This document shows positions 1-42,202 of a DNA stretch of 42,202 bases, in pieces (the first letter of the stretch is position 1; every line of letters begins with the position of its first letter). A model generated the notes under the pieces. That model ran no database searches and had not been told where the DNA came from. It saw only the letters and a program-made list of their open reading frames with translations. This DNA is from Phycisphaerae bacterium. GTDB taxonomy: Bacteria; Planctomycetota; Phycisphaerae; UBA1845. Location of the stretch: positions 1-42,202 of the forward strand of contig JAJDDP010000060.1 in NCBI GenBank assembly GCA_029260235.1, given 5' to 3'. The translations under genes and the position numbers were made by a program.

Positions 1-93
1 GACTACACCCTATTCAGCACAGCCGATCCGATCCCGAACGCCTTGGGCAGTTACTTGGCCGACCGTATGCATCGCCTGGGTTCACGGAGGTAG
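1..93 (+). CDS. C-terminal end of a DUF58-like protein (partial)
   Basis: The window opens inside a reading frame that runs from base 1 to a TAG at 91-93 and translates to about 30 residues beginning DYTLFSTADPIPNALGSYLA. This ending resembles the tail of DUF58 proteins, which typically finish with a Tyr-Thr-Leu block followed by a short helix. DUF58 genes commonly sit between a MoxR-type AAA ATPase gene and BatA/VWA genes, which is exactly the downstream context here. The stop is 3 nt before the next start, so the two genes are co-transcribed and probably translationally coupled. Only the tail is visible, so the family call rests mainly on context. Confidence 0.55.
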   Translation, partial: DYTLFSTADPIPNALGSYLADRMHRLGSRR

Positions 94-96
94 ACG

Positions 97-2376
97 GTGT
101 TGGTCGAAACGATGCCACTTGCTGCCTTTGTCTACCCTGGACTATTTGCCGCCGGGGCATCGGCAGTGGCCCTACCCATCCTGATCCACCTATTAGCCCG
201 GCGCCGATTTCGGCGCGTCCGCTGGGCGGCGCTTGATTTTTTGCTCGAAGCTCACCGCAAAAACATACGCCGCGTCCGCATGGAACAACTGATTCTTCTT
301 CTGCTGCGATGCCTGGCCGTGCTGCTGATCGCCTTGATCATCTCTAGGCCGTTCGTTCGCCCGCAAGGATGGGCGGCGGTTTTCGGTGGCCAGAAACGTA
401 GCGAACGTATTCTGCTCATCGATGATTCTTACAGCATGGGCTACGAAGAACCGGATGGCACTTGGTTTGAAACTGGTAAGAAGAATCTCATCGGTCTGAT
501 TAACTGGGTACACCAAAATGCACCCAGTGATGCGGTCACGGTCCTTTGCACCTCAGATCCGCTTAACCCCCTCGCATCAGGAATCTCGCTCAATGAGGCC
601 ACCGTCCAGGAATTGATCTCGCGGGTGGAGGCGCTGCAACCATCTCAAGAGCGGGCCAACTTCGCTCAATCATTCGCCGCAATCAAATCGCTACTCGATG
701 AAAATCCTGATGTACTGGAAGCTAAGCTCTTTGTTCTGAGCGACTTTCAGCGTGCCGACTGGGAGCCGGCCAGCCAGCCGAGAGATCGCGGCCCAGATTC
801 GCCCTTCTTCCCGCTTATTCAGGGCGATGGAGCAGACCGCACTTTGCATACCATACTCGTGGGCTGCGGGGGCGATGGAGCAGCCAACGTCTCCATTGCC
901 AGGATCACGGCCGATGCCGGGCCGATTGTGGCTGGGATCCCTGCCGAAGTGACTGCCCTTGTCACCAACCAGAGCAGTACGACGAGCGAAAGCCTCGACA
1001 TCCAAATCGATATAGGCCCGACACGAGTTGAGACGCAAACGACATCAGCCATTGAGGCGGGGCAAGATGCACCGGTGGCCTGCTCACTCGTCCTACCCAA
1101 CGCTGGTCATGAATACCTGCGATTTGAATTGCCACCCGATGGTCTACCGCTGGACAACGCCAGGTACGCGGCTGTGAAGGTAGACGAATCGGTTAGCGTG
1201 CTGATTGTCAATGGCGAACCTAGCACGGAGTCGTATCAAGATGAAACTGATCTGCTCGAAGCGGCCTTGCGTCCCCATGGCCCGGTCTTTAGTGGGAACA
1301 CCGTGCAAGTCATCGACGAAACAGAGCTGTTCAACACTGACTTATCGTCATTCCATCTGGTCATCGTCGCCAACGTCTATCGGATAGCCCGCCCCGCCGT
1401 AGAGCGACTGGAAGAATTCGTGGCGAGCGGCGGAGGGCTGCTTCTGTTCCTGGGGGATCAGGTAGACCCAACGGCCTACAACGAAACATTGTTTGCACGG
1501 GGCGAAGGTCTTCTGCCGTTGCCCCTCGGCGAATTGGCTAGGCTGCAATCGCCCTGCTCCCTCGCTGGCGGCGATTTCGACCATCCAGTCATCAGTGTGT
1601 TTGGAGGACGCGACAATCCCTTCCTTAGAGGCATCGGCTTTGGCAGCTTCTATGGCCTTGGGAGCGTGGATCCCACTCTGGCACCAACCGACCCAAATGA
1701 CACACCATCGGGGCGAAGATCCCTGCCGCCATCCGTGCTGTTGCGCCTTTCGGGCGCCGATCAATCACCGCTGTTGGTCGAGCAGAGATTTGGTTCCGGG
1801 AGGGTGATTCTGGCGACCAGCTCTTGCGATCTGGAATGGAACGACTGGGCAAAAGATCCTAGCTATGTGGTCACCATGTTGGAACTTGCCCGTTACCTGG
1901 CCCGCAGGCCCACACACATCACCGGCATCGAAGTAGGCGAGCCGATTGTGCTCGAATTGGATCCGGGCGACTACGCGCCCGAAGCTGTACTCCGAACCCC
2001 TGGCTACCCGGCTGAGAAGGAAATCCAACTCGCCGCCTTTGCAACGGACGATGGCCAAGGTTTGGTCTTGCGGTGGATTCAGACGGACCGGACCGGCATC
2101 TTCAGCATCATTCTGGATCGGCGAGATGGAACGGCAGATGCGCGTTTGGTCGCGGTCAATGTTGACCCTGAGGAAGGCAACTTAGCCGTCGCGAGCGAGG
2201 CAGACCTGAGGCAGTATTGGCCCAAACTTGCATTCGCTTATCTAGAATCGGTTGATGCCCTGAACGAAGTGGATGCTGTGGGTCGGTCAGAATTGTGGCG
2301 CAACTTCCTGGGCTTGGCGCTGATCGTGCTGCTGGGTGAACAGGCATTGGCCTTCTGGTTTGGGAGGCGTGGCTGA
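97..2376 (+). CDS. BatA-type membrane protein with VWA domain
   Basis: A 759-residue membrane protein. Residues 1-90 look like the BatA (aerotolerance) N-terminal domain: a hydrophobic segment at about 8-32, a basic RRRFRRVRW stretch and a second segment at about 64-84. A von Willebrand A domain follows with a MIDAS start DDSYS at 109-113. Residues about 370-470 resemble a class-I glutamine-amidotransferase-like fold (VLIVNGEP, then EEFVASGGGLLLF) without an obvious catalytic triad, and the C-terminus carries a third membrane helix (about 740-756). The GTG start at 97 is preferred over the ATG at 112 because CACGGAGG lies 6 nt upstream of it. The family usually works with MoxR ATPases and DUF58 proteins in envelope stress or in maturation of periplasmic complexes; the substrate is unknown here. 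Confidence 0.85.
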   Translation: MLVETMPLAAFVYPGLFAAGASAVALPILIHLLARRRFRRVRWAALDFLLEAHRKNIRRVRMEQLILLLLRCLAVLLIALIISRPFVRPQGWAAVFGGQKRSERILLIDDSYSMGYEEPDGTWFETGKKNLIGLINWVHQNAPSDAVTVLCTSDPLNPLASGISLNEATVQELISRVEALQPSQERANFAQSFAAIKSLLDENPDVLEAKLFVLSDFQRADWEPASQPRDRGPDSPFFPLIQGDGADRTLHTILVGCGGDGAANVSIARITADAGPIVAGIPAEVTALVTNQSSTTSESLDIQIDIGPTRVETQTTSAIEAGQDAPVACSLVLPNAGHEYLRFELPPDGLPLDNARYAAVKVDESVSVLIVNGEPSTESYQDETDLLEAALRPHGPVFSGNTVQVIDETELFNTDLSSFHLVIVANVYRIARPAVERLEEFVASGGGLLLFLGDQVDPTAYNETLFARGEGLLPLPLGELARLQSPCSLAGGDFDHPVISVFGGRDNPFLRGIGFGSFYGLGSVDPTLAPTDPNDTPSGRRSLPPSVLLRLSGADQSPLLVEQRFGSGRVILATSSCDLEWNDWAKDPSYVVTMLELARYLARRPTHITGIEVGEPIVLELDPGDYAPEAVLRTPGYPAEKEIQLAAFATDDGQGLVLRWIQTDRTGIFSIILDRRDGTADARLVAVNVDPEEGNLAVASEADLRQYWPKLAFAYLESVDALNEVDAVGRSELWRNFLGLALIVLLGEQALAFWFGRRG

Positions 2377-4823
2377 TGGTCTTGGCGGCGTCAACCAATG
2401 CGGGCATTCTTGCCCAAATCCAGAGTGAAAAGCACCTGGAATTCGAAGCAATGCCCGGCGGTTGGTTGGCCGTGGCTGCACTTGCGGTCGTGGGTGGGAT
2501 TGCATGGGCGATCATCACTATGTATCGCCGAGAGGCACGTGCAGGTGCATCGCCGAGGCGCCGGGCGGTGATGGCAACTGCGCGCTGCTTGGTCATCGCG
2601 ACGCTGCTCAGCATCTGGCTGGAACCGGTGTGGGCAACCTATCTGACGCGATGGGTAGAATCATACACCCTAGTCTTGGTCGATGATTCAGCCAGCATGG
2701 ACTTGGCGGACCACTATGCGGATGCCGACCAGGCAGATCGATTCTCCAAGATCGCCCAACCCTCATCTAACGGGGCCATCCGCCGGGCAGGATTGGTTCA
2801 TCATGCCTTGGCTGATGCCGATGGCCGATTTCTAACTGAATTGACCCGCCGCAATGCTGTAAAGTTATTCACGTTTAGTGAATCTGCCCAGCTGGTCACA
2901 ACTTGGCCCGCCAACCGAGATGGCCAATCGCCACGGCCGCCCTCCCCAGAGATCGAAGACGTCCCCGCAGCCAACGGAATTGCAAGCAAAGGGAGCGCTG
3001 CCCTGCGACAAGCCGTTCGACAGGTCGATGGTCTGCCGATTTCCGGCGTGGTGCTCATTACCGATGGCAGCTTCACCGATACCGAAGCGGTCGATTCCAT
3101 AATCGCCCTGGCCAATGAGCATGAAATTGCGCTTCACTTGGTCGGTGTCGGGGATGCGTCTCCACCGCGCAATTTGCGCATTTTGCAGCTTGAAGCCCCA
3201 GAGAACGTCTTTGAGAAAGATCCGTTCGAGATCGTCGCCCACCTCTCTGCCGAGGGAATGGTCGGCGACACCGTCGAGGTGCAGCTCTTTGAGGGTAGCG
3301 CCGATTCGGCGCTACCGGATAGCCCCGTGACGAGCCAAACCATCTCTATCGGTGATGATGGCACACTGCCTTCGGTGAGCTTCACACGCCAGAGTGAAAG
3401 TGTCGGGCGAATCACTTATCGAGTAGCGGTTCCTGCTACAGGATTTGAGATCGTAACCGACGACAATAGCAAACAAGCGGTGGTCAGCGTGATCGATTCA
3501 GCCGTTCGCGTCTTGCTCATCGCCGGAAGCCCCAGTTGGGAATACCGCTATCTGTCGCGTCTCTTGCAGCGTGACCAATCCGTCGACTTGAGCTGCTGGC
3601 TTCAATCAGCAGACGAAAGAGCTGTCCGCGACGGCAACACCACCATCGACCACCTGCCCACATCGGCGGAAGAGCTGTTCAGCTATGACGCCGTCTTGCT
3701 GCTCGATCCCGACCCAGCCGAACTTACCCGCGACTGGTGTGAACAGCTGGCCCGGCTGGTCAGCGAGTATGGCGGTGGTGTGCTCTATGCAGCAGCCCGT
3801 GCTCACACTCCTGAGTTGGTGCATGATGACCGCTTCCGCGCCATGCTGACTCTCCTGCCGGTCAGGCTGGACCCCGAGGCAGACTTGATCCTCAATCGGA
3901 TCGGCCATTACCAAGCGGCACCGTCAGAGATGCTCCTCCCCGAGAAGGCGTACAGTCACCCCGCGCTGCGGCTAGATGAGAATCCCGCAGCCAATAGAGA
4001 TTCCTGGAGGGGAGTTGGGGGCATCTATTGGCACTACCCCGTGCTGCGAGAAAAACCGGGAGCTACCGTTCTGATGCGCCATGGCAATCCCAGCATGGTC
4101 AACGCCAATGGGCAGCACGTCCTTGCGGCGACGCAGTTCGTCGGGGCTGGGAGGTCGGCCTTCTTGGCCTTTGACGGCACTTGGCGCTGGCGACAATTTG
4201 GGGAACGAATCTTCGACCAGTTTTGGATACAAATGGTGCGGCATCTCGTCGAAGGGAAACTGCTGGGTTCGAACAAACGTGGATTGATTTTGATCGATGG
4301 CGATAGCTTCCAATTGGGTCAAGCGGTTCCCGTTTCGGCGAGGGTTTACAACGAACAGTATGAACCATCAACGGTCGACCGAATCACCCTATCGCACAAT
4401 TGTAAGGGGCAAAAGCAGGAGTTTGAACTCAAGGCTGCGCCGGACCGGCTGGGCTGGTTCGAAGGCAGCGTCGTCGCCAAGCGAACAGGTGATTTCGAGA
4501 TTCTTCTAAGACTGGATGCGCCCGGCGAGGCTGAACCGATCATAGTGCGTCGGCAGATTCACGTTGAACGTCCCAATATTGAAATGCGCGATCCACGGAT
4601 GCAACGCGATGCGCTGATGACCATCGCGGCCGCTGTCCCGGGCAGTGCGTATTATGAGATTGACGAATTGGAGCGCATCGCCCAGACAATTCCCGACTTG
4701 CATGAGGCAACTACGGTACGCACGCGCCCCGCCCCTGCATGGGATTCAGCCTGGATGTTGCTTTTGCTGGTGGGCCTCTTGTCGTTCGAGTGGACCTTGA
4801 GAAAATGGTCGAGCTTGTTGTAG
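2376..4823 (+). CDS. Membrane VWA-domain protein
   Basis: An 815-residue protein whose ATG overlaps the preceding TGA by one base (TGATG), implying coupled translation. Two N-terminal membrane helices (about 30-50 and 67-87) are followed by a VWA domain with a MIDAS sequence DDSASM at 103-108 and a later VLITDGSF block typical of VWA strands. The region around residues 375-480 (VLLIAGSPSWEYRYLSRLL, then a Gly-rich SEYGGGVLYAA) resembles an amidotransferase-like fold. A C-terminal helix (about 793-810) re-anchors the protein. The topology (TM-TM-VWA-large extracytoplasmic region-TM) is common in planctomycete partners of BatA. Metal-dependent protein binding is expected from the VWA motif; the partner is probably another product of this operon. 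Confidence 0.85.
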   Translation: MVLAASTNAGILAQIQSEKHLEFEAMPGGWLAVAALAVVGGIAWAIITMYRREARAGASPRRRAVMATARCLVIATLLSIWLEPVWATYLTRWVESYTLVLVDDSASMDLADHYADADQADRFSKIAQPSSNGAIRRAGLVHHALADADGRFLTELTRRNAVKLFTFSESAQLVTTWPANRDGQSPRPPSPEIEDVPAANGIASKGSAALRQAVRQVDGLPISGVVLITDGSFTDTEAVDSIIALANEHEIALHLVGVGDASPPRNLRILQLEAPENVFEKDPFEIVAHLSAEGMVGDTVEVQLFEGSADSALPDSPVTSQTISIGDDGTLPSVSFTRQSESVGRITYRVAVPATGFEIVTDDNSKQAVVSVIDSAVRVLLIAGSPSWEYRYLSRLLQRDQSVDLSCWLQSADERAVRDGNTTIDHLPTSAEELFSYDAVLLLDPDPAELTRDWCEQLARLVSEYGGGVLYAAARAHTPELVHDDRFRAMLTLLPVRLDPEADLILNRIGHYQAAPSEMLLPEKAYSHPALRLDENPAANRDSWRGVGGIYWHYPVLREKPGATVLMRHGNPSMVNANGQHVLAATQFVGAGRSAFLAFDGTWRWRQFGERIFDQFWIQMVRHLVEGKLLGSNKRGLILIDGDSFQLGQAVPVSARVYNEQYEPSTVDRITLSHNCKGQKQEFELKAAPDRLGWFEGSVVAKRTGDFEILLRLDAPGEAEPIIVRRQIHVERPNIEMRDPRMQRDALMTIAAAVPGSAYYEIDELERIAQTIPDLHEATTVRTRPAPAWDSAWMLLLLVGLLSFEWTLRKWSSLL

Positions 4824-4836
4824 CTCAAGAAACAAA

Positions 4837-6945
4837 ATGGCCAAAACTCTTCCAGAATATGAACGGCGTATCCTCGCACCACTGGGTGACTTGGGCGGTC
4901 GACTTCGGCGCTGCCTCTTGATCAGTGGGGTAGCGGCTACGTTGCTCGCCGTTCTAGCGGGCGCGGGCCTGTCCCTGTTGATCGATTGGACGGTTCACCT
5001 GCAGAAGGACATGCGGGCAACGATGCTCGTGCTCATGATCTTGGGGCTGGGCTTTGTGGTATTCAAGCAAGTTCTTATTCCGCTGAGGCTGCAGCTTCGC
5101 CCATTCAACATCGCCCTAATGGTCGAGCATCGATTCCCAGAATTGCGTTCACTGCTCATCTCAGCCGTTCGATTCCACGATGGCCAGGTGGGCCGCGGCG
5201 ATGCGAACTCGCCCGAGTTGATGCGGGTGGTGATAGATCGCGCAAGCCGAGCGGTCAGGATGGTTCAGGTCAACGATGTTCTCGACCGCACGGCTTCACG
5301 CCGCAGCGCCGGCATCTGCGTTCTTGTCGGCCTGATCTCGTGGGTGGCATTGGCTGCATTGCCTGGGACGGTTGGAACTTGGTTCGAGCGCTGCATTCTC
5401 CTGACTGACACAGCTTGGCCACAACGGACGCGACTTGTTCTAGACCTGCCTAGTGATGTCCTGCGGGGTGCTATCGGCGATGATCTCGAAGTGCGGGCCT
5501 ATGTGCCCGAGGGCTACGAAGTCCCTCGCCTGGTCAACATCCATTTCGAATTTCAACGAGGACGGGCAGGTCATGAACCGATGGTACGGGTCGGTGACCG
5601 CAGTTTCCGATACACGTTCACCCAAGCCAAGGAGAACTTTGAATTTCACCTCCGCGGCGGCGATGATCAAACCGAAGTGGTTCGGGCAGAATTGGTAGAA
5701 CGGCCTGCGGTTGCAGCATTGACTATGACCATCACCCCGCCACCATACACTGGCCAGCCGCAGTTTGAGACCAAGTCTGAGGTTCGGTCGGCCGATCTCT
5801 TGCCAGGCAGCGTTTTGGCCATCGCTTTCAAGCCGAACAAACCAATCCTAAGTGCGGCACTGTTGTCAGACGCTGGCCTTGAATTCCCAGCAACTCAGGC
5901 GAAGGGTACATGGCATGTTCAGTGCGAACCCGAACGGTCTGACTCATATCATTTCAAACTGACCGACGTGCTTGGCTTAGAGAACAAACGCCCCATTCGG
6001 TTGTCAATCCGTATGATCAAGGATGTCGCCCCACATGTCCGCATGCGCGTGCCTGGATTGGGCACCATGGTCACAGCTGGGGCCCTTCTACCCATGGAAA
6101 TCGGGGTTGCCGACGACTACGGCATAAAGGAAATATCGCTGGCCCATCAGATCCAGCGCGAAGGCGAACAGACCAATGCGATTGAACTGCCCGGGCTTAT
6201 CCCGGGGACTCGCTTGTATGAGCGCCAGCATGAATTTTCGGTTTCATCTTGTTCAGTAATTGTCGGGGATCGCCTGACCATTTTTGTAGAATCCAGCGAT
6301 CTTGATGATGTCAACGGCCCCAACATCGGCGCCTCAGCAGCAATCTCGCTGCGGGTCGTATCAGCCGAGGAATTGTTGAGTCAGTTGGCCCGGCAAGAGC
6401 GGGAATTCCGCCGACAATTCATGCGGCTAGTCGATGATCAAGAGGAGATTCGGCGGGTACTGCTATCGTCTGTGTCGCAATGGAATGGGAAACCCGACGA
6501 CGGAGAGGCAATAGCCGGCTTCGCCTCTGCCGAGCGACGACAGCGGCTAGTGGGCAGCCAAGTCAATGCGCTTCGACAACAATTCGAGCAAGTGCTGATG
6601 CAATTGAGAATCAACGGCCTGGAAACCCCGGATGTGCGTAGCAGGCTGACCAAAGGCGTCATCACCCCACTGACCCAACTATCCAAGCGTGATCTGCCCG
6701 AGGCAACCGACGCTATCCACTCGCTTATGCGCGAAGGTGAACCGGAATTGGCAAGAACCATCGATTCGCAGCAGGTTGAAATCCTGGATCGCATGCGACT
6801 CACGCTGGCCAACATGCTAAAATGGGAGGGGTTTCAGGAGACGATCACCCTGCTTCGGGATATCATTCGCTTGCAGACCGAGTTGAATAAGGAAACACAA
6901 GACGAAATCGAACAACAGCTTGACGACATTTTTGGTGATGATTGA
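4837..6945 (+). CDS. DUF4175-like membrane protein
   Basis: A 702-residue protein beginning 13 nt after the previous stop. It has two close N-terminal membrane helices (about 27-50 and 60-80), a third at about 151-172, and then a long extracytoplasmic part with beta-rich, Pro-containing segments (TITPPPYTGQP) followed by a helical C-terminal third rich in Arg, Gln and Glu. This order matches the DUF4175-like proteins that accompany VWA/BatA genes in Gram-negative bacteria. The last 25 residues are acidic and helical (ELNKETQDEIEQQLDDIF). It likely provides a membrane-anchored scaffold for the operon's secreted coiled-coil product. No enzymatic motif is visible. Confidence 0.7.
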   Translation: MAKTLPEYERRILAPLGDLGGRLRRCLLISGVAATLLAVLAGAGLSLLIDWTVHLQKDMRATMLVLMILGLGFVVFKQVLIPLRLQLRPFNIALMVEHRFPELRSLLISAVRFHDGQVGRGDANSPELMRVVIDRASRAVRMVQVNDVLDRTASRRSAGICVLVGLISWVALAALPGTVGTWFERCILLTDTAWPQRTRLVLDLPSDVLRGAIGDDLEVRAYVPEGYEVPRLVNIHFEFQRGRAGHEPMVRVGDRSFRYTFTQAKENFEFHLRGGDDQTEVVRAELVERPAVAALTMTITPPPYTGQPQFETKSEVRSADLLPGSVLAIAFKPNKPILSAALLSDAGLEFPATQAKGTWHVQCEPERSDSYHFKLTDVLGLENKRPIRLSIRMIKDVAPHVRMRVPGLGTMVTAGALLPMEIGVADDYGIKEISLAHQIQREGEQTNAIELPGLIPGTRLYERQHEFSVSSCSVIVGDRLTIFVESSDLDDVNGPNIGASAAISLRVVSAEELLSQLARQEREFRRQFMRLVDDQEEIRRVLLSSVSQWNGKPDDGEAIAGFASAERRQRLVGSQVNALRQQFEQVLMQLRINGLETPDVRSRLTKGVITPLTQLSKRDLPEATDAIHSLMREGEPELARTIDSQQVEILDRMRLTLANMLKWEGFQETITLLRDIIRLQTELNKETQDEIEQQLDDIFGDD

Positions 6946-6946
6946 C

Positions 6947-8788
6947 ATGAACCGACCCATCCGACCGAAACTTGTCTTGCCCGGAGCTACCTGGCTCAAA
7001 GCAGTTGTGGTCTTCGTGTGCTTCTTTGCTGCACCGCCTGCGAACGCTGAACCGCCTTCTGCAAGCGGTGCACTCTCGGCAAAACAGGAGATGATCCGCG
7101 ATCGCATTCGTCGCCTTGAAGACCGCATGTTTCGGCTTCGGGAAAAACTAGCAACTACAGAGCCCGACAGCGCCGCCAAGTTGGCACGGGCCATCGAGGG
7201 CATGGGGCAGTCGGGACTTGATCAAACGGCTGATGAGCTGCTGCTACTGTTGTCGGATAAGTCGCGGCTGGCGACCGCTGCAGATTTGCAGCAGGAATTG
7301 CTCAAGGAGATGGACAACGTACTGGCAATCCTCTTGAAGAGCGGCGAAGCCGAGTCACGCAAAACGCGAATGCAGTGGCTCGACCAGCAGTGGCAGGATG
7401 TGGAACAACTCTTAGACCGCCAGCAGAGTCTTCGAGACCAAACCGCGGCGCAAACGCTCGCGGCTGAACAAGCTCAACAACTCGAGGGTCTAGCCAAGAG
7501 AATCGACGCCCTGACCGCGCGGCAGAAGAAACTTCTTGAAGAAGAAGACGCTGACGCCCAAGCCCAGCTGGGCGAGGACACGAAACGACTGGCTGATGAA
7601 ATCGCCAAGGCATCGGCATCGCCGGACGCGCAAGGCAACGTCGAAGAGTCTGCCGAGAAGGCAAAATCGGCTGCCCAGGAAATGAATTCGGCCGCCGAAG
7701 CGCTGTCCAATGATGACCATAGCAAGGCAGAGCGCCATCAGCTTGACGCCATCGACAAGCTAGAGCAGGCCAAGATAGACATCCTTAGGTCAGCCAAGGC
7801 CTCGGACGAACAGCAACATCCAGGCACGCCGCCGGCAGATCTGGCTGATCCGCAGAAAGCGCTGTCGCAAGGGGCAGAGGCACTCTCGGAACAGATGCAG
7901 GGAACTCCGCAAGGAACATCGAAACAAAGTCAAGAAAGATCTGGTTCAAAGGATCAAACCCAATCGCCACAAGAGCCGGCCCCGGGCCAAATGAATGTAG
8001 ACCAAGCGCGCAGCCACATGGAAAACGCCGCAGAGGAGCTTGAGCAAGATGATGCCCGGCAAGCCACGCGGGATCAGGATCGGGCCATCGAAGAACTTGA
8101 GCAGGCCCGCGAGAAGCTGGAGGCTGAGTTGCAACAGCTTCGTCGCGAGGAGCGCCAAGACTTGCTCAGCGACCTGGAGAGCCGCTTTGCAGACATGCTC
8201 AATCGCCAGCAACCTATCAATCAAGACACGTTGGCGATCCACCAGAGAAGTTCTGAGCAGTTATCGCGCCCTGACCAGCTTCGGACCGCTGAGCTGGCCG
8301 ATCTCCAATCAGATCTTGCCGCCGAGTCAGGCACCTGCCTGCACATCCTCGAAGAGGACGGGACGACGATTGTGTTTCCAAGCGTTGTCGCCCAACTCGA
8401 ACAGGATATGAAGTCGGTGGCCGATCGACTTGCCCGTCGGCAACTCGGACCCATCACCCAGTCAATCGAGGCTGAGATTGTAGCCACACTCGAAGCGATC
8501 ATTCGATCTGTCCAGCAGATGCAAGAGGAGGAAGAGGAGGCCCAGCAGCAAGGCGAGTCAGGCCCATCTGACGATGAACAGCCGTTATTACCCGGTTCTG
8601 CCGAGTTGAAACTTCTACGAGCAGCCCAACTTCGGATCAACCGGCGCACGCTCGTCGTCACTGAAGTCCAAGGATCCGATGCAGAGCCGACTGATGATAT
8701 CACCCAAGAATTGCGGACACTCTCCAAGCGCCAGCAGAAGGTGGCTGACATCGCCCGCGAAATGCGAGATCAAGACGTGCGACCATGA
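6947..8788 (+). CDS. Secreted coiled-coil protein of the VWA operon
   Basis: A 613-residue protein. I start it at the ATG at 6947, one base after the preceding TGA, because this gives a clean signal peptide (basic start, hydrophobic WLKAVVVFVCFFAA, then PANA-EPP cleavage near residue 34); the upstream ATG at 6920 would lie inside the previous gene. The mature protein is almost entirely Gln/Glu/Ala/Lys-rich with long heptad-like stretches, a low-complexity linker near 285-345 and an acidic EEEEEAQQQ run near 527-535. Such proteins regularly follow DUF4175 genes. A structural or assembly role in the periplasm is inferred; there is no catalytic motif. Confidence 0.75.
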   Translation: MNRPIRPKLVLPGATWLKAVVVFVCFFAAPPANAEPPSASGALSAKQEMIRDRIRRLEDRMFRLREKLATTEPDSAAKLARAIEGMGQSGLDQTADELLLLLSDKSRLATAADLQQELLKEMDNVLAILLKSGEAESRKTRMQWLDQQWQDVEQLLDRQQSLRDQTAAQTLAAEQAQQLEGLAKRIDALTARQKKLLEEEDADAQAQLGEDTKRLADEIAKASASPDAQGNVEESAEKAKSAAQEMNSAAEALSNDDHSKAERHQLDAIDKLEQAKIDILRSAKASDEQQHPGTPPADLADPQKALSQGAEALSEQMQGTPQGTSKQSQERSGSKDQTQSPQEPAPGQMNVDQARSHMENAAEELEQDDARQATRDQDRAIEELEQAREKLEAELQQLRREERQDLLSDLESRFADMLNRQQPINQDTLAIHQRSSEQLSRPDQLRTAELADLQSDLAAESGTCLHILEEDGTTIVFPSVVAQLEQDMKSVADRLARRQLGPITQSIEAEIVATLEAIIRSVQQMQEEEEEAQQQGESGPSDDEQPLLPGSAELKLLRAAQLRINRRTLVVTEVQGSDAEPTDDITQELRTLSKRQQKVADIAREMRDQDVRP

Positions 8789-9828
8789 TGCGACATCACC
8801 GCGAAAATCTCCTGCTCCGCATCGTTCTTCCAGCTATGCTTCTAGCCAGCGTCGCGGATGTGTTGGCAAAGGACACCGTGACTACTGCTTTTGTGCAACA
8901 CATCCAATCATCGGGCGATTACGATGAGCAGACCAAGCAGTTCATCGCCCGAGCATGGACTACACGGCAAGAACAGCGTGACGCCGAAGATTTCCTTCTC
9001 GAAGCACTGGCGCTTATTTCGCCACGTTTCCGCGACGGGGTGGCCGCCTTTGAGGAAGATCGTTATGAGGATTCTGCCCGCATCATGGGAGGCTTGAAGA
9101 CATCCCTGGATCCATATGTTTGTGCGAACGCTGCCGCATGCGAAGTCAAAGCTCTAGTGGCGCTGGATGACCTGGAGCAAGCTGCTATCCGCATCGCAGA
9201 GTTGTTAGCCATTCCAAACAGGCTGGAACAGTTCTCCCATTCTGCTCCTGAAGTTCATTACATGAGGGCCTACTGCCAAGTGGGGAATCTCAAACACACC
9301 GAAGCCATCAAATCCTTAACCGAGTTTCTGGATCGATACCCCGACGCGTCCAGTCGATTGCGGTTGACCGCTCAGCAAATGTTGACCGAACTTCTGCAAC
9401 GGTCCATGGAGCGGTTGGGTGAGGTGACTGACCTGATGGACTACGCCGCTCGCCGACTCTCTAGAGCCGACGCGGGCGAGACGGTCCTTGGCCGCCAAAC
9501 AAAGATCGTCGATATTCTGGATCAACTTATCGAAGAAGCGAAGGAACGCGAAAACAGCAACAAGGGCAGTGGTGGTAGTTCGGGGAACCAATCTCAGCCT
9601 CAACAGAAACCCGGGCAAGGCAAGTCCCCCATGCAGGATTCCAGATTGCCCGGCGGCGCTCCTAACTCGGAGCAGCATCTTCGCAATCGGTCAGTGCTGC
9701 CGGGCGAAGCATGGGGAACGATGAAGCCTGCGGATCGTGATCGGATCATCCAGCATCTGGATGATCGTTTTCCAGATCGCTACAGGCAGTTGGTTGAACA
9801 GTACTACCTGCAGCTATCGGAGGAGTAA
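8785..9828 (+). CDS. Secreted helical-repeat protein, unknown function
   Basis: A 347-residue protein overlapping the previous gene by ATGA (8785-8788). It has a signal peptide (RIVLPAMLLASVADVLA, cleavage near residue 29). Residues about 55-225 are helical with TPR-like spacing: paired helices around DRYEDSARIMGGL, DDLEQAAIRIAELL and LKHTEAIKSLTEFLDRYP, the last being a recognisable TPR-type helix. A Gly/Ser/Gln-rich, disordered linker follows at about 245-300, then a short C-terminal module with the motif PADRDRIIQHLDDRFPDRYR, which recurs at the end of planctomycete proteins in VWA clusters. A protein-protein adaptor role is inferred from the TPR-like helices and operon position. Confidence 0.7.
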   Translation: MMRHHRENLLLRIVLPAMLLASVADVLAKDTVTTAFVQHIQSSGDYDEQTKQFIARAWTTRQEQRDAEDFLLEALALISPRFRDGVAAFEEDRYEDSARIMGGLKTSLDPYVCANAAACEVKALVALDDLEQAAIRIAELLAIPNRLEQFSHSAPEVHYMRAYCQVGNLKHTEAIKSLTEFLDRYPDASSRLRLTAQQMLTELLQRSMERLGEVTDLMDYAARRLSRADAGETVLGRQTKIVDILDQLIEEAKERENSNKGSGGSSGNQSQPQQKPGQGKSPMQDSRLPGGAPNSEQHLRNRSVLPGEAWGTMKPADRDRIIQHLDDRFPDRYRQLVEQYYLQLSEE

Positions 9829-9836
9829 CAGGATCG

Positions 9837-11114
9837 ATGGGCGAAGTCCGCGCGAGACAGAAATTGCTGCATCAGACCAGCCAAGTCGTGGCTGCGTTGG
9901 TGATTGGTTTGGCTGCCCGGGTGTCCACCGCTGATGATCCTCAACCCGGCAGCACCATCGTTCGGACTATTTCCGGCGAGCGAATTCAGGCCCAGTTTCT
10001 GGGCATCAGCGAACATCAGCGCCTCAAGTTCAGCGTGGAGGGCCGCCCTCTTGAGGTGGGCATCGACGAGCTTGATGCCATTGAGTTCTCGCCGCGCACA
10101 GAGGCCGTCCAGGCAGCTAAGCCTGGCACGTTCTTCTACACGGCTGCGGCCGGCTGCATTGGCGGAGAAATCCTGAGGAGTACAGAATCCGGAATCGTCG
10201 TCCAAACGCCCTTCTCGACAAGTGCCTCGCTAAGATTCGACAACCTCTCAGCCATCTGTTTTACCAGCGCCGAAGAGTATCCCGCTGCACAGGTGCTCTT
10301 CGATGAGCAGATGCAAGACCCTCTGACGGGCAAGGATGTCTTGATCACACGCTCGGCAAACGAGCCAAAGAAGGTCTCGGGCACCTTGGTTTCATTAGAC
10401 CAAGCCGAGGGAAGATTTGCAGTCGGTGGCCGCGAGCGCACCTTTAAGTTGCAGACGACTTACGGACTCGTCTTGGCTAAGACCGTCTCTTCGGGCATGG
10501 ATCACGAAGCAACCATCTTCCTCATCGACGGAACAGCACTGCCCGGTAACCTTCTACCCTCCGGTGCTGAGCATGTAAGCGTCGAAAGCTACTTCGCAGA
10601 ATCGATACAGATCCCCGTGGACAAGATCTCCAGGATTGGATTCTTCAGTGATCGAGTCGTCTTCTTGAGCGATCTTACGCCTACCTCACAAGACCTTAGC
10701 GGGCTGATTCACACGGCTTGGCCTGTTCGTTATGACCACTCCGCAAGCAACGGTCCGCTGCTCATTGACGGTACTCGCTTTGAGCGAGGCATCGGCGTCC
10801 ATGCCCGAGCCGAATTGACCTACAACATTGGCCAGGAGTTTGAAACGTTTGCTGCCACCATCGGCATTGATGATGCGGTGCGTCCGCGCGGACACGTCGT
10901 GTTTCGGATCTTGGCTGATGGCCAAACGCTCTTCGACAGTGGGCCGGTGACGGGTACTGACGCTCTCCAGGCGGTCTCCTTGCCGATTAGCGGGCGAGGA
11001 GTGTTGACCATCTTGGTCGATTACGGAGAGCAGATGGATCTTTCTGACCACGCCAATTGGGCCAACGCCAGATTCATCAAACCACGAAACAGCGCACGAC
11101 CTTCAACCCCGTGA
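9837..11114 (+). CDS. Secreted NPCBM-domain protein
   Basis: A 425-residue protein starting 8 nt after the previous stop. Its N-terminus has a membrane/signal segment (VVAALVIGLAARVSTA). Residues about 40-280 are beta-rich with several small RTISGERIQAQFLG-type units, resembling repeated SH3/PRC-like barrels. The C-terminal part (about 285-415) matches the NPCBM carbohydrate-binding beta-sandwich: FERGIGVHARAELTY, then an ATIGIDD strand, VVFRILADGQTLFDS, and a closing DHANWANARFI. NPCBM modules usually bind terminal galactose or related glycans outside the cell. Here there is no attached glycosidase, so I infer a glycan- or envelope-recognition subunit of the operon's complex. Confidence 0.8.
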   Translation: MGEVRARQKLLHQTSQVVAALVIGLAARVSTADDPQPGSTIVRTISGERIQAQFLGISEHQRLKFSVEGRPLEVGIDELDAIEFSPRTEAVQAAKPGTFFYTAAAGCIGGEILRSTESGIVVQTPFSTSASLRFDNLSAICFTSAEEYPAAQVLFDEQMQDPLTGKDVLITRSANEPKKVSGTLVSLDQAEGRFAVGGRERTFKLQTTYGLVLAKTVSSGMDHEATIFLIDGTALPGNLLPSGAEHVSVESYFAESIQIPVDKISRIGFFSDRVVFLSDLTPTSQDLSGLIHTAWPVRYDHSASNGPLLIDGTRFERGIGVHARAELTYNIGQEFETFAATIGIDDAVRPRGHVVFRILADGQTLFDSGPVTGTDALQAVSLPISGRGVLTILVDYGEQMDLSDHANWANARFIKPRNSARPSTP

Positions 11115-11121
11115 ATCTGCC

Positions 11122-12828
11122 ATGACCTCTTTGATCAAACATACCAGATGCCTTGCCGTGCTCTGTTCGTGGACAACCGTCCTACCCTGCGTAGGTCTGC
11201 AATACACGGATGCATCGATAGCCCTCCAAGCTCAACGACAACGCATCGAAATGATTGAGCGGGTCATGCCGACGGTGGTTTGCATCTACGATGGCAATCG
11301 GCGGGGCGGTGGCGCGGGCGTTATCATCGACGCCCAAGGACATGGGCTGACCAACTACCACGTCGTAGCCGACATGCTCAACACACGCCGCGGGCTAGGC
11401 GGACTGTCTGACGGCCTGACCTACGAGCTTCAAGTCCTGGGCATCGACCCGACCGGCGATGTAGCCATGTTTCGCCTGAGCGGAAAGAGCGCGTTTGATT
11501 TTGCAGAGCTAGCCGACTCCGACGCGATTCAAGTCGGCGATACAGCCATCGCCATGGGAAATCCTTTTCTGCTAGCAGAAAAGCACACACCGAGCGTTTC
11601 GTTAGGCATTGTCAGTGGCCTGCACCGTTACCAATGGGGCCAAGGAAATGCACTTGTGTACACCGATTGCATTCAAACTGACGCCGCGATAAACCCGGGG
11701 AACAGCGGCGGACCCTTGTTCGATGCGGCTGGCAAAGTCATGGGCATCAACGGGCGGATATCAGCCTCGCTCCAGACACGCGGAAAATTCAACGTCGGCT
11801 TGGGCTACGCCATAAGCGCCAATCAAATCAAGCGGTTCATACCTGCTCTCCACGCGGGCTTGATGATCAGGCACGGCACCCTCCAGGCGACTGTTGGCCA
11901 GCACCTTCAATTCGACAAGGTCCTCCGCGACGGACCTGCCTACTTGGCTGGAATTCGGCCAGGCGACTTGCTGGTCAGTATTGGTGGTCAGGAAATCACA
12001 TCTGCCAACCAATTCGCCAGCACGCTCGGTGTTTATCCAGAGCAGTGGCCGATTCCGATCAGTTTTAAGCGCGACGATGCCACCAAGCATGCGGTCGTCC
12101 GGCTCGCGCCGCTATCAGTCAAACAAACCGGCGAGTTTGTGGTGATTCCGGAGATCAATCGGCGGGCGGTTAAGCGCATGCTCGATCGATTCCTCGCAGC
12201 CACCAATCTTGAACCGACGGGCATGCCCGCTGCTGCAAACTTGTCCTGGATTGGACAGCGTTCCGGGACGGACAAAGATGGCACTCCTCATGGGGCGGGG
12301 CGCTGGGAGTATCAATTTCACGGCGGAACGCTTTTCGCTCAACTTAGGAACGATGTCGACTCCCCCGTTCTCCGGCAACTCCGTTGCGCTGATGGGCGCG
12401 CTGAACTCATCGAAGGCCAAGCACGATTCAGCGTCTCTGGCTCGGAGGCGTTGCTCATGAAAGCAGTGCACGCGCTCTTTGATCGCGTCTTCAAGGCTGA
12501 TTCGAGCATCAATCTAGCCGGCTTCTCTCATAAAGGCGGAGATGAGTCGATCCAAAGGAGAGAGGACGGTTCAATCAAGGCGTCAACCTACCTGGAAGTT
12601 CTCAAACTAGAACTACCCGGCAATAAAGTTGTCTTGTTCTCGTTTGATACCGCCACCGACCTGCTCTGCGAGTTAACCATCGAGGACCGCACTGCCGGCT
12701 TGGGCGTGTCGATTCAACTTGGCGACTACCAAGCAATGGACAGCCTCAGGCTGCCACAAGATCTGATCTTGCGCGGACCTGGCCTTGACGGCGTTGAAAA
12801 GTGGTCCCACTGGGAATCGAGACCATGA
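11122..12828 (+). CDS. HtrA/DegP-type serine protease with PDZ, intact triad
   Basis: A 568-residue secreted protease of the S1C family, 7 nt after the previous gene. A signal peptide is likely within residues 1-30. The trypsin-like domain keeps its full catalytic triad: His80 in TNYHVV, Asp113 in PTGDVAMF and Ser195 in NPGNSGGP. A PDZ domain follows at about 255-345 (AYLAGIRPGDLLVSIGG). The remaining ~220 residues form an extra C-terminal region that I do not recognise and that ordinary DegP proteins lack. It is the only one of the three adjacent HtrA-like proteins expected to cleave peptides, making it the likely enzymatic member of a heteromeric periplasmic quality-control assembly. Confidence 0.9.
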   Translation: MTSLIKHTRCLAVLCSWTTVLPCVGLQYTDASIALQAQRQRIEMIERVMPTVVCIYDGNRRGGGAGVIIDAQGHGLTNYHVVADMLNTRRGLGGLSDGLTYELQVLGIDPTGDVAMFRLSGKSAFDFAELADSDAIQVGDTAIAMGNPFLLAEKHTPSVSLGIVSGLHRYQWGQGNALVYTDCIQTDAAINPGNSGGPLFDAAGKVMGINGRISASLQTRGKFNVGLGYAISANQIKRFIPALHAGLMIRHGTLQATVGQHLQFDKVLRDGPAYLAGIRPGDLLVSIGGQEITSANQFASTLGVYPEQWPIPISFKRDDATKHAVVRLAPLSVKQTGEFVVIPEINRRAVKRMLDRFLAATNLEPTGMPAAANLSWIGQRSGTDKDGTPHGAGRWEYQFHGGTLFAQLRNDVDSPVLRQLRCADGRAELIEGQARFSVSGSEALLMKAVHALFDRVFKADSSINLAGFSHKGGDESIQRREDGSIKASTYLEVLKLELPGNKVVLFSFDTATDLLCELTIEDRTAGLGVSIQLGDYQAMDSLRLPQDLILRGPGLDGVEKWSHWESRP

Positions 12829-13847
12829 TGCCCCAGCTAGTGACCGTCATGCTGCTGCTCACAGCCCAGCCCGCCAAATCATCCAACGGGTTCAGCCACG
12901 CGATTAAATCCGTTCAAGCCGTCACCGTCAAACTCTATGGCCTAAGCGCTGGCAGCCAGCAGGGTTATGGATCTGGAATCCTTGTCTCGTCAGACGGCCT
13001 AGTTCTCACCGTCGATTCCATTCTCATCGATGGCTCGAATACACGAGCCGTGACTCCAGATGGCGCGCTGTACGCAGTCGACATCATCGCTCGAAATCGC
13101 GAGGAACAGCTAGCTCTACTCCAATTGCGCGACGCGTCGGATCCACAGGCCAAGCCCGAGGGAATCATCTGCCTGAACGTGGGCTCGTCGGATGAATTGA
13201 GTTCAGGAGACTGGGTCATCGCTGCTGGCAACCCATTCAAAGTGGCAGACGGGGCTGAGCCTGCTTCAGTGGCGCTTGGCATATTCGGTGGCAGGAGCAA
13301 TCTCGACGCCCAGCGCCGCAAGCAGGACTACCCCTACCGCGGCCCGGTGCTGGTCATCGACGCGGTGACCTCAAACCCCGGTGCGCCCGGCGGTCCGCTA
13401 GCCGACCTCGAAGGCGAATTGGTAGGCATGGTGGGCCGCGTCGTCGTTTCCAACACAACTCATACACAGTTCAACCACGCGATACCCATCGAAATCTGTT
13501 CCGCATTCATCGCCCGTGCTACTCAGCAATCCACTGACGGGCTGGACCAAGCCGACCTGAACGATGCCCGCGCCATAGTGCCTGCCGAATTGGGCATCAA
13601 GCTTTTTCAAATGGGTTACAAAAAGAGCCTGGTCTTTGTCGATCGAGTCAAGCGTGGATCGGTTGCCTTCAAAGCAGGCCTCCGTGCAGATGATCTCATC
13701 GTCAGCCTTGACGGCAGGGGCGTTGCCGATATCCGCACGTTTGAGAAGGTGTTGAGCAGACTCGACAGAGCAAAGGACATCGAGCTGATCGTCATTCGCA
13801 AGGAGGAGCACATCCCGCTGACCATCAAACCGGAGCCTGCTCAATGA
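12825..13847 (+). CDS. HtrA-like pseudoprotease with PDZ (triad lost)
   Basis: A 340-residue HtrA homologue. The ATG at 12825 overlaps the upstream TGA (ATGA) and gives a short signal peptide (MMPQLVTVMLLLTAQPAKS); a further-upstream ATG at 12801 would remove it. The protease fold is recognisable, but aligned with the preceding gene the triad is Ser65 for His (LTVDSILI), Gln95 for Asp (REEQLALL) and Pro188 for Ser (NPGAPGGP). The GGP turn after the missing serine is retained, so the fold is probably preserved. A C-terminal PDZ is present (VAFKAGLRADDLIVSLDG, about 280-340). I infer a non-catalytic binding or regulatory partner of the upstream HtrA. Confidence 0.85.
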   Translation: MMPQLVTVMLLLTAQPAKSSNGFSHAIKSVQAVTVKLYGLSAGSQQGYGSGILVSSDGLVLTVDSILIDGSNTRAVTPDGALYAVDIIARNREEQLALLQLRDASDPQAKPEGIICLNVGSSDELSSGDWVIAAGNPFKVADGAEPASVALGIFGGRSNLDAQRRKQDYPYRGPVLVIDAVTSNPGAPGGPLADLEGELVGMVGRVVVSNTTHTQFNHAIPIEICSAFIARATQQSTDGLDQADLNDARAIVPAELGIKLFQMGYKKSLVFVDRVKRGSVAFKAGLRADDLIVSLDGRGVADIRTFEKVLSRLDRAKDIELIVIRKEEHIPLTIKPEPAQ

Positions 13848-15001
13848 GCTTATGCCTAGCACTGACCCTCACGATTTTGGGGCCGCTCTTGCCGCCATCC
13901 AGCAACTTTGGTGATCCAAACGGTCCGGTGGCAATTGCCCGGGCGAATCAACGGTTGTTCCGCAGTGCAGCCCAGGCGGTCGCGCCCTTCGTCGTGAGGA
14001 TTGAAACCGTCGGTGGAACTCAGCCCACTCAAGAACAGCGTCAATCTCCGCCAGGGTCGGATTCAAATTCAAACACACCTGACGATAGACCCTTCCGCGA
14101 TGATCTGGGCGCTGGCTTCCAGGTCGCCGATGGGCCAACGACCGGAATCATCCATTCGGAAGACGGTTTCATTCTGACAAGCAGCTTCAACTTCGTGCGC
14201 GATCCAGTTTTGATCAGTGTGATCCTTCATGACGGCAGACGGTTTGTAGCTACATTGGTCGGGCGCGATCGAGTGCGCAAGTTGGCCCTCTTGAAAATCG
14301 ACGCCCAAGGCCTCTCCCTGCCGGAGTGGGTAGATCGCAGCGAATTGAGCGTAGGGCAATGGACCATCGCTGTTGGGCGGGTGCTCAGCCTGCATGAGCC
14401 TACAATTACGGTCGGCATCGTGAGCGCCCTGGATCGTATGGTGGGATTCGCCATTCAAACGGACGCCAATCTGTCCCCAGCCAATTACGGCGGACCATTG
14501 GTTGATGATACGGGCCGAGTAGTTGGGATCTGCGTTCCCATGGCCCAGCGACCCGGAGAGCTGGCGGGTGTCGAACTCTATGATGCAGGGATCGGATTCG
14601 TCGTACCCCGAGACCATATTGATCGCATCGTTCCTCAACTCAAACAGGGGCACTCGTTCTACCGGGGTTGGTTAGGGCTACTGATCGACCCGCACAACCA
14701 GCAGCAGGTCGAGATTCAAGCCATCGCGGACCCTTCCCCCATGGCTGAAGCCGGCATGCAGGCGGGCGACATCATCACGCAGATCAACGGCAATAGCATC
14801 AGCCATTTTGGTCACCTGGTCCAAGCGTTGTACATGCTGCCAGCTGGTACTGAAGTTCAACTCGACATTCAACGCCAAGATGAAGAAATTAGCGTAGTGG
14901 TGCGACTGGCCCGTGCCGAACAGCTTGGGCCGCTGCCGACGAACAAACCACCCTTCGACCCGACCCAGCCACAATCCGATCAGGGCGGAGCACAACCCTA
15001 G
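13844..15001 (+). CDS. Second HtrA-like pseudoprotease with PDZ (triad lost)
   Basis: A 385-residue secreted HtrA homologue, overlapping the previous gene by ATGA (13844-13847). The start has a signal-like segment (MSLCLALTLTILGPLLPP). The trypsin-like fold is clear (GIIHSEDGFILTS, KLALLKIDAQG, GGPLVDDTGRVVGI), yet the triad positions read Phe115 for His, Lys146 for Asp and Tyr215 for Ser (SPANYGGP). A PDZ domain is well formed near 270-350 (MAEAGMQAGDIITQINGN), followed by a Pro/Gln-rich tail. The substitutions differ from those in the preceding pseudoprotease, so activity was lost independently or the two diverged long ago. It closes the operon; 173 nt follow before the next gene. Confidence 0.85.
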   Translation: MSLCLALTLTILGPLLPPSSNFGDPNGPVAIARANQRLFRSAAQAVAPFVVRIETVGGTQPTQEQRQSPPGSDSNSNTPDDRPFRDDLGAGFQVADGPTTGIIHSEDGFILTSSFNFVRDPVLISVILHDGRRFVATLVGRDRVRKLALLKIDAQGLSLPEWVDRSELSVGQWTIAVGRVLSLHEPTITVGIVSALDRMVGFAIQTDANLSPANYGGPLVDDTGRVVGICVPMAQRPGELAGVELYDAGIGFVVPRDHIDRIVPQLKQGHSFYRGWLGLLIDPHNQQQVEIQAIADPSPMAEAGMQAGDIITQINGNSISHFGHLVQALYMLPAGTEVQLDIQRQDEEISVVVRLARAEQLGPLPTNKPPFDPTQPQSDQGGAQP

Positions 15002-15059
15002 AAGGGCTGAATTGCGGGCAAAGTGAAAAAAAATGCGGCGAACCGACATGCCAATCCGC

Positions 15060-15065
15060 TATACT
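15060..15065 (+). promoter_or_regulatory. Candidate -10 element before the secreted repeat protein
   Basis: TATACT at 15060-15065 lies in the 173-nt gap after the VWA/HtrA operon and about 110 nt before the next start. No good -35 hexamer is seen at 16-18 nt spacing, so the assignment is weak. The gap also has an A-rich run (15026-15033) and short inverted repeats but no convincing terminator hairpin with a T tract. Confidence 0.25.
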
Positions 15066-15174
15066 CAAGTACCTAGGCCGACTTGGTACCGGACCACGGC
15101 GGATCTTGATCACGGGTTGGTTGGGCCATGCACTTGGCCATTGAACTAGAAGCTCTGTACTTGAAGGGGAACAG

Positions 15175-16794
15175 ATGATGAATGAATCGTCCTTGTCATT
15201 GGCAGCTGCGGGTCGCCTGCTTGTTGTTTTGGCCTTAGTTTTCACCTGCTCAGGCCAACTGAGCGCAGCTGAGATCACAGTTCAAAACGATTCGCTGCTA
15301 CCAGGAGATGATGGCAATATCCAGGCTGGTTTCGTGGGCAGTGAGAGCGCTGCGGTCTGGTTGACGGCGCCGTGCGATGGAAACATCGTAGCTATCCAAG
15401 TGTTCTGGCGATCCCTCACTGGCGGCACCGCCCAGGTTTTGGGCGAGTGGATTAAAGTGTATGACGGTGGCGCGTTTCCGCAACCCGGCGCTGAACTCGA
15501 GCTTCTCGAAGGACCGTTGCTAACAGACGGCGTCCTCAATGAGTTCCGTTTCTTGGATGAGTTCAGCACCGTACCGATAAGCATCCCCGTGACCGCCGGC
15601 CAGACATTCGTCGTTTCTTACAAGTTCTCCGAAGCACCCGACCCGTTCAACGGGCCTAGCCTTGTCACCGATGTCAATGGTTGCCAACCGGGAAAGAACG
15701 CCATCGAAGCCCAAGGGCTGGGTTGGATAAGCTCATGCCTCCTCGGCGTTACCGGTGACTTTGTCATTCGGGCAGTGGTCGATTGTGGCGCCCTTCCCGG
15801 CGCCTGCTGCGTCGTAGGCGGTGGCTGCAGCGACATCCTGAACCTGGCAGACTGCACTGCGGCTGGCGGCTCGTTCCACGGCGAGGGCACCAATTGCTCG
15901 GCCGTCACATGCCTAGAAGCCTGCTGCTTTATGCCCAGCGGTTGCCTCGATTTCACCGTAGCCGATTGCCTGACTGCGACTGGATTCAACCAGGGGCCGG
16001 GCACCGACTGCCTCACCACAGTTTGCTTCGCGACAGGTGCGTGCTGCAACCTTGACGGATCCTGTGATGACGATGTGTCTGAGCCTGACTGCATCGCAAG
16101 CGGGGGCACCTTCCAAGGCAATTCAAGCCTTTGCTCGGCTGCGAATTGCCCTCAACCCACCGCAGCCTGCTGCCTGAGTTCGGGCGGCTGCTTGGCCTTG
16201 AGTGAATCGGACTGCGGCGTCATTCCAAACTCTTCGTGGGCAGGGTTCGGTACGGACTGCTCGGACGTCAATTCGAACGGGACAGCCGACGACTGCGAAG
16301 CCGGCGCAACCATCTCATCGGCTGAAAGCATGCTGGATCATGGCGGCCAAGACTTGGCACTCGATCTGACTAGCAGCAATGTCGAGCCGCGGTCTCCCGG
16401 AATCCTGCGGGTCGATTTCCAAGTATCCAGTACTGTAGCTTCGGTGTCAGCTTCGGTGTCATGCGTGACCGGCACATTCGGAGGATCAGCCACGGTAACG
16501 GCTGCGGGCACCCTGGTAACAGTCGATTTTTCGACCGCCCTGCCAGATGCGGACTGCTGCACCATCACCCTGAGCGGTGATGCGAGTGGCAGTTTCGACG
16601 TTCGACCGTTGCGTGGCGACATCGACCGAAACGGCGTGGTTTCTACGGGCGATGCCTCCGTAATCAAGCCGAATTTTGGCCAGAACCCAGCGTCAGTGGG
16701 CGCCCAGTTCGACTTCGATGCAAATGGAGTGATTTCGACGGGCGACGCCAGCCAAATTAAACCGCTCTTTGGGAATGCGGCTGCCTGCCCGTAG
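15175..16794 (+). CDS. Secreted Cys-repeat protein with dockerin-like C-terminus
   Basis: A 539-residue exported protein with a signal peptide (RLLVVLALVFTCSGQLSAA, cleavage near residue 32). Start is ATG 15175 or 15178, after GAAGGGGAACAG. Residues 33-205 form a beta-rich domain of unknown family. Four cysteine-rich repeats follow, each opening with an Ala-Cys-Cys turn at residues 210, 249, 289 and 331 (period about 39-42) and carrying six or so cysteines in a CC...C...C...C pattern that suggests disulfides. A beta-sandwich-like region (about 375-480) precedes two dockerin-like calcium-binding loops, DIDRNGVVSTGDASVIK and DFDANGVISTGDASQIK. Such dockerins in Phycisphaerae usually occur without cellulosomes. 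Surface attachment or secretion is inferred. Confidence 0.85.
   Translation: MMNESSLSLAAAGRLLVVLALVFTCSGQLSAAEITVQNDSLLPGDDGNIQAGFVGSESAAVWLTAPCDGNIVAIQVFWRSLTGGTAQVLGEWIKVYDGGAFPQPGAELELLEGPLLTDGVLNEFRFLDEFSTVPISIPVTAGQTFVVSYKFSEAPDPFNGPSLVTDVNGCQPGKNAIEAQGLGWISSCLLGVTGDFVIRAVVDCGALPGACCVVGGGCSDILNLADCTAAGGSFHGEGTNCSAVTCLEACCFMPSGCLDFTVADCLTATGFNQGPGTDCLTTVCFATGACCNLDGSCDDDVSEPDCIASGGTFQGNSSLCSAANCPQPTAACCLSSGGCLALSESDCGVIPNSSWAGFGTDCSDVNSNGTADDCEAGATISSAESMLDHGGQDLALDLTSSNVEPRSPGILRVDFQVSSTVASVSASVSCVTGTFGGSATVTAAGTLVTVDFSTALPDADCCTITLSGDASGSFDVRPLRGDIDRNGVVSTGDASVIKPNFGQNPASVGAQFDFDANGVISTGDASQIKPLFGNAAACP
15799..16290 (+). repeat. Four tandem ACC-type cysteine-rich coding repeats
   Basis: Within the secreted protein, four units of roughly 117-126 bp begin with codons for Ala-Cys-Cys at residues 210, 249, 289 and 331. 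They share the pattern ACC-x(5)-C-x(8)-DC-x(9-12)-G-x(3-5)-C and are diverged at DNA level, so the repeat is old and maintained at protein level. Confidence 0.8.
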
Positions 16795-16816
16795 TCAACA
16801 GAGCTAGCTGAATCAA

Positions 16817-16855
16817 AGCAGGCCCCGGCATTGATTGCCGGGGCCTGCTCTTTTG
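16817..16855 (+). terminator. Strong intrinsic terminator
   Basis: A perfect 14-bp GC-rich stem (AGCAGGCCCCGGCA at 16817-16830 with its complement at 16836-16849) with a 5-nt loop TTGAT is followed by CTTTT. It lies 23 nt after the stop of the secreted repeat protein and between convergent genes, so it ends the + strand transcript; the opposite-strand gene stops at 16921. Confidence 0.9.
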
Positions 16856-16920
16856 ATGCTTCTCGTGGTCTCGGTTCGATTCCGCCAAGCCGCTACTTGC
16901 CCGCCTCGATCATGCTCCCT

Positions 16921-19900
16921 TTAGCTGACGGCCTCGGAAAACTTGCGGGCGTCTTCAAGCAACCTGGAAATCTCCTCGGCCCGCGATTTGTTACGCCGAA
17001 GATGATCATCGTCGTCGCGAGCCACCGGTCTTGCTCGCTCGGCCGACGGTGAGACAACGGTTTCCAATCGCCGCAAGACGCGTTGATCCGACGGAGTAGC
17101 AACCGCCCCGGCTAGCTGGGCTATCCCGCTCAACGATTCAGGCGGATGCGTCTCACCCAATCGCGGGGCATTGTTCACCGTATCGGCCAAACGCCGCTGT
17201 ACGCTCGTAGCTTCTTCGACCCAGGTGCGTAATGTTTCCGCGGCCATGCCCATTTCAGACCGCAACTCCGATGTCCGCGATGCCGCTGACTCGCCCATCT
17301 TGTGGAACTGGTCTGTGCGCCGCTTCGCCTGCAAGGCCGCCTCAGACAAACCAGCGAACACCTTGCGAACTGCCCGGGAAACGCCTTGAAGCTGAGCGGC
17401 CTGAGCTCTTGCTTCGGCGACGACCTGCTCTGGGCGGTGGATGACCTTCGACAACTGTGCTTCCATAGAGTCAGCCTGGGCTTGGATCTGCTGGAGGTGT
17501 TCCTCAACATGCTCAGCTTTGGCGAGGAAGTCGTTCATCGTCTTCTGCGAAGCATCCAGGATGGCTTTGCTCGACTCTGCCGTTTGTATCTGGTGACTCA
17601 GATCGTACACACTCTGAGCCGATTGATCGCGCGTTTGTTCAAGCGTTTCATTGATCTGGCCGGCCGATTCAGTCGCTTCGCCAAGGCGGGAGATTAGCTT
17701 CTCCAGCGCAGACGAGTGCTGCTCCATCTGATCCAGAACCATCGATCCCTTGTCGCGAAAAACTTGCTGTCGTTCGATGGTCGCCCGCGCGGACTCGCGT
17801 TCGCATGATAGTCTGTCTGTCGCCAGCTTGGCCGCGACGATGGCACGCCCAGCTCGCTCGGTTGCCGATCCAGACCCATCGATGAGTTCCCTCAAAGCTT
17901 GGCCCGCCTGAGAAGCAGCTGCTGCCTGCTTGCTGCACTTAATGATCTCGTTGCGCGCCTTGTTGGTTTCGACCGACATTTCGCCCAACACAGTCTTGCC
18001 GTCGCGGTACTGGACATCGAGAAGCTCTTGCAAATCTCTGGCCTGGGGGATCAAACTTTTCAAATCCAAGGGGACCTGTTCAGCTGCTTTGGCCGCAACA
18101 ATTGCCTCTTGGAGTCGCTGGGTCGTGGCATCACAATCGTGTGTTTGCTCCTGGATTGATTGCATTAATTCCATGGCATGCTTGGCATGTTCGACACACT
18201 GTTCGTCTGCGGCCCGAGCATCGCCGATGTGTTCCAGCAAGTCTCCGTCCGCTTCGTGGACCTTGTTCATCCGCTGATCGAGGGCATCTACGACAGCCAC
18301 CGCCTTGGGCGTATCAGCTATCAAACGATCCTTGGCCTCAGCGGCAGTAGCAATCAGTTCAGCAAGCTTGGCGCCACTGGTTTGTGATTCAGAGAGCAAA
18401 TGGTCGAGGGTTTCCTCTAGGCTCTCTGACTGGGCGACAACCCCTTTCAAGTCGGTTTGACGTGACTGGACCTCGACGAGCAGCTGATCAACTGCGGTTG
18501 CCCTGCTTTTGACCCTTTCGGATACACTGGCTATCTCTTCTTGGGCGGATTCAATGTGCTCCACCAATTCACCATCCGCTTGGTCGATCTTTTTCATCCG
18601 CTGATCAAGCACCTTCACTGCGGTCACAGCCTTGGGTGTCTCAGCTATCAATCGATCCGTGGCCTTGCCGGCGACACCGATCAGATCAGATAGCTTTGCT
18701 CCATGGGTGCTTGATTCCGCGAATAGTCCGTCAAGCGTATTCTCGCAGTCGAGTGACTTACCCACGACTGCCTGCAATTCGGTTTGACGCGACTGCACTA
18801 CGGCGAGCAGCCGGTCAACTGCAATTGCACGTGTCCCGACCTTTTCGGACAGGCAATCGATCTCGTCCCGGGATGACTTCAGGTGCGCCACAAAATGACC
18901 ATCAATCTCGTGCGTCTGGCTGATGTAGTTCTTGAGCGTGTCGGATGACTCCCGGGCCTGGGGCAGCAAACTGCTGAGTTGCTCGATGAATGACGCCGAC
19001 TCCGCTGCAGCTTCAGAGAGCTGGATTTTCTTCGCTTCTGAGGCTTTGACAATTTCTGCGGCGTTCTGCTCGCGGGCAGCCGATTCCTCCGCTAACGTTT
19101 GAATGGTGGCGACCATGGTTTCCAGGTCGTGGCGCACGCCCCCTGCTTCCGAAACCTGACTGCTCAACCACGTCGCGAAGCTCTCTGCTTCCTTGCGGGC
19201 AGCGTCTACTGTCGATCGAAATTCTGCGCCGCCGCTGTTAGCCAGCGAGAGTTGCCGTTCCAGCGATTCAGCTGCCTCAGAGACAGTCGGTACTGCTGCC
19301 GTCATCTGCTTGATGAGAAGTGCTGCCTCGGACACCGATAGTTCGATATGGCCAATCTTGGAATCAGCCTCGACTAACAGTGATGCCATCGAGTCCTGCC
19401 GTTCGGTGGCGTTATCAGTTCTTGCTTGCAGTTGTTCGGACAGCACCTGCATCTTGGCCAGGATTTCATTGCCGCTAGCAACCTGGTCGTCCATTCGTTT
19501 GCCCGCACCCTCCACCACATCACAGGCCAAATGAGCTTCCTTGAATTTCTGTGAGGTCATCTTCAGGGCATTTTCAACTCGTTCCTGCAGCAGGCCCGCA
19601 TCCACATCTCCCTGAGCAAACAAGTCACCGACGCCGCGGCGCCAACTATCCAGTTTATGCTTGGACTCTTGGATGGCGCGTTCTGTGTGCTGGCGTGCAT
19701 CCGCTGCCGTTGATTGTGCCTGGGCCACGACGTCCAATACTTCCAGGCTAGCTCTTCTAGCTTCCGATGCTTGAGAGGACGCTTGCTGACACACTTGCTG
19801 CACCATACCCGTCATCTCAGAAACGTGGCCGTGTACCTCGTCGAGCGATCTGATTTGTTCCTCGACACGGTTCGTCTTGGCATCTACCTCTTGAAGTCCG

Positions 19901-20391
19901 CGTTCCAGTTTCCCTTGAGCTATTTGTCCTTCACCCACATCCTCGGCGAGGCGCTCCCGTATCAACGTTGCATTCGCCTCGCTCTCATCAACTACCGAAC
20001 GCAGATTGCCAGCAGCGGTCTCTGCTGTCTTAGCCATGCTCTGAATCTCTGCGTTCCCGTCAGAGATGCGCTGTATCGCAGACATGGCTGTGTTCTGTGC
20101 ACTGGTCACAGCCGCAGCAAGCGAACCAAGCTGCTGAACCCGTTGGTCGGCAGTCTTGACTTCAGCATGGAGTGAGTCGCGGCAGACACGGCTCTCGCCC
20201 AGCATGGTCCGAGCATCCTGGACTGCTTTGACGCTCTCTTGGCGGGCATCTCCAAGCCGATCGATGTGCCTCTCGACTTCGTCTCCCACCTGGGCGCTAC
20301 GCTGAAGTAATTGTTCAAGGCGTAGCGACATTGCTTCTGCCCGGTCGCATGCCTGCTGTAGCGAATACTCGCCGTCATTGGTTCTGGACAT
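16921..20391 (-). CDS. Giant soluble coiled-coil protein, unknown function
   Basis: A protein of about 1156 residues, almost entirely helical with heptad spacing and low aromatic content; no signal peptide or membrane helix is seen. I choose the ATG at 20391 (MSRTNDGEYS), which begins the heptad-rich sequence; an upstream ATG at 20445 would add 18 atypical residues. Neither has a clear Shine-Dalgarno sequence. A tandem duplication of 109 residues lies in the middle (coding 18241-18894). The repeated AET/ADTPKAV...LDQRM motif resembles the long signalling coiled coils of chemoreceptors, but the hallmark MCP hairpin tip is absent. The acidic C-terminus ends RLLEDARKFSEAVS. A cytoskeletal, tethering or scaffold role is possible; nothing in the neighbourhood decides it. 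Confidence 0.8.
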   Translation of the reverse strand: MSRTNDGEYSLQQACDRAEAMSLRLEQLLQRSAQVGDEVERHIDRLGDARQESVKAVQDARTMLGESRVCRDSLHAEVKTADQRVQQLGSLAAAVTSAQNTAMSAIQRISDGNAEIQSMAKTAETAAGNLRSVVDESEANATLIRERLAEDVGEGQIAQGKLERGLQEVDAKTNRVEEQIRSLDEVHGHVSEMTGMVQQVCQQASSQASEARRASLEVLDVVAQAQSTAADARQHTERAIQESKHKLDSWRRGVGDLFAQGDVDAGLLQERVENALKMTSQKFKEAHLACDVVEGAGKRMDDQVASGNEILAKMQVLSEQLQARTDNATERQDSMASLLVEADSKIGHIELSVSEAALLIKQMTAAVPTVSEAAESLERQLSLANSGGAEFRSTVDAARKEAESFATWLSSQVSEAGGVRHDLETMVATIQTLAEESAAREQNAAEIVKASEAKKIQLSEAAAESASFIEQLSSLLPQARESSDTLKNYISQTHEIDGHFVAHLKSSRDEIDCLSEKVGTRAIAVDRLLAVVQSRQTELQAVVGKSLDCENTLDGLFAESSTHGAKLSDLIGVAGKATDRLIAETPKAVTAVKVLDQRMKKIDQADGELVEHIESAQEEIASVSERVKSRATAVDQLLVEVQSRQTDLKGVVAQSESLEETLDHLLSESQTSGAKLAELIATAAEAKDRLIADTPKAVAVVDALDQRMNKVHEADGDLLEHIGDARAADEQCVEHAKHAMELMQSIQEQTHDCDATTQRLQEAIVAAKAAEQVPLDLKSLIPQARDLQELLDVQYRDGKTVLGEMSVETNKARNEIIKCSKQAAAASQAGQALRELIDGSGSATERAGRAIVAAKLATDRLSCERESARATIERQQVFRDKGSMVLDQMEQHSSALEKLISRLGEATESAGQINETLEQTRDQSAQSVYDLSHQIQTAESSKAILDASQKTMNDFLAKAEHVEEHLQQIQAQADSMEAQLSKVIHRPEQVVAEARAQAAQLQGVSRAVRKVFAGLSEAALQAKRRTDQFHKMGESAASRTSELRSEMGMAAETLRTWVEEATSVQRRLADTVNNAPRLGETHPPESLSGIAQLAGAVATPSDQRVLRRLETVVSPSAERARPVARDDDDHLRRNKSRAEEISRLLEDARKFSEAVS
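18241..18894 (-). repeat. Tandem 327-bp (109-residue) duplication inside the coiled-coil gene
   Basis: Two adjacent in-frame units of exactly 109 codons (18568-18894 first in the protein, 18241-18567 second) share blocks such as VVQSRQTEL/EVQSRQTDL, GAKL, DRLIAETPKAV/DRLIADTPKAV and VLDQRMKK/ALDQRMNK. Short DNA blocks recur with a 327-nt offset (TCGGTTTGACG at 18452 and 18779). The next ten residues (LLEHIGDARA) restart the unit, then diverge. Confidence 0.9.
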
Positions 20392-20734
20392 GGTCGTAAC
20401 GATCCAATCTATTGGACTACGGGGCTGAGTTAGCGCTGCGAGCATTCACGGCAGATTGGCCTGCTCGCCTCAACGATGCCTCTAAATCTCTCCTGCAGAT
20501 GCCCCCTTCAGGCCGGCACAGTAAGCTCCGCCCTGCATCTCCTTCACCCTAGTCATCGAGAATATCGGAACCCGGCCAAGCCAGCTGAAGTTATCGGCCT
20601 GGAAGTTGCGCTCGTGACAAGGATTTGGCATGAGGTCGCCAAGGCGTGTTGCCCCCCGCAATACTGATATCGTAGATTGAAGCGGGAACGGCTAGACCCA
20701 GCAGTGGTTTTGTCGCAAGGGAAAGAAGTGGATA
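20392..20734. other. Intergenic region between divergent genes
   Basis: A 343-nt stretch between the start of the giant coiled-coil gene (- strand) and the small + strand ORF at 20735. It must carry promoters for both directions. I find no convincing sigma-70 hexamer pair, tRNA or long inverted repeat. A 63-codon open frame at 20476-20667 has no ribosome site and a composition unlike a protein, so I leave it out. Confidence 0.5.
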
Positions 20735-21031
20735 ATGATAGGCCTCGTTAACGCGGCCGGAACGCCCGTACCTTCCAAAGCACAGTCTGTCTTTCAGGCT
20801 GCTCAGCTGGCCCACGATTCAGAGACGAAAGATCCTGTCCTGATCGTCAACAGTCAACAGGCAGTCGAACAGGTGCTCAGATCGGCGGTCGAAACGATCA
20901 AGTTCGTCAAATCGCAGGGCGAACGGCAACTCCCCGATGGGGACGGATCAGATCGATTTGACCAAGCAGATCAGGAGGCACTAGTTCGAGAGACAGGTGG
21001 TGTAGGAAGGGTTTTGGACGTGACGGCGTAA
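20735..21031 (+). CDS. Small hypothetical protein (98 aa)
   Basis: A 98-residue, soluble, acidic protein preceded by a purine-rich stretch (AAGGGAAAGAAG, 6-17 nt upstream of the ATG). The sequence has an N-terminal low-complexity part, an amphipathic helix (SQQAVEQVLRSAVETIKFVK, about 45-65) and an acidic QLPDGDGSDRFDQADQ segment. It resembles in style, though I cannot match it to a family, the short orphan proteins with disordered acidic tails common in Planctomycetota. It stands alone between oppositely oriented genes and is followed by a hairpin at 21059-21078. Coding is supported by composition and ribosome site only. Confidence 0.55.
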   Translation: MIGLVNAAGTPVPSKAQSVFQAAQLAHDSETKDPVLIVNSQQAVEQVLRSAVETIKFVKSQGERQLPDGDGSDRFDQADQEALVRETGGVGRVLDVTA

Positions 21032-21054
21032 GCCGTGTAACTATCTCTGAAGCA

Positions 21055-21101
21055 CGCGGACCAGAAATTCTTCTGGTCGCAGACTGAGGTGTGCGTCCGC
21101 G
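21055..21101 (+). other. Hairpin region after the small ORF
   Basis: GACCAGAA (21059-21066) and TTCTGGTC (21071-21078) form a perfect 8-bp stem with an ATTC loop. An alternative longer pairing exists between CGCGGAC (21055-21061) and GTCCGCG (21095-21101). No T tract follows, so it is not a standard intrinsic terminator; it could be transcript-end structure or a small structured RNA element. Confidence 0.4.
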
Positions 21102-21179
21102 CTGACGCGCTCCTCACCAGACCGGTTCAGCTGGCCTTGGTTTCCTGGGGCAGCCTGCAAGATCGGTTGGAGCCTCGTA

Positions 21180-21812
21180 TTATCCAATCAGGCCCTCACT
21201 CTTGAGCAACGAGGCGAGGTGCTCGAAACGATCCTGCCCGCCGTGTGCCTTTCCAGCAGAATCAGCCTCCTCCAGCCGAACAGACAGCCCCGTCCGATCA
21301 ACGGGATCGCGATCCTCCAAGGCTGATAACAGTGCTAGCAACGCTTGCCATTGAGTTCGAGACACATGATCCGAGTCGATGTCGCCAACCATTCCGACCC
21401 GAATCAGATCAAAATCGGCCACCCTTGCCTGCTCTTGCCAAGGCTTGAGCGCCTTCAAGCGGCCCTCGGCGTCCACCTCGAAATGAAGATCCCGTTCCGC
21501 AGAAATCGCGGCAAGGGCAAGGCCAGGTAGCGGCTTTGCGCCCCGAACGACCAGAATCTCTACGCCACTCCAAACTACCCGACGCGAGCTCGCTACAGCC
21601 ACCGCATCGCGAGCCATACGCTGAACTATAAGCGGGTTGGTAGAGGGAAAGGAAGCAGCCTGGTAATCACCTACTGTAGGAGCCAACCAAGACAACAACG
21701 TCGCCCCGCCTGTCATAGCCAGGGCTAGCACCATCAGCATTTTGGACGTCCGTGATCGCTGCTGCATTCCGCGCCAAACTGGAAGGGGTTCAACTACCGT
21801 GTCGCTTCCCAC
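21180..21812 (-). CDS. Membrane-anchored protein, possibly degenerate amidase-like
   Basis: A 210-residue protein with one N-terminal membrane helix (MLMVLALAMTGGATLLSWL, about 25-43) and a soluble domain outside. The start is GTG at 21812, with ATG at 21767 as alternative; neither has a clear ribosome site. The segment order WSGVEILVVRG, HFEVDAEGRL, LIRVGMVGDID, then SRTQWQALLALLSAL mirrors the strand and helix order of Amidase_2/PGRP domains (IVIHHS, HFVID..G, I.I.LVGDF, Q..AL..L). The first zinc-ligand His (IHHS) reads VVRG here, so hydrolysis would not be expected. This is a motif-order resemblance only. It might bind peptidoglycan without cutting it, or be unrelated. Confidence 0.6.
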   Translation of the reverse strand: MGSDTVVEPLPVWRGMQQRSRTSKMLMVLALAMTGGATLLSWLAPTVGDYQAASFPSTNPLIVQRMARDAVAVASSRRVVWSGVEILVVRGAKPLPGLALAAISAERDLHFEVDAEGRLKALKPWQEQARVADFDLIRVGMVGDIDSDHVSRTQWQALLALLSALEDRDPVDRTGLSVRLEEADSAGKAHGGQDRFEHLASLLKSEGLIG

Positions 21813-21907
21813 TGTTCGATTTGGGCCTATTTCTACAGTTGTTATCGGCCAAACTCAAGCGATTGGTTTTGTGTTTTTACAGAATTGATCGGAATAAAAT
21901 GTAGCGT

Positions 21908-23809
21908 CTATCCGCCGATACGCGCACAAGACGAAGCAGCCTCGCCCAGGCGGCGCCGGACGTCCTTACTGTTGGGCCGCAGCACTAGGGCGGCTTCACA
22001 AATTCGCTTCGCCTCACACGGATTGCCTTGGCTCATCTCGTAGGCGGCCAGTCTCAGATGCGACGACATCAGCACCCGAATGAATCCCCTGCTTGAGTTG
22101 TTGATCTTGATGATGGCCCTGTACTGGTCGGCGGCTTCATCTCTCCGCTGCCCTCTGGTTAGCGCATTGGCGAGCTCCCAGCGATATTGAGGTTGGAAGC
22201 TCTTGGTCGCAACAGCTCCCTGGAGCGCTTCGATACCCTCATCCAGCCTGCCCAGCGCCACCAGCGAGAGGCCATGTTGGCGGTGGGCCTGGTGAAGCAT
22301 CGGTTTGAGAGCTGCCGCCTTGCCATAGCAGAGGGCTGCTTTCTCTATGAGAGCCGTCGATCCGTCCTCGTCCCCTGCCTTCTTCAGTCTGTGCGATTCG
22401 CGCTTGTAGCTGTTGGCCAGGTTGTACTGCCCAGGCCAGCATGCCGGATTGAGTTCCAGCGTGTATTCCCAGAACGTGGTGCCGTCCTTCCAATTATCCC
22501 TGTTGTGCCGGTAACTGGACACACCCAGCCCCACCAAGATCAAACAAGCAGCCAACGTCATGGGGCCGGCCAGACCCAATTTGCCGATGGTCCTCTGGCG
22601 GACCAAATTAAAGAGAACAGCCACGATCAGAAAGACCCCAATAGCAGCGATATAGACGAAGTGATCAGCCACGAACGAAAACTGGGTGTAATTGAAGGGG
22701 ATCAGCCCCAACATGGGGGACAGGCTGAGCAGATAGTGCCCAACGCCCCACTGCACACTCTCGGGGATGCGTTTTCGCAGCAGCCAGCCTACATAGCCAA
22801 GCGTCGGCAGCGCCAGGAGCGCCCCGGTAAAAAGCGGCCACAACCCGCGCAAATCCCAGCGGGTGTATACGCCGGGGAAATGGTAGGGAACCAAGATTTT
22901 CCAAATATAAAACCAGATGGAACCGGCAGCCGCAAAGGGGCGCCATTGGGGCTCCAAAGCGGTCATGGTGGAGCCGGCGTTCCCTCGCTCGGTCCAGGCT
23001 GTGAACACCGCTGAGCACATGCCCAGTATCAACATGGGTGCCACTTTGACGAGACTCATGCTGCTCCAGCGCCGCTGAACCACTCGATCACACAGAATTG
23101 CCGTCGCCGGCAGGGTGAGCATAGCCGTCTTGCTCATCAAGGCCATGACGTAGAGCAGCATGCAGAGGCTGTACGTCCTCCACCGCCACCGCCTGGTCGC
23201 CTTGATGTAGACGATCAATGACAGCAGATAGAACAAGCCCGACAGTACGTTCTTGCGCTCTGCAATCCATGCTACGGATGCAACATTGATCGGATGCACC
23301 GCAAAGAGCGCAGCTGCAAACCAGGCGACCCACGGATTTAGACCCAGCAATCTAAGCAGCCAAACGACCAAACCTGCGTTGATGGCATGCAGGATCAGAT
23401 TGTCCAAATGAAAGATCCATGGTTCAAATCCACGATCACTCGGGTTGACTCCCTTGACGCTTTCGAGGGCGGTCTCGCCGTTCTTCCATAGAACCAGCTT
23501 GTGCTCCAACCAATAGGAACTAAACACCAGCGGGTAGAACTGCTCGTGATCCCCAATGGGATTCCAGATACGGGCCAAGCCACCGCTCTCGGCGATGTAG
23601 TCGTTCTTGATCAGGTAGTCCGGATCATCCCAGTTGATCAGATCGTTGTTGTATGTGGGCAGATAGACGATCACGGCCGCCGCAACCGCCACAACCACGC
23701 CCAGCCACCATTGCCAAGCCGGCGCAGGGTCGATGGGCAGCAACTCGGGGAGCGTGGCTACCGGTTCCCTTCGTTTCTTCCCCATTTTGTTCTTGCGATT
23801 CTTTGACAC
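21908..23809 (-). CDS. TMTC-like GT-C membrane protein with TPRs (copy 1)
   Basis: A 633-residue protein. After a basic cytoplasmic start it has about ten membrane helices up to residue ~445, then TPR-like helical repeats to the end (NPACWPGQYNLANSY, ALGRLDEGIEALQGAV, RRDEAADQYRAII, CEAKRICEAALVLRPN). The first extracytoplasmic loop carries NWDDPDYL (Asp61-Asp62), the position where GT-C glycosyltransferases keep acidic catalytic residues, and a hallmark HPINVASVAWIAERKNVLS block follows. This layout matches the TMTC/O-mannosyltransferase-like proteins. Lipid-linked sugar transfer to exported proteins or glycans is inferred. The GTG start at 23809 is supported by identical sequence around the start of the paralogue at 27097. 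Confidence 0.85.
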   Translation of the reverse strand: MSKNRKNKMGKKRREPVATLPELLPIDPAPAWQWWLGVVVAVAAAVIVYLPTYNNDLINWDDPDYLIKNDYIAESGGLARIWNPIGDHEQFYPLVFSSYWLEHKLVLWKNGETALESVKGVNPSDRGFEPWIFHLDNLILHAINAGLVVWLLRLLGLNPWVAWFAAALFAVHPINVASVAWIAERKNVLSGLFYLLSLIVYIKATRRWRWRTYSLCMLLYVMALMSKTAMLTLPATAILCDRVVQRRWSSMSLVKVAPMLILGMCSAVFTAWTERGNAGSTMTALEPQWRPFAAAGSIWFYIWKILVPYHFPGVYTRWDLRGLWPLFTGALLALPTLGYVGWLLRKRIPESVQWGVGHYLLSLSPMLGLIPFNYTQFSFVADHFVYIAAIGVFLIVAVLFNLVRQRTIGKLGLAGPMTLAACLILVGLGVSSYRHNRDNWKDGTTFWEYTLELNPACWPGQYNLANSYKRESHRLKKAGDEDGSTALIEKAALCYGKAAALKPMLHQAHRQHGLSLVALGRLDEGIEALQGAVATKSFQPQYRWELANALTRGQRRDEAADQYRAIIKINNSSRGFIRVLMSSHLRLAAYEMSQGNPCEAKRICEAALVLRPNSKDVRRRLGEAASSCARIGG

Positions 23810-23860
23810 GCGGGCATCTTAGCGGAGCAAGCCGGCTTCGTCACCACGGCTTGAACCAAG

Positions 23861-24148
23861 TCAGGTGATTTCATTAGTGGCGTTGGTGTTGAATTTGACG
23901 GCTGCGTTGACCCCGTTGAGTGCCAGGGCGTTGGCTGTGTTCAAATTGCCCAGCAGGTCCATGTTGTAGCCGGTGTCGATCTGGCTGGAAGTCACCAAGC
24001 CCGAGAGCATGATGCCCTTGTCCATATCGGTAAGCCGGTCGAGCTTGTCGTAGGTGTAAGCCTCCGAAAGCCGCTTGCGAACAACATCCTCCTTCGAGGT
24101 CCGGTTCCCGTTGCGGTCATAGGCGTACTGGGGGCGGACAGAGCGAAT
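23861..24148 (-). pseudogene. RHS/YD-repeat remnant (fragment 2)
   Basis: Reading leftward from 24148 to a TGA at 23861-23863 gives 95 codons with clear RHS/YD-repeat character: YAYDRNGNRTSKED, SEAYTYDKLDRLTDMDKG and a terminal ATNEIT. Intact RHS proteins are very long beta-cage shells; this is a small internal piece without a start or shell. Its frame is continuous with the small membrane ORF upstream, whose TAG (24149-24151) directly precedes it. It lies just upstream of TMTC copy 1. Confidence 0.75.
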
Positions 24149-24355
24149 CTAGGCGACATACTTCAGACACAGCATGCCTAGGAAAGTAATGGCTAACAAC
24201 CCGAGCAAAAGATAGAGGCGCAATCCGTTGCGTGGCTTTTGACTGGAGGGATCCTTCTTCAATTGGATTAAGTTTTCAATTACTGTTCCTACCCAGACTA
24301 CGCAAAGAACGAGAAAAAGGTACTCTCCAACGGCATATATCCAACCTAGCAACAT
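24149..24355 (-). CDS. Small two-helix membrane protein
   Basis: A 68-residue protein starting at the ATG at 24355 (MLLGWIYAVGEYLF). It has two hydrophobic helices (about 4-26 and 44-63) separated by a polar Lys/Ser/Pro loop (QLKKDPSSQKPRNG). Its start overlaps the end of the preceding small ORF by ten bases, suggesting coupled translation. It sits inside RHS debris, where immunity or accessory genes often collect, so an orphan immunity role is one possibility; no homology is recognised. Confidence 0.5.
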   Translation of the reverse strand: MLLGWIYAVGEYLFLVLCVVWVGTVIENLIQLKKDPSSQKPRNGLRLYLLLGLLAITFLGMLCLKYVA

Positions 24356-24681
24356 GATACCACCCGCTCGGGAGCTACATATGTAGTCTGAGGGAGACAA
24401 TTGATGCTGTCAGCAGTCTGTCTAACGCCTATCGATAGCGACCCCGGCAGTGTCCACTCATACTCTGAAGCACATTGGCGGAACGCTCGGGCAGGATCCT
24501 CCATGCTTGGTTGACATAGGCGTAGCTGCTGAACGAGAACCGCCTCATGCTGGTGGCGTGGCGCAGTGGCCAGGAACCAAACACTAACGCAGATCGCCAG
24601 GATGAACAGCCACTTCAACAACAGGCGCAGTCTGCGCCCGTTGCGACGTCCGGATTCTTCATTGCTTTGCAGTCCTGACAT
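24346..24681 (-). CDS. Small single-helix membrane protein
   Basis: A 111-residue protein with an Arg-rich start (RRNGRRLRLLLK), one membrane helix (WLFILAICVSVWFLA, about 24-38) and a ~70-residue outside part with four cysteines. The ATG at 24681 has AAGGAAC 5-11 nt upstream, a good ribosome site. It overlaps the next small membrane gene. Both lie between two RHS remnants and so were probably carried in with the RHS element. I do not recognise the family. Confidence 0.55.
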   Translation of the reverse strand: MSGLQSNEESGRRNGRRLRLLLKWLFILAICVSVWFLATAPRHQHEAVLVQQLRLCQPSMEDPARAFRQCASEYEWTLPGSLSIGVRQTADSINCLPQTTYVAPERVVSCC

Positions 24682-24884
24682 TCTTGTTCCTTAGTCATGG
24701 GGCGCTCTGTTAACGGAAAACAGGCCATTGACAGAGACTCCCATAGTGCTTTGATCGGCCGCACGAAGCTCCAGAGTCTCCGAAGAACGGCGTTATTGTT
24801 CATCACGCCAGGGCTTCCAGCTGTCTGCCTGCGGGCAAGTTCAGGCTGGCCCGTTCATCCAATTAAAGGTGTCAGGAAGATTTT
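24682..24884. other. Non-coding stretch in the RHS debris
   Basis: About 200 nt between the small membrane gene pair and RHS fragment 1 with no convincing gene (a 63-codon frame overlapping it lacks a ribosome site and protein-like composition). At 24863-24885 the sequence TTAAAGGTGTCAGGAAGATT recalls the AAAGGTGTCAGGA-type motifs seen next to REP-associated Y1 transposases; no partner copy or transposase is in the window. Confidence 0.3.
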
Positions 24885-25159
24885 CTAGGCCAGTGCAAGC
24901 TCGTCTTGGCACCCTTGCTTCGACTTCATCGCCGATTTCGTGCGGTGCACGATCTGGGCTGCCACGTTCTCGAAGCCGTCTCGGCGCTCGATTGCTCGAT
25001 TCTTATTACAATAGTACAAGGCCGAGCCGTCCGAGTCACCCGAATTCGTGAGCACTTTCTTGATCCGCCGGCCTAAGCCGTCGTAGGTGTTGGCCATGAT
25101 GCTCATTTCTGCCTCCTGGCTCGATTTGACCTCATTGAGGCAGTTGAGCTTGTCGCAGG
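24885..25159 (-). pseudogene. RHS/YD-repeat remnant (fragment 1)
   Basis: Immediately after the stop codon of TMTC copy 2 the - strand reads TCDKLNCLNEVKSSQEAEMS, then ANTYDGLGRRIKKVLTNSGD and ALYYCNKNRAIERRDG before a stop at 24885. These match RHS blocks of the form TYDKLNRL...TYDGLGRRIKKV..NSGD.DG..YYY. Substitutions at conserved Tyr and Arg positions and the lack of a natural start show decay. The fragment abuts the TMTC gene with no spacer, marking a recombination joint. Confidence 0.8.
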
Positions 25160-27097
25160 TTAGAGGCCCGGCAAACTCCGCTTGGCGATTTCCATAGCAC
25201 GCTGGGCATCGTCGATCTGCTGTTTGATCCGCCGGTCGTCATTGCTCCAACCAACCTGATTCGGAAAATCGAGCACCGCCTGGTAGAGATGAACCGCCTC
25301 AGCCGCTTGGCCACGACGTAGTTGGTGCTGGCCCAACATCAAATGGGACCAGAGAAAGATGCGTACTTGCTCAGCATCTCCGATGATGCGGTTTTTGATC
25401 AAGGCCCGATACTGCTCAACGGCTTCGTCGCCTTGTTTGGTCGCTTCGTAGCAGTCAGCAAGTTGCTTGTGGTAGAGCGGCATGAGCGGCTGATATTTGA
25501 TGGCTAGCTTGTATGACTCGATGGCTTCTGCATGCCGCTTGAGGTCCAGCAGCGCCTTGGCCCGGATGCCATGCGATTGGGCCTTGCTTGGGTTGATGCG
25601 AATGACTTGGCCATGGGCGTCGATCGACTTGAGAAGAAGTCGGTCGGCTGATTCCTGGTCTCCCGCAGCCCGCAAGCGATTCGCCCGCCGGCCGTAACCG
25701 TTACCCAAGTTGTAGTAGCCTGGCCAAAAGTCTGGATTCAAGCTCAGTGTATGGGTCCAGTAGCTGGCGCCGTCCTTCCAAACAGTTTGGCAAGTGTGGT
25801 GCGTCGAGAAGCCCAGGGCCACTATCAGCAGCCAACCCGCTATCGTCAGGGGCCAACGCAGCGAAACCGACCGCCAACCCAGGGTCATCAACCAGTCAAA
25901 CAGCATGGCTAAGCAGAGGAAGACGCCAATCGCCGCCAAGTACACAAAGTGGTTGGCCACAAACGAGTACCGCGTGTAGTTGAAGGCGACTAGCCCCAAC
26001 ATCGGAGTCAGCGTGATCAAGAAATGCGCCAAACCCCACATCGCTTGGCTTGGAACCCGTCGTCGCATCTTCCACAAGAGAGCACCCAAGCCCACCAGGG
26101 CAGCCATCGCCGCCAAGAAAATGGGCTGTGCTCCGCTCACATCCCACCGCAGATAGGCCCCGGCCAAGTGGGTCGGAACCAATAACTTTCCGACGTAGAA
26201 CCAAACTGCGCCCGCCGCCACGAAAGGCCTCACCAGCAATTCCGGCGATTCAAGCGGCGTGAGTGAATTCCCAGCCTCGGTTCGGATGGTCACATAGGCA
26301 GACACAACCCCAAGGATGAGCATCGGGGCGATTCTCAAGGCCGACTGCACGCTCCATCGACGTCGAATGACCCAATCACAGAACATCGCGGTCGCCGGTA
26401 AGGTCAGGGTAGCCGACTTGCTCAACAAGGCCGCTACGAACATCAGCAGGCAAGCCGAATACGCAGGCCAACTCCAGCGGCGAATCGTTCTCATGTAGAG
26501 CAGCAACGCCAGCAGATAAAAAAGGCCGGACAGGACATTCTTCCGCTCAGCCACCCAAGCAACAGAAGCAGTGTTGATTGGGTGAACGGCAAAGAGCAGC
26601 GCTGCTGCTAACGCCACCCGGAGATTCAGGCCCAGCATGCGCAATAGCCAAACTACCAAAGCTGCGTTGATGGCGTGGAGGACCATGTTGGTCAGATGGA
26701 ATATCCAAGGTTCAAATCCGCGCTCATGCGCTGGCACACCTCGAACCGATTCGAGTGCGCTCTCCCCATGCTGCCAGAGCAGGATTCTGTGCTCCAGCCA
26801 ATAGGAGGTGAACACCAGCGGATAATACTGCTCATGCTTCTCAGCCGGATCCCAGATTCGTTTCAGGCCGCCGCTCTCAGCCACATAGTCGTTCATGACT
26901 ACATATTCGCGGGTATCCCAGTTGATAAATTGGTTATCGAGCGTGGGCGAATAGGCAGCCAAGGCAGCCACGAATACCCCTAGAGTTGCCAGCCACCAGG
27001 GCAGCATTGGGCCGGCCTCGACGGGGAGCAGCTCCGGCCGCAAGACCGCAGGCTGCTTGCGATCAGATTTGTCTTTTTTCTTTCGAGCGCTTGACAC
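25160..27097 (-). CDS. TMTC-like GT-C membrane protein with TPRs (copy 2)
   Basis: A 645-residue paralogue of the protein at 21908-23809, colinear throughout: basic start, about ten membrane helices, the HPINTASVAWVAERKNVLS block and C-terminal TPRs (NPDFWPGYYNLGNGYGRR, HAEAIESYKLAIKYQP, QGDEAVEQYRALIK, GQAAEAVHLYQAVL). The first-loop motif is NWDTREYV (Asp61-Thr62), so one of the two acidic residues of copy 1 is replaced; activity or acceptor choice may differ. It starts at GTG 27097 with AGGA seven nt upstream and follows the Nudix gene by 31 nt, probably in one transcript. Confidence 0.85.
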   Translation of the reverse strand: MSSARKKKDKSDRKQPAVLRPELLPVEAGPMLPWWLATLGVFVAALAAYSPTLDNQFINWDTREYVVMNDYVAESGGLKRIWDPAEKHEQYYPLVFTSYWLEHRILLWQHGESALESVRGVPAHERGFEPWIFHLTNMVLHAINAALVVWLLRMLGLNLRVALAAALLFAVHPINTASVAWVAERKNVLSGLFYLLALLLYMRTIRRWSWPAYSACLLMFVAALLSKSATLTLPATAMFCDWVIRRRWSVQSALRIAPMLILGVVSAYVTIRTEAGNSLTPLESPELLVRPFVAAGAVWFYVGKLLVPTHLAGAYLRWDVSGAQPIFLAAMAALVGLGALLWKMRRRVPSQAMWGLAHFLITLTPMLGLVAFNYTRYSFVANHFVYLAAIGVFLCLAMLFDWLMTLGWRSVSLRWPLTIAGWLLIVALGFSTHHTCQTVWKDGASYWTHTLSLNPDFWPGYYNLGNGYGRRANRLRAAGDQESADRLLLKSIDAHGQVIRINPSKAQSHGIRAKALLDLKRHAEAIESYKLAIKYQPLMPLYHKQLADCYEATKQGDEAVEQYRALIKNRIIGDAEQVRIFLWSHLMLGQHQLRRGQAAEAVHLYQAVLDFPNQVGWSNDDRRIKQQIDDAQRAMEIAKRSLPGL

Positions 27098-27128
27098 GCG
27101 GGCATCCTAGCCGAAGGAGGCGGCGCTT

Positions 27129-28118
27129 TCACGGCCTGCCGCCCTTCTCGATGGGAGTCGCCGCAGGCATTTCGCCAAACATCCTGAAGCACGCTGATTC
27201 GTACCAAATCATTCCCCAGTCATGCCGCCCGTGGAGAATCGCCGCTGCTTGGGCAACCGGGGCCATAAGATCAGCCGATTCCAGAAATGGCGGGACCGAT
27301 TCAGGATCGTCATGGCAGTACAACCAGCCGGTGTGCTCCTGTCCCTCCGCCTGTGGATCGAATCTGGACATCACCTCATCCTTGGATAAGCCCAAGGAGG
27401 AATCAAACAGCACCTCCGGCTGGTGAATCGATTTGTCCCGGACCATGCCGGTGCAGGTCAAGTCAAGAATCTCGGCATCAGAAACCAGCAACTCTTCACG
27501 AATCTCTCGCCGCATAGCTGCAAAGAGGTCCAGGTTGTCGCCGAGATCTAAGGTGCCGCCGATGCAGTGGAGATATCCGGCATGGCAAGCCAAATCGGAT
27601 GCCCGGCGTCCGAAGAGCAAGTAGCCGTCCGAGGTGATGATGTTGGCCGACGTGCCGACGGGATTGGCAAACGCCGCGATGCCCACTTCCTCGACGCGAT
27701 TCCCCAGCAGGTAGTTCGTTCCCAGGTGGCGTCGATAGTCGGTAGGTCCCACCGTGAAGGTGACGCTAGTGCCGTCACACTGCCAGCCGACCAAGCGAAC
27801 CATCGGCCCGTTGAACAATCGCCGACCGGATTGGCGAGCCTCGGCGAGTTTCGCTTGCCAATTCGATTCCACCAGCGCTTCTAATTCAGGCGAAGTAGCC
27901 GTTTCGTCATCGACCCAGGCAAGCTTGATACGATCCGGGCTGAGCCGGCGGGCAAAATCAATGAAGAAAGGCACCTGGGCTAACGCGAAATCCGGATCGA
28001 CCTTCTCCCAATCGACCAGCCAGCCGCACTCAGGGCAACGGTCGCTGGTCAAACCGGTGAGGTTGTATCTGCACTTGAGGCAAAAGATTCTGCGATCCTG
28101 CAAGGTAGAGGCTCCCAC
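27129..28118 (-). CDS. Zinc-ribbon Nudix hydrolase-like protein
   Basis: A 329-residue protein with an N-terminal zinc ribbon (Cys13, Cys16, Cys28, Cys31: CLKC...CPEC), a middle alpha/beta region and a C-terminal Nudix domain. The Nudix core REIREE (204-209) preserves the two metal-binding glutamates, with GGTLDLGDNLDLFAAM preceding it; the canonical Gly and Glu at the front of the Nudix box are shifted or replaced. A nucleotide-diphosphate-linked substrate is expected from the fold, identity unknown. The GTG start at 28118 has GTAGGACC 5-12 nt upstream. The ribbon plus Nudix combination resembles planctomycete proteins in which a YNLTGL zinc ribbon is attached to various enzymes. Confidence 0.8.
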   Translation of the reverse strand: MGASTLQDRRIFCLKCRYNLTGLTSDRCPECGWLVDWEKVDPDFALAQVPFFIDFARRLSPDRIKLAWVDDETATSPELEALVESNWQAKLAEARQSGRRLFNGPMVRLVGWQCDGTSVTFTVGPTDYRRHLGTNYLLGNRVEEVGIAAFANPVGTSANIITSDGYLLFGRRASDLACHAGYLHCIGGTLDLGDNLDLFAAMRREIREELLVSDAEILDLTCTGMVRDKSIHQPEVLFDSSLGLSKDEVMSRFDPQAEGQEHTGWLYCHDDPESVPPFLESADLMAPVAQAAAILHGRHDWGMIWYESACFRMFGEMPAATPIEKGGRP

Positions 28119-28292
28119 TACCGGTCCTACGGATTGCTGACCATGTCAATCAGGCGCGATGGTAGGATCGAATCAAGCCGCCCGCAACATGCCCTGGATT
28201 CCTTGAGGCTGTTCTCCCTGGACCCGCGGCGCGTTACGATGTGCATCCGGAGTTAGCCCGACCCGCTTGATTGATGACCAAGGACCTTCTTG
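28119..28292. promoter_or_regulatory. Divergent promoter region between Nudix gene and hutU
   Basis: A 174-nt gap between divergently transcribed genes. It ends with AAGGACC (28280-28286), the ribosome site of hutU. I see no clear HutC-like palindrome or sigma-70 hexamer pair, so regulation of hutU cannot be assigned. Confidence 0.4.
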
Positions 28293-29978
28293 ATGAATAC
28301 CACCGCCGCTAAGTTCGATATTGGCACACCTCGCACCGTCCATGCACCCCGTGGAACAGAAAAAACATGCAAGACCTGGCAGGCTGAGGCTGCTATGCGC
28401 ATGCTGATGAACAACCTCGATCCGGAGGTCGCCGAAAAACCGGACGAGTTGGTCATCTACGGCGGCTCGGGCAAAGCAGCCCGCTCATGGCCTGACTATG
28501 AGCGCATTGTGGCTGCCTTGATCGCCCTCGAACCCGACGAAACGCTGCTGGTGCAATCAGGGCGGGCAGTCGGCGTGGCCAAGACCCATGCCGATGCTCC
28601 CCGCGTGTTGATTTCCAACTCCATGCTGGTACCTGCCTGGGGCAATTGGGACGAGTTTCGCCGGCTCGAAGCACTCGGCTTGACCATGTACGGCCAGATG
28701 ACAGCCGGCAGTTGGATCTACATCGGCACCCAAGGCATCCTGCAAGGCACCTACGAAACATTCGGCGCAGCCGCCCGCAAACACTTCGGCGGTTCTCTCA
28801 AGGGCAAGCTGATCGTCACAGCTGGCTTGGGCGGGATGGGCGGCGCTCAACCGTTGGCAGCCACAATGAACGATGCGGTTTGCTTGGCTGCGGATGTTGA
28901 CCAACAACGAATCGACAAGCGGCTGAAGGATCGCTACCTCGACAAAGCCACAACATCGATCGACGAAGCTTTGGCCTGGATCAACGCGGCCCAAGCAGAG
29001 CAGCGGCCATTATCCGTCGGGCTATGCATGAATGCAGCCGACATGCTCGAAGAGCTAATCCGAAGAGACGTCAAAGTCGATATCCTGACCGATCAGACTT
29101 CGGCCCACGACGCCTTGGACGGCTACGTTCCGAACCGAATAGCCTTCGACCAAGCCGTCGCTTTGCGGAAGAGCGACCCCGAGAAATATGCCCAAGAATC
29201 CATGCGTACCATGGGCGAGCACGTCAACCACATGCTTGAATTAAAGAACCGCGGGTCCATCACCTTCGATTATGGCAACAACATCCGCGGACAGGCTGTG
29301 CAAGTCGGCGTGGAGAATGCGTTTGACATCCCGGGCTTCGTCCCTGAATACATCCGACCGCTGTTCTGCGAAGGACAAGGGCCGTTCCGCTGGTGCGCCC
29401 TTTCAGGAGACCCAGCCGACATTGCCCGGACCGACCAAGCTGTGCTCGAGACCTTCCCCGAGAACGAGCACCTCTGCCGATGGATCAAAATGGCCGGTGA
29501 GCAGATCGCCTTCCAAGGCTTGCCCTGCCGGATCTGATGGCTGGGCTACGGCGAGCGCGACAAGATGGGTCTGATCTTCAACCAACTGGTAGCTAGCGGT
29601 GAAGTCAAAGCGCCGCTGGTCATCGGTAGAGATCATTTAGACTGCGGATCCGTCGCTTCTCCAAATCGCGAAACTGAGGGCATGAAGGATGGCTCTGATG
29701 CCATCGCAGATTGGCCTATCCTCAACGCCCTGCTCAATACTGCCTGCGGTGCAAGCTGGGTGAGCGTTCACCACGGCGGCGGTGTCGGCATCGGCTACAG
29801 CATTCACGCCGGCCAAGTCATCGTCGCCGACGGGACAGCCGAGGCTGCCGCACGATTGAAGCGTGTCCTAATCGCCGACCCGGGCACGGGCATTTTTCGG
29901 CATGTCGATGCCGGATACGACAAAGCCAAAGATATCGCCCGACAGCGCGGTGTCCACATCCCGGGGATCTCCGGGTAG
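28293..29978 (+). CDS. hutU: Urocanate hydratase with in-frame UGA at active-site Cys
   Basis: Urocanase (EC 4.2.1.49) hydrates urocanate to imidazolonepropionate in histidine degradation, using tightly bound NAD+. The reading frame encodes 561 positions, the normal family length, including YGGSG (56-60), the [13 protein letters not shown]-binding loop (178-187) and the C-terminal [16 protein letters not shown] block. It is broken by a single TGA at 29535-29537 (codon 415), within LPCRI-UGA-WLGYGER. In homologues this codon is the conserved cysteine (Cys410 of Pseudomonas putida urocanase, reported to be essential). The frame continues for 146 fully conserved codons to TAG. UGA stops translation elsewhere in this window, so selenocysteine, a nonsense mutation or a base error remain possible. 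Start is ATG 28293 with AAGGA eight nt upstream. Confidence 0.9.
29535..29537 (+). other. In-frame UGA, candidate selenocysteine codon
   Basis: TGA replaces the TGC/TGT expected for the conserved cysteine of urocanase. Both sides are in the same frame (28293 and 29978 are consistent modulo three), so no frameshift is involved. Cysteine-to-UGA replacement at a catalytic position is the usual signature by which bacterial selenoproteins are recognised; a single-base error cannot be excluded from this sequence. Confidence 0.6.
29562..29578 (+). promoter_or_regulatory. Candidate bacterial SECIS-like hairpin
   Basis: Starting 24 nt after the UGA, AAGAT (29562-29566) and ATCTT (29574-29578) pair around a 7-nt loop GGGTCTG. 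The distance fits the usual position of bacterial SECIS hairpins, and the loop contains GGUCU, similar to the loop in the E. coli fdhF element. The stem is only 5 bp and mostly A-U, and the bases also encode the conserved KMGLI of urocanase, so chance is a real alternative. Confidence 0.3.
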
Positions 29979-30021
29979 AGACAGGGCGACTTTTTCAAGC
30001 CCTGGCACTATCCTGCCCGTC

Positions 30022-32205
30022 ATGAATCGCGACGACATCTGCACCGAATTCCTCGAAGTGTGCCCCTTCGAGCTGTACCCTTTTCAAGAGGACGCCTTGC
30101 TGGCCTGGTTTGAATCCGACGCTGGCGTGCTGATAACCGCACCCACGGGCATGGGTAAAACTTTGATCGCAGAGGCGGCGATTTTTGAAGCCCTCAAGAC
30201 CCGAACCCACCTCTACTACACAACGCCCTTGATCGCATTGACCGAACAGAAGTTCCGCGAATTTAAGGACAAGGCAGAAGCCTGGGGTTTTTCCCGCGAT
30301 GACATTGGCTTGGTAACTGGCAACCGCCGCGAAAACCCAGAGGCGGTCGTCCGCGTGGTGGTGGCTGAGATTCTGCTCAATCACCTGCTCGGTAAAGATG
30401 CAGAGCTTGGTGAGTTCGACGCCATCAGCAGCGTGGTCATGGACGAGTTCCACTACTTCAACGATTTCGATCGCGGCATGGTCTGGGAATTATCGCTGGT
30501 CCTGCTGCCCAAGCACGTCCGGGTGATGCTCCTGTCAGCCACAGTCGGGAACCCCGTTGAATTTGCCCATTGGCTCAAGAAGCAGCATGGACGACAACTG
30601 AAAATCGTCCGGACCGACGAGCGTCTAGTCCCGCTAGAATTCATCTGGATCGGCGAAAAACTCCTCACCGAGCAGCTGCCGTCGATGGTATCAGCCGACG
30701 ACGCAGAAAACCGCGTGCCAGCCCTGGTGTTCTGCTTCAATCGAGATGAGTGCTGGGAGGTGGCGGAGAGGCTGAAGGGATTGAAACTAACGTCAACAGA
30801 CAACAAACCCAGAATCGAAGCCTACCTGGCCGACCACGTCGAAGATTTTTCCGCAGGTGTGGGGCCAAAGTTGAAGCAGATGCTCATACGGGGCGTCGGT
30901 GTCCACCATGCAGGTGTGCTGCCTCGACACAAGGAACACGTCGAAGCGCTCTTCAACCGCAAGCTGATCCCCTTTGTCATCTGCACCGAAACCTTAGCGG
31001 CTGGCATCAATCTGCCGGCCCGATCCGTCGTGCTATCGACCTTGATCAAAGGCCCTCGGGGCGACAAGAAACTGATGCCCTCTTCATCCGCCCACCAGAT
31101 GTTCGGACGCGCAGGTAGGCCGCAATTCGACACGCAGGGATACGTCTTCGCCATGTCTCCCGAAGACGACGTCAAGTACTTCAAGTGGACCAAGAAATTT
31201 GAGAAGCTGGATCCAAACTCAAAAGATCCCGGAACCATGCGCGCCAGAAAACAGCTCGAACGCAAGCGTCCCACCCGCCGCAAGACCGAGCAGCACTGGG
31301 TCGAGGGTCAGCTTAAACAGCTCATCGAAGCAGGGCCTGCCAAACTGTTCAGCCGATCCATGATCCCCTATCAAGTGCTGATCTACCTGTTGACCAAGAC
31401 CGGAACCGTAACCGAGACCAAGGATTTTCTATCCCGCCGTTTCAACACGCCCGAGCGCATCGCCAAATTCTCCGAGCAACTCGAATTCATGCTCGACAAC
31501 CTGGCTAGCTTGGGCTACTTGACTCGCTCCGAAGATGAGGAGCATGTAACCCTCGATGATTCCATAAACCGCCTCCTGGTTTTTCGGAGCATCGACCCGC
31601 TGTACGGTGACTATCTTTGCCGCACGCTGAGTAGAGCAGATGACACCGAGAAACTGGTGGCGTTGGAATCAGTTCTCCAGATGCCACCTGCTGTCGTACG
31701 CTCTGTGCGGCTGCCTGACGGTCATCCCCAGGGTCAGCTGGAAATGAACGAACTGGGCCCGTTGATGCTGCAAATGGGCGTGGTCGGTTCGAATCTGGAG
31801 CGCGACAAGCCCGAAGAACACGAACACGCCATGAGCTGGGAAGACGATGAACCAGAAAGGCCGCCGAACTTTCCAGAAATGTTGCAAATCGCGTTCGAGG
31901 CCAAGCTGGCCTCTCCCGAGCAGATCTTCGTTCAACCCAAATGGTGCGCGGGACGGGCGTTCGAAGAAGAGTGCGACTTCCATCGCATGGTCAAGGGCTG
32001 CAACTTGATGAAGCAGGAAGGCATCGTGCTGCGCCATCTACTTCGATTCGTAATCCTTTGCAGCGAATTCTATTTGCAAACCCAGGACCCCGCTTATCAG
32101 GCCCTGGCTGAGAAGGGAACAAACACATGCCGCACCGTAGATGCTCGATACACGGATCGGTTCATTGAGGAAGCTCAAGCCCAGCGCCAACTCGTCCAAC
32201 CCTAG
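30022..32205 (+). CDS. Ski2-like DExH RNA/DNA helicase
   Basis: A 727-residue superfamily 2 helicase. Motif I APTGMGKT is at 40-47, motif II DEFH at 141-144, motif III SAT at 172-174 and motif VI QMFGRAGRP at 359-367; the block GVHHAGVLPRHKEHVEALF and TETLAAGINLPARSVV are typical of Ski2/Mtr4/Dob1 relatives. The C-terminal 300 residues are helical and have no recognised nuclease domain. I start at ATG 30022 (MNRDDIC); an earlier ATG at 29902 would lie inside hutU and add 40 non-conserved residues. Substrate and partner are unknown; RNA remodelling or DNA repair is likely. The gene follows hutU by 43 nt. Confidence 0.88.
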   Translation: MNRDDICTEFLEVCPFELYPFQEDALLAWFESDAGVLITAPTGMGKTLIAEAAIFEALKTRTHLYYTTPLIALTEQKFREFKDKAEAWGFSRDDIGLVTGNRRENPEAVVRVVVAEILLNHLLGKDAELGEFDAISSVVMDEFHYFNDFDRGMVWELSLVLLPKHVRVMLLSATVGNPVEFAHWLKKQHGRQLKIVRTDERLVPLEFIWIGEKLLTEQLPSMVSADDAENRVPALVFCFNRDECWEVAERLKGLKLTSTDNKPRIEAYLADHVEDFSAGVGPKLKQMLIRGVGVHHAGVLPRHKEHVEALFNRKLIPFVICTETLAAGINLPARSVVLSTLIKGPRGDKKLMPSSSAHQMFGRAGRPQFDTQGYVFAMSPEDDVKYFKWTKKFEKLDPNSKDPGTMRARKQLERKRPTRRKTEQHWVEGQLKQLIEAGPAKLFSRSMIPYQVLIYLLTKTGTVTETKDFLSRRFNTPERIAKFSEQLEFMLDNLASLGYLTRSEDEEHVTLDDSINRLLVFRSIDPLYGDYLCRTLSRADDTEKLVALESVLQMPPAVVRSVRLPDGHPQGQLEMNELGPLMLQMGVVGSNLERDKPEEHEHAMSWEDDEPERPPNFPEMLQIAFEAKLASPEQIFVQPKWCAGRAFEEECDFHRMVKGCNLMKQEGIVLRHLLRFVILCSEFYLQTQDPAYQALAEKGTNTCRTVDARYTDRFIEEAQAQRQLVQP

Positions 32206-32240
32206 GCAATGAGGATTTCCCTACTGAGGAGTGTCTTATA

Positions 32241-33053
32241 GTGGCACGCGGCGATGGCTTCTTTTTTCATCCATCTCAGAGAATCTACGACGACCCCCAT
32301 GAACACGGTTTGACCTTCCAGTCAGTGTTCTTTGAGGGCGAAGCGGGCCGCCGCCTCCATGGCTGGTTCTTTCCAGCCATAGGCGACGCTCAGGGCACGA
32401 TCATCCACTGCCATGGGAATGCGGGCAACATCACTGGACACTACCGTTTCGTGGGTTGGCTGCCCAAACGAGGGTGGAATGTGTTTTGTTTCGACTATGG
32501 AGGGTTTGGACAATCGTCGGGCAAGCCGACGCGCGAAGTTGCGATCACCGATACGCACTCAGCCATCGACTACATCAAGGCCCGCGACGACATCGACGGC
32601 CGACGGCTGATCTTGTTTGGACAATCGTTGGGCGGCGCCGTAGCCATCGTCGCTGCTGCTGATCGTGATGACTTGGCAGGACTAGCCGCAGAGGGCGCCT
32701 TCGCCAGTTACCAGGAAGAAGCCCGGTTCGTTTGTCATCACACTTGGTGGCTGTGGGGTGTTGCAGGCATAGCGTCCAAGACCTTCATCAGCTCGGGTTA
32801 TGATCCTATCGAGATGGTTGGACGCCTTGGCCGTCTTGCCAAGTTATTCATCTGTGGGAGAAGTGATGGCATCGTTGACTACCGCCACACACTAGCCCTG
32901 CACGAAGCAGCTCAGCAGCCCAAAGAGCTTTGGGTCTTGGAGGACGGCTCCCACACGGATGCCCTGATCGACGACGAACCTGATTCGCAAGACCCGTCGA
33001 AGACGCGGCGTGACAGGTTCACACAATTCCTGCAACGCGCAGCAAGCCGCTGA
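32241..33053 (+). CDS. Alpha/beta hydrolase (BEM46/YfhR-like)
   Basis: A 270-residue hydrolase. It has the HCHGNAGN oxyanion region (57-63), the nucleophile elbow GQSLGG with Ser129, a likely acid in GRSDGIVDY (about 209) and a catalytic His in GSHTDA (about 238). The order and the HGNAGN signature match BEM46/YfhR-like serine hydrolases, whose substrates are mostly unknown esters. No clear signal peptide is present, so it is probably cytoplasmic or membrane-associated. GTG 32241 is used as start, with GAGGAG nine nt upstream; it lies 35 nt after the helicase stop, suggesting one transcript. Confidence 0.85.
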   Translation: MARGDGFFFHPSQRIYDDPHEHGLTFQSVFFEGEAGRRLHGWFFPAIGDAQGTIIHCHGNAGNITGHYRFVGWLPKRGWNVFCFDYGGFGQSSGKPTREVAITDTHSAIDYIKARDDIDGRRLILFGQSLGGAVAIVAAADRDDLAGLAAEGAFASYQEEARFVCHHTWWLWGVAGIASKTFISSGYDPIEMVGRLGRLAKLFICGRSDGIVDYRHTLALHEAAQQPKELWVLEDGSHTDALIDDEPDSQDPSKTRRDRFTQFLQRAASR

Positions 33054-33093
33054 AGGTACGCAGCGTCCACGGCAGCAAGCGGAACACGACGCC

Positions 33094-33237
33094 CTAGCTG
33101 TTGAAGAAGCCGCCGATAAACGCACCGGATATGCTGCTAAGCAACACCGTGAATGCGTTGGCGATCAGAGTCAGGAACTCTGGCCCAACCAAGAAACCAG
33201 CGATGTCGATGGACGCTAGACCTACACTTGAAAGCAT
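33094..33237 (-). CDS. 47-residue hydrophobic small protein
   Basis: A small gene not long enough for ordinary gene callers. ATG 33237 is preceded by AGGAG eight nt upstream (ATAGGAGACAATCC), a very good ribosome site, and the frame runs to TAG at 33094-33096. The product is almost uncharged and hydrophobic throughout, with segments such as IDIAGFLVGPEFLTLI and VLLSSISGAFIGGFF ending in NS. It contains only one Asp and one Glu and no Lys or Arg, so it would span or lie along the membrane. Function is unknown: a small membrane-protein regulator or a type I toxin-like peptide are possible; a + strand shadow frame overlaps it. Confidence 0.65.
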   Translation of the reverse strand: MLSSVGLASIDIAGFLVGPEFLTLIANAFTVLLSSISGAFIGGFFNS

Positions 33238-33357
33238 GGATTGTCTCCTATTGACCATGGCAACCCCGCGCGAGCGCCATTAGACCCTGGACTATAGCCT
33301 CATCCGTGCGGAGGCACCAGCCCGGGGACGTTGCCACACTCCGACCCGCACCCTACT

Positions 33358-35547
33358 ATGCTGTCGATGGATGAATGCCGTTCGAAACATAGTCTAGGCG
33401 GCCCCATCCTCTGGGCGGTAGTCGCTGCGGCAGCCGCTATCCGAATCATGTATCTCCTAGGGGGTCGCGCCGACCCGACGCTTACTCATCCGATCATAGA
33501 TGCTGCGGAATACCAACGAATCGCCATGGCCATCGCCCAGGGCAATGATGCCTGGGGTGGCCCATTCTCACGTCCGCCACTATTTCCTCACTTGCTGGCA
33601 GGCAGTTATGCCCTGCTTGGAACGAATATCTTTGTCATTCAATTCCTTAACGCCGTGCTGGCCAGTGGGACCTGTCTGCTCACCATTCTGCTCGGCCAAG
33701 AGTTGTTCGATCGGACTACCGGACTGACTGCTGGTGGTATTGTCGCTCTCTATGGCCCGATGATTTTCTTTGATGGGCAGGTGCTTGCTTCGAGCTTGGT
33801 TGTCTTTGCTTTCACACTGGTGCTGCTGCTGACCGTACGGGCCATGCATTGTCCTACCGTAACTTCCTGGTTGTGGGTTGGCCTAGCCATGGGAGTCGCC
33901 GCACTGGCCCGACCTAATATCTTGCTGTTCGCGCCGGTGGTCATCGTAGGCGTAATTGTAGCAGCCCGGCCGAGGCGATCATGGGGGACCACCGCACTTC
34001 ATCTGCTTGCCGGGGGCTTGGCCATGATGCTGATGATAGCCCCAGCCACGTTGCACAACTATCGGCGCAATGGTGAGTTCATTCTTATCACCGACAGCGG
34101 GGGCCTCAACCTGTTTCTTGGAAACAACCTCCATTCCCTGGCGACACTGGCAGTTCGGCCGGGCTACTCTTGGGAACACATTAGGCGCATGCCCCACTCT
34201 GATGGTCTGATCTCGAGAAAGAAGGCCGAACGGTTCTTCGTCAACCGAGTGAGCCAGTACGCTAAGACAAACCCAGGAGATTTTGGAAAGCAAATCGCCC
34301 GCAAGGCACGGTTATTCTTCAATGCGACTGAGGTTCCGCGGAATGTGTCGCCATACTTTCACCGTAAGTTCTCGAGCATTCTGAGCATCCTGATGTGGCG
34401 GACCAAATTCTTCGGCTTTCCATTTGGGTTGATTGCTCCGCTCGCTCTGGTCGGCGTGGTCATGTCGTGCCACAATCGACCGGATCGAGCGATCACCTGC
34501 GGCTACATTATTGCTTGCGCTGCCTCGGTCATTCTCTTCTTCAACGCGAGCCGATATCGACTGCCCATAATTCCACCCCTCACTATCTTCGCTGCATGGG
34601 CCGCCGTGGATACGTACCGCCGAATCCGAGACAAAATGCCCGTCCGCATCGGTCGAAGAATGATAGGGGGAATCATCATAGGATTTCTGATCAACGCGCC
34701 GGCGGCTACGCCATATGACAAAATCAACTTTGAGGCAGCTCTCTTTCAAGGCCTCGCTAACGAAGCCATGTGGGTCGGTGACCTTGATCGGGCTGGGGAA
34801 AGCTTAGATCGCGTGGTGAAGCTGAATGCGAATTCTGTAGAACTCTTCTGCGGCCTAAGCTATGTAGCCCGGCAACAAGGCCAGCCATTGAAGGCGATGG
34901 CACACGCCCGCGAGGCAGTCAGGTATGCACCTGAATCTCCAGACGCACGCATCTACTTGGCTTCAGAGTTGGCAGTGAGGAAAGACTTCAACGGAGCCGA
35001 AGCGGAAAGTCGATTAGCGATTGAACTCGACCCGGGGCACGACATTGCGCATTCGACGCTCGGGATGATACTATTTGGACAACACCGTTTCTCTGCAGCG
35101 GCCGACGCATACGGACGCGCCGTCCACTTCCAGCCAGCCCGTGAGGATTACCAATTGGGTTGGGGTCGAAGCTTGATCGCGGACGGGCAATACGCAGAGG
35201 CCGAATCTGCCTACTCTGAGGCCCGTTGGCATATGGAATCGCCAAGAATGATCGACGCGCTCGCCTGGCTATTAGCGACCTGTCCCGATCCAGCAATTCG
35301 CGATCCCAAGCGGGCGCTGGCCCTCTCTGGAGAATCGATGATTCTCCTGGGCACGCCGTCCTCCGACCACTTGGATACGCGGGCGGCAGCAATGGCCAGC
35401 GCTGCCCGTTTCGACGAAGCCGTCGCAATTGCGACGCGTGCTGTGACTCTGGCTAGAAGCAGTGGTCGACTTGATTTGGCGACAGTCATGAATGCTCGAC
35501 GCAATAGGTACCGAGCAGGCAAGGACATCCGCGACCCTCGAAAATGA
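33358..35547 (+). CDS. GT-C glycosyltransferase (family 39-like) with TPRs
   Basis: A protein of about 729 residues with roughly ten membrane helices to residue ~465, then TPR-like repeats to the end (LDRAGESLDRVVKLNANS, LKAMAHAREAVRYAPES, NGAEAESRLAIELDPGH, AAADAYGRAVHFQP). The first loop carries HPIIDAAEYQRIA, typical of PMT/ArnT-like glycosyltransferases where the Asp is near the active site, and SRPPLFPHLLAG and ALARPNILL are further family signatures. Transfer of a lipid-linked sugar to a surface substrate is inferred. The start is uncertain: ATG 33358 or 33367, or TTG 33331 after CGGGGAC. It shares the GT-C plus TPR plan with the two TMTC-like genes but is a different family. Confidence 0.82.
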   Translation: MLSMDECRSKHSLGGPILWAVVAAAAAIRIMYLLGGRADPTLTHPIIDAAEYQRIAMAIAQGNDAWGGPFSRPPLFPHLLAGSYALLGTNIFVIQFLNAVLASGTCLLTILLGQELFDRTTGLTAGGIVALYGPMIFFDGQVLASSLVVFAFTLVLLLTVRAMHCPTVTSWLWVGLAMGVAALARPNILLFAPVVIVGVIVAARPRRSWGTTALHLLAGGLAMMLMIAPATLHNYRRNGEFILITDSGGLNLFLGNNLHSLATLAVRPGYSWEHIRRMPHSDGLISRKKAERFFVNRVSQYAKTNPGDFGKQIARKARLFFNATEVPRNVSPYFHRKFSSILSILMWRTKFFGFPFGLIAPLALVGVVMSCHNRPDRAITCGYIIACAASVILFFNASRYRLPIIPPLTIFAAWAAVDTYRRIRDKMPVRIGRRMIGGIIIGFLINAPAATPYDKINFEAALFQGLANEAMWVGDLDRAGESLDRVVKLNANSVELFCGLSYVARQQGQPLKAMAHAREAVRYAPESPDARIYLASELAVRKDFNGAEAESRLAIELDPGHDIAHSTLGMILFGQHRFSAAADAYGRAVHFQPAREDYQLGWGRSLIADGQYAEAESAYSEARWHMESPRMIDALAWLLATCPDPAIRDPKRALALSGESMILLGTPSSDHLDTRAAAMASAARFDEAVAIATRAVTLARSSGRLDLATVMNARRNRYRAGKDIRDPRK

Positions 35548-35616
35548 GACTTGACGGACCTCCCGCTGCGAACCGTTGCGAGCAGAACACTTCTCAGCCT
35601 GCTATAGTTGCCATCC

Positions 35617-36525
35617 ATGGACCGCCATCTGATCGGAGAGATTTGCGCGCTGTTGACCGCCATCACTTGGGCGATGGCTATGGTATTGTTCAAACGAAGC
35701 GGCGAGCAAATCAAACCGATGGCGCTCAACCTCTTCAAGAATGTTGTTGGCCTATTCCTGTTGCTCCTCACCGTGGCTTTCATGCCCGACGCCATAGCCG
35801 AATTGCGCCAATATCCCATCGAAGATTTTTATGTCTTGATCATCAGTGGGGTGGTGGGCATTGCTATTGCAGACACTATTTTCTTCCGCGCGCTCAACAC
35901 GTTGGGTGTGGGCATCACTTCAATCGTCGATTGTTGCTACTCCCCTCTCATCTTTCTTTTCGCAGCACTGGTGCTCTCTGAGACCATTGAATCTCATCAC
36001 TACTTTGGTGCCGCATTCATCCTTAGCAGTGTCTTTGTCACCTCCTCCATCACGCCGCCCGCTGGCAGAACCCGGCGTCAACTACTCAGTGGAATCTTGC
36101 TCGGCATCTTCTCGATAGCGCTGATGGCCGTGGGTATCGTTTTTGCCAAACCTGTCCTTGAAGCAGAAGACTTCCCCTTGATCCCAGCCACAGTGCTGCG
36201 CCTAGGAGCCGGTACAGTCGTCCTGGCCATCATGGGGATAGCTTCCCCAACTCGCAGAGCGCTATGGAATGTGTTCCGTCCGTGCGCAGCTTGGAAAAAT
36301 AGCCTGCCGGCTTCGATTCTTGGCGCCTATATCTCTCTGATACTTTGGATCGCAGGATTCAAGTACACCCATGCATCGATCGCCGGACTCTTGAACCAAA
36401 CGTCCGTCGTCTTTGCGCTTATGTTTGCAGCCTGGATCCTTAAAGAGCAGCTCACGCCGCGCAAAATGGTCGCGGTCGGTTTGGCTGTCTGCGGTATTCT
36501 GGTGGTCGCGTTGGGAGGCCAATGA
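35617..36525 (+). CDS. EamA/DMT-superfamily transporter
   Basis: A 302-residue inner-membrane protein with ten predicted helices in two halves of the EamA type. The first half begins GEICALLTAITWAMAMVLFK, the second near LLSGILLGIFSIALMAVGIV, and the C-terminal motif ASIAGLLNQTSVVFALMFAAWILKE is characteristic (AxxxxLxxPVxxxLxxxxxLxE). It is likely an exporter of amino acids or other small metabolites; substrate cannot be read from sequence. ATG 35617 is used instead of TTG 35608. TATAGT at 35604-35609, directly before it, could be a -10 element giving a nearly leaderless transcript. Confidence 0.85.
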   Translation: MDRHLIGEICALLTAITWAMAMVLFKRSGEQIKPMALNLFKNVVGLFLLLLTVAFMPDAIAELRQYPIEDFYVLIISGVVGIAIADTIFFRALNTLGVGITSIVDCCYSPLIFLFAALVLSETIESHHYFGAAFILSSVFVTSSITPPAGRTRRQLLSGILLGIFSIALMAVGIVFAKPVLEAEDFPLIPATVLRLGAGTVVLAIMGIASPTRRALWNVFRPCAAWKNSLPASILGAYISLILWIAGFKYTHASIAGLLNQTSVVFALMFAAWILKEQLTPRKMVAVGLAVCGILVVALGGQ

Positions 36526-36752
36526 TCACAAGAGAGGCGCATCAGATGCCAAGCACACCTGCTGCCCTATGCCAGCAGCCATGTCCAAACCGCAGCCACA
36601 GCCCAATAGCACCGAGAACCGCCCGATAATCAAACACCAAGCGCACCGCATCCAGCATGCCCTCCCTCTGCCAGTCCGTAAATCAAGTCCGAGCAAGCCT
36701 ATTCCGACGAAATGGCGTGTGCCTACTCTACTATTGAAGAGGGTGCCTCAAC
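36526..36752. other. Intergenic region before the PilZ cluster
   Basis: A 227-nt gap with no gene recognised. It should hold the promoter of the three PilZ genes, but I see no clear hexamers. GAAGAGGG lies 7-15 nt before the TTG start at 36753. Confidence 0.4.
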
Positions 36753-37523
36753 TTGTCGAGTTTCACGACTGCAATCCCTACCGAAGAACAGCTTGAATTG
36801 CTGCGCCAAGTGTGCGCACGCAACACACCGCTGGAATTGCACATCCAAGCCAATAAACAACTGGTGACTGGCCGATCCCGTTTTCTGGAACTTCGAGATG
36901 AGGCAATCTGCATCGATCAGCCACGCATGGGCGGTGAAGGCAAACCTCTCCGGGAACGACAAATTGTGTTGGTCCATTTCTTGTTGAGTGGTACACGCTA
37001 CTCATTTGAAACCAGGGTCCGACGAGTACACTGCTCGGTGCAGTTGAACCAGCAGCTGCGCGTGCCAGGAGTTTCTCTTGGAGTACCGCCGAGCATCAAG
37101 GAACAGCAACGCCGAACCGATTTCCGGCTATCCCTAGCCAGCCATGCGAAGATCGACATCATCGTCCACACAGGGTCGCCTTTGAACGGAGGTTCTGCCC
37201 CAGCCAAGACGAAAGTACTGCGCCCTGGAATCATCAACATCTCATGTGGCGGCATGTGTGTTCTCTTCGACCTGGGGGACAGCAAGCCATGGCAATCAGG
37301 CGACATTTTCTTCCTTTCCTTCCAGCTGCCCGAGGTGAGCGACCGATTCCTTTTCATGGCTGAATTGCGGCACAAGCGGCCCATCGAACGCCGTGAAAAC
37401 TGCGTGATCGGATTCAAATTCCTGCCCTGGAGTCTCGTGCCAACCCAAAAGCAGCTTGTCGAGGTCACAAAGTTCATCGCTACCGAGCAACGCAAACAAC
37501 TACGTAACAAGAGCAAGAGGTGA
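36753..37523 (+). CDS. PilZ-domain c-di-GMP receptor 1 (YcgR-like)
   Basis: A 256-residue protein in two parts: an N-terminal YcgR-type beta-domain (about 25-110) and a C-terminal PilZ domain. Both c-di-GMP contact motifs are present: RTDFR (121-125, RxxxR) and NISCGG (162-167, NxSxxG). YcgR-like proteins brake flagella or act on export and polysaccharide machines. TTG 36753 is the only plausible start because the next in-frame Met is at residue 59, inside the domain. It leads a run of three PilZ genes with 7- and 19-nt gaps, so they are likely one operon. Confidence 0.85.
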   Translation: MSSFTTAIPTEEQLELLRQVCARNTPLELHIQANKQLVTGRSRFLELRDEAICIDQPRMGGEGKPLRERQIVLVHFLLSGTRYSFETRVRRVHCSVQLNQQLRVPGVSLGVPPSIKEQQRRTDFRLSLASHAKIDIIVHTGSPLNGGSAPAKTKVLRPGIINISCGGMCVLFDLGDSKPWQSGDIFFLSFQLPEVSDRFLFMAELRHKRPIERRENCVIGFKFLPWSLVPTQKQLVEVTKFIATEQRKQLRNKSKR

Positions 37524-37530
37524 AACAACC

Positions 37531-38250
37531 ATGCTGGCAATGAACACAACGGAAACGCCATTTACCTTTGGATTGGATGCCCGCCAGTCGAATCGAGTGC
37601 TCGAATTGGCTGCCAGAGCCTGTGCGGTCGTCGTGCTGACACCTCGCACGGATGAGAAGCTCCAATTGTGGGGCCCGATCGAAGCCCAGTCCGATGAATC
37701 GCTCTGGATTTCTCTAGACGAGGCGAACATCGGCTACGTCGAAGACCTTCAATCCGTGTGCTGCGATGGCGTCCTGGAACTCGGTGATGCTCGGTACTTG
37801 TTCGACACCAACATCTTGGCCTTCCGCGGCAGCGACGATTGCATGTCCGTGGAGGTGGCTTCACCATGCAAGATTCGCGTAATTCAACGTCGCCGCTTCT
37901 GCCGCGCACAGCTCCAGGAATCATCGGAGATCGAACTGCTGGACACCAACGCCGCACCGGCCGACGGGGACGACCTTAGATCACACCTGGGCGCCATGCT
38001 GAACGTCAGCGTGGAGGGCTTGGCTTGTCGGGTACCCACTGAAACATCCGACGCATTTCGTCCTGATCAGGAACTGCAAGTGCGGTTCACCGTCCTATCC
38101 GATCCAGAACCGTTCGAGTTCACCGCGTTACTGAAAAGCAAGACACCGGGCGGTACTCCTGGCATGACCGTTCTTGGACTGCATTTCAAGCACAGCCCGA
38201 ATGAATCCGCCTACCATCGTCTTCAGGCAGCATTGGAACGGTTGGCGTAA
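37531..38250 (+). CDS. PilZ-domain c-di-GMP receptor 2
   Basis: A 239-residue protein starting at ATG 37531, with AGAGG ten nt upstream (37517-37521); the open frame upstream to 37456 lies in the previous gene. The N-terminal half is a YcgR-like beta-domain (VVVLTPRTDEKLQLWG onward). The PilZ half has RRFCR (121-125) and NVSVEG (158-163), both motifs intact. It differs from its neighbours over most of its length, so the three genes are old paralogues or separate recruitments. There are no membrane helices; it is cytoplasmic. Confidence 0.85.
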   Translation: MLAMNTTETPFTFGLDARQSNRVLELAARACAVVVLTPRTDEKLQLWGPIEAQSDESLWISLDEANIGYVEDLQSVCCDGVLELGDARYLFDTNILAFRGSDDCMSVEVASPCKIRVIQRRRFCRAQLQESSEIELLDTNAAPADGDDLRSHLGAMLNVSVEGLACRVPTETSDAFRPDQELQVRFTVLSDPEPFEFTALLKSKTPGGTPGMTVLGLHFKHSPNESAYHRLQAALERLA

Positions 38251-38269
38251 CCAAGAAGGAACCAAGGCT

Positions 38270-39046
38270 ATGAGCCATGTAAACTACATCGAACATGCCG
38301 TGCGCGATGAAATCCTTCAGCAGATGGTCACGAAGCGAGCGCCCGTGGTCCTCACCCGCCAAGGCCCCGACGGGTGGCTAGTTGTCAAGTCACGGTTTTG
38401 TGGCGCCAACGCCGAGCAAGGCTGGTTGGCCGTGGATCCTCCTTTGGCCCAAAACGGCGGTCCGGAATGGACTACGCCAAGCGCAAGCGAGTACCTCGGT
38501 ATATCGTTCCGCCGCGGCCACAAGAAGTATGTGTTCAATGCACCTGCGTGCGCGCCAGACGAACTGCATCAGGCTAAGACGCCGAGCAAACCGACCATCT
38601 TTATCCGCTGGCCTGAGAATGTTCAGGAGTTGCAGCGCCGCGTTTATCAGCGAGCTTGTCCCCCGCAAGGTCGTCAAATCAGCGTAGAGATTCAAACGGC
38701 TGAGGCCAACTCTGGTCCCAATACAACGATCACCGGCACGATGGAGGATTTATCTGCTGGCGGAATGCGAGTGCGTTGCGCCCATCCAGTCGACTTGAAG
38801 AACGAAGTGAAACTCCTATTTGCGTTGAGATCCAATGGCGACATGCTCTCATTCGATGGGACATTTCGGCACTGCCAGGCTACTGATCAAGGCGATTACT
38901 CAATTGGCTTCCAGTACATCGGGATGGAAACTTCACAAGCAGGACAGGAGCAATTGCATCACATCGCCCGGGTGGTGACCGATTTCCAGCGGGCTGCCAT
39001 CCGCCAAAGACCCCGCAACTTGCGTCGTAGCCCCACGCGGCGATAA
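38270..39046 (+). CDS. PilZ-domain c-di-GMP receptor 3
   Basis: A 258-residue cytoplasmic protein. The start at ATG 38270 follows AAGAAGGAACCAAGG; an earlier ATG at 38174 would lie within the previous gene. The N-terminal domain resembles that of its neighbours (APVVLTRQGPDGWLVV), and the PilZ half has RVYQR (124-128) and DLSAGG (160-165), again both ligand motifs. The Arg-rich C-terminus (RQRPRNLRRSPTRR) could touch nucleic acid or acidic partners. It is followed nine nt later by the DNA methyltransferase gene. Confidence 0.85.
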   Translation: MSHVNYIEHAVRDEILQQMVTKRAPVVLTRQGPDGWLVVKSRFCGANAEQGWLAVDPPLAQNGGPEWTTPSASEYLGISFRRGHKKYVFNAPACAPDELHQAKTPSKPTIFIRWPENVQELQRRVYQRACPPQGRQISVEIQTAEANSGPNTTITGTMEDLSAGGMRVRCAHPVDLKNEVKLLFALRSNGDMLSFDGTFRHCQATDQGDYSIGFQYIGMETSQAGQEQLHHIARVVTDFQRAAIRQRPRNLRRSPTRR

Positions 39047-39055
39047 TTGGCGGGC

Positions 39056-39559
39056 ATGAAAGAACACTGCGTTTTCCAAACAGCCTGGGGCTGGAGCGGG
39101 ATCGTTGTTCAGGACGAGCTGCTTATCGCCACAGAATTGCCGGTTCGCGCTCGCAAGCGCATCGCCAACCGAATCGCCAGCAATCATCCTGATTCTGTCG
39201 AGAATGATGGCCTAATGCCTCGCGTGGTCGAGCACATCCGCGGGTACTTCGACGGCAAACCCGTAACTTTCGATGTCCCTCTAGATCTGACCAGTCAAAG
39301 CGATTTCAGGCGCCGCGTGCTCCAAGCCTGTGCTCGTATCCCAAGGGGTCAAATGGCGTCCTATGCCGATCTCGCCCGTGCAGCTGGCAGCCCGAAAGCG
39401 GCCCGAGCCGTTGGGGCAGCCATGGCGAATAACCCTATACCGCTGATTGTCCCCTGCCACCGGGTCATCCGCTCAGACGGACAACTCGGCGGCTTCTCCT
39501 CGCCCGACGGCTTGAAGCAGAAAAAAGAGATGCTCGAACTTGAGGGCGCCTGCTTCTAG
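39056..39559 (+). CDS. ogt: Methylated-DNA--protein-cysteine methyltransferase (Ogt/MGMT type)
   Basis: A 167-residue suicide repair protein that moves the alkyl group from O6-alkylguanine to its own cysteine. The active site IVPCHRVI has Cys134, and the upstream helix-turn-helix with RIPRGQMASYADLA and the Arg finger region (SPKAARAVGAAMANNP) is complete. The N-terminal ~75 residues are short and of the Ogt/Ada-C type. Start is ATG 39056; TTG 39047 is less likely. It comes close behind the PilZ genes, but functional linkage is doubtful. Confidence 0.93.
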   Translation: MKEHCVFQTAWGWSGIVVQDELLIATELPVRARKRIANRIASNHPDSVENDGLMPRVVEHIRGYFDGKPVTFDVPLDLTSQSDFRRRVLQACARIPRGQMASYADLARAAGSPKAARAVGAAMANNPIPLIVPCHRVIRSDGQLGGFSSPDGLKQKKEMLELEGACF

Positions 39560-39650
39560 AGGTTGCACCGGGGCACACCCTGGCGGCTACGATCCTCCTA
39601 ATCACTGTCCGCATGCCGGAGTGTCAAGCTCCAAACTCGAAGCACGTCTC

Positions 39651-41033
39651 CTAGTCGACCGGATCGAACCGGGCCTGGAAGAATCGCAGATACTTTGGCT
39701 CGTAGGTGAAACGCAGCCCTTTGATTTGATCTCTCTGGTTGTAGACCGAGATAATCGACTCAGCAGTCACATCCATGTGTGCCTGCGTATACACACGTCT
39801 CGGGATGGTCAATCGAACCAGTTCCAACGAGGGGAAGAGGTTTTCGCCGGTCTTGGAATCTCTCCCAGCCGACACCGCGCCTCGTTCCATCGACCGTACT
39901 CCTGAATCCAAGTACAGAGCGGCGGTTAGAGTCTGCGCGGGGAATTGATCCCGCTGGATGTGTGGAAGGAATTTGGCGGCATCTAGGAACACGCCATGCC
40001 CGCCTATGGGTCGGACCACGGGGATGCCGGCCTCAATGAGTTTGTGACCCAAGTATTCAACCTGACCGATTCGAGAATGCATATGATCGAGATGCACGGA
40101 TTCTCGAATGCCGATGGCCAGTGCTTCCATATCACGACCAGCCATGCCGCCATAAGTCTGCAGGCCCTCGTACACCACAACGAGATTTCGAGCTTGGTCG
40201 GCCAACTCGTCGTCGTTCAGGGCCAAGAAACCGCCGATGTTGACCAGTGAGTCTTTCTTGGCAGACATCGTGCAGCCGTCGGTGCAATCACAGATTGCCC
40301 GAAGGATCTCACCCAGCGACTTATCCTGCTGCGCCGGTTCGCGGTACTTGATGAAATAGCTGTTCTCAACGGCACGCGTAGCATCCAAAATCACCTTGAT
40401 ACCGTGCTTATGGCACAACGCGCAGGTCTGCTCGATATTCTCAAGGCTGCAGGGCTGACCCCCAGCCATGTTGACGTTGGTTTCCAAGGAGAGGTATGGA
40501 ATACGATCCACCCCTACTTCGTCGATGACCCGCTGCAACTTGTTCAGATCTACATTCCCCTTGAACGGAAACTCGCTTTCTGAATCATGCGCTTCATCAA
40601 TAATCACGTCCGTAAAGCGCCCCCCAGCCAATTCCTGGTGTAGCTTCGTGGTCGTGAAATACATGTTCCCAGGGACAACATCACCCTTACGAATGCAGAT
40701 TTGGCTAAGAATGTTTTCTGCTCCGCGACCTTGGTGCGTGGGGATGAGATGCCGATAGCCGTAAATGGATTGCACGGTTCGTTCGAGGTGGTAGTAATTC
40801 TCTGAACCGGCGTAGGCTTCGTCGCCGATCATCATGCCTGCCCACTGTCGATCACTCATCGCTGACGTGCCAGAGTCGGTCAGCAAGTCGATGTACACCA
40901 AGCGGCTGGGCAGGAGAAAAGTGTTGTAACCCGCGTCCGCAATGGCGGCTTTGCGTTCAGCGTGGGTAGTCATGGTAAGGTGCTCAACGACTTTGACTTT
41001 CCACGGTTCTGCCCATGATTGTCGTGTGACCAT
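39651..41033 (-). CDS. tpl: Tyrosine phenol-lyase
   Basis: A 460-residue PLP enzyme that splits L-tyrosine to phenol, pyruvate and ammonia (EC 4.1.99.2). It follows the phenol-lyase rather than tryptophanase sequence through most blocks: GYNTFLL, YIDLLTDSGTSAMSDRQWAG, GDEAYAGSENYYHLERTVQ and NMYFTTTK. The KK pair at 259-260 (SAKKD) holds the PLP lysine, probably the second. The GVRSMERG block keeps the arginine that in Citrobacter phenol-lyase contacts the tyrosine hydroxyl, where tryptophanases have Ile. The ATG at 41033 has GGAGGAG seven nt upstream, a very strong ribosome site. It is a single gene, converging on ogt. Confidence 0.9.
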   Translation of the reverse strand: MVTRQSWAEPWKVKVVEHLTMTTHAERKAAIADAGYNTFLLPSRLVYIDLLTDSGTSAMSDRQWAGMMIGDEAYAGSENYYHLERTVQSIYGYRHLIPTHQGRGAENILSQICIRKGDVVPGNMYFTTTKLHQELAGGRFTDVIIDEAHDSESEFPFKGNVDLNKLQRVIDEVGVDRIPYLSLETNVNMAGGQPCSLENIEQTCALCHKHGIKVILDATRAVENSYFIKYREPAQQDKSLGEILRAICDCTDGCTMSAKKDSLVNIGGFLALNDDELADQARNLVVVYEGLQTYGGMAGRDMEALAIGIRESVHLDHMHSRIGQVEYLGHKLIEAGIPVVRPIGGHGVFLDAAKFLPHIQRDQFPAQTLTAALYLDSGVRSMERGAVSAGRDSKTGENLFPSLELVRLTIPRRVYTQAHMDVTAESIISVYNQRDQIKGLRFTYEPKYLRFFQARFDPVD

Positions 41034-41431
41034 CAAAAAACTCCTCCAGAATCAAAAGCCAGGCTGGGTAGCGAATCGTCACCCATACGTACAGCCGCGT
41101 GCCTGCAGGAATGCTCAAGTCGCGTTCTGCGCGCCCACAGCCGTTGTCAGAGGCCTAGCAATCGGCGTTCCCCTGGAGGCTGGTGCGTAGAATTATCCGG
41201 CCATCCCGGGCGAGGGCACGCCATCCTCCTCCGACCAAGCGCTGGCTTTGTCGATCCTTGTAAATGCAGCCAGGATTGACCTGGGTGCGGGCATCAGAGT
41301 TTTGGGAATCAGCTCAGCCATGTGGACGGCTCCAAAGTGGAAGCCTAGAATGCCATCGTGGTGGAAGTTTGATTTATCAGCCCTAATGAGGGTGGAACTT
41401 AGCGGGGTCGCTAATCCCTTTGGAGAAGAAA
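41034..41431. other. Divergent intergenic region between tpl and trxA
   Basis: A 398-nt region holding promoters for tpl (leftward) and trxA (rightward). It includes the tpl ribosome site (41041-41047) and the trxA ribosome site (GGAGAAG, 41422-41428). Short open frames here lack ribosome sites and are on overlapping frames. I see no tRNA, riboswitch-like structure or large inverted repeat. Confidence 0.45.
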
Positions 41432-41758
41432 ATGAGCAGCATCAAACATGTCGAGAACAATGACTTGGACGGCATTCTTGGGGACGGCTCCCAGGCAGTC
41501 TTGGTAGATTTTCATGCCGAGTGGTGTGGCCCCTGCAAGGCGATGGCCCCGGCTCTGGACGAGCTCTCCGAGGAGATGGCAGACACCCTCACCATCGCCA
41601 AAGTGGACATCGATAAGAACCAGGAATTGGCGGTCAAGCACAATGTGGGCAGCGTCCCCACGCTGATGGTATTCATGGGCCAGGAGCAAAAGGCCATGCG
41701 AGTCGGCGCCTTGGGCAAGAGCGAACTTCGAGACTGGGTTGCAAAGTCCATCGAATAG
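41432..41758 (+). CDS. trxA: Thioredoxin
   Basis: A 108-residue thioredoxin with the redox motif WCGPC (Trp31-Cys35) and the cis-proline VPT near residue 75. Size and motif order (VDFHAEWCGPCKAM, KVDIDKN, VGSVPTLMVF, VGALGKSEL) are standard. It is cytoplasmic and reduces disulfides with NADPH and thioredoxin reductase. ATG 41432 is chosen over the TTG at 41420 because GGAGAAG is spaced four to ten nt before it. An intrinsic terminator follows at 41798, so it is monocistronic. Confidence 0.95.
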   Translation: MSSIKHVENNDLDGILGDGSQAVLVDFHAEWCGPCKAMAPALDELSEEMADTLTIAKVDIDKNQELAVKHNVGSVPTLMVFMGQEQKAMRVGALGKSELRDWVAKSIE

Positions 41759-41797
41759 CCCGCTGGCAGGCAAACACCGCTTTAATCAAGATATGCT

Positions 41798-41834
41798 CGG
41801 CCGGCTGCCCACATCCAACGGCGCCGGCCGGTTT
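41798..41834 (+). terminator. Intrinsic terminator of trxA
   Basis: CGGCCGGC (41798-41805) pairs with GCCGGCCG (41823-41830), extended inward by GCC/GGC (41807-41809 with 41820-41822) around one bulged base, and is followed by GTTTT. It ends the thioredoxin transcript 39 nt after its stop and precedes pyrC by about 70 nt. Confidence 0.75.
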
Positions 41835-41905
41835 TGGTCTGTTAGGTCGTCGGGGAATTCGGGGCGGTTGCAGCCCCGCTTCGCGTAGCGTACTTTGGGC
41901 GGTCG

Positions 41906-42202
41906 ATGGCCACCAATCCCAGCCATAGAAACGTCCTAATTCGGGGCGGACGAATAATCGATCCCGCCTGTGGTCGCGATGAAATCGGCGATCTAGCCAT
42001 CGTCGATGGATGCATCGCCGAAAAACCGGCCGGTGCAGCCGTGCACGTCGTCGATGCGACAGGCCTGATCGTCTGCCCGGGCCTGTGGGACATCCATGTC
42101 CATCTAAGAGAGCCAGGCCAAGAGCACAAAGAAGACATTGCCAGCGGCACTGCAGCTGCGGCGGCGGGCGGATTCACCACCGTGGCCTGCATGCCCAACA
42201 CC
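41906..42202 (+). CDS. pyrC: Dihydroorotase, N-terminal part (cut by window end)
   Basis: The first 99 residues of dihydroorotase, which cyclises carbamoyl-aspartate in pyrimidine synthesis. After an N-terminal beta-barrel start ([20 protein letters not shown]) comes the metal-binding [15 protein letters not shown] (His64 and His66), then the conserved [18 protein letters not shown] block at the window edge. The sequence matches the class I type with HxHxR. No pyrB or carA lies upstream, unlike the common pyrBC pairing; a thioredoxin gene with its own terminator is there instead. Confidence 0.93.

Follow-up and report, generated by a model that had tools for sequence, protein, structure and literature searches.

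The window analyzed here, by which we mean the whole 42,202-nucleotide stretch of contig JAJDDP010000060.1 from a Phycisphaerae bacterium (assembly GCA_029260235.1), contains a urocanate hydratase (hutU) frame of 561 codons plus a final TAG (28293–29978, + strand). Translation bears out the description given in an earlier note on this DNA, in which the complete frame is interrupted by a single TGA (29535–29537, + strand) and then continues in frame for 146 codons (29538–29975, + strand). The TGA is codon 415, the position of an invariant active-site cysteine; a TGC codon for cysteine 412 (29526–29528, + strand) would together with it form a CxxU motif, and a candidate SECIS hairpin lies a short distance downstream.

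A urocanase gene with TGA at the active-site cysteine codon

The read-through protein matches the NCBIfam hutU profile TIGR01228 with 916.2 bits (cut-off 375) over profile positions 1–544 of 545, and the three Pfam urocanase domains over 127 of 127 (N-terminal), 209 of 209 (Rossmann-like), and 195 of 196 (C-terminal) positions. The Pseudomonas putida urocanase (PDB 1uwl; 557 residues) aligns without gaps to residues 16–561. The window protein is thus like known HutU proteins (PDB 2fkn, 1x87, 1uwl) over its full length, and differs from them in having TGA where all readable related loci and the four PDB sequences displayed have cysteine. The closest urocanases among the matches listed are 78–79% identical and come from the same family, and in a tree of 42 urocanase proteins the window gene groups with two family members, L033 and L034 (support 100/98), such that the contig fits the Sec-decoding family discussed below.

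Codons were read at 105 related urocanase loci, one of which (L021) is a fragment, leaving 104 that are readable and, with two duplicates removed, 102 that are distinct. At the position of codon 415, 88 of the 104 readable loci have TGC and the other 16 have TGT (104/104 cysteine), and residue 415 is likewise cysteine in the four PDB alignments displayed from 11 matched sequences, so that the invariant cysteine invoked in the earlier note is well founded. Codon 415 aligns to position 411 of the 1uwl chain, which we take to be Cys410 of the P. putida enzyme, assuming that the start methionine is not counted in that numbering. The active-site cysteine of HutU is therefore not encoded as cysteine in the window gene, which shows the arrangement by which selenoproteins are recognized: an in-frame TGA at a cysteine conserved in homologues, with conserved sequence on both flanks.

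The remainder of the gene is intact. Of the 182 alignment columns that are invariant in 41 relatives, codon 415 is the only one at which the window protein differs; with the 29 family members alone there are 258 such columns, and it differs at four of them (counting the stop), where relatives examined in the same way differ at 0 to 4. The 146 codons 3′ of the TGA have not decayed, and this together with the conservation elsewhere means that a truncation, if real, is very recent or an artefact; the same conservation would also fit a very recent change or a base error. Cysteine codons in close relatives, which the earlier note had set against a selenocysteine reading, are indeed present at all 104 loci, but with the nearest relative just 79% identical they show a change in one lineage and do not decide between selenocysteine and mutation.

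Cysteine at the position equivalent to 412, giving a CxxC motif, is found at 22 of the 104 readable loci, or 20 of 102 once the duplicates are dropped; in a smaller sample it had seemed rarer (3/41 relatives). The CxxU that C412 would make is a mild pointer toward selenocysteine as judged from the sequence, and a CxxU motif recurs in Table 1 of PMC13188914. The cysteine at 412 is present at enough loci that it is not rare, and its frequency counts against the selenocysteine reading.

A search of the genome gave no further hutU, and we have rejected the idea that the window gene is a dispensable copy beside an intact one. An unbroken hutH gene (616.3 bits) lies on a different contig, so that histidine breakdown looks functional as predicted from gene content; this counts in favor of the selenocysteine reading. 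Among the relatives, the hutU genes of L174, L175, and L177 contain short in-frame insertions, some of them repetitive-looking (e.g. CGTGFQPVDCGTGFQPVGF in L174), with the frame remaining open.

Selenocysteine-decoding genes and a candidate SECIS hairpin

The assembly comprises 5.28 Mb in 231 contigs and is 94.9% complete with 1.1% contamination. Its tRNA-Sec gene (L001:1500-1596, − strand) scores 64.9 bits (cut-off 47), with ARAGORN in agreement, and lies on a 6.6 kb contig; one end of this contig stretch resembles what we take by eye to be the 3′ end of a 23S rRNA gene. The selB gene (363.7 bits, profile positions 1–579 of 581) is directly upstream of selA (462 bits), and selD (371.2 bits, contig C87) has an in-frame TGA of its own in the context SCAG-U-AGKL. 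The entire set of tRNA-Sec, selA, selB, and selD, whose absence the earlier note had named as fatal to its reading, is thus present in the genome. In 14 known control genomes the cut-off was exceeded by tRNA-Sec in five and by SelA, SelB, and SelD in two each, and the tRNA-Sec model taken alone is not fully specific (5/14 against 2/14 for SelA). Selenocysteine decoding in this genome, and generally in the family, is well supported by these gene predictions, and planctomycete Sec genes are already on record (PMC4807772).

The selD gene is the only other selenoprotein gene identified in this genome. No internal stop is present in the FdhA (TIGR01591) matches listed for the bacterial family, which leaves selD as the sole gene usable for a SECIS comparison. 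In six family genomes (L069–L074) there is a TGA-free selD-like match within a longer open frame of 741–807 codons, and four of the six also carry a TGA-containing selD.

The in-frame TGAs within hutU and selD, and nothing more, could be taken to indicate that this organism uses TGA as a sense codon. TGA terminates 11 of the 26 window genes that were checked, however, and is an ordinary stop codon here; a change of genetic code, which the earlier note had also excluded, is therefore rejected as exceedingly improbable.

The hairpin downstream of the hutU TGA, AAGAU[GGGUCUG]AUCUU (29562–29578, + strand), is weak, and has a 7-nt loop that starts at +33 (the U of the UGA being 1) with GGU at loop positions 2–4. 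The region at the selD UGA could be read in 23 of 30 family loci, the other seven being the six TGA-free paralogues and L076, which was missed by the pattern; 20 of the 23 have a 4–6 bp stem and a 7-nt loop with GGU at loop positions 2–4, starting at +35. The selD gene of this genome thus resembles hutU in having an in-frame TGA at a conserved Cys/Sec site and a GGU-containing hairpin with a 7-nt loop, but its hairpin is the stronger (−3.2 versus −1.5 kcal/mol in the same 7-nt-loop form, and −6.5 for the best selD fold), and a single in-frame TGA in selD is common to 46 of the 51 family genomes, whereas that of hutU is found in one.

A similar hairpin (at least 5 bp with G-U allowed, a 6–8-nt loop, and a start at +29 to +41) follows 80 of 13191 TGA triplets (0.6%) in 391 kb of the genome. 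Despite this low frequency the hairpin loses weight, as a loose version (at least 4 bp) is present in 12 of the 104 cysteine-encoding urocanases and a strict one (5 Watson-Crick pairs and a 7-nt loop) in three, with L056 having the same stem and geometry; it is in part a by-product of the codons for KMGLIF. The motif was also picked after it had been seen, and we rate it as modestly in favor of selenocysteine. The region 3′ of the hutU TGA folds no better than shuffled sequences (z +1.1 to +1.3), and no Rfam family matched the window.

Chance stops and the search for further TGA urocanases

The main rival to selenocysteine is that an assembly base error or a recent nonsense change turned the cysteine codon into TGA, such that the real gene encodes an ordinary cysteine urocanase or has been lost in this strain. 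There are 176 one-step nonsense paths in hutU, of which 10 are Cys-to-TGA changes, three fall at the cysteine codons that are invariant in the 41 relatives (26, 359, and 415), and one is at codon 415. That the stop should fall by chance on the one catalytic cysteine, and in a genome that decodes selenocysteine, speaks against mutation or error, as do a hairpin resembling that of selD at almost the same spacing (+33 versus +35) and, with 22 of 104 loci sharing it, the cysteine at 412.

Broken genes do occur in this assembly. In the 522,344 bases sampled outside the window, two other conserved genes have one in-frame stop each: mgtE, broken by a TAG at L116:4325 (contig C36), with TIGR00400 matching across the stop (300 bits versus 232.75), and a response regulator-Hpt gene, broken by a TAG at L119:10259 (contig C87), with Hpt matching across the stop (27.9 bits versus 24.6). 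Both of these stops are TAG rather than TGA, which again counts against mutation or error as the source of the hutU stop. The scans covered 564,546 bases of the genome, the window included, with 86% of planted stops passing the scores; about 40 upstream codons are needed, so that stops lying as close to the gene start as the one in selD fall outside their reach. One scan yielded 40 rows and another, which had no antisense-frame filter, 88; on sorting by eye nearly all were taken to be a gene end beside a gene start or a frame opposite a gene, and the HMM checks covered mgtE and the response regulator-Hpt gene.

Extrapolation gives about 20–23 broken genes per genome, a figure that rests on two events and has a wide error, such that anything from a few to many tens would be compatible with it. 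In the sampled frames, 2374 of the 49639 one-step paths to a stop (4.8%) are Cys-to-TGA changes, and about one such break is expected per genome; at invariant cysteines the expectation is a few tenths as a rough estimate, taking about three in ten cysteines to be invariant as in hutU. These figures make chance or error a serious competitor rather than a remote one. The earlier note had judged a chance hit on this codon unlikely, but with two other single-stop genes in 0.52 Mb and no second TGA urocanase found in the searches the claim is too strong.

Further urocanases with UGA at this codon, which the earlier note had proposed to look for, were found neither in the family, nor in the phylum, nor among the class matches listed, nor in IMG/VR. 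Pattern searches gave no TGA urocanase in the 50 other genomes of the family (51 searched) or in the 391 other genomes of the phylum (392 searched); these patterns demand certain flanking residues, so that variants could escape, and their scope is this phylum. At the class level, where 168 of 397 genomes have a match, there was none among the matches listed. Eight pattern matches in IMG/VR included no urocanase recognizable by tblastn at a meaningful score, and a protein scan gave no relative there. That no relative read has TGA at this site favors mutation or error.

The kept and conserved downstream frame would also suit low-level read-through in which a near-cognate tRNA for Trp, Cys, or Arg decodes the UGA, or the use of a 414-residue short form with a regulatory role. 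Either is improbable, as no relative read has such a stop; most residues inserted by read-through would probably spoil a site that is cysteine in all relatives, and the sequence suggests no second function for the short form.

A search of open-license PubMed Central papers, a set that does not include preprints, gave no report of a selenocysteine urocanase, in keeping with the earlier note, which knew of none; in most of the papers that name both subjects, the two terms belong to unrelated passages. Three selenoproteome papers (PMC13188914, PMC12013277, and PMC9312934) have no occurrence of the stem 'urocan' in their main text.

Selenocysteine or a recent stop in hutU

The Sec machinery, the exact site of the TGA, the conservation of the gene, the geometry of the hairpin, and the CxxU motif point toward selenocysteine, whereas the restriction to a single known case, a hairpin that is weak and shaped by coding, an enzyme that is not a redox protein, and the rate of nonsense breaks point away from it. 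The insertion of selenocysteine proposed in the earlier note is partly supported: it gains from the presence of the machinery and from TGA at a conserved cysteine, and loses from the rate of chance breaks and from the finding of no second TGA urocanase in the genomes searched. We regard the evidence as evenly poised on whether hutU encodes a selenocysteine-containing urocanase. The fuller proposition, in which the catalytic residue was switched in a single lineage and a CxxU pair could tie histidine breakdown to redox state or selenium supply, falls a shade short of even, and a recent nonsense mutation or base error is a substantial possibility that sits somewhat further below the halfway point. 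These gradings are judgments from rough priors and not computed probabilities.

If hutU does encode a selenoprotein, then SelB with Sec-tRNA would read the UGA at 29535–29537 as selenocysteine, with decoding guided by the hairpin at 29562–29578. Translation of the UGA, the SECIS role of this hairpin, and any function of the selenocysteine are inferences, in contrast to the frame, its TGA codon, the conservation, the Sec-decoding genes, and the UGA at the Sec site of selD, which are observed. The predicted product would be the full-length 561-residue enzyme with U replacing the active-site cysteine and with C412 and U415 forming the CxxU pair, and it would have originated when, not long ago, a single lineage within an already Sec-decoding family exchanged cysteine for selenocysteine at this site. 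As a guess, C412 and U415 might act as a thiol/selenol redox switch, or the selenocysteine might simply provide a more reactive active-site residue.

Such an origin would agree with the trend described in PMC1794560, in which Cys-to-Sec switches tend toward organisms that already decode selenocysteine. Of the 17 switched families in that account, 15 are homologues of thiol-redox proteins, and PMC13188914 describes prokaryotic selenoproteins as mostly redox proteins; urocanase is a hydratase and not a thiol-redox protein. A selenoprotein predicted from one genome has counterparts in PMC12013277, where three of nine new families lack TGA homologues, and a singleton therefore has precedent among predictions; TGA-containing homologues lend support to a bacterial selenoprotein but do not define one. 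The three (a DUF523 protein, an FDH3 beta subunit, and a hypothetical protein DF) are like the window hutU in having bacterial cysteine homologues, a SECIS-like structure downstream, and no TGA homologue reported elsewhere. They are unlike it in belonging to Desulfosarcina and Desulfosediminicola, where one of the genomes carries no fewer than 46 selenoprotein genes, against selD as the one other such gene identified here.

Were the selenocysteine reading true, hutU would represent a new family of bacterial selenoproteins in an unusual enzyme class, to be added to a tally in PMC13188914 that stands at 119 families and subfamilies of prokaryotic selenoproteins. It would also be an early-stage Cys-to-Sec switch, confined to a single lineage and with a barely formed SECIS element. 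Selenocysteine would be placed in a hydratase with unusual chemistry, and the natural substitution would make the role of the catalytic cysteine testable. Urocanase uses NAD+ as an electrophile. Were the TGA a base error, it would serve as a warning for selenoprotein prediction in draft genomes, in that a Sec-decoding host, a conserved cysteine, and a loose hairpin can coincide.

Elsewhere in the window, a short frame with a YDRNGNRTS-like sequence, presumably of the Rhs type, follows a membrane-like stretch on the − strand (23864–24409), with an in-frame TAG at 24149 between the two. At 39651–41036, also on the − strand, lies an uninterrupted frame for tyrosine phenol-lyase, which scores 734.1 bits against a cut-off of 720.7.
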